Assembly (NCBI RefSeq): GCF_000373485.1
Contig: NZ_KB891585.1
Location: 547,861 to 611,860 of the forward strand
Length of the DNA: 64,000 bases
Direction: 5' to 3'
Origin: Dasania marina DSM 21967
GTDB lineage: Bacteria; Pseudomonadota; Gammaproteobacteria; Pseudomonadales; Dasaniaceae
Under the pieces are notes generated by a model that saw only the letters and a program-made list of their open reading frames with translations, was not told where the DNA came from and did no database searches. Of the stretch, positions 1 through 64,000 are shown piece after piece. Position numbers and translations under genes: made by a program. The first letter of the stretch is position 1, and each line of letters opens with the position of its first letter.

Positions 1-544
1 ACGGCGAATTACTCCGGCTATTATCACTAACCTGAAAGTCCCAAGAGCCACCACCCGTCAAACCCGAGCGATACATCTGCGCCCGCGCACGCACACAAAC
101 CGCTTGCGTTAGCGGCAGCAAAAAACCGTAATCACCATCACCATCACTTAAAGTAGTGGCTACAACAGTATTACTGCAACTGCCTGCAGCCACCGACACG
201 GCCTCAACCACTACCCCCCTAGCTGGCGCACTTGTAGCCGCACCATAGCTTAAACCCACACCTAACAGAGGAACGCGCTGAAACGTCACCTTGCCTGTGA
301 GCGTACTACCCGCAGGAGGGCCCACTAGGCTATCGCAGGAGGTAACAGAGGATTCATTATTGATGGTGGTTTGGATAGACGTAAAGCCACCACTAAAAGG
401 ATCGTGTTTATCGGTGCTGGCACTGTTGCCTACCGATGGCACAATGGGGGCGGAGCCGCCACCACCACCACCGCCACCACAGGCCTGTAATAACAACAGT
501 GCGAACAACAGTATGGGGGCTAGGTAGCGTTTCAATATAATCAT
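1..544 (-). CDS. Lipoprotein with carboxypeptidase-regulatory-like region (3' end outside window)
   Basis: An open frame starts at ATG 544-542 and runs without a stop to base 1, giving 181 residues; the C-terminus lies outside the window. The N-terminus has a basic start (K5 R6), a hydrophobic stretch at about 8-19 and a lipobox L19-Q20-A21-C22, so it should be lipidated at C22. Eight consecutive glycines follow as a flexible tether. Residues about 95-170 have a beta-rich pattern (TGKVTF, ARGVVVEAV, DGDGDYGFLLP) resembling carboxypeptidase regulatory-like or transthyretin-like folds; that fold is inference. Its ATG overlaps the TAA of the DUF1289 gene (TAATG), so the two are probably co-transcribed and translationally coupled. 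The specific function is unknown. Confidence 0.8.
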   Translation of the reverse strand, partial: MIILKRYLAPILLFALLLLQACGGGGGGGGSAPIVPSVGNSASTDKHDPFSGGFTSIQTTINNESSVTSCDSLVGPPAGSTLTGKVTFQRVPLLGVGLSYGAATSAPARGVVVEAVSVAAGSCSNTVVATTLSDGDGDYGFLLPLTQAVCVRARAQMYRSGLTGGGSWDFQVSDNSRSNSP

Positions 545-1020
545 TACACCGTCACTTGTTGTGTGCTTGCCACATCAAAATAGCGCTCATAATGCGCCTG
601 CGACAAAATGAAAAATTCGTTATCTATAGCCAGCCTTAACGCCACTAGGCTTTGCCCGCGGTATTGGGCATCTAGTTGTAAACCATAGTCGTCTACGCAG
701 TCTATTTGGCTGGCGCCAGCTCTAAGTAACTCATAGGCCCAGGTATAAGAACCCTTATGCGCGACGTAGGGGATATTCTGGGTATCCAAGTGCCAGCGCA
801 GCTTCTCGGCATCGACCACGGTTAGCTTACTCGCCACTATTTGCGACAAGAAATCGGTCAAGCGGCCATCAATCAACTGTTTTTGCTGCTGGTTATAACT
901 ATTCCAGTTTATCACCTCGTGGGCATAGCGCTTGCAGCCACGGCAAACCGCATCACCTATACCTGTGGAGCACACCCCTATACAGGGGGTTTTAACAGTT
1001 TTTAAAAGATTTGTAGGCAC
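544..1020 (-). CDS. DUF1289 domain protein
   Basis: This 158-residue protein has the DUF1289 signature near its N-terminus: TPCIGVC, then VCRGCKR, placing C13, C17, C26 and C29 as a likely metal-binding set, followed by the family-typical EVINW. The C-terminal 100 residues are longer than in minimal DUF1289 proteins and are not recognised. The start is a GTG (1020-1018) with a poor ribosome site; it is favoured because the Cys motif begins only 12 residues later. No biochemical role is established for the family. It overlaps the downstream lipoprotein gene by one base. Confidence 0.8.
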   Translation of the reverse strand: MPTNLLKTVKTPCIGVCSTGIGDAVCRGCKRYAHEVINWNSYNQQQKQLIDGRLTDFLSQIVASKLTVVDAEKLRWHLDTQNIPYVAHKGSYTWAYELLRAGASQIDCVDDYGLQLDAQYRGQSLVALRLAIDNEFFILSQAHYERYFDVASTQQVTV

Positions 1021-1173
1021 AGCGAGATCTTTAATGTTATGGGTTTAAATGGGCTTGGAACGATATGTAAAAATACTAAAGCCTTATCTTAACCTGCTAC
1101 TATCCTGAACGGAATAAACTTGCTGAATTATCTCGGTGAATAGCGATCATTCCCATTGATGATAGCGGCCACC

Positions 1174-1202
1174 TTAACTTGGTAGCGCTTTTTAAGTATA
1201 AT
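1174..1202 (+). promoter_or_regulatory. Candidate sigma-70 promoter for acnB
   Basis: TTAACT (1174-1179) and a perfect TATAAT (1197-1202) are separated by 17 bases. Transcription would start near 1209, giving a leader of about 140 bases that includes the hairpin at 1262-1281. The call rests on sequence match only. Confidence 0.5.
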
Positions 1203-1261
1203 CGGTGCGACAATTGGGGTGCTTTTTTGAGTAAAAACACACAAAACCACCCTTAGAATCG

Positions 1262-1281
1262 ATCGGTGGTGTGCCACCGAT
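1262..1281 (+). promoter_or_regulatory. Perfect hairpin in the acnB leader
   Basis: ATCGGTGG (1262-1269) pairs with CCACCGAT (1274-1281) across a TGTG loop. No T-run follows, so it is not an intrinsic terminator. It lies about 70 bases before the acnB start and could influence leader stability or be a protein-binding site; this is inference. Confidence 0.45.
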
Positions 1282-1351
1282 AGCCTTATCCGCCAGCGAC
1301 CCTGGCCAGAGATGAGTAAACCATAACAATTGCCTGCTGTGAGAGTTTAGA

Positions 1352-4150
1352 ATGAGTTTATATTCAGAATACTTGGAAGAAATCGCAATCCGTAACAAGG
1401 ACCTGGGGTTAAACCCAAAGCCGATTGACAGCGCCGAGCTGTTGTCAGAGATTATCAAGCAAATCAAAGACACCGCACATGAACACCGTGAAGACTCCCT
1501 AAAGTTCTTTATCTACAACACTCTCCCAGGCACCACCCCTGCCGCAGGCGTTAAAGCACAGTACTTGAAAGACATCGTACTGGGTAACGAAACGATTGCT
1601 GAGATCAATGCTGAATTCGCTCTGGAGCAACTGTCTCACATGAAAGGCGGCCCGTCTGTTAAAGCGCTGCTGGACATCGCTCTGTCTGAAGATGCCAATG
1701 CTCAAGCAGCTGGCGAAGTGCTGAAAACACAGGTATTTCTGTACGAAGCTGATACGACTCGCCTTGAAGAAGCCCTCAAAGCAGGCAACGCCATCGCCAA
1801 AGATATCCTAGAAAGCTACGCGCAAGCCGAATTCTTCACCAAACTGGCCGACATCCCAGAGAAAATCGACGTTGTTACTTACATCGCCGGCGAAGGTGAT
1901 ATCTCTACTGACCTATTATCGCCAGGCAACCAAGCGCACTCTCGTTCAGACCGTGAGCTGCACGGCCAGTGCATGATCACCCCTAAAGCTCAGCAAGAAA
2001 TCGTTGCTCTGGGCAAGAAGCACCCCAATGCTAAAGTGATGCTGATCGCTGAGAAAGGTACCATGGGGGTTGGTTCTTCGCGCATGTCCGGTGTCAACAA
2101 CGTGGCACTGTGGGCGGGTGAAAAAGCCTCACCTTACATCCCCTTCGTCAACAAAGCGCCTGTTGTTGCCGGCACTAACGGTATTGCGCCCATCTTCCTA
2201 ACCACGGTTGATGTAACCGGCGGTATTGGCCTGGACCTGAAAAACTGGGTTAAGAAAACCGACGCCAGCGGCAATGTTGTCACTGACGGCAACGGCGATG
2301 CAGTACTGGAAGAAGCCTACTCAGTAGCGACTGGCACGGTGCTGACCATCGATACCAAAGCCATGAAGCTGTACAACGGTGACAAAGAGCTGGTTGACGT
2401 ATCTGCAGCCTTCACACCTCAGAAAGTTGAATTCATGAAAGCTGGCGGCTCATACGCGCTGACTTTCGGCAAGAAGCTGCAAACCTTCGCTGCTGAAGCA
2501 CTGGGTATTGAAGCGCCAACCGTATTCGCACCGTCTAAAGAAATTTCTCACTCAGGCCAGGGCCTCACCGCGGTTGAAAAAATATTCAACCGCAATGCCG
2601 TAGGCGTAGCCTCTAAGACGCCACTGCACACGGGCTCTGACGTTCGCGTTAAAGTGAACATCGTAGGCTCTCAGGACACCACTGGCCTGATGACGTCGCA
2701 AGAGCTGGAGTCTATGGCGGCTACCGTTATTTCGCCTAGCGTTGACGGTGCTTACCAGTCTGGCTGTCACACGGCCTCGGTATGGGACAAGAAAGCGCAG
2801 GTAAACATTCCTCGCCTGATGAAGTTTATGAGCGATTTCGGTGTAATCACTGCCCGTGATCCTAAAGGCGCTTACCACGCGATGACTGACGTCATTCACA
2901 AGGTACTCAACGACATCACTGTCGACGACCGCGCCATCATCATCGGTGGTGACTCTCACACCCGTATGTCTAAGGGCGTCGCCTTCGGTGCTGACTCCGG
3001 TACTGTTGCTGTTGCATTGGCGACTGGCGAATGCGCTATGCCCATTCCTGAGTCTGTGAAGGTTACCTTCAAGGGCCACATGCACTCACACATGGACTTC
3101 CGTGACATCGTACACGCCACTCAGTCGCAGATGCTGAAGCAGTTCAAGGGCGAAAACGTATTCCAAGGTCGTATCATTGAAGTGCAAATCGGCACCCTGC
3201 TGGCCGATCAGGCCTTCACCTTCACTGACTGGACTGCAGAAATGAAAGCGAAAGCTTCTATCTGTATTTCTACCGACGACACCCTGATCCAATCTCTGGA
3301 GCTGGCTAAATCCCGCATCCAGATCATGATCGACAAAGGCATGGAAAACCGCGACAACATGTTGCAAGGCCTTATCGATCTAGCTGACAAGCGTATCGCT
3401 GGGATCAAATCTGGTGAAGAGCCTGCTCTAGCGCCAGATAACAACGCCAAGTACTACGCCGAAGTGGTTATTGATCTGGACGCTATCGACGAGCCCATGA
3501 TCGCTGACCCAGATGTTAACAACGAAGATATCTCCAAGCGTTACACCCACGATGTGATTCGTAGCACTTCTTACTACAACGGCCGTAAGGTAGATCTGGG
3601 CTTTGTAGGTTCTTGTATGATTCACAAAGGCGATATGCAAATCATCGCTCAGATGCTGCGTAACCTAGAGAAGAAAGGCCCCATCGTCTTCAAAGCACCT
3701 CTAGTCGTTGCTCCACCCACTTACAACATCGTTGACGAGCTAAAAGCTGAAGGCGACTGGGAGCTGCTGGAGAAGTACGCGGGTTTTGTATTCGACGACA
3801 GCAATCCTAAGCAGGAAGCCCGCACCAAGTACGAAAACAAAATGTACTTGGAGCGCCCTGGCTGTAACCTGTGTATGGGTAACCAAGAAAAAGCAGAACC
3901 TGGTGACACCGTTCTAGCTACTTCTACTCGCCTGTTCCAAGGCCGTGTCGTAGAAGACAGCACCGAGAAGAAAGGTGAATCCCTGCTGGGCTCCACCCCA
4001 ATGGTTGTACTGGCTACCATTCTGGGTCGCTTCCCAAGCTTGGAAGAGTACAAAGAAGCCGTTGCCGGAATTAACCTGACTTCTTTCGTGCCACCTTCAC
4101 AAGATCTGAGCATTGAGCCTGAGCCTGAGCCTGTGAGAATTGTAGGCTAA
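1352..4150 (+). CDS. acnB: Aconitate hydratase B (long type)
   Basis: This 932-residue cytoplasmic enzyme interconverts citrate and isocitrate in the TCA cycle and often also hydrates 2-methylaconitate in the methylcitrate cycle. The [4Fe-4S] ligands are recognisable as C755 (GSCMIHKG), C838 and C841 (GCNLCMGNQ). The N-terminal HEAT-like region is followed by the swivelling domain and the catalytic core. It is longer than E. coli AcnB (865 residues), and the first-to-second ligand spacing is 83 rather than 59. The N-terminus (YSEYLEEI, GLNPKPID, HREDSLKFFIYNTLPGTT) looks like the long AcnB type that I associate with Bacteroidetes and some marine bacteria. The ATG at 1352 has GAGAG eight bases upstream. 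A strong terminator follows at 4174-4225, so it is monocistronic. A second aconitase, acnA, is at 59159-61834. Confidence 0.96.
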   Translation: MSLYSEYLEEIAIRNKDLGLNPKPIDSAELLSEIIKQIKDTAHEHREDSLKFFIYNTLPGTTPAAGVKAQYLKDIVLGNETIAEINAEFALEQLSHMKGGPSVKALLDIALSEDANAQAAGEVLKTQVFLYEADTTRLEEALKAGNAIAKDILESYAQAEFFTKLADIPEKIDVVTYIAGEGDISTDLLSPGNQAHSRSDRELHGQCMITPKAQQEIVALGKKHPNAKVMLIAEKGTMGVGSSRMSGVNNVALWAGEKASPYIPFVNKAPVVAGTNGIAPIFLTTVDVTGGIGLDLKNWVKKTDASGNVVTDGNGDAVLEEAYSVATGTVLTIDTKAMKLYNGDKELVDVSAAFTPQKVEFMKAGGSYALTFGKKLQTFAAEALGIEAPTVFAPSKEISHSGQGLTAVEKIFNRNAVGVASKTPLHTGSDVRVKVNIVGSQDTTGLMTSQELESMAATVISPSVDGAYQSGCHTASVWDKKAQVNIPRLMKFMSDFGVITARDPKGAYHAMTDVIHKVLNDITVDDRAIIIGGDSHTRMSKGVAFGADSGTVAVALATGECAMPIPESVKVTFKGHMHSHMDFRDIVHATQSQMLKQFKGENVFQGRIIEVQIGTLLADQAFTFTDWTAEMKAKASICISTDDTLIQSLELAKSRIQIMIDKGMENRDNMLQGLIDLADKRIAGIKSGEEPALAPDNNAKYYAEVVIDLDAIDEPMIADPDVNNEDISKRYTHDVIRSTSYYNGRKVDLGFVGSCMIHKGDMQIIAQMLRNLEKKGPIVFKAPLVVAPPTYNIVDELKAEGDWELLEKYAGFVFDDSNPKQEARTKYENKMYLERPGCNLCMGNQEKAEPGDTVLATSTRLFQGRVVEDSTEKKGESLLGSTPMVVLATILGRFPSLEEYKEAVAGINLTSFVPPSQDLSIEPEPEPVRIVG

Positions 4151-4173
4151 CTACAGATTTTTAATTAGCACAT

Positions 4174-4225
4174 AAAAAGCCCCGCAGGCCACCGATGATA
4201 AGGTAACAGGCTGCGGGGCTTTTTT
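4174..4225 (+). terminator. Intrinsic terminator after acnB
   Basis: AGCCCCGCAG (4178-4187) pairs with CTGCGGGGCT (4211-4220), with an A-run before and a T-run after. The flanking A and T runs would also allow termination in the reverse direction. Confidence 0.9.
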
Positions 4226-4313
4226 ATGCACAGAATGTGCAGGCTCTATCTCGCAGGGCCAGCTTTGCGCAGGAGCGACGATGCAAAATAAACAGTCAAT
4301 TTTACAAATCAGC

Positions 4314-4340
4314 AACTAGGAACTAGGAACTAGGAACTAA
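4314..4340. repeat. AACTAGG heptamer tandem repeat
   Basis: Three full AACTAGG units plus a near-complete fourth (AACTAA) lie between two terminators. It is one of several CTAG-rich intergenic repeats in the window (see also 8345-8408 and 19509-19690). Confidence 0.8.
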
Positions 4341-4373
4341 AATAATCCCCTCCCAACCACCAAACACAAGGCA

Positions 4374-4400
4374 TAAAAAAAGCTGCAACTGCAGCCTTAT
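4374..4400 (-). terminator. Intrinsic terminator of can
   Basis: Read on the minus strand, GGCTGC (4391-4396 region) and GCAGC (4381-4385 region) form a short GC stem with an AGTT loop, followed by a run of T's (A-run 4374-4381 on the plus strand). It lies about 60 bases past the can stop. Confidence 0.75.
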
Positions 4401-4456
4401 TAACTCCCTCTTGAAGCTTACAACTTAAAGCTTACCGCTCATCGCCTGCGATGTTT

Positions 4457-5074
4457 TTATTCCGGCACCTCAAAAAAATCTACTACGCCGGTTTCTAAAG
4501 AATACTCCGCACCCACGATCATCAAATCGTCGTTGCGTATTAAATCCTCTAATATTTCAGAGCCATGGCGCAACTGCTGCACCGAAGCTTCTATATTGGC
4601 CCTTACCGCAAAATCTAAAAACTCGCGCTCATCACAGCCCTGCCTTTTGTTGAGTAGAGGCTCTACCACCGGCTTGATACGATTAACAATAGAGCGCAGG
4701 TTTTTTGAGCGTATATCTACCGGCAAATCTAATTGATCAATAGTCGCTTTCACGGCGCCACAATCAGAATGGCCTAACACTATCACTAAACGCGTACCAA
4801 ACTGCTCGGCGGCAAACTCCACGCTACCGATACCAGAAGGCGCAACGATATTGCCCGCAACTCTAATCACAAATAAGTCACCCAAGCCATGATCAAAAAT
4901 AATTTCGGCGGGCGCGCGCGAGTCGGAACAGCCCAATACTATCGCGAAGGGTGCCTGCCCACCCACTAACTCATTGCGACGATTAATGGTGGACATTTTG
5001 GCTCTATCATCATCACTGGTAAAACGTTGATTACCCTCTTTTAAGCGAGTTAGTGCCTCTAGTGCTGTAATCAT
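4457..5074 (-). CDS. can: Beta-class carbonic anhydrase
   Basis: This 205-residue cytoplasmic zinc enzyme hydrates CO2 to bicarbonate. The zinc and catalytic residues are in place: C49 and D51-R53 in CSDSRAP, and H102 with C105 in HSDCGAVKA. Length is normal for the bacterial beta class (CynT/Can). The C-terminus (EYSLETGVVDFF) matches the family's final strand. It is the last gene of a same-strand series with a channel-like gene and nhaA, 152 bases after the channel gene, so it may have its own promoter. Together with NhaA the context suggests pH and ion homeostasis, which is inference. Can and CynT types cannot be separated from sequence alone. Confidence 0.93.
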   Translation of the reverse strand: MITALEALTRLKEGNQRFTSDDDRAKMSTINRRNELVGGQAPFAIVLGCSDSRAPAEIIFDHGLGDLFVIRVAGNIVAPSGIGSVEFAAEQFGTRLVIVLGHSDCGAVKATIDQLDLPVDIRSKNLRSIVNRIKPVVEPLLNKRQGCDEREFLDFAVRANIEASVQQLRHGSEILEDLIRNDDLMIVGAEYSLETGVVDFFEVPE

Positions 5075-5226
5075 ATAAGCCTCTTAGTCATCAACATTAC
5101 TACTTATCGGGATTACCCCTACATTATTGTTTGGAGCTATGCCAACAATATTGCTGGGCAGTATAAACAAAGTTAAAAAACTGCACCACTCACTAATCCG
5201 CTAAAAAAACGGCACACGTACAGCTA

Positions 5227-5658
5227 TTACTTACCCCACTCCTTTTCCATCGCTAAGTATAAAAAGGAAGCCGTCCAAGTAATTAACACCAGGCCAGTTA
5301 AAGACTCTACCCCCGTTAAAAATCGCAGCTCAGCAGTTGGGTAAATATCACCAAAGCCCAATGTTGTATAGCTGGTAAAAGAAAAGTAAACACAATCTAA
5401 GAAACTGCCATCAACATGGCCCTGCAGGCTGCCCCACCACCCTGTTTGTATCATGGCGTAATAGGTGAAAGCAAAAAGCCATATCTCTATAGCATGAGCA
5501 ACCAAGGCAACTAACACACCAGTAACAATGCGGTAGCGCGGGTTAAAAGACCACGTCAATAAATACGAGGACATGCGCGCCAAAAACTCATAATGTATTA
5601 ACACCGATGTAGCTACCACAACAGTGATAATGATAGAGACTATAAACACCGTTAGCAC
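5227..5658 (-). CDS. Two-helix potassium-channel-like membrane protein
   Basis: A 143-residue inner-membrane protein of the ion-channel (Ion_trans_2-like) type. It has an N-terminal hydrophobic helix (about 2-22), a second (about 46-68), a pore loop ending in the selectivity-filter sequence TLGFGD (99-104, family TxGYGD/TxGFGD), and a last helix (about 115-137). There is no cytoplasmic RCK domain, so gating is not predictable. It sits 31 bases after nhaA on the same strand, suggesting joint transcription and a joint role in cation balance. A tetramer is expected from the family. Confidence 0.85.
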   Translation of the reverse strand: MLTVFIVSIIITVVVATSVLIHYEFLARMSSYLLTWSFNPRYRIVTGVLVALVAHAIEIWLFAFTYYAMIQTGWWGSLQGHVDGSFLDCVYFSFTSYTTLGFGDIYPTAELRFLTGVESLTGLVLITWTASFLYLAMEKEWGK

Positions 5659-5689
5659 CCCATGTTTTTTAACGCTGAAAGATCAAAGC

Positions 5690-6898
5690 CTAAGCGTTTT
5701 CTTTTTTATCGGGCAAGCTCATTTTTAACAAAATATATCCGACGATACCGGATAGTAAAGAACCGATTATGATACCCAAACGCTCATTAAATAATAAATT
5801 CACACCGGTCTCCTCAAAGGCCAGAGAGCTGATAAACAAACTCATAGTAAAACCTATGCCACAAATCGCCGACGTGGCATATAAACTCAACCAGTTCATT
5901 TTGTTAGGCATACGGGTAATACCCAGCTTAATCACTAATGCACACAGTAAAAATACACCTACCTGCTTACCCACAAACAAGCCCAGGGCTATACCCAAAG
6001 GTACATCATGTAACAGCTGCTCCATCCCAACTTTAGATAAGTTAATACCGGCATTGGCAAAAGCAAAAACGGGTAATACAAAAAAAGCTACTGCGCTATG
6101 CAAATCATGCTCTAGGCTTTTTAAGGGGGAATACTTCGGATCCCTCTTGGATCGTATCGGTATAAAAACAGCCAGAATGACACCTGCCAAGGTGGCATGC
6201 ACGCCCGATTTAAGCATAGCTACCCACATAATAGCGCCTACTATTATATAGCTACTACGCGACTCTACGTGCTTACGGTTCATAATAAACAATACCGGCA
6301 AACAGCAAGCCACTACCACTAACGCCAAAGTAGAAATTTTTGAGGTGTAAAATATAGCGATAATAATGATGGCGCCGATATCATCAAAAATTGCCAGCGA
6401 GGTTAAAAATATTTTGACGCTCACCGGCACACGCGAACCTAATAGCGACAATACCCCTAGCGCGAAAGCAATATCTGTTGCGGCTGGTATGGCCCAACCT
6501 TGGGCGGCTATAGGATCATCGGCATTAAAGTAAAGGTAAATTAACGCTGGCACTACCATACCGCCTACAGCACCTACTGCCGGCAAAATAATATTGCGCT
6601 TATCGCTAAGCTCACCCTCTAATAATTCACGCTTAAGCTCTAAACCCACCAAAAAGAAAAATACCGCCATCAAGCCGTCATTTATCCACAGCAGTAATGG
6701 CTTAGCTATATGTAAGGCTCCTACTCGAATCTCTACCGGTGTGCCTAGTAGTAAGTTGTAATACTGGCGCAACTCTGTGTTGGCGCAAATTAGCGCCGCC
6801 ACTGCTGCCAGCATTAAAATAATGCCGCCTGCAGCTTCAAATTGGAAAAAACGTTGCACAAAAGACTTGGGGTCTAACGGTTGCGGGTCTGAGCTCAT
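5690..6898 (-). CDS. nhaA: Na+/H+ antiporter NhaA
   Basis: This 402-residue inner-membrane antiporter expels sodium in exchange for protons, providing salt and alkaline-pH tolerance. The essential aspartates are present: D142 in [11 protein letters not shown] (E. coli D133) and the pair D172-D173 in AIFDDIGAI (E. coli D163/D164). The repeated hydrophobic segments match the 12-helix NhaA fold, and length is slightly above the 388 of E. coli. The ATG at 6898 begins MSSDPQ and is followed by an amphipathic N-terminal helix. It is followed closely by the channel-like gene. The presence of NhaA agrees with a marine or salt-exposed habitat. Confidence 0.96.
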
Positions 6899-7058
6899 AT
6901 AATCGCTTTCAACTTACTTGGGGGTTTACTTAGGGCTAAGCTAAGTTGTGAGTTAACTTGAAGTCTAAACAGTAAGGTCAATAGCCACTGTTGCCAGCTG
7001 AGCTGGGCCGATAAGCTTACAAGTTTTTTGCACTGTTGAAAACAAAAGCTCAAACCGA

Positions 7059-8105
7059 TCAAGTTACAAGCAATTCTGGCCAGCCGTGCTCATCCAGGTA
7101 GGCTTGCAAATTTTTAGGGCGATACTTGTCGTTTTTTAACCAACGCTGCTTAACCGAGTCATGAATTAATACAGCATCTTGGCCATGATCAATCTCACGC
7201 CAATAAGGCTTTTTAACCCTATAAAAACTACGCCGTGAATTATATAAGGTGGCCGAGGGGCTGGGCTTGGCATTTTGAATGATATGGGGCTCTATGGCTA
7301 AGCCCGCCTTATTAGCCTCTTGCAGCATCCACAGCAAGGGGGTGTCCGAAAGTAGGCTGCCATCTTTATCGGGCTTATAACTACCCCCTATGTTGCTGTG
7401 GGCACCGGCAAACCAAACTTGTTGTATATCCATATTAGGCTGGGGCTGCCAAATGGTCGGTTCAAAGTCGCTGCGGTTTTCGTCTATAGCCATGGCGTGT
7501 CTGGCGATGCGTATATTGCTACCTATTTTGGTATCGTAAAATTCATCCTTATCTTCAAACAAGCCTAAAAACGACACCGGTATGCCCATAGCGCCTACTG
7601 TATCCCACACCCCAACAAAGGTTATTTCCCTAGAAGGCTGAGAGTATTGCTGGCGAAACAAGATAGACTTGTCCCCTCTAGGGGCATAGGCCGCACCGCT
7701 TTTTTTATAATGGTTAAAGGCCTGCTGTATTAACGCGGCATCCGGGCGCTTAATAATGCCGCAATTGTTAATTAAGCCACAGAGCGAACGTATGGTGTAG
7801 GCACCGCGGCTAAAGCCAAATAAAAAAATCTCATCCCCCGGCGAGTAGTTTTGGACGATATAACGATAATCGTCCATGATATTTTTATGCAGGCCGCGGC
7901 CAGTAGCGCCGCCCACAAACGCATCGTGGTAAGAGCCTACCCCCCAATCGTAAAAGACCTGCTGCGGGATAAGCTGCTGCGCTTCTTTAGCCAAGGGCTG
8001 AATGGCTCTAGCGAGCTTTAACACATTGGTGGGGAAGTCCTCACTGAGGTCTTCTTCGGGTTTATTCCACGTGCCATCGGCACAGATCACAATTCTTTTT
8101 TTCAT
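7059..8105 (-). CDS. DUF2235 alpha/beta hydrolase-like protein
   Basis: This 348-residue protein belongs to DUF2235, an alpha/beta-hydrolase family that includes the Tle1-type phospholipase effectors of type VI secretion. It begins KRIVICADGTWN (family 'DGTWN') and has the nucleophile elbow GFSRGAYT with S99; the later IGGSY and LSDTPLLWML segments also fit the family. No secretion-system or immunity gene is adjacent, so an effector role is not supported and a housekeeping hydrolase is as likely. I chose ATG 8105 because GAGAG lies five bases upstream; an in-frame TTG four codons earlier (8117) overlaps that site and is less likely. It is 160 bases upstream of nhaA on the same strand. Confidence 0.85.
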   Translation of the reverse strand: MKKRIVICADGTWNKPEEDLSEDFPTNVLKLARAIQPLAKEAQQLIPQQVFYDWGVGSYHDAFVGGATGRGLHKNIMDDYRYIVQNYSPGDEIFLFGFSRGAYTIRSLCGLINNCGIIKRPDAALIQQAFNHYKKSGAAYAPRGDKSILFRQQYSQPSREITFVGVWDTVGAMGIPVSFLGLFEDKDEFYDTKIGSNIRIARHAMAIDENRSDFEPTIWQPQPNMDIQQVWFAGAHSNIGGSYKPDKDGSLLSDTPLLWMLQEANKAGLAIEPHIIQNAKPSPSATLYNSRRSFYRVKKPYWREIDHGQDAVLIHDSVKQRWLKNDKYRPKNLQAYLDEHGWPELLVT

Positions 8106-8606
8106 GATTGCTCTCAATATCCGTATTGCTTGTTAACACTAACGCCAGCAGCCATTGCCACACTTGGCCTAGCTGTGTCGCTTATTGCCTACGTTATAGT
8201 TATTAACACCCTCAATTTCAAGGGTAAAAATACCCCTTACTTCAGAATATAGCACGGCCAGATCTAGCGGATTCAAAGACTACGAATAGCTAGTTAGCAA
8301 ACATAATCCGGCACCATTTTTATCAGAGCTATAGCCGTAACTATCTAGGGCATGGTCTAGGGCATTGTACTAGGGCGTTATTCTAGGACATTGTTCTAGA
8401 ACGCTGTATTTATAGGGAACTAGCGGAGGCTTGAGAAAACAGGACAACAAACCTGAACCAACCCTGGTACAGCTTGCAATATTGACTATAGCAGCGCCTA
8501 GGCGACACCGCTGAAATTTATAACGCTTTAACCGTAAAAAGCTAGGCGATTTTTGTTAAGACAGCCGTGCTATCACGGTGCGAATATAGTGGCATTCATT
8601 AATACC
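8106..8606. other. Non-coding gap with tandem CTAG-type repeat
   Basis: About 500 bases without a supported gene, between DUF2235 (starting here) and the YkgJ-type gene (ending here). It contains the 12-13 base tandem array at 8345-8408 and a small hairpin, CCGTG/CACGG at 8565-8578, that lacks a U-tract. A plus-strand frame at 8553-8780 overlaps the YkgJ gene antisense and has no features. Confidence 0.7.
8345..8408. repeat. Five-unit tandem repeat, CTAGGGCATTGTT-like
   Basis: Units of 12, 13, 13, 13 and 13 bases start at 8345, 8357, 8370, 8383 and 8396. Each begins CTAG, and the consensus is CTAGGGCATTGTT. They are imperfect copies, implying some age. Confidence 0.85.
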
Positions 8607-8960
8607 CTACACCAAAACTTGCCGCGTACTAGCGATGAATTGATGCACTTGATGCTCAACCTCAGGCTCAACCATCTGTTCGGGGCGACAGCCGTTTGGG
8701 CAGGCCATTTTGGGGGTTGTACCAAACAATCGGCAAATCAGTGGCCGTTCACCGTATACCTCACAACCCTTTGGGCCTAAGTGCACACAGTTAAACTCAT
8801 TTAATGCCGCCTCATGCTCCGCATCAGACTTCACCGGCAGGCGTGACATTTCTTCTGAAGAAGTCGTTACCGGCCCACAACAATCGTGACAGCCGGGAAT
8901 GCATTCAAAGGTCGGGATTTCTTCGCGTAGTCGCGCGATGATGTAGCGGTCGTCGGTCAC
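8607..8960 (-). CDS. YkgJ-family cysteine-cluster protein
   Basis: A 117-residue protein with the Cys-rich pattern of the YkgJ/UPF0153 zinc- or iron-chelating family. C20, C24, C27 and C28 (ECIPGCHDCCG) form the CxxxCxxCC head, followed later by NCVHLGPKGC, RPLICRLFG and ACPNGC. The start is GTG at 8960, with AGGTGG about eight bases upstream. The function of the family is unknown; metal-dependent oxygenase-like activities have been proposed for relatives. It stands alone, with a hexamer repeat about 115-155 bases upstream of its start. Confidence 0.88.
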   Translation of the reverse strand: MTDDRYIIARLREEIPTFECIPGCHDCCGPVTTSSEEMSRLPVKSDAEHEAALNEFNCVHLGPKGCEVYGERPLICRLFGTTPKMACPNGCRPEQMVEPEVEHQVHQFIASTRQVLV

Positions 8961-9074
8961 TTATGCCCACCTGTTATGCAGATTGCTGTCATTGTTGTTC
9001 CGTGTTTTAAGTATTCAAGGCTGATGATTTTTTGGGGGGGAGTATTATTTGGATAGTTTGTGATACGTGAAACC

Positions 9075-9115
9075 TGACACTGACACTGACACTGACACTG
9101 ACACTGACACTGACA
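9075..9115. repeat. TGACAC hexanucleotide microsatellite
   Basis: Six perfect TGACAC units (9075-9110) plus TGACA. The tract lies between the end of the 9136-9660 gene and the start of the YkgJ gene, where promoter elements for the latter would be expected. A perfect short repeat like this is prone to slippage. Confidence 0.95.
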
Positions 9116-9135
9116 TTATTTTTAGGCATTGTCTG

Positions 9136-9660
9136 TTAAGTGTAAAGTTTCTCAAATGCATAAACCAACACTATATTTTCTAGCAAGTATGGATTACATG
9201 TATGCTCAAATTCTTGCATTTGCTTGGCACTGTGCTTATTTGGCTCCGACAAGATGGCAGCGGTTGGGGCAAAGGCTTTTAGTAATACGCCACCGGACTC
9301 AATCGCATTTAAACCGCTAGCAAACATGGATGCGACCTCGAAATCTGAGGTCCAGCAAAAGCCAATTTTATTTTGTTCGTAAAGAAACCTACATTCGCCT
9401 CTGTATAGAATCATGCCTTCTCCCTCGTATCCCGGAAGAACTAGCGTTAAAACACTTGCTATAAGCTCATCGTTTTCAACCTTACGACGGAGATGGCCAC
9501 CGTTTACTGTCCATAGAGTATGCACTCTATCTCGGTTAAAGCTTAGTGATTCGTAATTCTCTAATATGTACTTAAAAACTTTATTCCATTCAGAACCGCT
9601 CACATCTGAATCGTATACTCCCTTACAAAAACCTTCGACAATTAAATTCAAATTCTCCAT
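9136..9660 (-). CDS. Hypothetical protein with ADP-ribosyltransferase-like motifs
   Basis: This 174-residue protein belongs to no family I can name with certainty. From residue 83 it reads MILYRGE (R87), then GFCWTSD (W103-T104-S105) followed by VASMFA, then GGVLLKAF and AAIL, and EFEH (E150/E152). This order of Arg, a (S/T)xS-like strand and a late Glu is the arrangement of R-S-E type ADP-ribosyltransferase folds, and the YRG...WT-D...A..FA pattern recurs in such proteins. The assignment is inference. The gene looks more A+T-rich than its neighbours and stands alone among tandem repeats, which suggests acquisition. There is no signal peptide and no obvious adjacent antitoxin or immunity gene. 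The ATG at 9660 has a weak GAG upstream. Confidence 0.7.
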   Translation of the reverse strand: MENLNLIVEGFCKGVYDSDVSGSEWNKVFKYILENYESLSFNRDRVHTLWTVNGGHLRRKVENDELIASVLTLVLPGYEGEGMILYRGECRFLYEQNKIGFCWTSDFEVASMFASGLNAIESGGVLLKAFAPTAAILSEPNKHSAKQMQEFEHTCNPYLLENIVLVYAFEKLYT

Positions 9661-9806
9661 GCTCGATCTCGCTTGAGAATACTAAACATCCGATTAAACA
9701 GAACAGATCCATTTATAACCATTCCTTTGTTTAAACAACTAACCACCCTCCAAGATCAACAAAGCAGAAGTTGTAATACTTACATTTCTGAAAACACCAC
9801 AACCGC

Positions 9807-11051
9807 CTACTCCAAAACCTCATCAATCACCAACTCAACCACAGCTTCCCCAGCACTATCCACAGGCCCAACCAGCCCCTGTAAATCGCCCGCCGCAGCA
9901 TTAGCTATACCCTGCGACGATATACGCGCCACAACTTCAACTTGGGCAAATTTTGACAAGCTCATGCCCGGTGCCATGGCCATGCTTTCATCCAAGCGTA
10001 CGGTGGTGGGTAAATCGGCTACGGTAAGCCGGGCCACCGCTAAAGGCATTTTTGGGCCGTTGATGGCTCTGGCATAAATAAACACCGGCGCATCACTGGC
10101 TGCATGTAACGTCGCCGCTATGCTGACCTTCACCATAATGACAGGGCCACTGCTAACCGCTTGCTCAACTTGCTGCCTCTCTTGCTGCCCATCCTGCTCA
10201 GGTATCATGGCATTAGCCTGCTCTACCCCTTGCTGTATCATTTTTGCGGTTGGCGATTGCGGATCTAATAAGGTCAATAAACGCCGCCAATAATGTACGG
10301 CTTGCGGAAAATTTTGCTGCTCAAAGCTGGCCATGCCCATCATGCCTAACACGGTACCATTATTAGGCTGTAGTTCTAACGCACGCTCGGCAATACGCTG
10401 GCTCACGGCATCCAGCTGGCGACCTTGCGCCATGTATCGGGCTTGAGCATACAAGCCCATCACCACCGGCGCTTCGCCAGCAACATCTAATACAGATTTA
10501 AAACTTTGCTCAGCAGCGGCGTATTGCTGCAAACGCATTTGGGTACGCGCTAATAACATCCAGTGATGCGGCTGATCAGGATTATCAGCCAGCTGTTGCT
10601 GCAACTGACTCACCAACTGGCTGGCTTGCTGTTGTAGCTGCGCCTCGTCACTCGCCTGCTCTACCCTTTGCATCTGTTCTATTATTGCGATTTCTGCTTG
10701 GGCGCCGGTGTGCTGGTATAAAGACCAGGCCGCCAATGGTAGGGCTAATAACAAACCCAACACCCAAGGCCATAGTGGCATAGACGAGGTGTTAGCTTTG
10801 ATTTGCTCAGGGACATCATCTAATAAACGATGCTGTAAATCGGCTTTTAAAGCCTCGAACTCTTCAGCACTGTAAGCCCCCTGCTCGCACTCTTGGGTGA
10901 GCTCGGCCAAGCGTTGCTCAAAGGCTAAAACATTGGCCTCGCTACGTTGTTGCTGTTGTTGCCGGGTGCGCCGGTGTACCACTAAGGGCATTAACGCAAA
11001 GGCCAGCGCCAAGGCGCACAACAAGGTTGCCACCACTACAAATTCACTCAT
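9807..11051 (-). CDS. ccmI: Cytochrome c maturation protein CcmI (TPR)
   Basis: A 414-residue inner-membrane protein of the heme-ligation complex; it holds apocytochrome c for CcmF/CcmH. It has an N-terminal helix (about 4-25), a cytoplasmic loop rich in Q/E coiled-coil sequence (RTRQQQQQ onward, about 29-90), a second helix (about 93-112) and a periplasmic domain with TPR repeats (for example LLARTQMRLQQYAAAEQSF). The C-terminal 110 residues form the extra periplasmic domain of full-length CcmI. It is the last gene of the ccm run and overlaps ccmH by eight bases. Confidence 0.92.
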   Translation of the reverse strand: MSEFVVVATLLCALALAFALMPLVVHRRTRQQQQQRSEANVLAFEQRLAELTQECEQGAYSAEEFEALKADLQHRLLDDVPEQIKANTSSMPLWPWVLGLLLALPLAAWSLYQHTGAQAEIAIIEQMQRVEQASDEAQLQQQASQLVSQLQQQLADNPDQPHHWMLLARTQMRLQQYAAAEQSFKSVLDVAGEAPVVMGLYAQARYMAQGRQLDAVSQRIAERALELQPNNGTVLGMMGMASFEQQNFPQAVHYWRRLLTLLDPQSPTAKMIQQGVEQANAMIPEQDGQQERQQVEQAVSSGPVIMVKVSIAATLHAASDAPVFIYARAINGPKMPLAVARLTVADLPTTVRLDESMAMAPGMSLSKFAQVEVVARISSQGIANAAAGDLQGLVGPVDSAGEAVVELVIDEVLE

Positions 11052-11514
11052 GGTCGCGCCTCTTTAGTAACTGCTTTAATTTTTCTTGTTCTTGCGTGTT
11101 TAGCTGCTCGCTGGCTTCCGTGTTTCTCGCGGCCACTTGTTTGCGTATCACCAATACTACGACGACTACCGCCAATAATAAAAACAGTGCCGGCGCTAAC
11201 CACAGCACCAAGGTCTGTTTGTTTAACGGCGGCCGGTATAACACAAATTCGCCGTAGCGCTGCACCATAAACTGGGTGATTTCTTGATCGCTATAGCCCT
11301 CGTGTAACAGGCGATGTAACTCGTTACGCAAATCTTGTGCGATAGGTGAGTTAGAGCCCGACAGGTTTTGGTTTTGACACTTGGGGCAACGCAACTCTTG
11401 GGTAAAATGCTGGTAGCGCTTACGCAGTACCTCGTTATCAAACTGGTAAGTTTCTATTACCGCAGTCGCTGTTAGCGACAACAGCAATAAACTTAATGCC
11501 AATAATAATCTCAT
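11044..11514 (-). CDS. ccmH: Cytochrome c maturation thioredoxin-like protein CcmH
   Basis: A 156-residue protein with a signal peptide (about 1-18), a periplasmic three-helix domain carrying the LRCPKCQNQ motif (C43, C46), and a C-terminal membrane anchor (about 103-124). It acts in thiol-disulfide exchange, reducing the apocytochrome CXXCH disulfide before heme attachment. The length matches the short CcmH (CcmL) type of organisms that have a separate CcmI, as here. It overlaps ccmG upstream by four bases and ccmI downstream by eight. Confidence 0.94.
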   Translation of the reverse strand: MRLLLALSLLLLSLTATAVIETYQFDNEVLRKRYQHFTQELRCPKCQNQNLSGSNSPIAQDLRNELHRLLHEGYSDQEITQFMVQRYGEFVLYRPPLNKQTLVLWLAPALFLLLAVVVVVLVIRKQVAARNTEASEQLNTQEQEKLKQLLKRRDHE

Positions 11515-12098
11515 CCGTCGCTAGGCTCCTGCTGGCTATAGTCTGCACGCTCTTGCTGTAATTGTTCGATTAAGGGTAAAAACTTTTGTGACCACACTTG
11601 GCCTGTCATAGGCCCTTGATGGCGCATGCGCACAAAACCGCGGTGATCTATCACATAGGTTTCAGGCGCACCGGTTACGCCTAAATCTAAACCCAGCTTG
11701 CCCTGGGCATCAACAATATTAAAACGGTAGGGGTTGCCCTTGTTTTTTAACCAGCGCAACGCCTCTTTATTTTCGTCTTTGTAATTAATGCCATAAATCA
11801 CCACATCTAACTTGCTTGCCAGGTAATTTAAGTAGGGGTGCTCTATATGGCAGGAAGGACACCACGTAGCCCACACATTGATTAGGGCAATATCACCCAA
11901 CAAATCTTCAGCTTGCACTACCTGCTGATCATTCTCTAACTTGGGCAAGGTAAATTTGGGCAGCGGTTTATTTAATAATGCCGAAGGCAACGCTTGCGGG
12001 TCGTAATCACCCTCACTAATACGGCCCATGGTGCTATAAAAAAAAGAGCCCACTAACATAAAAATAATGAGTGGGATAAATAATTTAAACCTAGTCAT
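11511..12098 (-). CDS. ccmG: Thiol:disulfide interchange protein CcmG/DsbE
   Basis: This 195-residue periplasmic thioredoxin-fold protein is anchored by an N-terminal helix (about 5-21). The active site is WATWCPSCH (C80, C83), followed by the family-typical cis-Pro context (GVTGAPETYVID). It keeps apocytochrome c or CcmH thiols reduced, receiving electrons from DsbD/CcdA. It follows ccmF by two bases and overlaps ccmH by four, so translation is coupled. Confidence 0.95.
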   Translation of the reverse strand: MTRFKLFIPLIIFMLVGSFFYSTMGRISEGDYDPQALPSALLNKPLPKFTLPKLENDQQVVQAEDLLGDIALINVWATWCPSCHIEHPYLNYLASKLDVVIYGINYKDENKEALRWLKNKGNPYRFNIVDAQGKLGLDLGVTGAPETYVIDHRGFVRMRHQGPMTGQVWSQKFLPLIEQLQQERADYSQQEPSDG

Positions 12099-12100
12099 AG

Positions 12101-14089
12101 TTAACCTATAGAAAGAGTTGCAGCCGCGCTGGCCGCCGAGGTATTTTTTGCCGTAGCTTTTACACGATAGCGCTTATCTAAAACCGCCAGCACACCACCG
12201 AATGCCATAATTAAAGCGCCCAGCCACATCCAACGCACAAAGGGTTTGTAGTGCAGGCGTACCGCCCAAGCTCCACCGCCCAAGGGTTCACCCATGGCAA
12301 CATAGAGGTCGCGCATAAAACCTGGGTCTATATCGGCTTCGGTCATTACCTGGCCTTGCTGGGCAAAATACCGGCGTTTTTCAGGATTAAGTGTGGCGAC
12401 TAGCTCACCGTTTTGCAGCACATTAATAATGCCCTGCTCACCGTCGTAGTTAGGACCTTGAATTTTTTTCGAGCCTTTAAACTCAAACTGATAGCCTGCC
12501 ATGTCGGCGATATCGCCAGGCAACATGCGCAGGTCGCGCTCAACACTGTATTGGCTGGTTAAGCATACGCCTAAGGCACACACCGCCATACCTACATGGC
12601 CTAACACCATGCCGTAGTAGGCACGGCTTAAACGCCGTAAGCCTTTACCTAGAGAGCCCGCATTGCGGGTTTTTTCGCGTATATCCACCACCATGCTCAA
12701 CACCAACCACAGTGAAAAACACACCGCCAACGCGGCCGCAATGTTATAACTTTCAGCCATCAAGAAAGGGAACAACAAACCACAAACAATACTAGCCAAG
12801 GCGGCTATTAATAATTGGCCACGCAAATACAATGCGTTGGTTTTTTTCCAGCGCGCGCTGGGGCCTATACCCATAAACACAAACAGTAAAGCCATAATAG
12901 GCACAAACACCGCATTAAAATACGGCGGCCCCACTGAATATTTACCAAGGCCCATGGCATCCACAATTAAGGGGAACAAGGTGCCAAACAATACTGTTAG
13001 CATGGCTGCTAACAACAGCACATTGTTAATCAATAAAAATAATTCGCGGGATAGCCAACCAAAATGGCTGCGGCTGGCCACGGTAGGCGCGCGCAAAGCG
13101 TAGAGCGTTAAGGAGCCACCCACCACTAAAAACAAGAACATTAAAATAAACATGCCGCGCTCGGGATCTGCAGCAAAAGAATGCACCGAGGTTAATATGC
13201 CCGAGCGTACCAAGAAAGTACCCAGTAAGCTTAATGAGAAAGCGATAATGGCCAGTAACACCGTCCAACTTTTAAACACACCACGCTTTTCGGTGGCCGC
13301 TAAAGAATGAATTAACGCTGTGCCGACTATCCAAGGCATAAACGAAGCGTTTTCTACCGGGTCCCAAAACCACCAGCCGCCCCAACCTAATTCGTAATAG
13401 GCCCACCAGCTGCCCAAGGCTATGCCTACGGTTAAAAAGGCCCAAGCGATATTAGTCCACGGCCGCGACCAACGCGCCCATGCTGCATCTAAACGGCCAC
13501 TGCTTAGCGCAGCAATAGCAAAGGCGAAAGCCACCGAAAATCCCACATAACCCACATACAACATAGGCGGGTGTATCACCAACCCAAAGTCTTGTAACAA
13601 AGGGTTGAGGTCGGCGCCTTCGCTGGGCACGTTAAATAATTGCCGTGTAAAAGGGTTGGAGGTAAACAACGAGAAGGATAAAAAACCTACCGAGATCATG
13701 CCCATAACCGACAACACTCTCGCCACCATATCCAGCGGCAATTGCCGGCTAAACAGCGCTACCGCCATACTCCACAGCGATAATATCCACACCCACAATA
13801 ATAATGAGCCTTCGTGGTTACCCCATACCGCGCTGAATTTAAAAATATCAGGCAATAAGGTATTAGAATGGCTAGCCACCAACACCACCGAGAAATCACT
13901 TTGTAAAAATAAAACGCAGAGCACGATAAATGACAAAGTGATAAAAACAAACTGCCCCGCCGCTAATGATCTGGCAGTGGCCATTAAGGCGCGATTGCCC
14001 GTAATGGCCCCCAGTAAAGGTAAGGCCGACTGCAACAGTGCTAAAGCCAAGGCTAATATTAAGGCGAAGTGTCCGTATTCTGGCAGCAT
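12101..14089 (-). CDS. ccmF: Heme lyase subunit CcmF
   Basis: A 662-residue polytopic inner-membrane protein, the core of the cytochrome c synthetase. The Trp-rich heme-handling motif WGGWWFWDPVENASFMPW is at 236-253, and the flanking His segments (GNHEGSLLLW near 91, VIHPPMLYVG near 171, SLHSL/ALIHSLAATEKRG after 260) are the expected conserved sites. The length is normal. It receives holo-CcmE heme and attaches it to apocytochrome. It starts 11 bases after the ccmE stop and abuts ccmG. Confidence 0.97.
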   Translation of the reverse strand: MLPEYGHFALILALALALLQSALPLLGAITGNRALMATARSLAAGQFVFITLSFIVLCVLFLQSDFSVVLVASHSNTLLPDIFKFSAVWGNHEGSLLLWVWILSLWSMAVALFSRQLPLDMVARVLSVMGMISVGFLSFSLFTSNPFTRQLFNVPSEGADLNPLLQDFGLVIHPPMLYVGYVGFSVAFAFAIAALSSGRLDAAWARWSRPWTNIAWAFLTVGIALGSWWAYYELGWGGWWFWDPVENASFMPWIVGTALIHSLAATEKRGVFKSWTVLLAIIAFSLSLLGTFLVRSGILTSVHSFAADPERGMFILMFLFLVVGGSLTLYALRAPTVASRSHFGWLSRELFLLINNVLLLAAMLTVLFGTLFPLIVDAMGLGKYSVGPPYFNAVFVPIMALLFVFMGIGPSARWKKTNALYLRGQLLIAALASIVCGLLFPFLMAESYNIAAALAVCFSLWLVLSMVVDIREKTRNAGSLGKGLRRLSRAYYGMVLGHVGMAVCALGVCLTSQYSVERDLRMLPGDIADMAGYQFEFKGSKKIQGPNYDGEQGIINVLQNGELVATLNPEKRRYFAQQGQVMTEADIDPGFMRDLYVAMGEPLGGGAWAVRLHYKPFVRWMWLGALIMAFGGVLAVLDKRYRVKATAKNTSAASAAATLSIG

Positions 14090-14100
14090 AGTAAGCTCTA

Positions 14101-14661
14101 TTAGTAAGAAGAAGCGGCGGGGGTGTCGGCGGAGTTGTCGCCTGGCTTTTGTTTAGACGTTGATTGCTCAGAGTTTAATTGTTCAGAGTTTGATTGCTCA
14201 GAGCTTGATTGTTCAATAGTTGATTGCTTAGAAGCTAACTGCGCATCATCTAACGCCGATTGTACTTCCGGCGGCATATAATTTTCATCATGCTTGGCCA
14301 ACACTTCGGTGGCAATAAATACGCCCTGCGCATTCAGCTGGCCAGAGGCAACCACGCCCTGCCCCTCACCAAATAAGTCAGGCAGTATGCCCACATAGGT
14401 CACCGGCACATTGGCGCTATAATCGGTAACAACAAAATCTACCCGTAAGCTATTGGGGTCACGTTTAACACTGCCCTCTAGCACCATGCCGCCGGCACGT
14501 ATGTTTTTGCCTATAGGCACATTACCCGCCGCTATTTCGGCGGGAGGATAAAACAAATTGATATTGGCGCGCAAAGCATAAGCGGCCAAAGCCACCGCCA
14601 AAGCACTACCGGTAATAATTAACAATACAACGATTAAACGCTGCTTACGCACTGGATGCAT
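14101..14661 (-). CDS. ccmE: Heme chaperone CcmE
   Basis: This 186-residue periplasmic heme chaperone has one N-terminal membrane helix (about 8-28) and an OB-fold domain. H124, in [13 protein letters not shown], is the covalent heme-binding histidine, and Y128 is the axial ligand seen in the family. After the conserved domain the tail carries a degenerate five-residue repeat (SEQS-type, about 144-166), encoded by 15-base imperfect direct repeats at about 14156-14230, and ends with a low-complexity segment. The tail is longer than in E. coli CcmE. It lies between ccmD (six bases upstream) and ccmF. Confidence 0.95.
14156..14232. repeat. 15-base direct repeats inside ccmE
   Basis: About five imperfect copies of TGATTGCTCAGAGTT-like sequence (plus strand) encode the [15 protein letters not shown] tail of CcmE. 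Slippage here would change tail length in steps of five residues without a frameshift. Confidence 0.8.
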
Positions 14662-14667
14662 AGTGAC

Positions 14668-14898
14668 TTAACCCTGGTTAGATAAATCGAGTGTGCTGGG
14701 CTCAGCAGAGGCTTGAGAGCCTAGCGGCAACTGTTCGCGGCGCAATTGCATGCGCTGCTGTAATAACAAACGACGTTTACGCATTAGCGGGCTGATGATC
14801 ACTAACAGCAAAACCACAGCGGTAATGCCATAGGCTGCCCACACATAGGGGCCATGGCCATCCATTGCCAGCAGTGCTGCTACATTTTCGAAATACAT
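14668..14898 (-). CDS. ccmD: Heme exporter accessory protein CcmD
   Basis: A 76-residue single-helix inner-membrane protein. The transmembrane segment (about 18-39, AAYGITAVVLLLVIISP) is preceded by a short periplasmic N-terminus containing the characteristic Y/W-rich GPYVWAAYG and followed by a basic cytoplasmic tail (RKRRLLLQQRMQLRREQ). CcmD stabilises the CcmABC complex with holo-CcmE and aids its release. Position between ccmC and ccmE supports the call. Confidence 0.93.
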   Translation of the reverse strand: MYFENVAALLAMDGHGPYVWAAYGITAVVLLLVIISPLMRKRRLLLQQRMQLRREQLPLGSQASAEPSTLDLSNQG

Positions 14899-14954
14899 GT
14901 GCGTCCTGTTTATTGCTGCTATTGCCGTTGTTATAAGTGATGCTACTGTCGCGG

Positions 14955-15689
14955 CTAGGCCGCGGCTAAAGCTTTAACCCATTTGGTTTTGCGCTCTCTA
15001 TACAAAATTTCGCTGCGGCTAAACAATAATAAAGCCACCACAAAAAAGGCATAGAAACCGCTAATCATTAATAATAAGGGGTAAAGCATTTCGGGGTGTA
15101 TGGTGGACTCTTCGGTTAGTTTAATGGTGGCGGGCTGGTGCAAGCTATACCACCACTCTACAGACCAATAAATAATGGGAACGTTCACGCAACCCACCAA
15201 ACTTAATACCGCACTGGCCTTAGAGGCCGACTCGCTATTTTCAAAAGCCTCGTATAAGGCCAGCACACCTAAGTATAAAAAGAACAAAATCAACACCGAG
15301 GTAATGCGTGCATCCCATACCCACCACGTACCCCAAGTAGGCTTGCCCCAGATCGAGCCGGTTAACAAAGCAATAAAGGTTAAAGCGGCGCCTATGGGCG
15401 CGCAGCTGCGCATTACCACATCGGCTAGCTTCATTTTCCAAATTAAGTGTATGGCGGCGGCAAAGGCCATCACCATATAACAGGCCATAGAGACGGCCGC
15501 AGCAGGCACATGAATAAAGATAATCCGGTAGCTATTACCCTGCCTAAAATCCGGCGGCGCAAAGGCCAAACCCCACACGGTGCCTATCAACAAACAGGCC
15601 ACAGCCAATACGGATAACCACGGCAGCCACTTACCACTGATATCATAAAACCAGCGCGGCGAACCCAGCTTGTGAAAAAATGCCCACAT
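14955..15689 (-). CDS. ccmC: Heme exporter/handling protein CcmC
   Basis: A 244-residue six-helix membrane protein that loads heme onto CcmE. The Trp-rich motif WGTWWVWD is at 119-126, flanked by the conserved histidines H60 (IIFIHVPAA) and the one in SLHQPATI. It is the first gene of the ccmCDEFGHI run: more than 560 bases with repeats and a small plus-strand ORF separate it from ccmB, so it probably has its own promoter. Confidence 0.97.
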   Translation of the reverse strand: MWAFFHKLGSPRWFYDISGKWLPWLSVLAVACLLIGTVWGLAFAPPDFRQGNSYRIIFIHVPAAAVSMACYMVMAFAAAIHLIWKMKLADVVMRSCAPIGAALTFIALLTGSIWGKPTWGTWWVWDARITSVLILFFLYLGVLALYEAFENSESASKASAVLSLVGCVNVPIIYWSVEWWYSLHQPATIKLTEESTIHPEMLYPLLLMISGFYAFFVVALLLFSRSEILYRERKTKWVKALAAA

Positions 15690-16113
15690 CAGTAGAAAAT
15701 CTCATTATCGTTTGGGCTGCGATTATACAAGAAACCCAGCACACAAGTAATTAACCTAACCCAGCCTTTGGCTTAAAAGTCTTTTTATATCAATTATTAA
15801 CCACCGAGTGGGTGCTAGCCCGCTATATTAAGACGCTATCGCACGCTATCAAGACACCCACAACGCACGCTATCAAGACACCCACAATAACAACGTAGCC
15901 TTAACCGCTATCAAGACACCAGCATCTTAACAAGACACCCACGGCAACATGTTATTAAGACACCCACCGCAAGCACGTCTGCTAAGCCCTAGTTGAAACT
16001 CAATGTCTGCCATAAGACTGATCTATATCAAAACCCAAGGCGAACAAAAAACATACACTACGGGCAATTATTCATCAGCTTTAGCCATAAACCCACTCGC
16101 GAGGTGACAACCC
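15690..16113. other. Gap splitting the ccm cluster, with direct repeats
   Basis: About 424 bases between ccmC and the small ORF at 16114. It holds the AAGACACCCAC repeat cluster at 15844-15969. The proximal part should contain the ccmC promoter, but no convincing -35/-10 pair was found. Confidence 0.75.
15844..15969. repeat. Clustered AAGACACCCAC direct repeats
   Basis: Copies of the core AAGACACC(CAC) begin at 15851, 15875, 15913, 15932 and 15957. The first three are preceded by CGCTATC. Starts are 24, 38, 19 and 25 bases apart, too irregular for CRISPR and more like degenerate iterons or a decayed tandem array. Confidence 0.85.
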
Positions 16114-16242
16114 ATGAACGCCAACAACCTAACACCGCGGCAGCAAGATCAAGCCACCATGAACAATATCAAGCGCCTAGTGGCTGCACTTATCGCCCTA
16201 TCCGCCCTGCTGATAGTCACTGTTAGCATTGTTGGCAGCTAA
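16114..16242 (+). CDS. Small single-helix membrane peptide (42 aa)
   Basis: An ATG at 16114 preceded by GAGGTG seven bases upstream opens a 42-codon frame ending in TAA at 16242. The peptide has a polar N-terminus (NANNLTPRQQDQ), a short basic patch (IKR) and one strong hydrophobic helix (about 22-41, LVAALIALSALLIVTVSIVG). The good ribosome site, clean membrane topology and lack of overlap with neighbours argue that it is real; no family is recognised. It ends 12 bases from the ccmB stop, convergent with it, and lies inside the interruption of the ccm cluster. It could be a small accessory subunit or an unrelated membrane peptide. Confidence 0.6.
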   Translation: MNANNLTPRQQDQATMNNIKRLVAALIALSALLIVTVSIVGS

Positions 16243-16254
16243 ACCTTCAGCCTA

Positions 16255-16947
16255 TTAATTATCCACACTAATTTTGACTCCAGCCGCTATAGCCAAAGGC
16301 GACAGGCTCAACGCCAGAGCCAACATGGCCCCCAGCACCGCCAGCAAACCGCCATAGGCAAAGCCATCTATCGCCGCCTCTACCACCGCCACACCAAAAA
16401 TCAGCACTGGTACGTATAAGGGCAAGATAATCAGCGAGAGTAGCACCCCACCCTTGCGTAAACTTACGGTCAAAGCGGCACCTATGGCGCCAATTAGACT
16501 AAGCACGGCCGAGCCTATCAGCAAACTCAACATCAAGGCCGGCACCCCGGCGCTGGGTAGCTGTAATAATAAGGCTAATAACGGCGACATCAGTGCCAAA
16601 GGCAGGCCGGTGAGCATCCAGTGCGCCATACTTTTGGCCAACACCTGCAAATACAGCGATACCGGGCTGAGTATCATTTGCTCTAGGCTGCCATCATCAA
16701 AATCACCCCGAAACAGGGTGTCGCTGGATAATAAGCAGGCTAATAAGGCCACTACCCACATAATGCCCGGCGCCATTTCGGCTAGCTTCTGCGGGCTGGG
16801 GCCTATACCTAAGGGAAATAGCGAGCACACAATTAAAAAGAATATCAGCGGATTGGCGAAATCACTGCGGCGGCGATAGGCCAACAGCAAGTCACGTTGC
16901 AGGGTGGCGCGAAAGCCCGCCCAGATGGAAAGCTGCGCATTATCCAC
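16255..16947 (-). CDS. ccmB: Heme ABC exporter permease CcmB
   Basis: A 230-residue six-helix permease that pairs with CcmA. The N-terminal cytoplasmic segment (RATLQRDLLLAYRRRSDFANPLIFFLIV) and the helix pattern match CcmB; DDGSLEQMILSP is the family's conserved coupling loop. It overlaps ccmA by eight bases. Together with CcmA it supplies the ATP-driven step releasing holo-CcmE from CcmCD. Confidence 0.95.
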   Translation of the reverse strand: MDNAQLSIWAGFRATLQRDLLLAYRRRSDFANPLIFFLIVCSLFPLGIGPSPQKLAEMAPGIMWVVALLACLLSSDTLFRGDFDDGSLEQMILSPVSLYLQVLAKSMAHWMLTGLPLALMSPLLALLLQLPSAGVPALMLSLLIGSAVLSLIGAIGAALTVSLRKGGVLLSLIILPLYVPVLIFGVAVVEAAIDGFAYGGLLAVLGAMLALALSLSPLAIAAGVKISVDN

Positions 16948-17560
16948 CTAGCACCACCTTATTTAAGGTCATCGGTAAATTGAGGTCATGGTGGGTGGTT
17001 AACAGCACACTCCCGCCCTGCTGGGCATGCTGCACTATCCAGCCCTCTAACTCGGCCACCCCTTTTTTGTCGATGGCAGTAAAGGGCTCATCCAATATCC
17101 ACAGCGGTGTATGGCTAATAAACAAACGGGCCAGAGCGACTCTGCGCTGCTGACCTGCCGATAGCGAGTAACAAGGGGCATCCTCATAACCGTACAGGCC
17201 TACCTTAGCCAGCGCGGCATCTATGGCATCATGAGCCTGCACGCCCTTAACGGCGGCGTGCCATTGTAAATTTTCCCTGGGGCTTAATACCGATTTAATG
17301 CCCGACTGATGCCCTAAATACAGCAACTCACTCAAGTATTGATGACGCACCGCTTTAATCGCTTGGCCGCGCCAAAAAATCTCACCGCTATAACGTGAGG
17401 ATAAACCACACAGCACTCGCAGCAAGGTGGTTTTGCCGCTGCCGTTGGGGCCTTCCACCTGATAGATTTCACCCTCTGCCACCGACAGATTCAGCTGCTG
17501 CACCAGCAGCCTTTCGTCGCGCTCGCAGTTTAGCGCCTGTGTTGCAATTAATACCGACAA
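16940..17560 (-). CDS. ccmA: Heme ABC exporter ATPase CcmA
   Basis: This 206-residue ABC ATPase has Walker A GPNGSGKTT (37-45), signature LSAGQQR (133-139), Walker B LWILDEP (153-159) and the H-loop histidines in LLTTHHDL. It forms the CcmAB motor. The start is TTG at 17560, supported by AAGGTGG seven bases upstream; no better ATG is available. It opens the ccmAB unit and is divergent from the FliK-like gene. Confidence 0.95.
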   Translation of the reverse strand: MSVLIATQALNCERDERLLVQQLNLSVAEGEIYQVEGPNGSGKTTLLRVLCGLSSRYSGEIFWRGQAIKAVRHQYLSELLYLGHQSGIKSVLSPRENLQWHAAVKGVQAHDAIDAALAKVGLYGYEDAPCYSLSAGQQRRVALARLFISHTPLWILDEPFTAIDKKGVAELEGWIVQHAQQGGSVLLTTHHDLNLPMTLNKVVLGG

Positions 17561-17672
17561 AAAACGGCCACCTTCTAGCTTGCTAATAGGGTTACAAAAA
17601 AACAGCCAGCCAACGCTAAAGCAAAGTTACTGCTCCAGCAGCCGATATACTGGCTGTACGGAAAAATTGTCA

Positions 17673-17768
17673 ATGATTGTGAGGCAGGCTTGGTTTAAGC
17701 TGTGGCCTACGGCCATTATTATCATTGGCGGATATTATATACATTTTCAACCAGTTAGCACCGGGTAA
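17673..17768 (+). CDS. Possible 31-residue leader/membrane peptide
   Basis: The ATG at 17673 (GGA ten bases upstream) opens a 31-codon frame with a hydrophobic centre (PTAIIIIGGYYI). It stops at TAA 17766-17768, three bases before the FliK-like start, in a GGGTAAGG context that could serve as the next ribosome site. It could be a translational-coupling leader, or chance. Confidence 0.3.
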   Translation: MIVRQAWFKLWPTAIIIIGGYYIHFQPVSTG

Positions 17769-17771
17769 GGT

Positions 17772-19238
17772 ATGTCACTGCTTAGCAATCATCTACTCAA
17801 TAGCACCGTTACCCTTAAATCGGCCGCCGTTAGCAATAGCAGCCTATTTAAACCCGGCGTGATTGAGGCCATCGTCTTAAGCAATAGCCCGCTACTCAAT
17901 AACGGCAAGGCACAGGTTGAACAATTTCAAGCGCGCCTGCAACCGCAAGCCAACAATAACAACGGCGAAGCCGCCAGCAAGCCCCTAGACATTATCAGCA
18001 AACTGCCGTTAACGGTGGGCAGCAAAATACAACTGCAAATCAATGCCGATAACAGCGCCACCATTATCGCAGCTAGCTCAGCCAAAAACAGTGTAATCTC
18101 GGCCAAGCCACCCGCCGCCAACACGCCAAACCATAACAGCACCGCACCGCAAACTACTGCAACAACGAGTAAAAGCGCGCAGCCCGTACAGCAGCTTATT
18201 GACACCGCGCTGCGCTTAGCCCTGCCACAGCAGCTTGCGTTAAAAAGCCTACTGCCCTTGCTACAGCATCTTAGCCTAGCACCTGAAAGCCCCCTGCCCG
18301 CAGCTATCAGCAAAAACATTAAAAGCCTGCTGGCCAACATACCCAGCCCCAGCCAAGCCCAAGACCCCAAACAATTAAAACGCGCCCTGCTTAATAGCGG
18401 CACTTTTTTTGAAAGCAAATTAAAGCGCCTAGTGATAGATAGCAGCAACCGCAGCCAACAACACAGCAAACTCAACCCCGAACAACTGGCCAAGCTACCC
18501 AGCGAGCAACACTACCAAAATCGCGATGGCGCCATTATTAATGCCGACAGCAAAGCCAAAACCCAACAACTGATACGCCAAATAGAACAACTCATCGGTA
18601 AGCCCATAAACCCCGCTAACGCAAAAAACAGCCACACTGGCACACAAGATGACAGTGCCAGCAAACTCTTATTAGAACTCAGCCAGCTAAAAAGCCCAGA
18701 GCTAAACGCCAGCAATACAGCCAAATCCAGCAACGTTAGCAGCAAAGATAATGTCGACATCATGCTGCAGCAATTAGGGCGGCAGTTGCTCGCTACCTTA
18801 GCGAAAACCCAACTCCACCAACTCGACAGCCTAAACCCGCGCAGCCAAAGCAGTAACGAAGCCAGCCCAAACAGCAGTTGGAGTTTAGAGCTGCCCATTA
18901 TGCAAGGCAAACAAGTAGACAATGTCGAAATAAAAATAAATCAACAAGACAGCGACAAGGAAAAAAATAAAGGTAAGAAACAATGGCAGGTGATGTTAGA
19001 TTTTGATTTGCACAAACTCGGAAAAATGAGCGTAGAGCTCATTGTTATCGACAAAAGTGTTTCGGCCACGGTATGGTCTGAATTAGAAGCCGCCCACCGC
19101 GTGGTTAAAAAAGAAATAGACCACTTAAGAACAGGGCTGGAAAAAATTGGCGTCAATGTTAAAAAAGTCGATTGTAAAATAGGCCTACCTAAAAAACAGC
19201 CGCAACATTTACAGCCCTTAGTGGATGTACGCACATGA
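17772..19238 (+). CDS. FliK-like hook-length control domain protein (second copy)
   Basis: A 488-residue protein whose long N-terminal part is low-complexity (S/N/Q/A/K-rich, about 50-370). The C-terminal 110 residues (WSLELPIMQGKQVDNVEIKI, WQVMLDFDLHKLGKMSVELIV, VSATVWSELEAAHRVV) match the Flg_hook C-terminal domain of FliK. True fliK is at 42539-43960, so this is a paralog. Relatives sit upstream of FlhB-tail genes in many Pseudomonas-type genomes, and the next gene here, overlapping by four bases (ATGA), is exactly such an FlhB-tail homologue. The pair may modulate export-substrate switching; this is inference. Confidence 0.82.
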   Translation: MSLLSNHLLNSTVTLKSAAVSNSSLFKPGVIEAIVLSNSPLLNNGKAQVEQFQARLQPQANNNNGEAASKPLDIISKLPLTVGSKIQLQINADNSATIIAASSAKNSVISAKPPAANTPNHNSTAPQTTATTSKSAQPVQQLIDTALRLALPQQLALKSLLPLLQHLSLAPESPLPAAISKNIKSLLANIPSPSQAQDPKQLKRALLNSGTFFESKLKRLVIDSSNRSQQHSKLNPEQLAKLPSEQHYQNRDGAIINADSKAKTQQLIRQIEQLIGKPINPANAKNSHTGTQDDSASKLLLELSQLKSPELNASNTAKSSNVSSKDNVDIMLQQLGRQLLATLAKTQLHQLDSLNPRSQSSNEASPNSSWSLELPIMQGKQVDNVEIKINQQDSDKEKNKGKKQWQVMLDFDLHKLGKMSVELIVIDKSVSATVWSELEAAHRVVKKEIDHLRTGLEKIGVNVKKVDCKIGLPKKQPQHLQPLVDVRT

Positions 19239-19504
19239 GTGACTACCCGCAAGAAAAAAAAGCCGTCGCCCTATTTTACGATGGCAGCAACGCCCCCAAC
19301 GTCACCGCCTCGGGAGCCGGCGATATCGCCGAACAAATTATTGCCTTGGCCCGCGAACACAAAGTACCCCTATTTGAAAACGCACCGCTGTTAAACCTAT
19401 TAGCCGAAATAGGCGTAGGCGAAGAAATACCCGAAACACTATATTTATGCATCGCACAGGTCATTGCTTTTGCTTATAAAATACAGGGTAAAACGCCGGA
19501 TTAA
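19235..19504 (+). CDS. FlhB C-terminal-domain-like protein (FlhB2/EscU family)
   Basis: An 89-residue soluble protein corresponding to the cytoplasmic FlhB tail after the autocleavage site: KAVALFYDGSNAP aligns with SVALRYDLEGSGAP of FlhB encoded at 35658-36830, and GVGEEIPETLYLCIAQVIAFAYK aligns with DLDEEIPSQLYLAVAQVLAYVFQ. It lacks the membrane domain and the NPTH-type cleavage sequence. In other bacteria such stand-alone tails can replace or assist the FlhB C-terminal fragment. It is translationally coupled to the FliK-like gene. Confidence 0.88.
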   Translation: MSDYPQEKKAVALFYDGSNAPNVTASGAGDIAEQIIALAREHKVPLFENAPLLNLLAEIGVGEEIPETLYLCIAQVIAFAYKIQGKTPD

Positions 19505-19508
19505 TCCG

Positions 19509-19690
19509 GTCGCTAGTGAATAGTCTCTAGTTCCTAGCGGAAAGTCACTAGAGGGTAGGCACTAGTAAAAAGTCATACCGGCCTTGCGCCGGTATCCATA
19601 GATGCCGGGTCGAGGCCCGGCATGACAGAAAAAACATTATCGCTAGCGTCTTTCATCTAGCGACTAGAGACTATCAACTAGCGACTCCAA
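19509..19690. repeat. Inverted CTAG-rich arms around a REP-like double hairpin
   Basis: Left arm: GTCGCTAG and TAGTCTCTAG around 19509-19530, plus more CTAG to 19566. Right arm: CTAGAGACTA and CTAGCGAC around 19660-19686. The arms are mutually inverted and carry nine CTAG tetramers. Between them lie ATACCGGC/GCCGGTAT (19575-19582 with 19588-19595) and ATGCCGGG/CCCGGCAT (19602-19609 with 19616-19623), framed by GTCAT and ATGAC. The whole is MITE- or REP-like; no transposase is present. Confidence 0.8.
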
Positions 19691-19706
19691 ACAAGAGACT
19701 GATGCC

Positions 19707-20066
19707 ATGCCCAAAATAACCGTCTATTACGATGGCGCCTGCCCTAGTTGTGTTAGAGATAGAACCCAGTATGAAAAAATTGCCGGTGATGGCAATAAGG
19801 ATATCTGCTGGTTTGACATCACTAATAAAGACGATGAATTATTGGCGCTAGGCATTAATCCTAAAAAAGCGCTCACCGAGTTACATATACAGCACGAGCA
19901 AAAAGGTATTTTATCTGAGATGGATGCCTATATAGAACTCATGGCTAGAACCACCCTACTCAAACCCTTGGCATGGCTGCTAGCATTGCCTATTATTAAA
20001 CCACTAGTTAGTCGTATTTATCATTGGCAAGTTACCCGGCGTTTACAAAAACAAGGGCGTTTATAA
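19707..20066 (+). CDS. DCC-family thiol-disulfide oxidoreductase-like protein (DUF393)
   Basis: This 119-residue protein has the defining N-terminal YYDGACPSCVRDR motif (D9, C12, C15) of the DUF393/DCC family, then WFDI and a C-terminal hydrophobic/basic region (PLAWLLALPIIKPLVSRIYHWQVTRRLQK) typical of the family. Redox activity is proposed from the CxxC-type motif but substrates are not known. It precedes tpm by 28 bases on the same strand, so the two are likely co-transcribed. The repeat at 19509-19690 lies immediately upstream. Confidence 0.9.
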   Translation: MPKITVYYDGACPSCVRDRTQYEKIAGDGNKDICWFDITNKDDELLALGINPKKALTELHIQHEQKGILSEMDAYIELMARTTLLKPLAWLLALPIIKPLVSRIYHWQVTRRLQKQGRL

Positions 20067-20094
20067 CGACCAAACAATTATTTAAGGACGTATT

Positions 20095-20733
20095 ATGGAT
20101 GCAAACTTTTGGCATCAAAAATGGCAGAACAATGAAATAGGCTTTCACCTAGCCGAAGCCAACCCTTTACTGGTCAAACATATAGAACAATTACAGCTGG
20201 CAACGGGCAGCCGTGTTTTTTTACCCCTATGCGGAAAAACACGTGATATCGCTTGGCTGTTGGCTAACGGCCTGCACGTGGTCGGTGCCGAGTTAAGCGA
20301 GCTGGCGGTACAACAGTTGTTTGAGGATTTGGCGATTACCGCTGAGGTTACTGACCACGGCAATTTAAAACACTACCAAGGAAAAAACATCGAGCTATGG
20401 GTAGGTGATATTTTTACCTTAACAAAACAGCAGCTGGGGCCGGTAGATGCTATTTACGATAGAGCGGCACTAGTTGCCCTGCCGTTAGAAGTACGCAAAC
20501 GCTATAGCGCACACTTAACAACAATCACCAATACAGCAGCGCAACTGTTAATTTGTTTTCAGTACGACCAGCAACTGGTAGCTGGCCCACCTTTTTCCAT
20601 TAGCGATGAGGAGGTACAGCAACATTATGAGGAAAAATATAACGTAGCATTGCTAGAAAAGGTGGCAGTAGAAGGTGGATTAAAAGGCCTATGCCCTGCG
20701 ACCGAAAGCGTTTTCTTGCTAAGCCGCAGCTAA
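20095..20733 (+). CDS. tpm: Thiopurine S-methyltransferase
   Basis: A 212-residue cytoplasmic SAM-dependent methyltransferase. It has the family N-terminus (FWHQKWQNNEIGFHL), the SAM-binding segment SRVFLPLCGKTRDIAWL with VVGAELSELAV, the acidic GDIF/DAIYDRAALVALP core, and GPPFSIS near the end. In bacteria the family methylates thiopurines and also tellurite or selenite, giving metalloid resistance. AAGGACG lies upstream of the ATG. A bidirectional terminator follows at 20853-20888. Confidence 0.94.
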   Translation: MDANFWHQKWQNNEIGFHLAEANPLLVKHIEQLQLATGSRVFLPLCGKTRDIAWLLANGLHVVGAELSELAVQQLFEDLAITAEVTDHGNLKHYQGKNIELWVGDIFTLTKQQLGPVDAIYDRAALVALPLEVRKRYSAHLTTITNTAAQLLICFQYDQQLVAGPPFSISDEEVQQHYEEKYNVALLEKVAVEGGLKGLCPATESVFLLSRS

Positions 20734-20852
20734 GCGATTGGGCAAGATAATAGCGGGTGATTTATTTATCCCGCCAAACACTCTCGTTTTTACATATGAG
20801 TGACGTACACATTTTTACTGCTTGCTAAGCGCTAGCGTAAACTCCCACCATA

Positions 20853-20888
20853 ATAAAAAACCCAGTCATTGCTGACTGGGTTTTTTAT
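20853..20888 (+). terminator. Bidirectional terminator between tpm and the DUF2802 gene
   Basis: A perfect 16-base inverted repeat, ATAAAAAACCCAGTCA (20853-20868) and its complement (20873-20888), around a TTGC loop, with T-runs on both strands. It serves the convergent tpm and chemotaxis transcripts. Confidence 0.95.
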
Positions 20889-20929
20889 AGAGTAGCTATT
20901 ATTACAGCACTTATATAACGGCGCCTTTA

Positions 20930-21316
20930 TTACCGCGCTTGCGCCGCTGAACGCTGCTGTATCATGCTCATGAGCTGCGCCTCTGATTCAGATAAACCAA
21001 AACGCTCAGAGAGTTGCTCGGCATCCACTCCCTGCTCGGCCATGGCTTCGGCTTGGCCATAGGGTTGAAACTCAGCGCTAATTTGCAATTTTTCTTGTTC
21101 ACTAACCACAGTGCTGAGCTTTTTTTCTACCTGTATCAGGTGCTGGCCTACGCCTATAGCGCCGTTATTAACCGCCTCTAACTCACGGTTAAATTGTGCC
21201 ATTTTTTCACTCAAACTAGTCTCTAGTTGCTCCAACTTATTGCGGCTTTTAATCGCATAGCTAGAAACACCTACAGAGTAAGCGGCGAGTACCAATAAGG
21301 CGCCCCACATTAGCAT
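20930..21316 (-). CDS. DUF2802 membrane-anchored coiled-coil protein
   Basis: This 128-residue protein has an N-terminal helix (about 2-20), a coiled coil (about 25-75) and a C-terminal helix-turn-helix-like segment (GVDAEQLSERFGLSESEAQLMSMI). It matches the DUF2802 family found directly after cheW in Pseudomonas-type flagellar clusters (the PA1465 position). Its role is unknown; the context suggests a chemotaxis or flagellar accessory. It starts 12 bases after the cheW stop. Confidence 0.85.
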   Translation of the reverse strand: MLMWGALLVLAAYSVGVSSYAIKSRNKLEQLETSLSEKMAQFNRELEAVNNGAIGVGQHLIQVEKKLSTVVSEQEKLQISAEFQPYGQAEAMAEQGVDAEQLSERFGLSESEAQLMSMIQQRSAAQAR

Positions 21317-21328
21317 GCTATTTTCTCG

Positions 21329-21808
21329 CTATATTTCTTCTACTTCTGTCCATTGCTGGTCAGTCAGTAGTTTATCCAGCTCTACTAATATGAGTAGCTG
21401 GTCATTTTTATTACACACGCCCTGGATAAATTTGGCACTTTCTTCGTTGCCGACATTGGGTGCGGTTTCTATTTCTGATTCACGCAGGTAAACCACTTCG
21501 GCAACGGCGTCTACCAATATGCCTACGACATGGCTTTCGGATTCGATAATCACGATACGGGTCTGTTCACTAACCTCGCTGGACGTTAAACCAAAACGAT
21601 GACGGGTATCGATAACGGTTACTACGTTACCCCGTAAATTAATAATACCCAGCACATAGGCTGGTGCACCGGGCACGGGAGCAATTTCGGTGTAGCGTAA
21701 AACCTCTTGCACCTGCATTACGTTAATGCCGTAGGTCTCACCATCTAAACGAAAAGTGACCCACTGTAGAATGGGATCATCTGCATTTTTTGCTGTATTA
21801 CTCGCCAT
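21329..21808 (-). CDS. cheW: Chemotaxis coupling protein CheW
   Basis: A 159-residue scaffold protein linking methyl-accepting receptors to CheA. The CheW fold is recognisable from WVTFRLDGETYGINVMQVQEVLRYTEIAPVPGAPAYVLGIINLRGNVVTVIDTRHRFG, with the conserved NLRG segment. Length is normal. It follows parP after a 106-base gap containing a candidate sigma-54 promoter (21884-21899), so it may be expressed separately from parC-parP. Confidence 0.95.
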   Translation of the reverse strand: MASNTAKNADDPILQWVTFRLDGETYGINVMQVQEVLRYTEIAPVPGAPAYVLGIINLRGNVVTVIDTRHRFGLTSSEVSEQTRIVIIESESHVVGILVDAVAEVVYLRESEIETAPNVGNEESAKFIQGVCNKNDQLLILVELDKLLTDQQWTEVEEI

Positions 21809-21883
21809 GAATCTAAGCCCTTGCTAAACCGAACAAGCCGGTGTCAAAAAATTATCAGTTAACTGCCTAATACTATAGTGCAT

Positions 21884-21899
21884 AGCACTAACTGTGCCA
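21884..21899 (-). promoter_or_regulatory. Candidate sigma-54 promoter for cheW
   Basis: On the minus strand TGGCACAGTTAGTGCT fits TGGCACGN4TTGCW with GG-N10-GC intact. The start point would be near 21872, 64 bases before cheW. A perfect dyad, TAGTGC-ATA-GCACTA (21876-21890), overlaps the -12 side. Confidence 0.65.
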
Positions 21900-21914
21900 G
21901 CCCGAAGTGAAGAC

Positions 21915-22892
21915 CTATCTCGCTTTGTTAGTGCTGCGGTTGCGATCACGCTCTATAAACATAGCAGCCAGTTGGCTGACATCTAACAAGGCACACATGT
22001 GGTCGACTACCGTGCCAGCCAGCCAAGGCCTTTTGCTGCGTTCACTGCGCCAACGCACATCCTCTGGGCTTAGGGTAATAGCGCTGGCAACGTCGTCTAC
22101 CGCCAGGCCCCAATCTACACCATTTATAGAAATAACATAATTAAAATTATCCGCCATACCGTCTTGGTAACGCTCGGGCATCACCACTTTAGCAGTGTTG
22201 ACGGTGCGTATATTACCCTGCTTAACCGTGAGCAAACCCATAAACCAATCGATTTGGCCGAATAAGGGCGTTAGCTCATCAGTGATGGGGATTATACTGC
22301 CCAGCTCTGCCAGCGGCACCGCCAAGGTTAAGCCCCCTACCGAAAACAATAGACATTCAAAACGCTGCTGCGCCCAGCTGGGGCGGCCATTGTCCAGCCA
22401 CACGGAGCTTGGATGTGCTTGTTGCTGAGGTTCAGGCTCAACCACCACTTCGGCAATGGGCTCTGGGGCTACCACTGCGGGTGCAGGAACTACTGGCGCT
22501 GTTGTTTTAAGTATTGGTGCTGATTTAAGCTCAGCAGGTTTGGTGTCAACAACAGGGGGTGGTGCCACCTTGGGCAAAGGCAACTGTAACGCCAAGGGTT
22601 TGACGGGTTCGGCATAGGGCTTGCTGTGGCTGTCTTGGTCTATGCGGGCAGCGGCCTGTGATAAGCGTGAACGCCCTACCGGCGCTGGCGATGGCTGATA
22701 ACTGGCTGGCGGCGGTTGGCTGGGAGCCACTGCGGGTGCCGGGGTACTTTCGCTACTGGGCGCTGCGCCCAGCTCGGTCGGTACCGCATTGCTAGGGTCG
22801 GCCGTAGGCGCTAACAGTAAATCCAGATAATCCTGAATTTCATTATTAGGCGGGCTAGGCGGGCTACTCTGCTCAAACTTGCTCATTAACAC
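21915..22892 (-). CDS. parP: ParP-like chemotaxis-array protein with CheW-like domain
   Basis: A 325-residue protein with a long Pro/Ala-rich, presumably disordered N-terminal region (about 10-160) and a C-terminal CheW-like domain (about 175-320, FECLLFSVGGLTLAVPLAELGSII; LLTVKQGNIRTVNTAKVVMP). This layout and its place directly after a ParA-like ATPase match ParP, which in Vibrio binds ParC and integrates CheA arrays at the cell pole through its CheW-like (AIF) domain; this is the PA1463 position in Pseudomonas. The start could also be the second Met (MSKFEQ, two codons in). Confidence 0.85.
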   Translation of the reverse strand: MLMSKFEQSSPPSPPNNEIQDYLDLLLAPTADPSNAVPTELGAAPSSESTPAPAVAPSQPPPASYQPSPAPVGRSRLSQAAARIDQDSHSKPYAEPVKPLALQLPLPKVAPPPVVDTKPAELKSAPILKTTAPVVPAPAVVAPEPIAEVVVEPEPQQQAHPSSVWLDNGRPSWAQQRFECLLFSVGGLTLAVPLAELGSIIPITDELTPLFGQIDWFMGLLTVKQGNIRTVNTAKVVMPERYQDGMADNFNYVISINGVDWGLAVDDVASAITLSPEDVRWRSERSKRPWLAGTVVDHMCALLDVSQLAAMFIERDRNRSTNKAR

Positions 22893-22909
22893 TACCGGTA
22901 CCCCCGCAG

Positions 22910-23692
22910 CTATGCGGGGGTACGCCTATCCTGTTGTGACAATAGACTCTTTAACAGCGAACGGTACGCGGCCGAGCCTCTGGAATCTGGGGAGTATTGT
23001 GATAAAGGCATGCCCTCGCGACTGGCATCTCGTATACGGGTATCGACCGGAATCATAGCAGCCCAAATGGTGTGCGGGTAGGTATTGCGCAGCTCTCTTA
23101 ACGCCCCCACGGAAGCTTGGGTACGGCGATCAAACATGGTGGGGATAATCGTATAGTCCATCTCTTTACGTAGTGACTGCGTCACCATGGAGATAGTACG
23201 TATCATCCGTTCCAAGCCTTTTAAGGCTAAAAACTCGGTTTGCACCGGCACCAATAAACGCTCGGAAGCCGCTAAGGCATTAATCATTAAAGCCCCTAAC
23301 ACCGGTGGGCTATCAATAAGCACGTAATCGAATTGATCCCACACTTTAGCCAAAGCGCGCGACACTTTTAAGCCCATGCCTTCAGCAGCGGCTCGGCGCT
23401 CTACCGTGGCCAGGGCCATGCTGCTAGGTAATAAGGTAAGCCCTTCGCAGGGGGTAGTTAATAGCAGTGATTTAATCACCTCGGCACTGGGTTCTTGCTC
23501 GGCAAAGAGATTGAAACTGCTGCTGGCCAAGGTGTCGGGGTCGTAGCCAAAATAACTGGTCATAGAGCCGTGGGGGTCTAAATCCAAGAGTAATACCCGC
23601 TGCTTACGCTCGGCCAATAAACCGCCCAACGTCACAGCCGTTGTGGTTTTACCCACCCCACCTTTTTGGTTTGCTACCGCCCAAACTCGCAT
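22910..23692 (-). CDS. parC: ParA-like ATPase ParC (chemotaxis-array positioning)
   Basis: A 260-residue MinD/ParA-family ATPase. The deviant Walker A is at 9-16 (QKGGVGKTT), the A' region is DLDPHGSMTSYFG, and Walker B-like VLIDSPP lies near 109. In Vibrio, ParC targets chemotaxis arrays to the pole and to division sites through ParP. The adjacency to parP, cheW and cheA supports this over plasmid partition, as there is no ParB gene nearby. The ATG at 23692 has its own strong sigma-54 promoter at 23769-23784. Confidence 0.9.
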   Translation of the reverse strand: MRVWAVANQKGGVGKTTTAVTLGGLLAERKQRVLLLDLDPHGSMTSYFGYDPDTLASSSFNLFAEQEPSAEVIKSLLLTTPCEGLTLLPSSMALATVERRAAAEGMGLKVSRALAKVWDQFDYVLIDSPPVLGALMINALAASERLLVPVQTEFLALKGLERMIRTISMVTQSLRKEMDYTIIPTMFDRRTQASVGALRELRNTYPHTIWAAMIPVDTRIRDASREGMPLSQYSPDSRGSAAYRSLLKSLLSQQDRRTPA

Positions 23693-23768
23693 TACCCAAC
23701 CTCAAACCTGTGCTTGGCCCGTCAAATATTTGTTGAAATAAACTGATTATTTACCGTAATAGAGCCAC

Positions 23769-23784
23769 TGCAATAATCTTGCCA
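23769..23784 (-). promoter_or_regulatory. Sigma-54 promoter for parC
   Basis: Minus-strand TGGCAAGATTATTGCA differs from TGGCACGN4TTGCW at a single position, with GG-N10-GC intact. The start point would be near 23757, a 65-base leader. It lies in the motD-parC gap. Confidence 0.75.
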
Positions 23785-23804
23785 GCTGCTTTAGCGACAG
23801 CCGA

Positions 23805-24752
23805 TCAGGGATTTTCCGCCGGCGGATTGTCGCGGGTAAAAAGCAAGCCGCCGCCTTCCAGCTTAATAGTTTTCACCCCCTTGAGGGCGCCCTCAGGTAC
23901 TGCCGCGGGTTCTGGCTCCTGCTCTGGCTGAGGCGCTTTAAAATCACGGTCACCCGCCAGCTCTGGCAACACCGGCCTAAGCTGCGCAGTTTTGGAAATC
24001 ATTAGCACCACCCGGCGATTTTTGTCACGGCCTGCGGGGCTGTCATTATCGGCTATGGGCTGATACTCACCATAACCCACCGCCGCCATACGTACAGGGT
24101 CTACACCCTCTTCCGCAAACAATCTCACTACAGCGGCAGCTCTAGCAGCGGATAGCTCCCAGTTGGATTCAAAAAACTCATTGCTAATAGGCACGTTGTC
24201 GGTAAAGCCTTCCACCCGCATGGGATTGCTAGAATCTTTAAATAAACCAGCTAACTGTGCCAATAATTCCATAGAGGGCACTGTCAAACGAGCATCGCCG
24301 ACTTCAAATAATAACGAAGACTTCATTTCTACCGACAACCACTCTTCATTGCCCTGCAGGTGTATCATTTTGGTATCGACTAAATCACCAAACACTTCTG
24401 CTATGTTGTCAGTGATTTTATGAAACTGCTCCGGTAGCTCGCCTTCATCATCACCGCCGCCCTCGCCTTCGGCCTCACCCTCACTGTTCTTTAAGGCCAT
24501 GGCCTCTAGGTCGATTAAACTGACGTTGTTTTTTAGCGCCGGCTCGCCCATCTGTATAGGGTCTAGGCTGAGCTGAGTTTCTTTGTTGAAGGTTTTATTT
24601 AAGGTATTGGACAGCACCCTGTATTTGGTTTCATTAACTTGCGAGATGGAATACATCACCACAAAAAAGGCAAACAGTAGGGTAATAAAATCGGCATAAG
24701 AAACCAGCCAACGCTCGTGGTGAACATTATCGTCAACGACTTGTCGCCGCAT
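23805..24752 (-). CDS. motD: Flagellar stator protein MotD
   Basis: A 315-residue MotB-type stator subunit. It has a single membrane helix (about 20-40) with the proton-binding Asp in the SYADFITLLFAFFVVMYS motif (D22), a linker rich in Glu/Gly (GEAEGEGGGDDEGE, about 93-107), and an OmpA-like peptidoglycan-binding domain (RVEGFTDNVPIS, SNWELSAARAAAVVRL, GYGEYQP). The MotC/MotD naming follows the Pseudomonas-type stator encoded within the che region. It follows motC by nine bases. Confidence 0.92.
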   Translation of the reverse strand: MRRQVVDDNVHHERWLVSYADFITLLFAFFVVMYSISQVNETKYRVLSNTLNKTFNKETQLSLDPIQMGEPALKNNVSLIDLEAMALKNSEGEAEGEGGGDDEGELPEQFHKITDNIAEVFGDLVDTKMIHLQGNEEWLSVEMKSSLLFEVGDARLTVPSMELLAQLAGLFKDSSNPMRVEGFTDNVPISNEFFESNWELSAARAAAVVRLFAEEGVDPVRMAAVGYGEYQPIADNDSPAGRDKNRRVVLMISKTAQLRPVLPELAGDRDFKAPQPEQEPEPAAVPEGALKGVKTIKLEGGGLLFTRDNPPAENP

Positions 24753-24761
24753 AAGCGTTAC

Positions 24762-25508
24762 CTAGTTACCGTGTAAAAAACCATCGAGTTTTAATTCTAT
24801 GGCTCTGGGGTTTTCACCCTCGGCGATAGCAATAATGCCCTCAATGATTAATTCACGGTATTGCGCTTGGCTGCGGGCCAAGCCACGCAGCTTGCTGGCT
24901 ATAGGCAGTAACAACAAGTTGGCAAACGCCACCCCGTAGATAGTGGCCACAAAGGCCACGGCTATGCCTGCCCCCAGCTTACTAGGGTCGGCTAAGTTAC
25001 CCATCACATGTATCAAGCCCATCACTGCACCAATAATACCTATGGTGGGTGAATAGCCGCCCATGCTTTCATAAAATTTGGCGGCATCAACATCGCGCTG
25101 CTCTAGCACTAGGGTTTCTACTTCTAGGATGTTGCGTATATTTTCGGGCTCACCGCCATCTACTAATAATTGCAGACCTTTACGGGCGAACAAATCCGGT
25201 TCAGTTTCAGCAATATCTTCCAAACCTAATAAGCCGTCTTTGCGCGCCCGCGCCGACCACTTCACCACTTTTTTTACGCCCTGCTTAAAGCCAACGTTGG
25301 GGGGCGCAAACACATGTTTTAATCGTGACACGGCGAACTTTAAACCCAGCCACGGCGTTTGCAGCATGGCAGCCGCAAAGGTGCCGCCCACAACAATAAA
25401 AGCTGCCGGAAAGTTAGCCAGTGCCGACATGCTGCCACCCTCTAGGTAGTTGCCGCCGAGAATGGCAACAAAACCGAGAATAACGCCAAATATGCTGAGT
25501 AAATCCAT
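24762..25508 (-). CDS. motC: Flagellar stator protein MotC
   Basis: A 248-residue MotA-type membrane protein. It has four hydrophobic segments, the first near 4-20 and the last pair after about 150 (SPTIGIIGAVMGLIHVMGNL; AGIAVAFVATIYGVAFANLLLLPI), with the large cytoplasmic loop carrying charged residues that contact FliG. The AVAFVATIYGVAFANL segment is diagnostic of the family. It pairs with MotD to form the proton-driven stator and starts three bases after the cheB stop. Confidence 0.93.
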   Translation of the reverse strand: MDLLSIFGVILGFVAILGGNYLEGGSMSALANFPAAFIVVGGTFAAAMLQTPWLGLKFAVSRLKHVFAPPNVGFKQGVKKVVKWSARARKDGLLGLEDIAETEPDLFARKGLQLLVDGGEPENIRNILEVETLVLEQRDVDAAKFYESMGGYSPTIGIIGAVMGLIHVMGNLADPSKLGAGIAVAFVATIYGVAFANLLLLPIASKLRGLARSQAQYRELIIEGIIAIAEGENPRAIELKLDGFLHGN

Positions 25509-25511
25509 CTG

Positions 25512-26549
25512 TTAGGTCGCTTGTATTAAACGTGGGCCGATTTGTTCCAGCGCTAAAACCTCATCGGTAAGCCCGGCCTTTGCTATCGCCATAGGCATAC
25601 CGTATATCACCGAGGTTTTCTCGTCCTGGCCCCATACCGTGGCCCCTTTTTGTTTTAGCAATCTTGCCCCTTCACAGCCGTCGGCTCCCATACCGGTTAA
25701 GACCACTGCTAATACCTTATCGGCAAAAACATTGGCAGCTGAAGCAAAACTAATATCAACACAAGGTTTATAGTGTAAGCGCTCGTCCCCAGGTAGCACT
25801 TTTATCCTGCCACTAGCCGAAATAATCAACTGTTTACCGCCGGGCGCCAGCAAGGCAACCCCTGGCATTAAACGGTCGCCATCTACCGCCTCTTTGACGG
25901 TTATTTGGCAAAATGAATTGAGGCGCTCGGCGAAAGCGGTGGTAAAAGCGGCCGGCATATGCTGTATGAGTATTAGAGGTTTGGGGAAACTGGCTGGCAG
26001 CGACGACAGTACGCTCTGCAACGCTATAGGCCCGCCGGTGGACGTGCCTATTATAACCACGTCACAATCAACTTTATGCTTTTTGCGACTGGGCAGAATC
26101 GGATCTGGCGCTTTTACCGGCTCAAGCTCAACCGCGACTGTTGTTTTTTTACCCGATGATGCGACATCAAAAATAGCATCCGCTAAGCGTTTTTTTAATT
26201 GCACAGAACTGCTAGCGATTTCAGAAAAATTTTTCGGTAGGTAATCGATAGCACCCGCAGCTAATGAATCTAGAGTGATGCGCGCGCCTTCATAGGTCAT
26301 GGATGAAAACATCAATATAGGCGTAGGGCACTCTTTCATAATGTACTGAACAGCGGTAATGCCATCCATAACCGGCATTTCATAATCCATAGTTATAACA
26401 TCGGGCTTAAGCTTTTTGGTAAGCGCTATCGCCTCGACACCGTTCTCGGCACAGCCGATGACGCTTAAGCCATCGATTGTTGCAATCATGTCGCTTAAGC
26501 GCCGCCTGAAAAAGCTGGAGTCGTCAACTATTAAGACGGAAACCGTCAT
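25512..26549 (-). CDS. cheB: Chemotaxis response regulator/methylesterase CheB
   Basis: A 345-residue protein. The N-terminal receiver has the phosphoacceptor D55 (VITMDYEMPVMDG) and acidic pocket D9/D10. The C-terminal methylesterase has the catalytic-triad regions IGTSTGGP (Ser near 175), HMPAAFT and GMGADGCEG. It removes receptor methyl groups and deamidates receptor glutamines. It lies between cheA and motC, and an 82-base gap from cheA includes a large inverted repeat at 26611-26647. Confidence 0.95.
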   Translation of the reverse strand: MTVSVLIVDDSSFFRRRLSDMIATIDGLSVIGCAENGVEAIALTKKLKPDVITMDYEMPVMDGITAVQYIMKECPTPILMFSSMTYEGARITLDSLAAGAIDYLPKNFSEIASSSVQLKKRLADAIFDVASSGKKTTVAVELEPVKAPDPILPSRKKHKVDCDVVIIGTSTGGPIALQSVLSSLPASFPKPLILIQHMPAAFTTAFAERLNSFCQITVKEAVDGDRLMPGVALLAPGGKQLIISASGRIKVLPGDERLHYKPCVDISFASAANVFADKVLAVVLTGMGADGCEGARLLKQKGATVWGQDEKTSVIYGMPMAIAKAGLTDEVLALEQIGPRLIQAT

Positions 26550-26610
26550 TTACAACCTCTGAAATATGAATGACGGGTGAGTAATATCGTTATTATCCGT
26601 CAGCAACTGT

Positions 26611-26647
26611 GCACTACGCAGTTTGATACCATCAACCTGCGTAGTGC
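26611..26647 (-). repeat. 11-base inverted repeat spanning the cheA 3' end
   Basis: GCACTACGCAG (26611-26621) and CTGCGTAGTGC (26637-26647) are perfect complements around a 15-base loop. One arm is the end of the cheA coding sequence. No U-tract follows, so simple intrinsic termination is not expected; it may act as an mRNA processing or attenuation stem between cheA and cheB. Confidence 0.75.
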
Positions 26648-28845
26648 TTTAGCATACTAGGCACATCGAGTATTAGCGCAATCCTGCCATCACCGGTAAT
26701 GGTGGCACCGGCCATGCCGGGCGTGCCATGCAACATTTTTCCTAAGGGTTTAATGACCACCTCTTCCTGACCTATCAGTTGATCGACCACAAAACCAACC
26801 CGTAAGGTACCCACAGAGACAATGACCACATGAGCGCTATCAAGTTTTTCAATCTTTTTAGAGCCACCAATCAACCAACGCTTTAAATAGAACAAGGGTA
26901 CCGCTCTATCGCGCACGATGACCACTTCATGGCCATCAACCACATTGGTTCGGGTTAAATCCATATGGAAAATTTCGTTGACACTGACCAGCGGGAAGGC
27001 AAAGGTTTGATCGCCTAACATCACCATTAAAGTAGGCATAATGGCTAAGGTTAGCGGCACTTTAATTTCTAAACGGGTGCCCTCACCGACTTTTGATTTT
27101 ATAACAATGGAACCGTTAAGCTGCGTGATTTTAGTTTTCACTACGTCCATGCCCACACCGCGGCCAGAGACGTCGGAAATTTCTACTTTAGTAGAAAAGC
27201 CCGGCATAAAAATAATATCGAAACACTCTGAGTCCGATAAACGGGCAGCACTATCTTCGTCAAACAAGCCCTTTTCTACCGCTTTTTGACGCAACATATT
27301 GGGATCCATGCCCGCGCCATCATCGGTAATCGATAACAGGATTTGATCGCCTTCTTGCTCAGCGGCCAATATCACTTTGCCCATACGCGGCTTGCCTTTA
27401 GCCTCTCTATCGTCTGGCATTTCTATGCCGTGATCCACTGAGTTTCTTACCAAGTGAACCAAGGGATCGGCCAAGGCCTCCACTAAGTTTTTATCTAAGT
27501 CGGTCTCTTCACCTTGTAGCTCTAAAGTAATTTCTTTCTTCAGGTTGCGCGCCAAATCCCTAACCACACGAGGGAAACGGCCAAACACCTTTTTAATAGG
27601 CTGCATGCGGGTTTTCATTACCGCAGATTGTAAATCGGCCGTTACCACATCCAGATTGGAGACGGCCTTGGCCATGACTTCATCGCCGCTACTGGCACCC
27701 AAGCGCACTAAGCGGTTGCGCACCAACACCAGCTCGCCCACCATATTCATGATGTCATCTAAGCGCTGGGTATCAACCCGCACGGTGGTTTCAGCTTGCG
27801 AAGCCTCTTTATTGCCTGCCGCGCGTTTCGGCGCAGCTGGCACCTTGGCTTGACTATCATCGGCAGCTTTGGCGGTCGGCGTCGCTGTAGCGGATTGGGG
27901 TTTAGTGGCCGGTGTAGGTGTAGGTGCTGCTGGCGCTTTAGTTTCAGCTGCTGCTACGCCGGTAGGCCCCTGACCTTGGCCGTGCAGTTGATCTAGCAGG
28001 GCTTCAAATTCGTTATCATTAATTTCTTCACTGCTAGCTGCTGGCGCAGAGGCCGCTTTTGCTTCAGAAAAAGCCTGCGCTTTTTCGCTGCCCGGAGCAC
28101 CGCCGCCATGCAGCTGGTTTAGCAGAGCTTCGAATTCATCGTCAGATATTTCATCGCTACTTGTTGATGACGCCGCAGGCTCTGGGGCCGCGCTGGGCTC
28201 AAGGGCTCCACCGTGCTGCCCTTTGCCATGTATCTGATCCAGTAAGGATTCAAATTCATCGTCGGTAATTTCATCGCTACCGCTACTGGCGGGAACTGCT
28301 GGTTCGGCTTGAGCGGGCGCTGACTCAGCAGCCGGCTCGGCGATAGCATCTAGAAACTGCTCAAACTCGGCATCGGTAATATCACCTTCGGCAGCCGCTG
28401 GCTCCAAACTAGGAGCTGATGCAGCTTCCGGGGCATCGGCTGCAGCCTCAGACACATCACGTCCTTCGACTAATGCGGTTAGGTTGGCCAATAATTGTGG
28501 GTCGGCGGGTGTCAACTCGGCGCCATTTTGCACTTCGTCAAACATGACCGTAACCACGTCTAAGACCTGTAACACTACGTCCATTAATTCGGGCGTGACC
28601 GAGCGCTGACCCGTGCGCAAGATATCAAATAAATTCTCGGTAATATGACAGCAATCAACCAATGCGTTGAGCTGTAAAAATCCTGCGCCGCCTTTTACCG
28701 TGTGAAAGCCACGAAAAATAGCATTCAGCAAGTCACGATCATCAGGGCTTTGCTCTAGGTCAACCAGCTGCTCAGATAATAATTCAATTATCTCGCCGGC
28801 TTCGACCAAAAAGTCCTGCAATATTTCGTCGTCTTCACCGAACAT
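26632..28845 (-). CDS. cheA: Chemotaxis histidine kinase CheA
   Basis: A 737-residue kinase. The P1 Hpt domain carries H48 (FHTVKGGAGF). A linker follows with four copies of a [ED]I(S/T/N)D-EFE-LL-QLHG-type motif (155-168, 191-207, 231-247, 273-289) separated by Ala/Pro-rich spacers. Next come the P3 dimerisation domain (about 350-415), the P4 ATPase with N-box HLVRNSVDHGIE, DDGAGMD and GRGVGMDVVK, and the P5 CheW-like domain at the end. It phosphorylates CheY and CheB. It lies directly after cheZ, nine bases away. Confidence 0.96.
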   Translation of the reverse strand: MFGEDDEILQDFLVEAGEIIELLSEQLVDLEQSPDDRDLLNAIFRGFHTVKGGAGFLQLNALVDCCHITENLFDILRTGQRSVTPELMDVVLQVLDVVTVMFDEVQNGAELTPADPQLLANLTALVEGRDVSEAAADAPEAASAPSLEPAAAEGDITDAEFEQFLDAIAEPAAESAPAQAEPAVPASSGSDEITDDEFESLLDQIHGKGQHGGALEPSAAPEPAASSTSSDEISDDEFEALLNQLHGGGAPGSEKAQAFSEAKAASAPAASSEEINDNEFEALLDQLHGQGQGPTGVAAAETKAPAAPTPTPATKPQSATATPTAKAADDSQAKVPAAPKRAAGNKEASQAETTVRVDTQRLDDIMNMVGELVLVRNRLVRLGASSGDEVMAKAVSNLDVVTADLQSAVMKTRMQPIKKVFGRFPRVVRDLARNLKKEITLELQGEETDLDKNLVEALADPLVHLVRNSVDHGIEMPDDREAKGKPRMGKVILAAEQEGDQILLSITDDGAGMDPNMLRQKAVEKGLFDEDSAARLSDSECFDIIFMPGFSTKVEISDVSGRGVGMDVVKTKITQLNGSIVIKSKVGEGTRLEIKVPLTLAIMPTLMVMLGDQTFAFPLVSVNEIFHMDLTRTNVVDGHEVVIVRDRAVPLFYLKRWLIGGSKKIEKLDSAHVVIVSVGTLRVGFVVDQLIGQEEVVIKPLGKMLHGTPGMAGATITGDGRIALILDVPSMLKHYAG

Positions 28846-28854
28846 CCAATACTC

Positions 28855-29670
28855 CTAAAAGCCTAGGCTTGATAGCAGGTCATCAACATCATCTTGCCCC
28901 GACACCACATCATCACGCGTATCTGCATGAATTTGTGGCCCTTCGGCACCAGAGTCTAAGCCTTGTTTTTTTTTGTTGGGCTTAGCGGCAGGGTCTTTAA
29001 CTATGCCGGTTAACTCTTCGATTTGACCTGCTACACGCATTAATTCAACTAAGCGATCTTCAACATCTTGTACCAGCGCTATCACCTTGGTGATGACCTG
29101 GCCGGTTAAATCTTGAAAATCCTGCGCCAATAAAATTTCATTGAACTTTTGGCCGAGTAAGGCATTGCCATCGATAGACTGCACTAAAAAGCCGTCTATA
29201 CGTTCGGACAATAACTTAAACTCATCCACATCCATTTCGCGGCGCAATAAGCGCCCCCAGTCGGCTTGCAGCTGTTTGGCCGCTACACCTTGGGCTGTGG
29301 CGATGGGTATGCCTTCTTCAACCATGTCCATGGTCTTATCGGCAGAAGTTTGAGTAAGATTAATAACATAATCTAAACGATCTTTGGCGTTGGCCATTTG
29401 CGACTCATTATTCGCCGCATCACCGCCCGCTTTGCCGGGGTCAAGGTCAAAGTTGACTATCGCATCGTGTAAACCACGGGTTAGTTTACCCACCTCTTTG
29501 TAGAGGGTGTTATCACGCAACTCATTGAGATCTTGGATGACGTTATTGGCAGCAACATAATCGCGCTCTTCCAAGCTACTCATGAGAATGCCGGCTCGCT
29601 CTTTCAGCGACTCCCATACATCATCACTAGTGCCGGCCTTAGCCTGAGCAGAGTTATTGTTATCGTCCAT
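28855..29670 (-). CDS. cheZ: CheY phosphatase CheZ
   Basis: This 271-residue mostly helical phosphatase of CheY-P has the conserved active-site region LAQDFQDLTGQVITK (the catalytic Gln is in DLTGQ). The extreme C-terminus, DVDDLLSSLGF, is the CheY-binding peptide. It is longer than E. coli CheZ (214 residues) because of an extended N-terminus and linker. It lies between cheY and cheA, as usual. Confidence 0.94.
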   Translation of the reverse strand: MDDNNNSAQAKAGTSDDVWESLKERAGILMSSLEERDYVAANNVIQDLNELRDNTLYKEVGKLTRGLHDAIVNFDLDPGKAGGDAANNESQMANAKDRLDYVINLTQTSADKTMDMVEEGIPIATAQGVAAKQLQADWGRLLRREMDVDEFKLLSERIDGFLVQSIDGNALLGQKFNEILLAQDFQDLTGQVITKVIALVQDVEDRLVELMRVAGQIEELTGIVKDPAAKPNKKKQGLDSGAEGPQIHADTRDDVVSGQDDVDDLLSSLGF

Positions 29671-29707
29671 GTAAAGCTATGCCTATCCCGAAGGGATCTG
29701 AGGGTGA

Positions 29708-30091
29708 CTAACCGACGCGTTCAAAAATCTTTTCGATTTTTTCTTTTAGCACCGCTGCGGTAAAAGGCTTCACAACATAACCATTCACGCCGGCCTGTGC
29801 GGCCTCGACGATTTGGTCACGCTTAGCCTCTGCTGTCACCATCAAAATAGGCATGTCTTTTAAACGTGCATCTGCACGCACGGCCTTGAGTAGTTCTATA
29901 CCGGTCATGCCAGGCATGTTCCAGTCAGTAACTAAAAAGTCAAAACTGCCATTTTGTAACATGGGCAAGGCTGTCTGACCATCATCAGCTTCTGATGTAT
30001 TGGTAAAGCCCAGATCACGCAACAAGTTTTTAATGATACGCCTCATTGTTGAAAAATCGTCAACAACCAGAATCTTCATATCTTTATTCAA
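29708..30091 (-). CDS. cheY: Chemotaxis response regulator CheY
   Basis: A 127-residue single-domain receiver that binds FliM when phosphorylated. D11/D12 form the acidic pocket, D56 (VTDWNMPGM) is the phosphoacceptor, the switch residues lie in MVTAEAK, and K lies in VVKPF. The start is ambiguous. GGAGG (about 30097-30102) is five bases from the TTG at 30091 (NKDMKIL...), which I chose; ATG 30079 would be 17 bases away, and ATG 30112 has no ribosome site. Vibrio and Pseudomonas CheY proteins also have a few residues before MKIL. It is separated by about 170 bases from fliA, with TATAAT on the minus strand near 30136-30141 as a weak -10 candidate. Confidence 0.93.
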
Positions 30092-30260
30092 AGCCACCTC
30101 CAAACATATCATTACCCGCTTTGCGTTCGGTAAAATTATAATGTATCCAGTCTAGCCCCTGATTAGGGCGTAGCCAGTTTTTCTAACAAAAACAACGAAT
30201 TAATCCTATTAAACCACAATACGTCAAGCTATGTATTAGCAACTGCCGTGGTTTGTTGCC

Positions 30261-31004
30261 TTAATAGGTATCTCGCTGCCAAGCCGACATACGGGTACGT
30301 AAACGCATCGCAGCCTGGCTGTGTATTTGGCTGACTCTGGACTCACTAACGCCCAGCACCAAACCAATTTCTTTGAGATTAAGTTCTTCATCGTAATACA
30401 ATGACAGCACCATACGCTCACGCTCAGGTAACTGCGCTATACATGCCGCTAGACTTTCCCTTAGCGCTTGGCTTTCTATGCCATCTAGTGGATTTTCTGC
30501 ATCACTAGGCAACTGCTCCTCGGGTTTGTCGTCACCGCTAACCAGCTCATCATAACTAAATAATTTGCTGGATGCAGAGTCTCTTGTAATTTTATAGTAA
30601 TTTTCTAGGGGAATATTAAGCTCGTCGGCTACTTCTTGATCACTGGCATCTCTACCTGTGCGGTTTTCAACCGCTCGCATACCCTCGGATACCATCCTGG
30701 CATTACGATGCACTGAGCGCGGCGCCCAATCACCACGTCTAACATCATCTATCATTGAGCCACGTATACGTATGCCGGCGTAGGTTTCAAAGCTAGCACC
30801 TTTAGTGGTGTCGTAATTACGCGAGGCTTCCAGCAGGCCGACTAAACCCGCCTGAATTAAATCGTCTACCTGCACACTGGCGGGCATGCGGGCGAGCATA
30901 TGGTGGGCAATACGTTTCACCAGCGGCGCGTGTCTCTCTACCACTTCATCTTGCGAAATACTTTCAACGTCGCTATACATCGATAATCTACTCGCTACAA
31001 CCAT
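30261..31004 (-). CDS. fliA: Flagellar sigma factor FliA (sigma-28)
   Basis: A 247-residue sigma factor for late flagellar genes. It has region 2 (HAPLVKRIAHHMLARMPASVQVDDLIQAGLVGLLEA, with RIRGSMIDDVRRGDW), region 3 and region 4 with a helix-turn-helix (LNLKEIGLVLGVSESRVSQIHSQA). GTGAG lies upstream of ATG 31004. It is 16 bases from fleN, in the flhF-fleN-fliA arrangement of polar flagellates. Confidence 0.96.
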   Translation of the reverse strand: MVVASRLSMYSDVESISQDEVVERHAPLVKRIAHHMLARMPASVQVDDLIQAGLVGLLEASRNYDTTKGASFETYAGIRIRGSMIDDVRRGDWAPRSVHRNARMVSEGMRAVENRTGRDASDQEVADELNIPLENYYKITRDSASSKLFSYDELVSGDDKPEEQLPSDAENPLDGIESQALRESLAACIAQLPERERMVLSLYYDEELNLKEIGLVLGVSESRVSQIHSQAAMRLRTRMSAWQRDTY

Positions 31005-31020
31005 TGGTTATTTCTCACCG

Positions 31021-31845
31021 CTACGATTCTGCCGAACCGTGTACTAGGCGCTCTACAAAAAACTCTAGGTGGCCGCGAGGGGTTGATGGCAAGGGCCATA
31101 AATCCACTTTTTCGGCCAACTGTTTAAACGCTATACCGGCTTTACTGCGAGGGGCAATATCCACTACCGCCCGCTGCCTTTGTACCGCTTTACGCACGGT
31201 TTCATCAAAGGGAATCTGACCTACATATTGCAGCGATACATCTAAAAAGCGTTCGGCCACGTGGGTAAGCTTATTAAATAAATTACGGCCCTCTTGGGCG
31301 GTGCGCGTCATATTGGCAACCACTCTAAAACGATCCACGCCATACTCACGATTTAGTAATTTAATCAGTGCGTAGGCATCGGTAATGGATGAAGGCTCGT
31401 CACAAACCACTACCAGTATTTCTTGTGAGGCGCGTACGAAGCTCACTACCGAATCAGAAATGCCGGCGGCGGTATCTATCACTAACACATCTATTTGGTG
31501 GCTAATTTCACTAAAGGCATGAATTAAGCCGGCATGTTCCATAGTGCCCAACATGGTCATTTTTTGGGTGCCGGAAGAAGCGGGAATAATACGTATACCA
31601 CCCGGGCCAGTGAGCATTATATCGATTAAGGAACACTCCCCCGCCAACACATCTTCTAAGTTGCGCTTGGGGGTTAAACCCAATAGCACATCGATGTTGG
31701 CCAAACCCAAATCAGCATCCAATAGCGCAACGCGGCGCCCCATATTCGCCAAACTGACACTGAGGTTTATAGAGACATTGGATTTACCCACCCCGCCTTT
31801 ACCCCCGGTTACTGCAATCACTTGTACTGGATGCGAACTACTCAT
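31021..31845 (-). CDS. fleN: Flagellar number regulator FleN/FlhG
   Basis: A 274-residue MinD-like ATPase that limits flagellar number, in Pseudomonas by antagonising FleQ. It has the deviant Walker A GGKGGVGKS (15-23), the switch LLDADLGLANIDVLLG, and VLVIDTAAGISD as Walker B. The C-terminal amphipathic segment (SKAGIAFKQLAEKV) fits membrane association. Its pairing with flhF suggests polar, number-controlled flagella. Confidence 0.95.
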   Translation of the reverse strand: MSSSHPVQVIAVTGGKGGVGKSNVSINLSVSLANMGRRVALLDADLGLANIDVLLGLTPKRNLEDVLAGECSLIDIMLTGPGGIRIIPASSGTQKMTMLGTMEHAGLIHAFSEISHQIDVLVIDTAAGISDSVVSFVRASQEILVVVCDEPSSITDAYALIKLLNREYGVDRFRVVANMTRTAQEGRNLFNKLTHVAERFLDVSLQYVGQIPFDETVRKAVQRQRAVVDIAPRSKAGIAFKQLAEKVDLWPLPSTPRGHLEFFVERLVHGSAES

Positions 31846-31964
31846 GCTAGCGCTGACTCCTCGCTGCTATTATTTGAATGGCAATATTGCTTGGCATTCT
31901 ACACTAACTATTCTGAATACCTAGCGATACACCGGGTATCACTAGGCTATTACGCTTATTCGGT

Positions 31965-33407
31965 TTAACTGATTAAGGCCTGTAACTCGACACTCATATC
32001 ATCATCATCAACCTGCTGGTCTTTGGCCAACGCTATAGCCTCCCTAACAATAGTAGTCGACTCGGCAATGGCAATATCCTCGGGGATATTTTGGCCGTGG
32101 GTGCTATAGGCTACCGGTAGATTTTTTTCTACCGCCAAGCTAATACACTCCCCTAAGCTGGCGGTTTCATCCAGCTTGGTCAATATGCAGGCGGTTAAAT
32201 TATCGGTTTTGTAATGATGATAAGCCGCTCGCAATACCTGCGGCTGACTGGTGGTAGGCAGCACCAGTATGGTTTTAACTTTAGCAGCCAATTCATTAAT
32301 CGCCTGCGCCTGCTTAATTAAGCGTTGATCTTGATGGGTAAGCCCGGCGGTATCCACCAACACCCACTGCTTATGACGCAAGCCGTGCAGCACTCTGTCC
32401 AAGGGGTTATTTTTATCCACCACTTTTACCGGCACATTTAAAATGCGGCCCAGCGTGCGCAGCTGTTCATGGGCGGCAATACGGAAAGTGTCGGTAGTCA
32501 CTAGGGCTAGGCTGTCAGCGCCATGTGCCATCACATGCCTGGCCGCTAACTTGCCTATCGTGGTGGTTTTACCGGCGCCGGTAGGCCCGACAAACACAAA
32601 CACGCCCTGCTGGTTAATTAAATCTTCACCTACCACCGGTAATTGGTGGCTTAAGCGCCGCATTAATTGCATCCACACCGGTTTCTGGGCACTTAAAGCT
32701 GTAGGCCCTTCTAGTGACTGCCCATCTAGCAATTGATTAGCCACCTTAGCGGCTAGACCCATGCGCTTTAAACGTCGCCATAGGCCAGCCTTTTCAGGCT
32801 CGCTACTCGCAAACTGGCCCCAGGCCATAGAGGAGAGTTGCTGCTCTAATAACTGACGCATGGATTGTAGCTCTGAGCGCATTTGCAATACTTGCGGATC
32901 TTCGGTGTTGGCTGGCTGCTGCGACTTCGTGTACTCCTGCACCGCTGCCGCAACGGCCTCTTGTATGGCCTGTTTGTTTTGTTCAGCCTGCTGCGTTTGG
33001 CTGGCTGCAGAGATGGCTGTAGGGCTGTCTGCATTAGCAGCAGGGCTTAACTCTGGCGTAAAGCCCTGCTGCTGCATGGCTTCAACAAATTGATGCTGCT
33101 CATTCTTACCCAGTGTTGCTGCCAGTGCCGACGCCCGTTGGCGCGCCTGGTTTTGCATTCTGTCCACTTCTCTTTCTAGCTTGCTGGTCTGCTTTTTCTG
33201 TACTTTTTTGGTGGCTGCATGTGGCTGCATATCGGAGGGGTAAACACCGTTATCTTCAATTTCAGGCCGGTCTATGGCCGTCATTAATTCAACGCCTTCG
33301 GCGACCCGCTTATTCGACAGAATAACCGCATCGGGGCCCACTTCTTCCCTGACCATTTTTAAGGCCTGGCTCATGCTGGGAGCTACGAATCGTTTTAATT
33401 GCATCAC
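31965..33407 (-). CDS. flhF: Flagellar placement GTPase FlhF
   Basis: A 480-residue SRP-type GTPase that localises flagella to the pole. It has an N-terminal B domain (MQLKRFVAPSMSQALKMVREEVGPDAVILSNKRV), a Gln/Ala-rich linker, and an NG domain with G1 VFVGPTGAGKTTTIGKLAA, DTFRIAAHEQL, G3 VDTAGL and G4 TKLDE. It is 47 bases after flhA and 119 before fleN. Confidence 0.95.
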   Translation of the reverse strand: MMQLKRFVAPSMSQALKMVREEVGPDAVILSNKRVAEGVELMTAIDRPEIEDNGVYPSDMQPHAATKKVQKKQTSKLEREVDRMQNQARQRASALAATLGKNEQHQFVEAMQQQGFTPELSPAANADSPTAISAASQTQQAEQNKQAIQEAVAAAVQEYTKSQQPANTEDPQVLQMRSELQSMRQLLEQQLSSMAWGQFASSEPEKAGLWRRLKRMGLAAKVANQLLDGQSLEGPTALSAQKPVWMQLMRRLSHQLPVVGEDLINQQGVFVFVGPTGAGKTTTIGKLAARHVMAHGADSLALVTTDTFRIAAHEQLRTLGRILNVPVKVVDKNNPLDRVLHGLRHKQWVLVDTAGLTHQDQRLIKQAQAINELAAKVKTILVLPTTSQPQVLRAAYHHYKTDNLTACILTKLDETASLGECISLAVEKNLPVAYSTHGQNIPEDIAIAESTTIVREAIALAKDQQVDDDDMSVELQALIS

Positions 33408-33454
33408 GGTACCTACTTATTTAGTCAGCTTGCTGCTTATCAACCTATCGTGCC

Positions 33455-35572
33455 TCACCCTATGGTGCTTTCAATAGTGACCTGCTTGTCATCAGGTATC
33501 TCTGCGTAAGACAACACCTGCATATCGGCGGCGCTATAGCGTATAAACTTCGCCATCACCGCTCGCAGTGGTGCAGAAACCAGTAACACCGATGGCTTAC
33601 CTGCCATTTCTTGTTGCTGCGCTGATTCCTGAAGAGCCTGTTGCAAGCGCTCCGCCAGCCCCGGCTCTAAAACAATGTCATCGCCGTTACCGGCTTGCTG
33701 GGACTGCTGTAAAGACTTAAGCAATAACTGTTCCATTGCTGGATCTAATGCAATAACAGGCAATAAACCGTCCCTACCGTAGATGGCCTGTACGATCACG
33801 CGGCGCAACGCCACCCTAGCCGAGGCGGTTAAGGCGGCAGAATCTTGACTCTGGCTACCGCTGGCCGCCAAGGCTTCGGCGATAGTGCGCAGGTCGCGGA
33901 TGGGCACCTGTTCAGCTAGCAAGTTTTTCAGCACGGTAAGCAGCATATTCAAGGGCACTACACTGGGCAGTTCCTCAGCTAACTTAGGAGAGTTCTTGGC
34001 CAGCTTATCCAGCATCTGCTGCACTTCATCGTGGCCCAGTAACTCATGGGTGTGCTTTTGTAATAATTGGTTGATATGGGTGGCCACCACGGTGCTGGCA
34101 TCCACCACCGTGTAGCCTAGCGTTTGCGCCTGATCTTTAGAGGCCGGGTCTATCCACACCGCCTCTAAGCCAAAAGCTGGATCGGTGGTGGGTACGCCAT
34201 CTAGTTTGCCGAATACCTGGCCAGGATTAATAGCCAAGTCTCTATCGGGATAAATCTCGGCTTCACCGGCGGTAACCCCCAACAAAGTTATGCGGTAGGC
34301 ATTGGGCAACAGCTCTAAATTATCCCGTATATGCACCGAGGGGATTAAGAAACCCACCTCTTGCGAGAGCTTTTTACGTATGCCTTTAATACGATTAAGT
34401 AACTCGCCGCCCTGGGATTTATCCACCAGCGGTATCAGCCTATAGCCCACTTCTAGGCCTATGGCATCGACGGGATGGACGTCATCCCAACCCAGTTCGG
34501 GTAGCTCTGCGGCCTGCTTGGCGGCCACCTCTTGCTGCTCTAACTGACCGCGTTCGACTTGCTGTGCTTGCTCTATTTTTTCGTCGCCATTTTTATTAAT
34601 ATACCAAGCCATACCTCCCGCCATTGCCGCCAAGGTTAAAAAGGCAAAGTGCGGCATACCGGGAATTAAACCCATAAACGCCAGAATCACCGCCGCCACA
34701 CTTAAGGCCTTGGGGGATTCGAACATTTGGCTCATCACCTGCTCGCCCATATCCTTAGAGCTATTCACCCGCGTCACCATAATAGCCGCAGTAGTTGAAA
34801 GTAATAACGAGGGGATTTGCGCCACTAAGCCATCACCGATAGTGAGTAGCGAGTACACTTGCATGGCCTGACCAAACTCTAGGTCATGCTGCACCATACC
34901 TATGCCTAGGCCACCCAATATATTAATGGCGAGGATTAACATGCCCGCCACCGCATCACCGCGTACAAATTTGCTGGCACCGTCCATAGAACCGTAAAAA
35001 TCAGCTTCACCGCCTACTTCTTCACGGCGGGTACGGGCTTCATCTTGGGTAATAAGGCCTGAGTTTAAATCAGCATCGATGGCCATTTGCTTACCGGGCA
35101 TAGCATCCAAGGTAAAGCGCGCGCTCACCTCCGAAATACGGCCGGCACCTTTGGTTACCACCACAAAGTTAATAATCATGAGGATTAAAAACACCACTAA
35201 ACCCACGGCGTAATTGCCCCCTATCACCACCTCACCAAAGGACTGAATCACCTTACCGGCGGCATCACCGCCCTTATGCCCTTCTAACAACACAACGCGA
35301 GTAGAGGCCACGTTTAAGGCTAAACGCAGCAAGGTAGCAATTAACAAAATGGTGGGGAATACCGCGAAGTCCAGCGGTCTCAGGGCGTAAGCTGCGACCA
35401 GCAACACGACGATGGCCAAGGCAATATTAAAAGAGAACAGCACGTCTAATAAAAACGGCGGCACCGGCAATATCATCATGCCCAATAAAGCCAACAACAA
35501 TATCGGTGCACCTAGATTGCTTTGCAATATAACCTGCAGGGGAGTACGACGTGTTGCGGTAGTAACGGCCAT
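33455..35572 (-). CDS. flhA: Flagellar export gate protein FlhA
   Basis: A 705-residue export-gate protein. The N-terminal eight-helix membrane domain includes the FHIPEP family signature region (RISEVSARFTLDAMPGKQMAIDADLNSGLI), and the C-terminal cytoplasmic domain begins near 350 and binds substrate-chaperone complexes. Length is typical. A sigma-54 promoter candidate lies 66-81 bases upstream at 35638-35653, suggesting a transcript flhA-flhF and onward separate from flhB. Confidence 0.97.
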   Translation of the reverse strand: MAVTTATRRTPLQVILQSNLGAPILLLALLGMMILPVPPFLLDVLFSFNIALAIVVLLVAAYALRPLDFAVFPTILLIATLLRLALNVASTRVVLLEGHKGGDAAGKVIQSFGEVVIGGNYAVGLVVFLILMIINFVVVTKGAGRISEVSARFTLDAMPGKQMAIDADLNSGLITQDEARTRREEVGGEADFYGSMDGASKFVRGDAVAGMLILAINILGGLGIGMVQHDLEFGQAMQVYSLLTIGDGLVAQIPSLLLSTTAAIMVTRVNSSKDMGEQVMSQMFESPKALSVAAVILAFMGLIPGMPHFAFLTLAAMAGGMAWYINKNGDEKIEQAQQVERGQLEQQEVAAKQAAELPELGWDDVHPVDAIGLEVGYRLIPLVDKSQGGELLNRIKGIRKKLSQEVGFLIPSVHIRDNLELLPNAYRITLLGVTAGEAEIYPDRDLAINPGQVFGKLDGVPTTDPAFGLEAVWIDPASKDQAQTLGYTVVDASTVVATHINQLLQKHTHELLGHDEVQQMLDKLAKNSPKLAEELPSVVPLNMLLTVLKNLLAEQVPIRDLRTIAEALAASGSQSQDSAALTASARVALRRVIVQAIYGRDGLLPVIALDPAMEQLLLKSLQQSQQAGNGDDIVLEPGLAERLQQALQESAQQQEMAGKPSVLLVSAPLRAVMAKFIRYSAADMQVLSYAEIPDDKQVTIESTIG

Positions 35573-35637
35573 AAGGGTTTTGGGCTCTTAACAATAGCGC
35601 CAGTTTTCTGGCAAAAAGTGGGTAATAAGGCTAATAG

Positions 35638-35653
35638 AGCAAGAAGCTTTCCA
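35638..35653 (-). promoter_or_regulatory. Candidate sigma-54 promoter for flhA
   Basis: Minus-strand TGGAAAGCTTCTTGCT matches TGGCACGN4TTGCW at all but two informative positions and keeps GG-N10-GC. It lies in the 85-base flhB-flhA gap; the start point would be near 35626. Confidence 0.65.
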
Positions 35654-35657
35654 GTTT

Positions 35658-36830
35658 TTAGTTTTCCGGCGTATCGGGCCTAATTATTTTCCCATCCACC
35701 CCATAACTCACGTCATTAGGCACCTCTACATCCGCCATAGGTTTAGGCTTGACCCCCTCACCCTTGCGATGCGCCTTAAGCTGAAACACATAGGCCAGTA
35801 CTTGCGCTACCGCCAGATATAACTGGCTGGGAATCTCTTCATCCAAATCAGTAGTGAAGTAAATGGCCCTAGCCAATGGCGGCGCGGCCATCATCATCAC
35901 GTTGTGGGCAACGGCAATTTCGCGTATTTTTAACGCAATTTGGTCGGTACCCTTGGCTACCACTACCGGTGCACCGCTACCTTCTAAGTCATACCTAAGC
36001 GCTACCGAAAAGTGCTCAGGGTTGGTGATAACCACATCAGCGTTAGGCACTTCCGCCATCATACGACGCTGTGCTATCTCCCTTTGCATCTGTCTTATTC
36101 TACCCTTCACTTCCGGCTTACCCTCGGAGTCTTTCATTTCATCCTTGACTTCCTGTAGGGTCATTTTTAATTTTTTCTTATGGGAATACAGTTGATAAGG
36201 CACATCAAAGATAGCGATAAAAATCGTGGTTGCACTGATAGTCAGCACCGCATAGGACACCACCGCTATCGCATGCGGCACCGCCTCTTGTACCGAAGAA
36301 ACCCCTAAGTTTAATAATTCGCCCTGAAAATAATTCAGCACCAGCATGGTAACGCTAGCCACCAATACAAACTTCGCCAAGGCCTTGGTCAGCTCCACCA
36401 GCGAGTTAGGTGAAAACAAACGCCCCAAGCCTTTAACTAGACTTAACCGGCTAAACTTCGGCATTAAAGCCTTAGCACTGAGCATCCAACCGCCCAGCAA
36501 AATATTGCCCATAAAAGCGGCTATAGCCAAGGTCACCATAAACGGTGTTAAAGCTTGTATAGCGGCGAAGGCAGTAGCCCCCAAGTGCGCAAACATCATT
36601 TGTTCATCGAAGGCCGCGGCTCTATCCAAGCTAAAGTTGTAGCGCATAATATTTTTTAAGGCTTCGGCCAAAGGCCCGCCAAAGCTAATTAAACCAATTA
36701 CCCCGCCCACCAAAACAAAGGTGGTGTTTAGCTCTTTGGAACGGGCTATCTGCCCGTCCTCCATAGCCTTTTGCAGCTTTCGAGGGGTGGGTTCTTCGGT
36801 TTTTTCTTGACCGTTTTCGTTTTCTGCCAC
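35658..36830 (-). CDS. flhB: Flagellar export switch protein FlhB
   Basis: A 390-residue protein with four membrane helices (about 36-56, 88-112, 150-168, 190-210), a charged cytoplasmic linker (HKKKLKMTLQEVKDEMKDSEG) and the autocleaving C-terminal domain. The cleavage motif reads N270-P271-E272-H273 (NPEH) instead of the textbook NPTH. The N-P bond and the His are retained, so self-cleavage is still expected. It controls the switch from rod/hook to filament export. It has its own sigma-54 promoter at 36907-36922 because a plus-strand gene separates it from fliR. Confidence 0.96.
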   Translation of the reverse strand: MAENENGQEKTEEPTPRKLQKAMEDGQIARSKELNTTFVLVGGVIGLISFGGPLAEALKNIMRYNFSLDRAAAFDEQMMFAHLGATAFAAIQALTPFMVTLAIAAFMGNILLGGWMLSAKALMPKFSRLSLVKGLGRLFSPNSLVELTKALAKFVLVASVTMLVLNYFQGELLNLGVSSVQEAVPHAIAVVSYAVLTISATTIFIAIFDVPYQLYSHKKKLKMTLQEVKDEMKDSEGKPEVKGRIRQMQREIAQRRMMAEVPNADVVITNPEHFSVALRYDLEGSGAPVVVAKGTDQIALKIREIAVAHNVMMMAAPPLARAIYFTTDLDEEIPSQLYLAVAQVLAYVFQLKAHRKGEGVKPKPMADVEVPNDVSYGVDGKIIRPDTPEN

Positions 36831-36906
36831 GTGGCTACTCAGTGATCGTATCTATTTAGCAGCCCGCGTCAAAAAAACACGCAGCTACGCCGTATTACAG
36901 GGTTAG

Positions 36907-36922
36907 AGCAAGACTTGTGCCT
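36907..36922 (-). promoter_or_regulatory. Sigma-54 promoter for flhB
   Basis: Minus-strand AGGCACAAGTCTTGCT carries intact GGCAC and TTGCT boxes with GG-N10-GC. The start point near 36895 would give a 65-base leader. Confidence 0.75.
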
Positions 36923-37058
36923 ATATGCCTATTAATGGAGTTAGCGGTACCTCGCAGCGACCTAAACCATTAATTTGTAATAATTTGTAAAAACCGCTTT
37001 CACATAGGTCAATTACTTATATGCTTAAGCCTAATAATATATTTAAAGAGCCTAAGCT

Positions 37059-37841
37059 ATGCCTATGTTTTCTTGTTTCAAACATTGCAGCCTCCCAACT
37101 TTACTCATACTGTGTTGCTGCCTACCTTTACAGGCTCACAGCTGCAACCTAAGTATGGGCTGGGAAGAATGGCAACCTTACGCCTACAAGAATACAAGCG
37201 GCGAAATAACCGGCCTAGATATAGAGTTAGTGAGTAGCATATTGGAAAACATGAACTGCCAATTACAGTTAAAAAATATGCCTTGGAAGCGACTGCTCAA
37301 CGACACCAAAGAAGGTAGCAACGACTTAGTCTCTGGCGCCTCGATTACCGAAGAAAGAAAGCAGTGGGGTCAATTCACCCTTCCCTACAGGCAGGAAACT
37401 CGCGCCTTATTTGTGCGCAAAGGCACTAGCGAAAACTTTGCCATTAACCAACTGCAAGACATGGTAAGTGCAAAGTTTAAATTAGGCTTAACCCGTGGCG
37501 TTTATAACGGTGATGCATTTGCAAAGATGATGGGGAGCCCTGAATTTAAGAAACTCACCCAGGTAGTTAGTAAAGAATCTATCAATCCGAAAAAACTAGT
37601 GAAAAATCGTATCGATGGCTATGTGGCCGATGCTATTTCTGGCAGCCAGATACTTCGAGATATGGGCCTATCCGATAAAATAGAAATCCACCCCTATACC
37701 ATCTATGCCGCTGACGTACATGTGCTGATGAGTAAAAAATCCACTAACCTAGAATTACTAGAAAAATTTAATAACAGCTTGGCGCAGCTGCAAAGCGAAG
37801 GAAAACTACAGGCCATAATTAATCGCTATCTACAGCAATAA
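37059..37841 (+). CDS. Periplasmic solute-binding protein (family 3-like)
   Basis: A 260-residue secreted protein. The signal peptide spans about 1-26 (LLILCCCLPLQAHS), followed by a bacterial extracellular solute-binding family-3 fold: GWEEWQPYAYKNTSGEITGLDIELVSSIL, LKNMPWKRLL, SGASITEERKQWGQFTLPY and YVADAISGSQIL. No permease or ATPase is nearby, so it is an orphan binding protein, as is common for the short family-3 proteins of marine gammaproteobacteria. Whether it senses or transports is unknown. It is the only plus-strand gene inside the fli/flh cluster, convergent with fliR (15 bases) and divergent from flhB. Confidence 0.88.
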   Translation: MPMFSCFKHCSLPTLLILCCCLPLQAHSCNLSMGWEEWQPYAYKNTSGEITGLDIELVSSILENMNCQLQLKNMPWKRLLNDTKEGSNDLVSGASITEERKQWGQFTLPYRQETRALFVRKGTSENFAINQLQDMVSAKFKLGLTRGVYNGDAFAKMMGSPEFKKLTQVVSKESINPKKLVKNRIDGYVADAISGSQILRDMGLSDKIEIHPYTIYAADVHVLMSKKSTNLELLEKFNNSLAQLQSEGKLQAIINRYLQQ

Positions 37842-37856
37842 GGTGGAGAGACCCTA

Positions 37857-38636
37857 TTAGCGTATAGCGACCACTCCAGCCATCATATCTAAAGCCTCAC
37901 GAGTAAAGTGTTCAAAGTGAGGCAAATAATTACCCATAGACGCCCAGATAATAGCCAAGCCTAGGATTACCATAAACGGAAAGCCTATGGTCATAATATT
38001 AAACTGCGGCGCTGAGCGCGTAATAACACCTAAGGCAGAGTTAACAATCATTAACGAAGTCACCGCCGGCAACGCGATTAACACGCCCGCGGCAAACATC
38101 CAACTAAACCAGCCCATGATACTCCATAATGCATTGTTACTAATAAACCCTGCACCTACAGGTAATACCACAAAACTTTCGGCCAACACTTCTATCATGG
38201 CCAAGTGACCACCCACCGCAACAAACAATAACGTCGCCAACATCAGGTGAAACTGGCTGACCACGGTAACGCTAATACCGTTACTCGGGTCTACCATAGA
38301 AGCAAAGCCCAGGCCCATTTGCATCGCTATCATTTGCCCGGCTAAAATAAAAACCTGCATTAACATTTGTAAAGCCATAGCCATGGCCACACCAATCAAC
38401 ACTTGCTGCACGGTAATAAAAAATGAATTTAGACTGACAGCATCAATGGCGGGCATAGCCGGTAAAATAGGTGCCAAGACTAGGGTCATTAATAGTGACA
38501 GCATTAAACGTATGCGCGCTGGCACCAGCTGGCTGCCCACTATGGGCGCCATCATAAAAAAACCGCTAATACGAAATAACGGCCACAGGTATTGCCCCAC
38601 CCATCCACCTATTTGCTCAGCAGTAAGCTCTATCAT
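37857..38636 (-). CDS. fliR: Flagellar export gate protein FliR
   Basis: A 259-residue hydrophobic export-gate subunit with several membrane segments; the central MQMGLGFASMVDPSNGISVTVVSQFHLMLATLLF is diagnostic of the FliR family. It assembles with FliP and FliQ as the export channel. It starts five bases after the fliQ stop and is the last gene of the fliL-fliR run here. In Pseudomonas flhB follows directly; here a plus-strand gene intervenes. Confidence 0.95.
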   Translation of the reverse strand: MIELTAEQIGGWVGQYLWPLFRISGFFMMAPIVGSQLVPARIRLMLSLLMTLVLAPILPAMPAIDAVSLNSFFITVQQVLIGVAMAMALQMLMQVFILAGQMIAMQMGLGFASMVDPSNGISVTVVSQFHLMLATLLFVAVGGHLAMIEVLAESFVVLPVGAGFISNNALWSIMGWFSWMFAAGVLIALPAVTSLMIVNSALGVITRSAPQFNIMTIGFPFMVILGLAIIWASMGNYLPHFEHFTREALDMMAGVVAIR

Positions 38637-38641
38637 AGGCT

Positions 38642-38911
38642 CTAACCGATTAAACTAGGTATGGACTCTAACAGGCGGATGAAAAAATCCATTACCTTAT
38701 TAAGCAGCCAGGGGCCAGCAATGACCAGAGAGGTTAAAGTGACTAATAAACGGGGTAGAAAACTGAGAGTTTGTTCATTAATTTGGGTGGCGGCTTGAAA
38801 CATACTCACCACCAAGCCCACCAACAAGCTAGGGATAACCATCATGGCCACCATCAGCATAATAATAAAAATAGCTTCTCTAAAAATATCTAAGGCAACT
38901 TCAGGCGTCAT
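38642..38911 (-). CDS. fliQ: Flagellar export gate protein FliQ
   Basis: An 89-residue two-helix export-gate protein (helices about 13-35 and 50-72). It has the conserved MTPEVALDIFREA start, SLLVGLVVSMFQAATQINEQTLSFLPR and LLESIPSLIG. Length is exact for the family. It lies between fliP and fliR with gaps of nine and five bases. Confidence 0.96.
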   Translation of the reverse strand: MTPEVALDIFREAIFIIMLMVAMMVIPSLLVGLVVSMFQAATQINEQTLSFLPRLLVTLTSLVIAGPWLLNKVMDFFIRLLESIPSLIG

Positions 38912-38920
38912 AACAGCACC

Positions 38921-39736
38921 CTAAATACCAAAGCTAGCAGCGAGGGTGCCGATAATCATCGCCCAACCATCCACCATCACAAACAGCATAATCTTAAAGG
39001 GCAACGAAATAATAACCGGTGACAACATCATCATACCCATGGCCATCAACACACTGGCCACCACCATATCGATGATGAGAAAGGGAATAAACAATAAAAA
39101 ACCAATTTGAAAAGCGGTTTTTAATTCGCTGGTAACAAAGGCCGGCGCCAACACAAAAAACGGCACCTCTTCTGGGGTATTAACCGGCTCTGTTTTTGAG
39201 ATACGCATAAATAAATCTAAATCTGACTCACGGGTTTGTGACATCATAAAATAATGAAACGGCCGAGACCCGGACTCTAAAGCCTGCACCGAGGTAATCT
39301 GCTCATTGAGATAAGGCTGCACCGCCACATTATTCACCTCATCAAACACCGGCATCATAATAAAAATAGTAAGGAATACCGTTAGCCCTAATAAGACTTG
39401 TGATGAAGGCGAACTTTGTAAACCCAGCGCCTGTCGCAAGATGGCAAACACAATAATAATACGAGTAAAAGAGGTCATCATAATTAAAAATGACGGCAAT
39501 AAGGTCAGCACCGTCATCAGTGCCAGAATTTGCAGAGTTACTGTGTATTCCTGACTACCATCGGCATTGGTGGTGAGCTTAACGGCGGGTATGCCGCCTG
39601 AAGATTGGCTGACAGCTTGAGTTAGTGCGCCAGCAGCGGAGTTGATAGAGCTAGCCGCGCCGCTAGTTTGTGCCTGCGCAGACAGTGTAAAGCACAATAA
39701 TAGGATCAGACCAAACCAGCGACAACAACAACTCAT
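38921..39736 (-). CDS. fliP: Flagellar export gate protein FliP
   Basis: A 271-residue protein with an N-terminal signal peptide (about 1-22) and four membrane helices. It carries the FliP signatures [45 protein letters not shown] and [30 protein letters not shown]. It forms the core hexameric part of the FliPQR channel. It overlaps fliO by four bases. Confidence 0.97.
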
Positions 39737-40215
39737 GGTTTTGGGCTCTCAGTGCTGGGCTTTTGTTGTTTATGAATAAACTGTTTTAATTTATTGGCAA
39801 AGTCATGGGGCTGTTCGGCATCAGTGATGACAACTTTTTCATCAAATACATGCAGTGCATTGATACTGCCCGGCGCCACGCCGATTAAAATTTGCTTATC
39901 ACCCACCTCTATTAGCATCGCTTTTTCGCGCGTGCCCAAGGACAAAGTGGAGACCACTTTCATATGCTGATTGGCCATAAAGCCCGTTTTATTAAAATGT
40001 TTGATTAGCCAGGCTAAAAAAAATATCAAGCCCACTACCACTAACAAACCTAACAATACAGTTAAGGGGCTGGAGGTCGCTATGGCCTCGCTATGTTTAA
40101 TAGTGCTGAGTGGCGACTTAATAGGCTCTGCTGCCCAGCTTGCAGCGGACATCAATAGCAGGGCTATTAGTAGCCCGTGTGTTTTTTGCAGGTATCCACA
40201 CAGCATATTATTCAT
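39733..40215 (-). CDS. fliO: Flagellar export assembly protein FliO
   Basis: A 160-residue protein with an N-terminal signal-like helix (about 12-28), a short periplasmic stretch, a membrane helix (about 50-70, [23 protein letters not shown]) and a cytoplasmic domain ([27 protein letters not shown]) typical of FliO. It assists FliP assembly. It lies between fliN and fliP, with the fliP overlap indicating coupling. Confidence 0.92.
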
Positions 40216-40220
40216 AAAGC

Positions 40221-40673
40221 TTACCGCAGTTTTTTGATGCGTTCTGAGGGGCTTATGACATCGGTCATGCGTATCCCAAATTTTTCATTCACCACTACCA
40301 CTTCTCCATGGGCGATTAGCGTGCCGTTAACCAAGACATCCAGCGGCTCGCCGGCCAGCCTATCCATTTCGATAACCGAACCTTGATTAAGCTGCAATAA
40401 GTTACGTATGCTGATTTGGGTATTACCCACTTCCATAGAAATCCGCACCGGTATATCTAAAATCACATCCAAGTCGGGCGCTTCGCCACTGGCTACCGAG
40501 GTGTCGGTGAGCTCTTCCATAGGCGCAGGTTCAGCGGCAGGTGGGCTATCGTCCTGCGCGCCCGATAACAAAGCATCGATATCGTCTTGATCGGCCTCAA
40601 CCCCCTGTTCGGACATCGCGGCAGCCCAATCATCGGCCATATCTTCTTGGTTGACATCTTCATCATCGCTCAT
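40221..40673 (-). CDS. fliN: Flagellar motor switch protein FliN
   Basis: A 150-residue C-ring protein. The acidic N-terminus contains DDIDALLSG (about 27-36), resembling the CheY-binding helix at the start of FliM. The C-terminal SpoA domain (LDVILDIPVRISMEVGNTQISIRNLLQLNQGSVIEMDRLAGEPLDVLVNG) is intact. It forms the base of the C ring with FliM and docks FliH. Confidence 0.95.
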   Translation of the reverse strand: MSDDEDVNQEDMADDWAAAMSEQGVEADQDDIDALLSGAQDDSPPAAEPAPMEELTDTSVASGEAPDLDVILDIPVRISMEVGNTQISIRNLLQLNQGSVIEMDRLAGEPLDVLVNGTLIAHGEVVVVNEKFGIRMTDVISPSERIKKLR

Positions 40674-40734
40674 AGTAACGCTCCACTACCTGTGCACCTG
40701 AGTGCGCTAAAACTTTGTTATTCAGACAAGGTTA

Positions 40735-41706
40735 TTAAGACAAGGATTTACGATCAACCTTATCAATTATTTGTAAGGCCATATTGCCTTTGGACACACC
40801 TAGCTTGGTATTAAACACCGGTACATCATTGGCAAACAGTATCATTTTATCGGGGATGTCTACCGGTATAACATCGCCCTCTTGTAAATCTAATATATCG
40901 CGCAGCGATACCGTTTTTTTCGCAATAGTGCCATTCAGCGTAACCGCAGCACCCATCACGTCCTCGCGCAGTGAATTAACCCAGCGGTCATCGACATCAT
41001 CAACGTCCGTTTGCAAACCGGCATCTAAGGTTTCACGTATAGGCTCTATCATGGAGTATGGCAGCGTAATATGCATATCACCGCCACCGCCATCCAGCTC
41101 TACGTGGAAGGTACTCACCACCACCACTTCGCTGGGGCTAACGATATTGGCCATAGACGGGTTAACTTCGGCGTTAACAAATTCAAACTGCACCGGAAAA
41201 ACCGCTTTCCAAGCTTCTTGTAAGTCGACAAAAGCATCGCGCAATACCATTTCTACTACACGCAATTCGGTGGGGGTAAACTCACGGCCTTCAATCTTGG
41301 CGTGCCTACCATCGCCGCCAAAAAAATTATCCACTAATTTAAACACCAGCTTAGCGTCAAAAATAATCAGGCCGGTGCCTCTCAGCGGGCGCAGCTTAAC
41401 CATGTTTAAACTGGTGGGTACATACAGGGTGTGTACGTATTCGCCAAACTTTTGTATTTGTATGCCGCCCACTGCCACATCGGCGGTGCGGCGCAATAAA
41501 TTAAATAGGCTGATGCGGGTGTAACGGGCGAAACGCTCGTTAACCATTTCCAAGGTGGGCATGCGCCCACGCACGATGCGATCTTGGCTGGTTAAATCGT
41601 AGGAACGCGCCTCGTCAAAGTCGACCTCCTCTTCGGTTTCAACGTCGCCGCCATCCACACCGTGTAATAGGGCATCAATTTCTTCTTGTGACAGTAAGTC
41701 CTGCAC
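40735..41706 (-). CDS. fliM: Flagellar motor switch protein FliM
   Basis: A 323-residue C-ring protein. Its N-terminal LLSQEEIDALLHG (about 3-15) binds CheY-P; the central CheC-like domain and the C-terminal SpoA domain (KTVSLRDILDLQEGDVIPVDIPDKMILFANDVPVF) follow. It switches rotation direction. It precedes fliN by 61 bases and follows fliL. Confidence 0.96.
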   Translation of the reverse strand: MQDLLSQEEIDALLHGVDGGDVETEEEVDFDEARSYDLTSQDRIVRGRMPTLEMVNERFARYTRISLFNLLRRTADVAVGGIQIQKFGEYVHTLYVPTSLNMVKLRPLRGTGLIIFDAKLVFKLVDNFFGGDGRHAKIEGREFTPTELRVVEMVLRDAFVDLQEAWKAVFPVQFEFVNAEVNPSMANIVSPSEVVVVSTFHVELDGGGGDMHITLPYSMIEPIRETLDAGLQTDVDDVDDRWVNSLREDVMGAAVTLNGTIAKKTVSLRDILDLQEGDVIPVDIPDKMILFANDVPVFNTKLGVSKGNMALQIIDKVDRKSLS

Positions 41707-41752
41707 GTTAGCCCTCTACCGCAATTAGCCAATTGTTCATTCGGTATACCTG

Positions 41753-42292
41753 TTATTGCATCACAAAATTAGTAAACAACACTTGTTCTACGCCGTCTTC
41801 TTTGCCTGTTTCTTCTGTGATAACCGCCTGCACACCTTGCATCGCCTGTTGTCGCATCAGTTCTTTGCCTTCATTAGTTTGTAGCTCTTGGTAAGCGCCA
41901 CCACCTAAAATCATCACTAAACGGTTTTTTATTAACGGTAAATGCTTTTGTATGGTGGCAAACACTTCCGGATCACGAGTCATAATAGTGACGTCGGTTT
42001 GTAAAAATCGCTGCCTACCACGGGATTGAAAATTGACCACAAAAGGCGGCTGAATCGGAAAATACATCGCGCTAATCTTGCCCTTAGGCGCTTCTACCCC
42101 AGCCTCAGCAGCCGCTGCTGCCAGCTCTTCTTCGGTGGGTGGAGGTGGATCAAAAAAGCCCAAGAAGAACAGCGTTACCCCTACCGAGCCTGCTATTAGC
42201 ACTAATACGGCAACAATAAGTACAATAATCTTGCCCTTACCGCCTTTCGCCGCCGTTGCGTCTTCCGCTACTTCACTCTCTTCTTCTGCCAT
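41753..42292 (-). CDS. fliL: Flagellar basal-body protein FliL
   Basis: A 179-residue inner-membrane protein with one helix (about 22-45, KIIVLIVAVLVLIAGSVGVTLFFL), a Pro/Glu-rich linker (DPPPPTEEEL) and a periplasmic stomatin-like domain (YFPIQPPFVVNF, RFLQTDVTIMTRDPEV). FliL rings surround stators and raise torque. I chose ATG 42292 (MAEEES), which has GGA about eight bases upstream; an ATG six codons earlier (42310) is possible. A sigma-54 promoter candidate lies upstream at 42479-42494. Confidence 0.93.
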   Translation of the reverse strand: MAEEESEVAEDATAAKGGKGKIIVLIVAVLVLIAGSVGVTLFFLGFFDPPPPTEEELAAAAAEAGVEAPKGKISAMYFPIQPPFVVNFQSRGRQRFLQTDVTIMTRDPEVFATIQKHLPLIKNRLVMILGGGAYQELQTNEGKELMRQQAMQGVQAVITEETGKEDGVEQVLFTNFVMQ

Positions 42293-42478
42293 GCCATTTT
42301 TCCGCCGCATTGAACGCTCTATCCTCTGGCAGCAAAAGCTATGCCAGCCTTAGAACAGTTTTTATTTTTTTAAAAAACAATTGCTTAGCGCAATATTTGG
42401 CCTAAGCCGTGAATATTGCCAACAGAGGGAAGTGTAATGCAGCTAACTAGAAATAAGGAGGGCTGTGGGCTAATTTAG

Positions 42479-42494
42479 TGCAAAATCATTGCCC
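42479..42494 (-). promoter_or_regulatory. Sigma-54 promoter for the fliL operon
   Basis: Minus-strand GGGCAATGATTTTGCA has the GGCA and TTGCA boxes with GG-N10-GC. It lies in the 246-base fliK-fliL gap, giving a leader of about 175 bases to ATG 42292. Pseudomonas fliL operons are RpoN/FleQ-dependent. Confidence 0.7.
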
Positions 42495-42538
42495 ACAGCA
42501 TAATACGGTTAGATTTTACCCAGTTTCAGCGGAAACGC

Positions 42539-43960
42539 TTAGACATAGGCGTTAATCAAGCCTATGTCTTGTAACTGCGGCTGGGTGCCAGGCTGATCAT
42601 TAGTCATCGCCTCATCACCTTGTTGCGCCAGCAAACCTGCCTGCGCGCCTTCGCCGCCATCATCGCCCTGCTCGGCCTTATCATGGCCAGGGTGCTCAGA
42701 GACATCGACATCGACCATATCCACCCCCTGCTCAGCCATAAGCTCACGCAGTTTCGGTAGGTTTTGATCTAGGGCATCACGCACCGCCGCATGCGGGCTG
42801 ATAAAATTAACCGTGGTTTGCTCTTGGCTGGTATTGATTTTCACCATCAAGGAACCCAGTTCTGGCGGGTCTAACTGGATTTCGGCACTGTGAATTTGCT
42901 GGGAGCTCATCCACATCACTCTTTGCATCACAGTATCACCCCAGCCCTGCGCCATGACTGACGTAGAAACACTGGTTTGAAAGCTAGCGCTGGCAGCTTG
43001 CGCGTAACTCGCCCCCCCATCAACTTTCGGGTAGGACGTTGTCGAAGTAGCGGTAGCGGTTAACAGGCTGGCAGCTAATTTATCGGCTGCGGCACTATCT
43101 GGCTCAGCCGCTATGGACAATGCAGCGGCATTGGCCGCCAATAACGCCTCAGTGTTTTGCCCCGAGCTCTGCTGCAAGCCTTGATTTAATGCATTCAAAC
43201 CGCCGCCCGGACCGGTAAGCTGGCCTTCAGCCAGCCCTAAACCCGGTATAGCTTGGCCACCGCTAAATTGCCCTAAACTGGTTTTTGACTGTGTGCTCAT
43301 CGTTGTCAGCGCATCAGGGTCCAGCCATTGTTCAGCGAGAGCCTGCGGATCGGCCAACCCAGCGCCGGCACGCTGCTGTTTGAAATTATCCATAATAGTC
43401 ACCATACCCTGTGCTTGGGCGCTTTGCTGTGACAATGGCGCTAACGCGTCACTACCTGCGGCTAACGTCCCCTGTACAGTGCCAGCCTGAGCATTAATTC
43501 CCGCCGGTGTTTGCCAGGCTATTTGCTGCTCTAAATCCACAGGCAACCCCTGTGAGCCAGCGGCTGCATTATTGGCCTCGCTAGCGCCTGCCTGCTGCCC
43601 CGACACACTCCAGCCAGCCATAGATTGTGGCAATAGGCCTGGCAATAACTCACCGGCAAACTGCAAGCCATTGCCGCTATCGGCCTCAGCCAGCAGCGCC
43701 TCTTGGCTAAAATCAAAGTGGGGAGTGGCGGTACCGGAGGATTTGTTGACGGCGCTAACAGCCTGAGTAGCAGGCTGGGTAGCATTGGCCATATGCTGGG
43801 CAAAAGGCTGATCAATATTGTCAGGTTGGCTGTGGCTCTGGGCTGACGAGGCATTCGCCGCCGCAGTTTTGGCACCTACACCACTATTGGCAGCGCGATC
43901 ACTAGCCGCAGCAGTGGCTGCACGTGTTTGCCCTAACAGTAATTGACTAGCTGTATCCAT
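42539..43960 (-). CDS. fliK: Flagellar hook-length control protein FliK
   Basis: A 473-residue secreted molecular ruler. The long Ala/Gln/Ser-rich N-terminal region (to about 330) is typical of FliK rulers. The C-terminal Flg_hook domain (MQRVMWMSSQQIHSAEIQLDPPELGSLMVKINTSQEQTTVNFISPHAAVRDALDQNLPKLRELM) carries the conserved core that signals FlhB to switch substrate. It follows the Hpt gene and has a sigma-54 promoter candidate 42-57 bases upstream. Confidence 0.94.
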   Translation of the reverse strand: MDTASQLLLGQTRAATAAASDRAANSGVGAKTAAANASSAQSHSQPDNIDQPFAQHMANATQPATQAVSAVNKSSGTATPHFDFSQEALLAEADSGNGLQFAGELLPGLLPQSMAGWSVSGQQAGASEANNAAAGSQGLPVDLEQQIAWQTPAGINAQAGTVQGTLAAGSDALAPLSQQSAQAQGMVTIMDNFKQQRAGAGLADPQALAEQWLDPDALTTMSTQSKTSLGQFSGGQAIPGLGLAEGQLTGPGGGLNALNQGLQQSSGQNTEALLAANAAALSIAAEPDSAAADKLAASLLTATATSTTSYPKVDGGASYAQAASASFQTSVSTSVMAQGWGDTVMQRVMWMSSQQIHSAEIQLDPPELGSLMVKINTSQEQTTVNFISPHAAVRDALDQNLPKLRELMAEQGVDMVDVDVSEHPGHDKAEQGDDGGEGAQAGLLAQQGDEAMTNDQPGTQPQLQDIGLINAYV

Positions 43961-44001
43961 TTTAATCCCCAGTACTAGGTAATATCACTAAGGGGAAATA
44001 A

Positions 44002-44017
44002 TGCAGTTTAAATGCCA
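44002..44017 (-). promoter_or_regulatory. Sigma-54 promoter for fliK
   Basis: Minus-strand TGGCATTTAAACTGCA has a perfect TGGCA box, TGCA and GG-N10-GC. The start point would be near 43990, a 30-base leader to fliK. Confidence 0.7.
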
Positions 44018-44074
44018 AGTTTTATTAGAATTTACTTCTTACCCAGTCTTTTACTGGATGTTTAAAAAGTGTTT

Positions 44075-44410
44075 TTACAGCGCCTGTAATCTTTCACGCA
44101 CTATCGCGTACTCAGCGGTGATTTGCGCAAGCAAACTCTGACTATCGGCTAGCTCAGCCTCACCGGCCAAAGCTTCTAAGCGGCGACACAGGTCGGTTAA
44201 ATTCACTGCTCCCATGTTACTGGCACTGCCTTTTAAACTGTGGGCAGCCCTACGTATAGCTTCAGCATCAGCAGCATTAACAGTCTCTTTAATACTGTTT
44301 ATCCGTGTGTCACTGTCATTGATAAAGGTTTCGACTAAATGTGCAAACTCTGCGCCCATAACCTCTCGCAGCGCCGCCAACGCTTCCATATCTATATGTT
44401 CCAATACCAT
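44075..44410 (-). CDS. Hpt phosphotransfer protein (HptB-like)
   Basis: A 111-residue helical phosphotransfer protein with the phospho-histidine H57 in RAAHSLKGSASNMGA. It lies 29 bases after a response-regulator/phosphatase gene and near a STAS gene, the same trio as HptB-HsbR-HsbA of Pseudomonas aeruginosa, where sensor kinases pass phosphate through HptB to HsbR. The kinase that would feed it is not in the window. Confidence 0.88.
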   Translation of the reverse strand: MVLEHIDMEALAALREVMGAEFAHLVETFINDSDTRINSIKETVNAADAEAIRRAAHSLKGSASNMGAVNLTDLCRRLEALAGEAELADSQSLLAQITAEYAIVRERLQAL

Positions 44411-44439
44411 GTTGTACCCTTACTTTTTGTTAATCATTA

Positions 44440-46155
44440 CTATGCCGAACTGGTGGCCGCTTCCCCCCAGGTATACACGGCTCTCACTTCATTACCCCGG
44501 CCTCTATACTCTAGCTCAGTGCAAAGCTTGGCAACCAAGTAGACTCCACGACCACTGTACACACCTTTGCCACCCAAACCTAAGCGCGAGTAATCAAAGC
44601 CCTCACCACTATCAATCACCTCTACCGTCAAAGAACCGCCCTTGCGCGTGCCCTGATAGTGTAATTCAAAACGTATGCTGCCCGCTTGTAAGTCTTGCAA
44701 TAACGCTTCTCGGATTTGGTAGTAGCGGCTAAAACCTTCGGTGGAGTTTTTAACCACGGACTCTAGCTTAAGAATACCGTGATCTAAAGCATTATTAAAA
44801 AGCTCTGTTAACACAATATAAATCTGACCGCTAAAAACACGCAACATGGGCACTTGCATAATAAAGTTAAGCATTAGTGGCAGCGGATTAAACGCGCGCA
44901 GCGTTTCAGGGTTAAGCACATAACTCATAGTCCAGTTATTGGGGCCTGAGACCTCTTGCTCCAGTACCGGCGGCTGCGAGCCCTTAAAGTTCTCTGGTGT
45001 TACCTGAGTAATTTCCATCACGGAAATGTCATCTACATGCTCAGTGGCACCTATAAATTGATTTACCGCCCAGTTTACTTCGGCAAATAAATTATCAGGT
45101 ATGGTGTTGGCCTTAAACACCTCGTATAAACGCTGTTCGCCAAATTGCTTGCCCTGGCTATTTTCAGCCTCCAGTATGCCGTCTGACCATAAATACAGCT
45201 TATCGCCCACTCGCACATCATAAAGCTCTGCACGGCCATTAAAATCCGCAGCAGCCAGCACCCCCAAGGGCAGATGCTGCGAGGTAAGCGCTACCAATTC
45301 ACCACTCTCGGGCTTATAGATGATGCCGTCGGGCAAGCCGCCATTCCACACTTTTACAGTGCGCTCGTGAAAGTTTATTTCTGCCAATAAGCCGCAGCAA
45401 AAAACACCAACTGGCAGCACTTCATTTAATTTTTTATTAATTTCTACCAATATATCTTTGTGACTAAAACCCTTTTCCAACATGCTATAAAAAGTTTGTG
45501 CCAAGGGCATAGCCCCCAACGCAGCATTTAAACCATGGCCAGTAAAGTCACCTAGAAAAACCATCAAATTGCCCAGCGCATTAACCCCCGCTAAGGCCAC
45601 GTCACCGTTAAAAACAGATACCGCTGATAGCGAGTGTTTGATATTGCTAGCATCTAAACAACCGGCGTGAGCCACTTTATCAAACACCCGTTTGGCTATT
45701 TCTTGCTCACGAATAAGCGTACGGTTATGCAGGGATATTTGGTCGCGGTTGGTCAGTAAGGTGCGGTTCATCGTCCGCATGCGGCTGAAGGCATTGATTT
45801 TTGCCTGCAGAATCACACTATTATAAGGCTTGCTGATAAAATCATCGCCGCCCGCATCTAAACAGCGCGCTAATGAGCCAGCATCTTGTAAGGAGGTAAG
45901 AAAAATAATGGGAATGAAGTCTTCACCCACCTGACTTTTGATGCGTTCGGCCACTTCGAAGCCATCCATGCCAGGCATGAGTGCATCTAATAAAATCAGG
46001 TCGGGCTGTTGTTGCTGAAATACCGTTAAGGCATCTAGGCCATTATCCGCTGACACCACAGTATGGCCCTGCTTGCGCAGAATGGTTTCTAACACCAATC
46101 TATCGGTAGGGTTGTCATCGACAACCAAAATTTTAATAACTGCCAGCGTATCCAT
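44440..46155 (-). CDS. Response regulator with PP2C phosphatase and kinase-like ATPase domains (HsbR-like)
   Basis: A 571-residue cytoplasmic protein with three modules. The receiver (about 7-125) has phosphoacceptor D57 (LILLDALMPGMDG). The SpoIIE/PP2C phosphatase domain (about 175-390) has metal-binding FLGDFTGHGLNAALGA and LWSDGILEAE. The C-terminal HATPase_c domain has VLTELFNNALDHGIL, DSGEGFD and GKGVYSGRGVYL, resembling RsbW-type anti-sigma kinases. This architecture matches HsbR, which reversibly phosphorylates the STAS protein HsbA and so controls FlgM/sigma-28 and surface behaviour in Pseudomonas. Adjacency to the STAS gene (36 bases) and Hpt gene supports the role. Confidence 0.9.
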   Translation of the reverse strand: MDTLAVIKILVVDDNPTDRLVLETILRKQGHTVVSADNGLDALTVFQQQQPDLILLDALMPGMDGFEVAERIKSQVGEDFIPIIFLTSLQDAGSLARCLDAGGDDFISKPYNSVILQAKINAFSRMRTMNRTLLTNRDQISLHNRTLIREQEIAKRVFDKVAHAGCLDASNIKHSLSAVSVFNGDVALAGVNALGNLMVFLGDFTGHGLNAALGAMPLAQTFYSMLEKGFSHKDILVEINKKLNEVLPVGVFCCGLLAEINFHERTVKVWNGGLPDGIIYKPESGELVALTSQHLPLGVLAAADFNGRAELYDVRVGDKLYLWSDGILEAENSQGKQFGEQRLYEVFKANTIPDNLFAEVNWAVNQFIGATEHVDDISVMEITQVTPENFKGSQPPVLEQEVSGPNNWTMSYVLNPETLRAFNPLPLMLNFIMQVPMLRVFSGQIYIVLTELFNNALDHGILKLESVVKNSTEGFSRYYQIREALLQDLQAGSIRFELHYQGTRKGGSLTVEVIDSGEGFDYSRLGLGGKGVYSGRGVYLVAKLCTELEYRGRGNEVRAVYTWGEAATSSA

Positions 46156-46191
46156 TAATAATAAAAAGAGCGCACGGCTCTAATTAGGCGC

Positions 46192-46497
46192 TTATTGAAT
46201 GGTAAACAGTTGATCGAAATTGGAAATAGCTAATATTTTTTGGACATCGTCATTGCAGTTGATAACCGAGATATCGGCGTCATCACCACCGGCATAGTCC
46301 TTAAGTAATAACAGCATACCCAAGGCCGAGCTGTCTAAATAAGTGGTTTCTTGCAAGTCAACGATATAGCGTGCAACTTGGCTGGGTTGGCCTTCATAGG
46401 CACGACGAAAATCCTGATGCGAACCAAAGTCAAAGCGCCCTTCAACACCGATAGTCAATTCATTTCCATCTGCTGATATAACCGATGTTATTGCCAT
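46192..46497 (-). CDS. STAS-domain anti-sigma factor antagonist (HsbA-like)
   Basis: A 101-residue STAS protein with the switch serine region TTYLDSSALGMLLLLKDY (S56/S57). By analogy with HsbA it would be phosphorylated and dephosphorylated by the adjacent regulator and would bind an anti-sigma factor such as FlgM when in the right state. That partner is not in the window. A TAAGAT/ATCTTA inverted repeat lies 35-53 bases upstream (46532-46550). Confidence 0.9.
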   Translation of the reverse strand: MAITSVISADGNELTIGVEGRFDFGSHQDFRRAYEGQPSQVARYIVDLQETTYLDSSALGMLLLLKDYAGGDDADISVINCNDDVQKILAISNFDQLFTIQ

Positions 46498-46531
46498 TAA
46501 TACGCCTCTCTAAGCTACATATTGAAGTTTA

Positions 46532-46550
46532 TAAGATTATATTTATCTTA
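46532..46550. promoter_or_regulatory. TAAGAT-N7-ATCTTA dyad upstream of the STAS gene
   Basis: A perfect six-base inverted repeat in A+T-rich sequence of the fliJ-STAS gap, a possible operator for the partner-switch genes. Minus-strand TATAAT-like sequence overlaps it. Confidence 0.3.
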
Positions 46551-46629
46551 GATGACTATAGCGCAGCGAAATACGAATACCAGCTATAACTATATATTTT
46601 TTAATGCCTAGCTCTATCTTGTTTAAAGC

Positions 46630-47079
46630 TTAATCACCCTGCTGTAAATCTTTACTGCGGCCACGGTCATCCAATTCACGCTGTGATTTCACATCTTCCG
46701 TTTTGGTTTCTTGCTGCTGCTTTCTAAGGACTAGTTTTTCCATGTTTTTTTCGCTGGCATAGGCTTTTTGCCAATTCAGCCTATGATGTTCGTATTGGGT
46801 TTCTGACACTGCGCTGCGCTGCGCTTGGGTGTATACCGCCTCTTCTAAACTATTATAGAAACGCTGATAATTACGCATTTGCTGGCTGCTGACAGGCTGT
46901 TGTTCAAAGCTGTGAAAATGGCGATTATATTCGCCCTGGTAGGTTTGCAGTTGCTCGCCTTGGCTGCGGTTACGCTGTAATGCAGCGCTAGCCTGGGCCA
47001 GTTTATCGGCCGCTTGCTGCTGTTTAATATGGGCTAGCTTTAATACCACTTGTAAGCGCTGTGAGGGTTTTTTAGCCAT
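46630..47079 (-). CDS. fliJ: Flagellar export chaperone FliJ
   Basis: A 149-residue coiled-coil protein with the expected all-helical, Q/K/E-rich composition and Y/F positions (MRNYQRFYNSLEEAV). It interacts with FliI and FlhA in the export ATPase complex. Its place directly after fliI (two bases) supports the call even though FliJ sequences diverge quickly. The basic, charged C-terminal tail is longer than usual. Confidence 0.88.
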   Translation of the reverse strand: MAKKPSQRLQVVLKLAHIKQQQAADKLAQASAALQRNRSQGEQLQTYQGEYNRHFHSFEQQPVSSQQMRNYQRFYNSLEEAVYTQAQRSAVSETQYEHHRLNWQKAYASEKNMEKLVLRKQQQETKTEDVKSQRELDDRGRSKDLQQGD

Positions 47080-47081
47080 AG

Positions 47082-48458
47082 TTAACGGCCATTAACCGCG
47101 GGTAATTGATCGGGCTGTTGCTGCACCGCCGTTGCCAGTAGTGTATTGAGTAGCTGAAAACTACTCTCCACATCAAAGGACTCGTTTAAACCTTGCTGTA
47201 AGAAGGTTTTAATAGCCGGCAATTTCTCTATGGCCAAGTCGGTTTCAGGGTCACTGCCGGCCACATAGGCGCCAACACTGATTAAGTCGCGGCTTTGCTG
47301 ATAGCGCGAGTATAAAAAGCGCAGGCGCTGGGCCTGTTTCAGCTGCTTTTCGGTGACGATGTTTTGCATGGCTCGGCTAATTGAACCCTCTATATCAATG
47401 GCAGGGTAATGCCCCTCATCGGCAATGGCCCGAGACAGTACGATATGACCATCAAGTATCGCCCGGGAGGCATCGGCGACCGGATCTTGCAAATCATCAC
47501 CCTCGGTTAATACCGTATAAAACGCAGTCACTGAACCGCTGCCATCGGCATTATTACCGGCCCGCTCCACCAACTTGGGCAGCATAGAAAACACCGAGGG
47601 CGGATAACCCTTAGTGGCTGGCGGCTCGCCTATAGAGAGGGCGATTTCACGCTGGGCTTGGGCATAACGGGTTAGGGAGTCCATTAGCAGTAATACATGT
47701 TTGCCTTGATCGCGGTAATACTCCGCTAAGCGCGTGGCTAAAGAGGCGGCCCGCATACGCATTAACGGCGCTTCATCGGCGGGGGCTGCCACCACTATCG
47801 CCCGGCGCATACCTTCTTCATCCAGGGTATGCTCGATAAATTCTTTAACCTCACGGCCCCGCTCCCCCACTAAGCCAACAATAACAATGTCGGCCTCGGT
47901 AAATTTGGTCATCATGCCTAGCAACACACTCTTACCCACCCCCGAGCCGGCAAACAAACCTATACGTTGACCCCTGCCCACGCTGAGCACGGCGTTGATA
48001 GCTTTAATACCCACATCCAGCGTATCACTAATGGGTTTTCTGGCTAGCGGGTTAATGGCTTCACCCTTCATGGGAATAAAGCCGCTGTTATTGAGCGGCC
48101 CTTTGCCGTCTAAAGGACGGCCTGCACCGTCGATTACCCGGCCCAATAGTTCGGGGCCTACCGGTACTCTGTCTTGATAGTCTATCGCCAGCACTCGCGC
48201 ACCAGGGGTAAAGCCGGAGGATTGCTGTATAGGCATAAGGAATATTTTGTGTTCGGCAAAGCCCACCACCTCGGCCTCTACCTGGTGCTGCTCGCTGTTA
48301 ATCACTACACAGCGGTGGCCTATGGGCAGTTGCAGACCCATCACTTCTAGGGTCATACCCACAACCCGCACCAAACGACCCGACACTTGCGGTTTGCTAA
48401 GTGCCGCTTTCGAGGGCTGGTATTGCTGCAAACGCTGGCTAAATAGAGGGCGAGACAT
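47082..48458 (-). CDS. fliI: Flagellum-specific ATPase FliI
   Basis: A 458-residue ATPase of the F1-like type III export family. It has Walker A AGSGVGKS (170-177), Walker B VLLLMDSLTRYAQAQREI, and the FliI/T3SS-specific GEPPATKGYPPSVF and the arginine-finger region near QRLRFLYSRYQQ. It energises export with FliH and FliJ. It starts eight bases after the fliH stop. Confidence 0.97.
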   Translation of the reverse strand: MSRPLFSQRLQQYQPSKAALSKPQVSGRLVRVVGMTLEVMGLQLPIGHRCVVINSEQHQVEAEVVGFAEHKIFLMPIQQSSGFTPGARVLAIDYQDRVPVGPELLGRVIDGAGRPLDGKGPLNNSGFIPMKGEAINPLARKPISDTLDVGIKAINAVLSVGRGQRIGLFAGSGVGKSVLLGMMTKFTEADIVIVGLVGERGREVKEFIEHTLDEEGMRRAIVVAAPADEAPLMRMRAASLATRLAEYYRDQGKHVLLLMDSLTRYAQAQREIALSIGEPPATKGYPPSVFSMLPKLVERAGNNADGSGSVTAFYTVLTEGDDLQDPVADASRAILDGHIVLSRAIADEGHYPAIDIEGSISRAMQNIVTEKQLKQAQRLRFLYSRYQQSRDLISVGAYVAGSDPETDLAIEKLPAIKTFLQQGLNESFDVESSFQLLNTLLATAVQQQPDQLPAVNGR

Positions 48459-48466
48459 AAGGCGCT

Positions 48467-49270
48467 TTATCCCTCATCCGGGCTAGTATCATTGGGGGCT
48501 ATATCGCTGGGGATGGCATCGTTGGTAGTGGTATCGCTGGCAGCTGACTGCCTACCTAGCTCGGCATAGCGGCTATCCACTAACTGGCTTACGGTTTGCT
48601 GAAATTGCTGCTCAGTGCTGTAGTCAGCCGCGCTGTATTGATTGCTCACCCGGCAGCCTCCCACGCTTAACGTCGCGTCAGTGTGTAATTGCCATTGTGG
48701 CTCTACCTGCCCCATGGTGGTGACAAACTTATAATCTTGCGGGCTTAAGTAAATATCGACTTTCTGCGCCTTGGCATCAATGGCGGCTATCGCGTCATGT
48801 ATCACAGCCTGTATATGGCTGCCATCTAGGATTAACTCACGCCGCACTATCGATTCTGCCACCCCAGTAGCCAACTCTGCCAGCACCTGCTCCACGGCGT
48901 TATCCTGCTGTTGTAGGGCGTCATTGAGCTGGCTAATCAAGGCCTGCAAGCTAGTGAGGTGTTGCTGTATTTGGTTTTGGCCTTTTTGCAGGCCCGCTTT
49001 ATAGCCTTTATCCAAACCCTGCTGCAAACCCTCTTGGTAGGCCTCGTGCTTTATGTCCTGCTTGATGCGCTGGCTAATCTCTTCGATTTGGCCCACGGTC
49101 ACTTTACTGTAAACCACTAGGTTTTTATCGATGCTGGGGGCTTCGCCGCGGGCGACATCGCGCCTGGTTTTTTCGGCGTGTATGATTTGCCCCTCGTTCA
49201 CCTCGGGCAACTGCCAACGCTTATAGCCTAGCGATTGAATAGCGGGGATACGATCAGTGTTTTTCATCAA
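48467..49270 (-). CDS. fliH: Flagellar export regulator FliH
   Basis: A 267-residue protein with a glycine-repeat helix region (about 80-108, EGLQQGLDKGYKAGLQKGQ), the GxxxG pattern typical of FliH, followed by a coiled coil and the C-terminal FliI-binding domain (VAESIVRRELILDGSHIQAVIHDAIAAI). The tail has a short Thr/Ser/Asp-rich repeat (DTTTNDAIPSDIAPNDTSPDE). It inhibits FliI and links it to FliN. It is 59 bases downstream of fliG. Confidence 0.92.
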   Translation of the reverse strand: MMKNTDRIPAIQSLGYKRWQLPEVNEGQIIHAEKTRRDVARGEAPSIDKNLVVYSKVTVGQIEEISQRIKQDIKHEAYQEGLQQGLDKGYKAGLQKGQNQIQQHLTSLQALISQLNDALQQQDNAVEQVLAELATGVAESIVRRELILDGSHIQAVIHDAIAAIDAKAQKVDIYLSPQDYKFVTTMGQVEPQWQLHTDATLSVGGCRVSNQYSAADYSTEQQFQQTVSQLVDSRYAELGRQSAASDTTTNDAIPSDIAPNDTSPDEG

Positions 49271-49329
49271 TCAACCTAATACAGCTTAATACCATGCCCT
49301 AGCTATAAGCAGCCAGGGCAGCCTTGTGC

Positions 49330-50361
49330 TTACAGCATTTCTTCGCCGCTGCCACCCAGTACAATTTCGCCAGCATCGGCCATGCGACGGGCAATAACCA
49401 GGATTTCTTTTTGCGCACCTTCCACTTCGCTGAGTTTGACCGGGCCCTTGGCTTCGAGATCGTCGCGCAACAATTCGGCGGCACGCTTAGACATATTGCC
49501 AAAGATATGTTCTTGCAGCTCGTCGTCGGACCCTTTGAGCGCCAAGATAAGCACATCGGAAGACACTTCTCGCAACAATGCCTGAATACCGCGGTCGTCC
49601 ACCCCTTTGAGGTTGTCGAACACAAACATAAGGTCTTGAATTTGAGTGCCCAAATCCTCGTCCACTTCGCGTATGGAGTCCATTAATTCAGACTCTATAG
49701 AGCTGTCTAGGTTGTTCATGATTTCGGCGGCGACTTTGATACCACCCATTTCTTTAGTTTGCGAACCGGCGCTGCCAGAGAATTGTTTCTCTAATATGTC
49801 GTTAAGCTCTTGCAAAGCGGTAGGCTGTACCGAATCTAAGGCGGCTACCCGCATAACGATGTCTAGGCGCACTTTATCTTGTAAGTTAGAAAGCACATCG
49901 GCGGCTTGGTCGCCATCGAGGTAAGACACGACTATGGCCTGTATCTGCGGATGTTCGTGGCGAATAATATCGGCCACGGCGCGAGCATCCATCCACTTTA
50001 AGGTATCTAGGCCGGTGGTATTACCACCTAATAAAATTCTATCGACTAGCGAGTTGGCCTTATCATCACCTAGGGCCTCTACTAGCATATTGCGTATATA
50101 GCCATCGGAGCCCACACCTAGGCCGGTTAAGGTACGCGCCTCGTGTAGGAAATTATTCATTACGGTTTCGACGTGGGATTGCGGCACGTTTTCTAAGCCC
50201 GTCATGGCGGTACCTATGCGCTGCACCTCTTTGGGCCCTAAATGCTTAAGCACTTCGGCGGCCTCTTTCTCCCCCAACGACATCAATAAAATAGCCGCTT
50301 GATTGAGCTTGGTGATGTTAATTTTATCAGCGCCGCCCGCTGCTGTATCGTTATCACTCAC
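49330..50361 (-). CDS. fliG: Flagellar motor switch protein FliG
   Basis: A 343-residue C-ring protein with N-terminal FliF-binding, middle FliM-binding (EHPQIQAIVVSYLDGDQAADVL, the EHPQ motif) and C-terminal torque domains (FDNLKGVDDRGIQALLREVSSDVLILALKGSDDELQEHIFGNMSKRAAELLRDD, with the charged residues that face MotA/MotC). It overlaps fliF by eight bases. Confidence 0.97.
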   Translation of the reverse strand: MSDNDTAAGGADKINITKLNQAAILLMSLGEKEAAEVLKHLGPKEVQRIGTAMTGLENVPQSHVETVMNNFLHEARTLTGLGVGSDGYIRNMLVEALGDDKANSLVDRILLGGNTTGLDTLKWMDARAVADIIRHEHPQIQAIVVSYLDGDQAADVLSNLQDKVRLDIVMRVAALDSVQPTALQELNDILEKQFSGSAGSQTKEMGGIKVAAEIMNNLDSSIESELMDSIREVDEDLGTQIQDLMFVFDNLKGVDDRGIQALLREVSSDVLILALKGSDDELQEHIFGNMSKRAAELLRDDLEAKGPVKLSEVEGAQKEILVIARRMADAGEIVLGGSGEEML

Positions 50362-52015
50362 CGCTGTTCACCCATTGTTTAACCACTTGTGCGACTCTCC
50401 CGGGGTCTTCAGCAATTAAGCCTTTAACCGCATTAAGCTGCTGCGCATAACCCTGCCCGGGACCCGTTAGCAGCATACTATCGCCACCGGATAAAGTAAC
50501 GGTTTCATCCGCTAAGTCAGCACCTAAATCGGCGGATAAGTCATTTAGTGCCTCCTGCGCCTCTAACTCGCGCATTTCCTTAGAGGTATCGGTTAGGTTG
50601 CGCATAACCGGCCGCAACACCCCGAAAATAATCACCATGACGAATATGCCGCCCAATATTTTTTTAGCCAAGTTTAGTATTTCTGGCTGCTGCCACAGGG
50701 GCACTTCCTCTATTAATTCCACTTCGGGCTCTGGCAAGGTCACAAATTCAGCATTGATAATATTGACGCTATCACCACGCGCAGCGTCAAACCCTACTGC
50801 ATCGCGCACTAAGCCTGAAAGACTGTCCAGCTCCTCTTGCGGCATAGACACTGAGTTCATGGCACCGGTGGTGGGGTCTTTTTTAACTACATTATCGACC
50901 ACTACCGCTACACTGAGCCTACGCACCTTACCGGTTTGATGACGGGTATAACTCACCGTGCGATCCAGCTCGTAGTTGCGGGTAGCCTGCACTCTACCGC
51001 TACTGCCACCCTCGCCACCTTGATCTTGGGCGGTGGCATTTTCGGGGGCGGCGCCATCTGCAGGGGGCTGATTGCTCAACGCCCCTGGCACACCACCGAT
51101 TGAGCCTACATTGCGGCCTTCTTTTAGGGTTTGCTCACTGCGTATAGCGGGCAAGTCGGGGTTAAACTGCTCCTCGGCCTGCTCTACCTCGGTAAAATCG
51201 ACATCGGCGCTCACTTCGGCTCTGAATTTACCCTCACCCAAGATACGCACCAAGATGGAGTGAATGCGGTTGATATAGCGCTGCTCCACCTCTTTGGTGT
51301 ACTCCATTTGACGGTTGGCGGCGATCATTTTTTCGTCGGTTTCAAAGTTGGACAGCAAGTTACCGCGTTGATCGACCACAGTGACATCCTGTAGCGCTAA
51401 CTCGGGGATACTGGATGCCACCAAGTTGGCGATGGCGCGTACCTGTGGCGAGTTAATACCCGCGCCACTGTACAAATCGATAAACACGGAGGCCGTCGGT
51501 TTGCGGGAATCGCGCACAAAGGCCGAGGTCTTGGGTATGGCCAAATGCACACGGGCGGCTCTAACCTGACGTATGCTGGTAATGGTACGGGCTAGCTCAC
51601 CCTCTAAGCTGCGCTTAAAGCGGGCGTTCTCCATAAACTGGCTGGTGCCCAAGGGACGCTCTTTGTCCATAAGCTCAAAACCAAAACTACCATCGACAGA
51701 GATCCCCTCACCCGCTAGCTTTAGCCGCGCATCGTGAATTTGATTGGAGGCCACCATTAACGCGCCGTTGTTTTCATCGACCTTATAAACAATTTGGTTG
51801 CTATCTAATATAGAAAGTACCGCGCTGGGGTCCATACGATCCAAATTGGCATACAGGGGCTTATAGTCTTCACCCTGCGACCACAGCACCACCGCAAAAC
51901 CTATCGCCACACTGGCGGCCAAGCCTATCATTAGGCCTAACTGCCGGATAAGATTTAAACCGCCAAAACCATCAAACACCTGGCTTTGTGGTTGTGACGA
52001 GCCTTCTGCTGCCAT
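50354..52015 (-). CDS. fliF: Flagellar MS-ring protein FliF
   Basis: A 553-residue MS-ring subunit with two membrane helices (about 24-46 and 440-462), YscJ-like ring-building domains (VLSILDSNQIVYKVDENNGALMV, EGELARTITSIRQVRAARVHLAIPK), a disordered central loop (QPPADGAAPENATAQDQGGEGG) and a C-terminal FliG-binding tail. Length is normal. It follows fliE by about 76 bases. Confidence 0.97.
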   Translation of the reverse strand: MAAEGSSQPQSQVFDGFGGLNLIRQLGLMIGLAASVAIGFAVVLWSQGEDYKPLYANLDRMDPSAVLSILDSNQIVYKVDENNGALMVASNQIHDARLKLAGEGISVDGSFGFELMDKERPLGTSQFMENARFKRSLEGELARTITSIRQVRAARVHLAIPKTSAFVRDSRKPTASVFIDLYSGAGINSPQVRAIANLVASSIPELALQDVTVVDQRGNLLSNFETDEKMIAANRQMEYTKEVEQRYINRIHSILVRILGEGKFRAEVSADVDFTEVEQAEEQFNPDLPAIRSEQTLKEGRNVGSIGGVPGALSNQPPADGAAPENATAQDQGGEGGSSGRVQATRNYELDRTVSYTRHQTGKVRRLSVAVVVDNVVKKDPTTGAMNSVSMPQEELDSLSGLVRDAVGFDAARGDSVNIINAEFVTLPEPEVELIEEVPLWQQPEILNLAKKILGGIFVMVIIFGVLRPVMRNLTDTSKEMRELEAQEALNDLSADLGADLADETVTLSGGDSMLLTGPGQGYAQQLNAVKGLIAEDPGRVAQVVKQWVNSGE

Positions 52016-52091
52016 TTTATTATCTCTTTAAATTTCGCTATATATCTCTATAAATCGCTTTATAGACTTAATGGATAACTGCAATACACCG

Positions 52092-52481
52092 CTACACCGG
52101 CATATTCATCACATCTTTATAGGCTTCAACTACCTTGTTGCGCACCTGCGTCATGGCATCAAAGGCTACTGACGATTTTTGCGAAGCGATCATCACCTGC
52201 GACAAACTCACACCAGGTGCACCCTGCTCATAGGCTGCTTGCAGGCTACCAGCGGTTTTCTGGGTTTGGTTAACGCCGTCTATCGCACCCTTAAACATGG
52301 TGGAAAAACTGGGCGAGGCACTATCGGCCTTTTCTATGCGGCCATTGAGCGCTTGCTGCACACCCTGTGGCCCCTGCATATCGGCGGGGCCGCCTGCAGG
52401 CATTCCTGCTGGCATGGTAGCCGCCTTCATTTCACGCATTTGGCTGAGTAAGCTATTGATATCTGTACGACCTACATTCAC
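52092..52481 (-). CDS. fliE: Flagellar rod/basal-body adaptor FliE
   Basis: A 129-residue protein connecting the MS ring and rod. It has the conserved C-terminal helices (SFSTMFKGAIDGVNQTQKTAGSLQAAYEQGAPGVSLSQVMIASQKSSVAFDAMTQVRNKVVEAYKDVMNMPV). The N-terminal half is Met/Gly/Pro-rich (MPAGMPAGGPADMQGPQG). It heads the fliEFGHIJ run, with a sigma-54 promoter candidate upstream. Confidence 0.95.
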   Translation of the reverse strand: MNVGRTDINSLLSQMREMKAATMPAGMPAGGPADMQGPQGVQQALNGRIEKADSASPSFSTMFKGAIDGVNQTQKTAGSLQAAYEQGAPGVSLSQVMIASQKSSVAFDAMTQVRNKVVEAYKDVMNMPV

Positions 52482-52636
52482 CGGACTTCCCCTTTACTTA
52501 ACACTCGCTATTAACTGTCAAAGAACTGACATTCAATCTAACCATTACGGTTAAGCTAGCGTATTTAGATGTAGAGGCAGGATATAAGACAGTAATTTGA
52601 CTGTGATGCAGCCCGCTTCTTGTTAGCAGTAGGGGT

Positions 52637-52652
52637 TGCACAAAATGGGCCA
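52637..52652 (-). promoter_or_regulatory. Candidate sigma-54 promoter for fliE
   Basis: Minus-strand TGGCCCATTTTGTGCA keeps TGGC, TGCA and GG-N10-GC. The start point near 52625 would give a leader of about 145 bases. Confidence 0.55.
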
Positions 52653-52761
52653 ATTCTCAGAGTAGGGAAAGCGATGCTGCGGCACTTAGGCTTTGAGAGA
52701 CGTTTCAACACGAAGATAGCCATCGCTAAACACCGCTAATAGGGCAATAGGCATGACAGTG

Positions 52762-52785
52762 CCCAGCCATAAAAGCATGGCTGGG
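52762..52785 (-). terminator. Hairpin 3' of mscS, possible terminator
   Basis: CCCAGCCAT (52762-52770) and ATGGCTGGG (52777-52785) form a strong stem around AAAAGC, extended by imperfect GTGC/GGCAC arms. On the minus strand no T-run follows, so efficiency as an intrinsic terminator is doubtful. Confidence 0.45.
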
Positions 52786-52823
52786 GAGGCACCTTACTTT
52801 AGCAGGTAGCTTAATAGCGGCGC

Positions 52824-53669
52824 TTAGCTAGCCGCTTGATCACCCAACAAACGCACTTCCCGTTGCGGGAAAGGTATAGCCACCCCATTGTTTTTTAAGG
52901 CCGCAAAAACGGCCTGATTAACCTGGTATAGCTGTTGATAATATTGCTGGGTGGGCAGCCATATACGTATGCCCAAGTTAATACTGCTATCGCCAAAGCT
53001 AGCTATACCCACCTGCGAGGGCTTGTTATTGTCTAAGCCCTCTAAAGCATTGATGGCTTGCTCTATGTAGCTTATGGCCTGCCCTGGGTCTTCGTGGTAG
53101 GCAATGCCTATGGTTACTTCCGCCAAGGTACTTAGCTGTGAGTTATGTAAGATCTCACCAATAATATGTTTATTGGGTATGCTAATGCGCACGCCATCTT
53201 CATCCACCAATAAGGTATAGGCCAAACGCACTTCTTCAACTTGGCCAGTAACACCTTGCACCCTAATGGTATCTCCCACCACAAAGGGGCGGGTAATAAT
53301 AATATTAAAGCCCGCACTGTAATTAGACAGCATGCCCTGCATGGCCAAGCCCACACCTAAAGAAGCAGCGCCTAACAACGCTAAAAATGGTGTAACACTA
53401 ATACCCACTTTACCTAGGGCAACCAGCGCCACCATAACGATAATTAACACCTTAACGCCAGCAGCAATAAAATGGCTAAGGGTAACGTCGAATTGTTTTT
53501 TCTCTAGTAGTGACAATACCCAATTACTGACTTTGCGGGCCAACCAAAAGCCCAGCAACATAACAATAATGGCACCCAGTATTTGAAAACTGTAATTAAC
53601 AAAAAACTCAATCACCATCTTATAAATAGCGGTGGCTTGCTCTAACTCTTTGCTTAGGTTCTGTTCCAT
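52824..53669 (-). CDS. Small-conductance mechanosensitive channel (MscS family)
   Basis: A 281-residue membrane protein with three helices (about 25-47, 66-90, 95-125), the last pore-lining helix being the Gly/Ala-rich LALLGAASLGVGLAMQGMLSNYSAGFNIIITRPFVVGD, then the beta domain (VQGVTGQVEEVRLAYTLLVDEDGVRISIPN) and the C-terminal alpha/beta cage. The length matches E. coli MscS (286). It releases solutes on hypo-osmotic shock. It stands alone between fliE and ttcA. Confidence 0.93.
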   Translation of the reverse strand: MEQNLSKELEQATAIYKMVIEFFVNYSFQILGAIIVMLLGFWLARKVSNWVLSLLEKKQFDVTLSHFIAAGVKVLIIVMVALVALGKVGISVTPFLALLGAASLGVGLAMQGMLSNYSAGFNIIITRPFVVGDTIRVQGVTGQVEEVRLAYTLLVDEDGVRISIPNKHIIGEILHNSQLSTLAEVTIGIAYHEDPGQAISYIEQAINALEGLDNNKPSQVGIASFGDSSINLGIRIWLPTQQYYQQLYQVNQAVFAALKNNGVAIPFPQREVRLLGDQAAS

Positions 53670-53791
53670 GATGGCACCCTTTTTATTGCTTTTATATTGC
53701 TATTAACTAGCGACTAAACAGCGTTATAGCCGAGTTACTGATTGTCGAATACAAACTTTTCACCACGGCCATACAACAGCTACATCCACGA

Positions 53792-54742
53792 CTACAAATT
53801 AAGCACATCCACCATTTGCACACCATTACCCGACGACGATACTGTGGCCTCGGTAAAGGCATACTCGGCTTTATCGCTGCTTCTATCTAAGGGTAGCTGC
53901 TCAAAATCAAATAGGTTTTTATCGGCCAATTGGCTGGGGCTAATATGCTGGGTGGAGCGAAATATACTCTCTACCCTACCCGACTGCTGTTTATCCCAAC
54001 CTTGTAACATGGCTTTAATGTTTTGCCTTTGCAGGTTCTCTTGCGAGCCGCATAAATTACAGGGGATGATGGGGAATTTTTTAGCGTCGGAAAACTTAAT
54101 TAAGTCTTTCTCGCGGCAATAGGCCAGCGGCCGTATCACCACATTGCGCTGGTCATCGGAGCGCAGCTTGGGCGGCATAGCCTTCATGCGGCCACCGTAA
54201 AACATATTTAAAAATAAGGTTTCTACCATATCGTCCATATGGTGGCCCAGGGCAATTTTGGTAGCCCCTATGCTTTCAGCAAAGCTATACAGGGTGCCAC
54301 GACGCAGCCGTGAGCACAGGCCACAGGTGGTTTTGCCCTCGGCTACTTTCTCTTTCACCACGCTGTAGGTGTCTTTATCAACAATGTAATAGGGCACCCC
54401 TATCTTTTCAAAATAGGCGGGCAGTATATGCTCGGGGAAACCTGGCTGCTTTTGATCCAAATTGACCGCTATCACCTCAAAATTAACCGGTGCGGCCTTT
54501 TGCAGGTTGATCAATATCTCCAACATCGCGAAGGAATCTTTACCGCCGCTAATACAGGCCATCACCACATCGCCCTCGGTGATCATGCTGTAATCCGCTA
54601 TCGCCTCGCCCATTTGTCGGCGCAGGCGCTTTTGCAGCTTATTAAATTCCAGCGTCTGTTTTTTAAGCTTGGCCGCCTCTTCGGTTGAGGGTTGGCCCGC
54701 TAGGGGAATGTCGGTAACTAATGGAGTAGAAAGCTGTTGCAC
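53792..54742 (-). CDS. ttcA: tRNA 2-thiocytidine biosynthesis protein TtcA
   Basis: A 316-residue iron-sulfur enzyme that thiolates cytidine 32 of tRNAs. It has the PP-loop SGGKDS (65-70), catalytic and cluster cysteines C140-x2-C143 ([10 protein letters not shown]) and C228-x2-C231 ([13 protein letters not shown]), and [21 protein letters not shown] between them. The C-terminus is slightly extended beyond E. coli TtcA. It is divergent from mdh across about 260 bases. Confidence 0.95.
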
Positions 54743-55005
54743 AATAAAACCACGGCCTGTTGCTGAGTCAATAAATCATAGGATAGCTAGAATGGCGCGC
54801 ATTTTAATCGTTTTTAGCCAGAATTACCCCTTTATTTGTCGCCATCACAGCCTAGAAACTGGCAATTTAAGGGCCAAATCACTAGAATTAGCCCGCCTTA
54901 AAAGGCCTTTGCGTCAGAAAGACGCGGCAGCCAGAGCCACCCTCTGCCGTTGCCATACCAACGCTCATTGCAACACTTTACTTGCAACACATAGGAATCA
55001 TCATA

Positions 55006-55986
55006 ATGAAACAACCTGTTCGCGTTACCGTTACCGGTGCAGCTGGCCAAATCGGCTATGCCCTACTTTTCCGCATTGCCTCAGGCGCGATGCTAGGCAA
55101 CGACCAGCCCGTTATTCTTCAGCTGCTAGACATCACCCCAGCATTAGGCGCCCTAGAAGGCGTAAAAATGGAACTAGACGACTGCGCCTTTCCATTATTA
55201 GCTGGCGTAGTATGCACAGACGATCCGAACCTAGGTTTTAAAGACAGTGATTACGCCCTATTAGTTGGCGCACGCCCACGTGGCCCAGGCATGGAGCGTA
55301 AAGACTTACTAGAAGCCAACGCTGCCATCTTCTCGGTACAAGGCAAGGCGATTAACGACAACGCCAGCAAAGACATCAAAGTATTGGTCGTGGGCAACCC
55401 CGCCAACACTAACGCGTTAATTACCCAACGCAATGCGCCTAGCATAGACCCACGCAACTTCACCGCCATGATGCGTTTGGATCACAACCGCGCCAAGTCA
55501 CAGCTTGCCCAAAAAACTGGCAAAGACGTTTCTGACGTAAAAAACATGACCGTGTGGGGCAACCACTCAGCCACACAATACCCTGATCTTTCTACAGCTA
55601 AAGTTGCCGGTACCCCCGCACTAGAGTTGGTTGAGCAAGACTGGTACGAAAACGACTACATCCCCACCGTTGCCCAACGTGGTGCTGCCATCATCAAGGC
55701 ACGTGGCGCATCATCTGCTGCCTCAGCTGCTAACGCCGCTATAGACCACGTACGCAGCTGGGCCCTAGGCACAGACGGCGACGATTGGGTAAGCATGGGC
55801 GTTTACTCTGACGGTTCTTACGGCATAGCCAAAGGTTTGATTTACTCATTCCCTTGTCGCTGTAAAAATGGCGATTGGGAAATTGTTGCCGGTTTAGAGG
55901 TTAGCGAATTTAGCCAAGCGCGCATGAAAGCGACTGAGCAAGAGTTAACTGAAGAGCGCGATGCAGTGAGCCACTTATTACCTTAA
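55006..55986 (+). CDS. mdh: Malate dehydrogenase
   Basis: A 326-residue cytoplasmic NAD-dependent enzyme oxidising malate to oxaloacetate in the TCA cycle. It has the N-terminal [14 protein letters not shown] nucleotide-binding motif, substrate arginines in [25 protein letters not shown] and the active-site His in [11 protein letters not shown]. Length and sequence match the LDH-like type 2 group (about 326 residues) rather than the 312-residue E. coli type. ATG 55006 has AGGA ten bases upstream; an in-frame TTG eight codons earlier is not needed. A terminator follows at 56016-56042. Confidence 0.96.
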
Positions 55987-56015
55987 TGGTTGATAGGTAG
56001 TTGGTTAGTTTTAGA

Positions 56016-56042
56016 AACCCAGCTTTTTAGCTGGGTTTTTTT
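56016..56042 (+). terminator. Intrinsic terminator of mdh
   Basis: AACCCAGCT (56016-56024) pairs with AGCTGGGTT (56029-56037) around TTTT, followed by a continuous T-run to 56042. Confidence 0.93.
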
Positions 56043-56065
56043 ATGGCTGAATCGCACCGACTTCT

Positions 56066-56156
56066 CTAGACACTCCTTTCAGTCGCGGGGCTCTACCGGT
56101 GCATACCGGTATCCAGAACCTACTACCCTGTCATGCCGGCGAACGCCGGTATCCAG
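56066..56156. repeat. REP-like dispersed repeat units
   Basis: Two units ending CCGGTATCCAG: one begins CACTCCTTTCAGTCGCGGGG (56070-56116), the other GTCATGCCGGCGAACGCCGG (56130-56156). Related units are at 19572-19625 and, inverted, at 59028-59090. Confidence 0.8.
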
Positions 56157-56195
56157 TGCTTTTCTTAATTAATAATTTGTTATTCGAGCGAGGTT

Positions 56196-56427
56196 TCGCC
56201 TTGCCGGGCGATAAGGGCACCCCTACTTCATTCGGCACATCCATGTGCCTCACCTAAAGGCAGCACTTCGTGCTGTGCAAATTGGCTATCCTGCCAATTT
56301 GTCGTCGTCGGCTACGCTCCTGTTATTGACAAGTAAGCCTGCGCTACTCACAAATTTCGCCTAGGGCGGAATTTGGACGCCAGCTTTATCATGGCGCCCG
56401 AAGGGTGAAAATACGCTTTGCGTATTT
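56196..56427. repeat. Series of six consecutive hairpins
   Basis: Perfect or near-perfect stems follow one another: TCGCC/GGCGA (56196-56211), GGCACAT/ATGTGCC (56234-56249), CAGCAC/GTGCTG (56261-56275), AAATTGGC/GCCAATTT (56279-56300), CAAATTTCGCC/GGCGGAATTTG with one wobble (56351-56375) and AAATACGC/GCGTATTT (56409-56427). Sequences differ, but spacing and size are similar. Confidence 0.85.
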
Positions 56428-56432
56428 GAATC

Positions 56433-56571
56433 ACAATTTAACGGCCGCTGCGGAACTCACCTTTTGAAGATACTCAATCTTCAAAAGGCTTAAACAGTCC
56501 TCGCTACTTCGTGCCGTTAAATTCCTCCGTTGCTCGGCGACTCCCAAGGGGAATCTGGGTGCTTCGTAGAG
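56433..56571 (+). repeat. Structured inverted repeat, copy 1
   Basis: About 139 bases, repeated in inverse orientation at 58729-58867. Outer arms AATTTAACGGC (56435-56445) and GCCGTTAAATT (56513-56523) are perfect complements. An inner hairpin CCTTTTGAAGA/TCTTCAAAAGG has loop TACTCAA (56460-56488). ATTTAAC and GTTAAAT fit the attC R-box consensus sequences RYYYAAC and GTTRRRY. Confidence 0.85.
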
Positions 56572-56781
56572 GGTAAGTGCCAAAGTGTTAGAACCGTGAA
56601 TAATTTACAAGAAAACAGATAGGCACTGGTGTTTGAACCTGTGTATATTTATGTATTGATGTACGGATATAGGCTTTGTGTATAGCTCTAGGCATAAAGT
56701 TTAAATCTGGCCATTCTCGTTAATAAAACTGTTATGTATCAACGTCGTAACTAGAGTTTTGGCACTTTCCAGAGAAATCTA

Positions 56782-57486
56782 ATGAATTGGCAAAATTTAA
56801 TTAAATATTCCAGCGTACAGTTAAGAAAACTGGATGAACAAGGCGCGCCCTGTGGTATAGGTTCAGGCTGTCTATTAGATTTTAAACAACAACGATTCTT
56901 GATTACAGTTTTTCATGTTGCAGAGAAATCATCAGATTGGTGCGCTCAAATAAAGTTCAATGAAGATATTCAACAAATAGAAGTCCTCTTTTTAAATGAA
57001 TTTAGTTTTATTGGTGATTTTAGTTCCGACAAGAAATCTATCAAAGATGTTGAATTTTCTTTTCACCCTGTAAGGCCTGACTTTAAGTGTTATTTCCATA
57101 ATAGAGATTGGCGAGGAGATACTTTAGAAATTACAGAAAGACCTGTTCTCAGTACAGCTGATATTGGCGAGCCTAATAAACTAACAAAATATGGTTTTTC
57201 AGGCGATATTAGGCCAGAGCTTATTCCAGACCAAAATGCATTTATAACAGATCATCACATTTATCATGGTTTAGAATACGATCGGACTGAAAATGATCTA
57301 CACTATTTTAAAATGCCAGAAGATCATCCAGGGCATGACTTCTTTCAAGGGTGTAGCGGTGCTCCAATTATTGGAGAAGATGGAAAAGTTGTTAGCTTGG
57401 TAAGTGGTGGTTCACTTGAAACAAATGAAATATATGGCAACAACTTGGCTAAATGTATAAGAACATTAGATCGGTTTATAAAATAA
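56782..57486 (+). CDS. Trypsin-like serine peptidase domain protein
   Basis: A 234-residue protein without signal peptide or membrane segment. The trypsin-like catalytic triad is recognisable: H45 in FLITVFHVAE (family TAxHV), D89 in KDVEFSF, and S192 in FFQGCSGAPIIGEDGKVVSLVSGG (GxSGAP). The early GIGSGCLL matches the first core strand. No PDZ domain is present. The gene is A+T-rich compared with the housekeeping genes around it and is followed five bases later by an attC-like site, so it may be a cassette gene. Such cytoplasmic trypsin-like domains occur in defence and signalling proteins, but no specific role can be given. Confidence 0.78.
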   Translation: MNWQNLIKYSSVQLRKLDEQGAPCGIGSGCLLDFKQQRFLITVFHVAEKSSDWCAQIKFNEDIQQIEVLFLNEFSFIGDFSSDKKSIKDVEFSFHPVRPDFKCYFHNRDWRGDTLEITERPVLSTADIGEPNKLTKYGFSGDIRPELIPDQNAFITDHHIYHGLEYDRTENDLHYFKMPEDHPGHDFFQGCSGAPIIGEDGKVVSLVSGGSLETNEIYGNNLAKCIRTLDRFIK

Positions 57487-57491
57487 ATAAT

Positions 57492-57575
57492 ACATAACAA
57501 GCGCAGGCTGACGGAACACAGGGACGTCGCTTTGCTCCTAGAAGCTCCCTGCTTCCGCAGCTGCGAGCGTTAGGC
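57492..57575 (+). other. attC-like integron recombination site
   Basis: The 84-base site runs from ACATAAC (57492-57498, RYYYAAC with one mismatch) to GTTAGGC (57569-57575, perfect GTTRRRY). Between them GCTG (57507-57510) pairs with CAGC (57558-57561), CGGAA (57512-57516) with TTCCG (57553-57557), and CAGGGA (57519-57524) with TCCCTG (57546-57551). Unpaired bases at G57506 and A57511 are like the extrahelical bases of attC. It directly follows one ORF stop and the next ORF starts 10 bases after the core, the normal cassette layout. Confidence 0.7.
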
Positions 57576-57585
57576 ACCCAATCGA

Positions 57586-58185
57586 ATGACTGAGAAAATA
57601 ACGAAAATTGAGGCAGCCCAACGGCAATTAATCACCGCTATTGAATTATTTCTTAGAGGGGGGGAGCCTGTGTCGGTGTATAGTTTGGCAACTAATGCTT
57701 GGGAAGTCATAGATGCCTTATGCACCAAAGAAGGCATCGATAGCCTTTCCGATGAAACCAGAGAGAATATAACCACTGGGAGTGAGTTAAAGAAAGATCT
57801 AATTAATAGCCCTTATAGAAATTTCTTCAAACACGCGGATCGTGATCCAGACTCTGTGCTTGAAGGCTTCAGCGATTTAGAAAATGACCATATAATTTTC
57901 CTTTCTGTTGAAGATTATATTCGTCTAAATAAGAAGTCACCGGTCGAGTTACAGGTCTATCAGCTATGGTACTTGTCGATAAATATCGACAAAGTAGCTC
58001 ATGAGGCACTGGCTGATATTCTGGCAGCAACTGAAGTCATGTTCCCATCTATTAAAGAGCAAAATAGGGAGCGACAAAAGTCTATGGCTTTGCAAGCAAT
58101 AACTGACGCATATGGAGACAGAGAGCTTAATGATAGTCCAGAAGTTGAAAAAGCATATCACCGGCTATTTGAGCCAAGCGCCTAA
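57586..58185 (+). CDS. Hypothetical protein, HEPN-like helical region
   Basis: This 199-residue, mostly helical soluble protein is not assigned to a named family. The N-terminal part (EAAQRQLITAIELFLRGGEPVSVYSLATNAWEVIDALC) looks like the first helices of a HEPN-type bundle, and R78-N-F-F-K-H83 (SPYRNFFKHADRDPD) fits the R-x4-6-H motif of HEPN RNases. HEPN identity is inference. The ATG lies 10 bases after the attC-like core with no clear ribosome site, as is usual for cassette genes. No second attC is visible after it. Confidence 0.7.
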   Translation: MTEKITKIEAAQRQLITAIELFLRGGEPVSVYSLATNAWEVIDALCTKEGIDSLSDETRENITTGSELKKDLINSPYRNFFKHADRDPDSVLEGFSDLENDHIIFLSVEDYIRLNKKSPVELQVYQLWYLSINIDKVAHEALADILAATEVMFPSIKEQNRERQKSMALQAITDAYGDRELNDSPEVEKAYHRLFEPSA

Positions 58186-58286
58186 GGTAATTGGCGGGTA
58201 ATTGGGGTCAGATGAAACTTTGCATTTCGTTCCAGCCTTCCCCAGCAAGCTGACAGCGACCTTCTAATCACGGACCAACGCACATC
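58186..58286. other. Spacer with GGGGTCAGATGAAACTTTGC-type sequence
   Basis: This 101-base spacer contains TTGGGGTCAGATGAAACTTT (near 58203-58222), resembling short sequences often seen beside REP-associated transposase genes. No transposase is present; it may be a remnant junction. Confidence 0.35.
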
Positions 58287-58694
58287 ATGGAAATAAAAAT
58301 AACCACCAACGACAGCATCACCGAACAAGAGGTTATCGACCTATACCAAGCTAACGAATGGTCATCCGCCAACAAGCCTGAAAAACTGTTACCCGCACTA
58401 CGCAACTCTCACACACTGGTAACAGCTAGACTAAATGGTCGATTGATAGGCATAGGCAATGCTATATCTGATGGCCACTTGGTTGTTTACTACCCTCATA
58501 TGCTGGTTCACCCTGAGTACCATGGTAAAGGCATAGGTAAAAAAATGATGGCGGCTATGCAGAGTATATACTCTGAATTTCATCAGCAAATGCTAACCGC
58601 CGATGGCGACGCCATTAATTTTTATAAGGCCTTAGGTTTTGAGCGCGCAGGTAAAACAGAACCTATGTGGATTTACGCAGGCGATGAACATTAA
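58287..58694 (+). CDS. GNAT-family N-acetyltransferase
   Basis: A 135-residue GCN5-related acetyltransferase. The acetyl-CoA-binding motif A region is YPHMLVHPEYHGKGIGKKMMAAM (HGKGIG), followed by DAINFYKALGFERAG, the typical motif B end. It is related to small single-domain GNATs and the substrate is unknown. Small GNATs are frequent integron-cassette cargo, which fits the island context. Copy 2 of the structured repeat begins 34 bases after its stop. Confidence 0.9.
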   Translation: MEIKITTNDSITEQEVIDLYQANEWSSANKPEKLLPALRNSHTLVTARLNGRLIGIGNAISDGHLVVYYPHMLVHPEYHGKGIGKKMMAAMQSIYSEFHQQMLTADGDAINFYKALGFERAGKTEPMWIYAGDEH

Positions 58695-58728
58695 GTCGTA
58701 GCGGCAACCACGCTTCTAACAAAACCAT

Positions 58729-58867
58729 CTACGAAGCACCCAGATTCCCCTTGGGAGTCGCCGAGCAACGGAGGAATTTTACGGCACGAAGTAGCGAGGA
58801 CTGTCTGAGTGCAAAAACGATTGAGTATCGTTTTTGTGCGAGTTCCGCAGCGGCCGTTAAATTGTGA
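58729..58867 (-). repeat. Structured inverted repeat, copy 2
   Basis: Read on the minus strand this is about 90% like copy 1 over both flanks (CACAATTTAACGGCCGCTGC at one end, GGGTGCTTCGTAGA at the other). The inner hairpin (58812-58836) has the same loop TACTCAA and the same closing bases but an otherwise different stem, CAAAAACGA/TCGTTTTTG. The outer arm is changed from GTTAAAT to GTAAAAT. Confidence 0.85.
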
Positions 58868-58916
58868 GTAGCACAGGGAACCCGAAGGGCGACGGACTAG
58901 GGGTGCCCTTTCTTTT

Positions 58917-58968
58917 GGTTCCGTTTTCTTTGGGCAAACAAAGAAAATGAACCCGCCCAGCTGGGCGG
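58917..58968. repeat. Long hairpin followed by a 16-base palindrome
   Basis: The stem at 58917-58953 has nine perfect A/T-rich pairs plus imperfect outer pairs around a GGCAAA loop. CCGCCCAG/CTGGGCGG follows immediately at 58953-58968. Similar CTTTGGGCAAACAAAG motifs are familiar in multi-copy gammaproteobacterial intergenic repeats. Confidence 0.8.
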
Positions 58969-59027
58969 AACCCAGCAATCAACTTACTACGATAACCAAA
59001 AAAATAAATACAAAAAACCAAAAAAAC

Positions 59028-59090
59028 TGGATACCGGCCTTCGCCGGCAGAGCCTGCCCCGCGACTGAAAGGAGTGCCTTGGGTATGACA
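59028..59090 (-). repeat. REP-like dispersed repeat unit, inverted
   Basis: On the minus strand it runs GTCATACCCAAGGC, CACTCCTTTCAGTCGCGGGG, then GCCGGCGAAGGCCGG and TATCCAG, matching the units at 56066-56156 in opposite orientation. Confidence 0.8.
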
Positions 59091-59158
59091 AGACAAAGAC
59101 ATTATTCAATATCCCAGCACTCACTGGCATAGCCAGATGAGTGAAATCTAAATAGACC

Positions 59159-61834
59159 TCATCCCTCCGCCACAATCCGATTCAAAACATACCGCAACAC
59201 ACCACCAGCCCGGTAATACTCAACCTCAACCGCCGTATCTAACCGCAACTGCAACTGAATATCTCGCTGCTTACCATCCGCATAATGAATCACCGCACTA
59301 ACCACCTGGCTAGGCTGTACCGCTTGATCTAAACCCAAAATATCAAAACGCTCATCACCGGTGAGTGCAAAAGTTTTACGCCCTTCGCCGGGCATAAACT
59401 GCAAGGGTAATACACCCATGCCCACCAGATTTGACCTATGGATGCGCTCAAAGCTTTCCACTATCACGGCCTTGGCACCTAGCAACAAGGTGCCCTTAGC
59501 GGCCCAATCGCGGCTGGAGCCGGTGCCGTATTCTTTACCGGCAACGACTACTGTGGCCACACCTTTGGCTTGGTAGTCCATGGCCGCATCGTAAATAAAC
59601 ATGGGCTCGGTGCTGCCGCTTAGGCGAGTATAGCCGCCTTCGATCTGCGGGGTCATTTCATTGCGTATGCGTATATTGCCGAATGTGCCGCGCATCATCA
59701 CTTCGTGGTTACCGCGGCGCGAGCCATAGGAGTTGAAGTCGCTGTCGGCCACACTATTGTCACGCAAATACTGTGCGGCGGGGCTATCTAAGGGTATAGA
59801 ACCGGCGGGCGAGATGTGGTCGGTGGTTATGGAGTCACCCAGCATCGCCAGCATCGGCGCTTGTAAAATATTGCTTTGGTTACCTGCATACTGCGGCTCA
59901 AAAAACGGCGGTAATTGTATATAGGTGGAATCAGGGGAGAAGTTATAGGCAGCACTGCGGCTGGTCTCTATTGCGCGCCAGCTGTCATCACCTTTAAAGA
60001 CCTCTGCGTATTCCGAGGTAAACATAGAACTGCTAACGGTAAGTACCAAGTCGGCAATTTCCTGGTTAGTGGGCCAGATGTCGCGTAAGTATACCGGCTC
60101 GCCGTTAGTGTCGGTGCCTAGGGGCTCGGTGCTTAAATCTATACGGGTGGTGCCCGCTAAGGCATAGGCCACTACCAATGGCGGTGACGCCAACCAGTTG
60201 GCCTGTACCAGCGGATGTATACGGCCTTCAAAATTTCGGTTGCCCGACAATACTGATGACACCACTAGGTCGTTATTTTTGATAGTGTCGGCTACGGCGC
60301 TATCCAAGGGCCCAGAGTTGCCTATGCAGGTGGTGCAGCCATAGCCCACTAAATTAAAACCCAAATCGTTGAGTGATGTTTGCAGCCCCGCTTTTCCTAA
60401 ATAATCGGTCACCACTTTTGAACCCGGTGCTAATGAAGATTTTACCCAGGGCTTTCTCTGTAAGCCTTTGGCCAAGGCTTTTTGGGCAACTAAACCTGCG
60501 CCTATCATCACTGAGGGGTTAGATGTGTTGGTGCAAGAGGTGATGGCGGCAATTACCACGTCGCCGTGATGCATGGCCTCGTCGCTACCGGCCAAAGCAA
60601 ATGCGGTATCGAGTTGATCGTGCTTACCTTGCAGATCAATAAAATCATCAATCGCTTTATTTAAATTGCGTACTGCAACGCGATCTTGTGGCCGTTTGGG
60701 CCCGGCCAAGTTCGCTTCAACCGTGCTCATATCTAGCTGCAACGTGGCGGAAAAATCGGCTACTTGATAGTTTTCGTCGCGCCACATGCCCTGCGCTTTG
60801 CTATAGGCTTCGACTAAAGCAATGGTGTCTTCGTCACGGCCACTTAAGCGCAGGTAGTTAATGGTTTGTTGATCTACGGGGAAGAAACCACAGGTGGCCC
60901 CATACTCCGGAGACATATTGGCTATGGTGGCGCGATCGGCCAGTGGTAAATGGTCTAGGCCGGCACCATAAAACTCGACAAACTTACCCACCACGCCATG
61001 CGCCCGCAGCATTTCTACCACTCTTAACACCAAATCGGTAGCGGTGATGCCTTCCTGCAATTTGCCGGTTAATTCAAAACCGACCACATCGGGGATTAAC
61101 ATAGAGATAGGCTGGCCTAGCATCGCCGCTTCCGCCTCTATGCCGCCAACGCCCCAGCCCAACACGCCCAGTCCGTTAATCATGGTGGTGTGGCTGTCAG
61201 TGCCTACCAGTGTATCGGGGTAGGCAAACAGCTGATCGCCGTCACTGTGCGACCACACGGTTTTGGCTAAATACTCCAGGTTAACCTGATGGCATATACC
61301 GGTGCCGGGTGGCACTACCCTAAAGTTGTCAAAGGCCCCTTGGCCCCATTTTAAAAACTCATAGCGCTCGCCATTACGCTGCATCTCTATAGCAACGTTT
61401 TCGTCAAAGGCGGATGCGGTGGCAAATTTGTCTATGCTTACCGAGTGGTCTATTACTAAATCTACCGGCGATAAGGGGTTTATTTTTTGAGGATCTAGGC
61501 CCTGCTTCACCAGCGCATCGCGCATCGCCGCCAGATCAACCACGGCGGGGACGCCGGTAAAATCTTGCATTAAAACTCGTGCGGGGTGATAGGCGACCTC
61601 TTGGTCGCTACCCTTGCCGGCACTGGCAGCCAAGGCCTCAATATCATCGCGGCTGCAAACTAGGCCATCTTCGTGACGCAACAGGTTTTCCAGTAAAATC
61701 TTAGTGCTAATAGGCAGCCTGCTGACCCCGGCCTTGGCGGCTAACTCACCACCATTAATCGCATAATAAGCGTAGCTTTTACCGTTAACTTGCAACGTAT
61801 TTAGGGTGTTAAAGGTATTTGATGATTGAGACAT
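59159..61834 (-). CDS. acnA: Aconitate hydratase A
   Basis: An 891-residue cytoplasmic aconitase of the IRP1/AcnA type, exactly the E. coli length. [4Fe-4S] cysteines are in ITSCTNTSNPSVM (near 433) and GYGCTTCIGNSGPL (near 500 and 503). The C-terminal swivel domain has KEYGTGSSRDWAAKG and ESFERIHRSNLVGMGVLPL. AcnA is usually the stress-stable isoenzyme. It is monocistronic and divergent from a GNAT gene. Confidence 0.97.
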   Translation of the reverse strand: MSQSSNTFNTLNTLQVNGKSYAYYAINGGELAAKAGVSRLPISTKILLENLLRHEDGLVCSRDDIEALAASAGKGSDQEVAYHPARVLMQDFTGVPAVVDLAAMRDALVKQGLDPQKINPLSPVDLVIDHSVSIDKFATASAFDENVAIEMQRNGERYEFLKWGQGAFDNFRVVPPGTGICHQVNLEYLAKTVWSHSDGDQLFAYPDTLVGTDSHTTMINGLGVLGWGVGGIEAEAAMLGQPISMLIPDVVGFELTGKLQEGITATDLVLRVVEMLRAHGVVGKFVEFYGAGLDHLPLADRATIANMSPEYGATCGFFPVDQQTINYLRLSGRDEDTIALVEAYSKAQGMWRDENYQVADFSATLQLDMSTVEANLAGPKRPQDRVAVRNLNKAIDDFIDLQGKHDQLDTAFALAGSDEAMHHGDVVIAAITSCTNTSNPSVMIGAGLVAQKALAKGLQRKPWVKSSLAPGSKVVTDYLGKAGLQTSLNDLGFNLVGYGCTTCIGNSGPLDSAVADTIKNNDLVVSSVLSGNRNFEGRIHPLVQANWLASPPLVVAYALAGTTRIDLSTEPLGTDTNGEPVYLRDIWPTNQEIADLVLTVSSSMFTSEYAEVFKGDDSWRAIETSRSAAYNFSPDSTYIQLPPFFEPQYAGNQSNILQAPMLAMLGDSITTDHISPAGSIPLDSPAAQYLRDNSVADSDFNSYGSRRGNHEVMMRGTFGNIRIRNEMTPQIEGGYTRLSGSTEPMFIYDAAMDYQAKGVATVVVAGKEYGTGSSRDWAAKGTLLLGAKAVIVESFERIHRSNLVGMGVLPLQFMPGEGRKTFALTGDERFDILGLDQAVQPSQVVSAVIHYADGKQRDIQLQLRLDTAVEVEYYRAGGVLRYVLNRIVAEG

Positions 61835-62152
61835 AGTTGACTTCCATAAACCTGGGGGTTAAACAATAAAACTAACCTTGCTCTCTTGAGCGTACACTAT
61901 TCACAGTATTAAAGAGTCACACTAGCCCTTCTATAGTAAAAATCAACTCTCTAGTCGCCAATGTTGACTCATCGATTCAAGCACCTATGAGCTATAAACT
62001 ATGGGCCATAACTCATGAATCAAACATATTTTGATTAGTAAAATGACGCAAAACACCACACACAAGGATAAACCAACCCTTTTAGGGAGCTTTCACTCCA
62101 CCTTACATCACGTTACGCTATTGTAAATAAAGGTTTGTATTGGAGTATATTT
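61835..62152. other. acnA/GNAT divergent intergenic region
   Basis: About 318 bases that should hold both promoters. I found no pair of hexamers good enough to report and no regulator motif that I recognise with confidence. Confidence 0.5.
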
Positions 62153-62830
62153 ATGGCTACAACCCATCAAGGATCAATAGGATCTATTTCCCCACAAAAC
62201 AATAATGACAGCTCTGAACAAAGCGCTGAAGCTATTGCGGTTATCAACACCAAACCTGAAGACTTTGAGGCATTAATAGAGATGGTTTTTAATGCTTTTA
62301 AAAATGACCCTTTTTTATCTTGGGCATTTACCAACCCCGCCTCTCGCAAACAGTTTTTATCATTATTTTTACAAGGCTCGCTGCGCTACCCATGGGTTTT
62401 TCATACCGAAAATCATGAAGCGCTTGTTGCCTGGATACCACCTGGCGGCAGTGTGTTTACCCAACAACAAAAAGAGAACTTTTCTGACATGTTGCAACAA
62501 CTATGTGGCGACAGAGCAGATGAAGTCGCCTCTGCTTTTGACCTGTTCGCAGAAATGCAGCCAAACCCGGCGCTTAATTATTATTATCTAGGCCTGCTGT
62601 GCACAAACACCCATTACCGAGGTAAAGATATAGGCATAAATTTATTAAAAGAAAACTTAGCCAGAGTGGATGAGCTCGATATGCCAGCCTACTTAGAATC
62701 AAGCAACATCGCTAATAACCCACGCTATGAAACGGCGGGATTTAAAAGCATTGGCTCTTTTCAAGCACCCAATAATGGACCTATCATCACTGGTATGTGG
62801 CGGGATAAAAAAGCACAAAGGCCCGACTAA
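62153..62830 (+). CDS. GNAT-family N-acetyltransferase
   Basis: A 225-residue acetyltransferase. The first 25 residues are polar (TTHQGSIGSISPQNNNDSSEQSA); the GNAT core follows with DFEALIEMVFNAFKNDPFLSWAF, YYYLGLLCTNTHYRGKDIGINLLKENL (acetyl-CoA loop RGKDIG) and PAYLESSNIANNPRYETAGF. ATG 62153 is chosen because GGAG lies seven bases upstream; an in-frame TTG at 62135 is less likely. The pattern resembles GNATs near MarR-type or toxin-resistance acetyltransferases, but no substrate can be named. Confidence 0.88.
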   Translation: MATTHQGSIGSISPQNNNDSSEQSAEAIAVINTKPEDFEALIEMVFNAFKNDPFLSWAFTNPASRKQFLSLFLQGSLRYPWVFHTENHEALVAWIPPGGSVFTQQQKENFSDMLQQLCGDRADEVASAFDLFAEMQPNPALNYYYLGLLCTNTHYRGKDIGINLLKENLARVDELDMPAYLESSNIANNPRYETAGFKSIGSFQAPNNGPIITGMWRDKKAQRPD

Positions 62831-62930
62831 TTCTATAAAACATAGTACTGGCGCGAAAATTACTGGATGCCATATGCCTAGTTATAGCTAACAGCTTTTT
62901 CAACGCCATTTTGCAGGTAGTTAATAACAG

Positions 62931-62962
62931 CCAAAAAAAATCCCCGCACTGGCGGGGATTTT
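62931..62962 (-). terminator. Terminator of lysS, possibly bidirectional
   Basis: AATCCCCGC (62939-62947) and GCGGGGATT (62952-62960) surround ACTG. On the minus strand a run of T's (A-run 62933-62940) follows. It lies just past the lysS stop and convergent to the GNAT gene. Confidence 0.92.
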
Positions 62963-62966
62963 AAAG

Positions 62967-64000
62967 CTAGGCCTGTGCCCGCATATGCGGAAACAGTAAT
63001 ACATCTCGAATCGTCGGTGAGTCAGTAAACAACATCACCAAGCGATCTATACCTATGCCCTCACCCGCTGTTGGCGGTAAGCCGTATTCTAGCGCGGCTA
63101 TGTAGTCAGCATCGTAATGCATGGCTTCGTCGTCACCGGCGTCTTTTTCGGCAACCTGTGCTTGAAAGCGTTCGGCTTGGTCTTCAGCGTCATTAAGCTC
63201 TGAGAAGCCATTAGCAATTTCGCGGCCACCCACGAAAAACTCAAAGCGATCAGTCACAAAAGGGTTGTCGTTGTTACGACGCGCCAACGGTGATACTTCG
63301 GTGGGGTATTCAGTAATGAAGGTCGGTTGAATTAAGTGCTGCTCTACCACTTCATCAAATATTTCCATTTGTACTTTGCCTAAGCCGTATATGTCTTTCA
63401 GCTTAATACCTAAACCTTCGGCTACTTTACGGGCGCTTGCTAGGTCGGCAATATCTTCCGCTTTTATCTCTGGGCAGTATTGCAAAATAGAATCGAATAC
63501 CGAGATGCGCGCAAAGGGCTGAGCTAAATCATACTCTATGGTTTTCACCACTTCGCCTTCGGCATCGCGTACGGTATTCACTAAAGTGGTGGTGCCTAGT
63601 ACCGACTGCGCCATTTTACGCAACATATCTTCGGTGAGATTCATCAAGTCTTTGTAATCGGCATAGGCTTGGTAAAACTCTACCATGGTGAACTCGGGGT
63701 TGTGACGAGTCGATAAGCCTTCGTTGCGAAAGTTGCGGTTAATTTCGTATACCCGTTCAAAACCACCTACTACTAAACGCTTGAGGTAGAGCTCGGGCGC
63801 TACCCGCAGGTACATGTCCATATCTAGGGTATTGTGGTGGGTAATAAAAGGACGCGCCGTGGCACCACCAGGTATGGTGTGCATCATGGGGGTCTCTACC
63901 TCCATAAAGTTTTCAGCGTCAAAGTAGTTGCGCATAAAGCTAATCATTTTGGAGCGCGTTTTAAACACATCCCGCGACTCGGGGCTCATGATTAAATCCA
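62967..64000 (-). CDS. lysS: Lysyl-tRNA synthetase (5' part outside window)
   Basis: The C-terminal 344 residues of a class II lysyl-tRNA synthetase. The frame continues to the window edge (DLIMSPESR precedes [10 protein letters not shown]), so the Met at 63989 is internal and the start lies beyond base 64000. Motif 1 is near [11 protein letters not shown], motif 2 is [23 protein letters not shown], and motif 3 is [26 protein letters not shown]. The catalytic core is complete; the anticodon-binding OB domain is outside the window. Confidence 0.97.

Follow-up and report, generated by a model that had tools for sequence, protein, structure and literature searches.

The accessory island analysed here is probably an integrase-free integron dock, at which the integron integrase encoded on contig C6 of the same genome would act in trans to integrate and exchange cassettes at G^TT. 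It lies in the window, a 64,000-nucleotide stretch (C11:547861-611860) of the 4.1-Mb draft genome of Dasania marina DSM 21967 (G000). The leader at 56570-56730 would carry an attI-type site and, by prediction, probably the promoter of the array, and the protease-like gene with its attC would be the current first cassette. The dock would sit between the two members of an inward-facing pair of structured repeats, and recombination between the inverted copies could flip the interior, as is seen between two species. The second species is the sister Dasania sp. GY-MA-18 (G001), and L-numbers denote loci examined outside or around the window. The Dasania sample consists of two genomes, both drafts, with integrase genes near contig ends. 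The labels mdh, aconitase, hisA, rlmL, polA and metG are assumptions made on the appearance of the translated proteins rather than through family searches, and assignments of the same kind are the LexA box, the IS1182 label and the integron crossover core G^TTRRRY.

Organization of the island

The features of the island and its borders are as follows.

56068..56091, no strand: outer inverted repeat, distal to the structured repeat (partner 59056..59079, 96% complementary)
about 56193..56569, plus strand: left structured repeat, long form with an extra hairpin module, GTAG end inward; ends by comparison with other copies
56460..56488, plus strand: swapped hairpin of the left copy, stems 56460-56471/56477-56488
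56570..56730, plus strand: leader with attI-like site and promoter-like matches (model R1 match C11:604432-604593)
56731..56737, plus strand: putative crossover core G^TTATGT, start of cassette 1, from junction comparison
56731..57568, plus strand: cassette 1, own start and attC R'' complementary at 9/9 positions
56782..57486, plus strand: 234-aa ORF, probable chymotrypsin-type serine protease (FHV and GCSGAP motifs, by eye)
57490..57575, plus strand: attC of cassette 1, R'' ATACATAAC to R' GTTAGGC; the bottom strand folds at -36 kcal/mol
57586..58185, plus strand: 199-aa ORF, second cassette-like unit, HEPN-like solely by an R-x4-H motif seen by eye
58177..58220, plus strand: possible truncated attC start, then GGGGTCAGATGAAACTTTG, as suggested by the sequence
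58287..58694, plus strand: GNAT acetyltransferase gene (PF13508, E 2e-13), with a remnant in the sister species' dock
58729..58983, minus strand: right structured repeat, GTAG end inward (alignment row L021:6590-6844)
58812..58836, minus strand: swapped hairpin of the right copy, read from the sequence and the copy alignment
59056..59079, no strand: partner of the outer inverted repeat 56068-56091, 96% complementary

The initial annotation had described inverse copies of a repeat of about 139 bases on both sides of the island, with a hairpin whose stem was swapped while its loop and closing pairs were kept. Both arm pairs are present in inverted orientation, 56489-56574/58724-58809 being 95% and 56431-56479/58819-58867 being 84% complementary, and the hairpin stem reads CCTTTTGAAGA in the left copy and CAAAAACGA in the right, with identical loop and closing pairs. 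The repeat itself holds, but not its length, as the left copy spans about 56193-56569 and the right one 58729-58983. The left copy contains an additional hairpin module of about 95 nt that is missing from the right copy, and in the copy alignment a second, outer hairpin is likewise stem-swapped. Used as a query, the left copy finds 19 matches in the G000 genome, itself included. In some repeat copies, the module of about 95 nt stands directly after an ACTC-like site (window 56346-56430; L020 3462-3650), and it occurs at two different positions among the copies, as if itself mobile.

Between the repeat copies, no match to a Pfam or NCBIfam family was found for the 234-aa protease-like ORF, for which the match to LmuA is weak (E 9.7e-7, no stretch passing) and the matches to serine proteases of the PDB are weak too (best E 0.0093). 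Family searches gave no match for the 199-aa ORF. Possible truncated attC starts, each followed by GGGRTCAGATGAAACTTTG, are seen in the window (58177-58220) and in L010 (about 4885-4960), and the GGGRTCAGATGAAACTTTG of both resembles sequence beside a Y1 transposase gene (L022).

The leader as a candidate attI

In bracketed docks, a leader some 160 nt long is found beyond the GTAG end of one repeat copy. It lies upstream of the cargo, in the same direction, and is common to 11 dock loci of the two genomes. The dock leaders end in a common core, with the consensus ...TTAATAAAACTG^TTA, beyond which the sequence differs; we take this junction to be the integron crossover. An attI matrix was built from five dock cores, leaving out the integrase-linked sites, and was used to score 751,508 positions. 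The attI linked to the C6 integrase of G000 came out at rank 2 of 751,508 with a score of 25.7, the next score being 16.2 and rank 1 being a second fetch of a training site. With the same matrix, the integrase-linked attI of G001 reached only rank 11 (score 13.8), and an earlier ungapped 36-nt leader matrix, built from other docks, scored both integrase-linked attIs below 8 bits. The leader is called a candidate attI by resemblance and junction. Three promoter-like matches are found in the window leader, against 0.7 +/- 0.8 in shuffles, all being consensus matches only.

A cassette-capturing structured element had been suggested for the island. The capture of cassettes is retained here, but the site is not the repeat: on the sequence comparison, capture appears to take place at the attI-like leader between the repeat copies.

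The cassette signature

In an integron cassette, the R'' box of the attC complements the bases with which that cassette opens. For the protease-like unit, which starts with GTTATGTAT and whose attC begins with ATACATAAC, the two are complementary at 9/9 positions; this full complementarity of R'' to the start of the unit marks it as an integron cassette. The attC-like site that had been noticed in the island can thus be placed at 57490..57575. An attC scan that demands complementarity of R'' and R' misses this site, and the match of R'' to the unit's own start was used instead. The attC of cassette 1 is single-copy in the G000 genome.

Under a strict form of the R''/own-start comparison, 10 of 18 sites pass (9/16 docks and 1/2 integrase-linked attIs), against 13 of 306 mismatched pairings. 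The eight failures are mdh of G001, hisA of G000, L059, L060, both rlmL docks, L198 and the integrase-linked attI of G001. At mdh of G001, the first attC matches at 7/9 positions and the second cassette at 9/9, while at hisA of G000 the attC is truncated. Short arrays also occur: the L062 dock holds three cassettes, and G514, a single-contig genome from another family, has four chained cassettes with R'' matches of 8, 9, 9 and 8 of 9. Among 240 random GTT starts in the G514 locus, used as a control, 11 gave one link and one gave two or more. Neither an intI (best E 0.68) nor the structured repeat was found in the 9-kb dock stretch of G514.

Docks across genomes

The leader model R1 has ten matches in G000 and 13 in G001, and none in eight other genomes of the family (Spongiibacteraceae). 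Six docks were counted in G000 (mdh, which is the window, hisA, rlmL, L198, L199 and polA) and 11 in G001 (mdh, hisA, rlmL, L059, L060, L062, L080, polA, L200, L201 and L202), of which L198 and the rlmL docks were counted on the leader alone, with no attC passing. The count leaves out L203, where no core was seen, the opposite-strand matches at C15 and C20, and the G000 matches at C1:680836, C1:691742 and C11:180806. At the level of the order, 5 of 145 genomes match R1, both Dasania included. In the matches examined there (L213-L216), L214 of G514 is the sole clear dock, L213 has its core at a contig end, and no dock was confirmed at L215 or L216.

Of the 17 Dasania docks, eight have repeats in inverse orientation to their left and right, namely L059, L060 and, in each species, the mdh, hisA and rlmL docks; some of these flanking repeats are partial copies. 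At L062, one flank has a full repeat, and a fragment can be made out by eye on the opposite flank.

A small gene (M..IKTLKPG...AVRYRR...TTVELIVDER) was seen by eye just upstream of leader matches in four genomes (L199 2289-2597; L200 2353-2784; L213 1167-1514; L216 1594-2019).

Ten dock proteins were scanned, and five of them pass the Pfam cut-off, as TerC, SIR2-like, TIR/SEFIR, HEPN and GIY-YIG. The SIR2-like, TIR/SEFIR and HEPN cargo lies at L080 1636-2565, L201 4118-5113 and L010 4280-4879. A number of these domains commonly occur in phage-defence proteins.

Exchange of cassettes at fixed loci

At mdh, hisA and rlmL, the flanks are syntenic on both sides between the two species and the first gene differs. 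As first gene, mdh has the protease-like ORF in one species and a 177-aa ORF in the other; at hisA, a HEPN protein (PF05168) in one faces a GIY-YIG protein (PF01541) in the other, and the two rlmL ORFs measure 148 and 200 aa. At polA (L204/L081) and in the L199/L200 pair, the docks have their upstream flank in common, again with different first genes. In four orthologous dock pairs, the last 120 nt of the leader are 66-90% identical and the 120 nt after the core 50-63%, the background identity having a mean of 56% and a maximum of 65%. In these alignments, similarity falls to background after G^TT in the four tested pairs, weakly at rlmL, where the values are 66% before versus 62% after the core and the G000 core reads GCT. 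The hisA pair stands outside this comparison, the hisA leader of G001 having lost its core.

These boundaries bear on a quite improbable alternative, in which cassettes landed at unrelated attG-type sites or through homologous recombination between dispersed repeats, the leader being a travelling promoter. Insertion at attG has been published, as cited in PMC12901181, and the repeats are dispersed and alike. Against this, the leader is retained where the cassette has been replaced, similarity stops at G^TT rather than at the repeat, the leader resembles a true attI, and docks without repeats exist.

At the mdh dock, the interior is inverted relative to the flanks between the two species, and the GNAT remnant lies on the other side, an arrangement that fits recombination between the inverted repeats. 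The initial annotation had advised comparing strains for presence or absence of the island with clean ends; no clean empty site of a bracketed dock was found for L059 and L060, which were sought in G000, where their flanks are not together.

The integron integrase

The integron integrase of G000 is encoded on contig C6 (TIGR02249, 401.9 bits against a cut-off of 265), and the one of G001 is 50% identical to it. In a tblastn search with both integrases, no intI remnant was found in the 17 dock loci (best E 1.6), and none of these loci has an integrase at the site, as a complete integron would. The docks might be the remains of several complete integrons that lost intI, in other words ordinary CALINs in which an attI was left behind and exchange has ceased. 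This explanation is unlikely, although loss of intI is one of the CALIN origins proposed in PMC8618304 and several docks have decayed cores or attCs. The missing intI remnants speak against it, as do homologous leaders numbering at least 6 per genome in G000 and at least 11 in G001, and first genes that differ at five orthologous docks, from which it follows that exchange continued after the docks were in place.

LexA-box-like sequences lie just upstream of both intI genes (L024 and L091, reverse strand). In three arrays, TTGAGGCTGTAGAAAAACT follows the attC (L024 reverse strand about 210-300, L199 about 3690 and L200 about 5075), and in L024 it leads into a transposase-like frame that is presumably IS1182-like.

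Fold and distribution of the structured repeat

Selection on structure had been proposed from the two window copies. For 23 full-length copies from both Dasania genomes, aligned and folded with RNAalifold, 50 pairs are predicted, and both sides have changed in 24 of them. Paired cells make up 94.6%, compared with 81.5 +/- 0.7% in 500 shuffles and 37-51% in slid controls; covariation is 0.341 versus 0.120 in shuffles, and none of the 500 shuffles reaches any of five measures, these statistics being favoured by a structure derived from the same alignment and by the relatedness of the copies. Stem swaps are found in the loop-conserved hairpin (helix 7) and in the outer hairpin (helix 2). As judged from this covariation, the proposal is borne out, and the repeat fold is under selection.

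The ends of the repeat had also been likened to the R boxes of attC sites. The R-box-like arms read TAACGG/CCGTTA in some copies and TAGCGG/CCGCTA in others, and pair 135/211 is AU in 13/23 and GC in 7/23 copies. Because these arms vary and GTT is not kept, so that the AAC/GTT box letters are not conserved across the 23 copies, the repeat is ruled out as an attC.

A covariance-model search of the genome and its relatives, as had been advised, gave matches in 43 of 369 Gammaproteobacteria genomes (G000 included) and 35 of 272 genera, with eight candidates scored per genome, and the repeats often form inward-facing doublets. The 42 other genomes were followed up through 29 loci (one per genome) and eight larger stretches, two of which (L206 and L207) are additional sites in genomes already among the 29. 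A second copy is present in 14 of the 29 loci (one weak, E 0.048), and all 14 are inward-facing inverted partners, 13 of them slightly overlapping or at most about 190 nt apart and one at 1.1 kb (L205). In Dasania, the pairs L020, L083 and L086 have only about 160-290 nt inside. Because of these 14 inward partners and the short Dasania pairs, the inward doublet seems to be a common form of the repeat, and the island a doublet with spacer content. Repeats without docks occur, as do docks without repeats; in the G004 repeat pairs examined, no Dasania-type leader was seen.

The structured repeat itself could be the mobile or cassette-capturing element, for example as a pair of transposon ends. 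Its fold is conserved with swapped stems, it is widespread, and inward pairs recur, one of them with 1.1 kb inside. Even so, this is a very remote prospect given that the attC letters are not conserved, that 13 of 14 second copies leave no room for cargo, that the boundary between the species lies at G^TT, and that the ORFs lying between the window copies include no recognisable transposase.

The repeat resembles GTAG-tagged REPs and REPINs in being dispersed and palindromic, with alternative complementary stems and inward (tail-tail) dimers. GTAG-REP families are described in PMC3733652 as dispersed palindromes with alternative complementary stems and tail-tail dimers. The repeat, in contrast, is about 250 nt or more with several helices, against units of 20-40 bp. 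A terminal GTAG is seen in 21 of 23 Dasania copies, and only 3 of 41 matches from other genera have the GTAG end. Its size and the rarity of GTAG outside Dasania therefore speak against membership, as far as sequence features go.

No match to the repeat was found in the phage sequences searched. The one plasmid match, Ilyobacter polytropus pILYOP01, covers the outer hairpin block only; in this Fusobacteriota megaplasmid, the block occurs with AACCAAAGAAAAGGCACCCC at six places (e.g., L089 2999-3051). The 4227 Rfam models gave no match at gathering scores over the window and none at E<=1 over the island. GTAG-REPs and REPINs are associated with a RAYT transposase. Movement of the repeat by local Y1 transposases was considered as well and found no support, as the stretches read beside the two Y1 genes of G000 show no repeat. 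The Y1 gene on C11 has GGGTCAGATAAG-type sequence alongside. A pattern scan of genome contigs returned 44 stretches, 4 in Dasania sp. GY-MA-18 and 40 across many taxa.

Relation to known systems and significance

Like a sedentary chromosomal integron, the dock has an attI-like site, a G^TT junction and attC cassettes, in a genome that encodes an integron integrase; unlike one, the dock is without the integrase, there are several docks per genome, and roughly every second Dasania dock is enclosed by a repeat doublet. With CALINs and SALINs, the docks have in common attC cassettes away from intI, and the window, with one whole attC and perhaps one truncated, falls under the description of attC sites lacking a neighbouring integrase. 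The definitions given in PMC9024848 and PMC12690207 rest on attC sites alone, whereas the dock arrays have a homologous attI-like leader in common. CALINs are described as being mobilised in trans by IntI, with off-target insertion or loss of intI among their origins (PMC12444791, PMC8618304). The nearest published alternative to the docks is attG insertion, in which cassettes are also inserted away from the integron. However, attG sites are described as divergent from classical att sites (PMC12901181), and the docks form a homologous family at conserved loci. A literature search, with most subscription papers outside its reach, found neither attI docks dispersed without an integrase nor the structured repeat described. 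The repeat, present in 43 of 369 Gammaproteobacteria genomes, has no Rfam match, and no known function was found for it.

In a broader and more tentative reading, which may hold but is somewhat doubtful, Dasania would possess a distributed integron, with one integrase serving many scattered attI docks, each with its own promoter, and hence many first cassettes that could be expressed and exchanged simultaneously; the repeat doublets might be the vehicle by which docks were copied in this genus. In integrons as described in PMC9024848, attI lies beside intI and the promoter mainly serves the nearest cassettes. If the docks are real, this limit to the nearest cassettes would be lifted, and some arrays filed as integrase-less would be explained.
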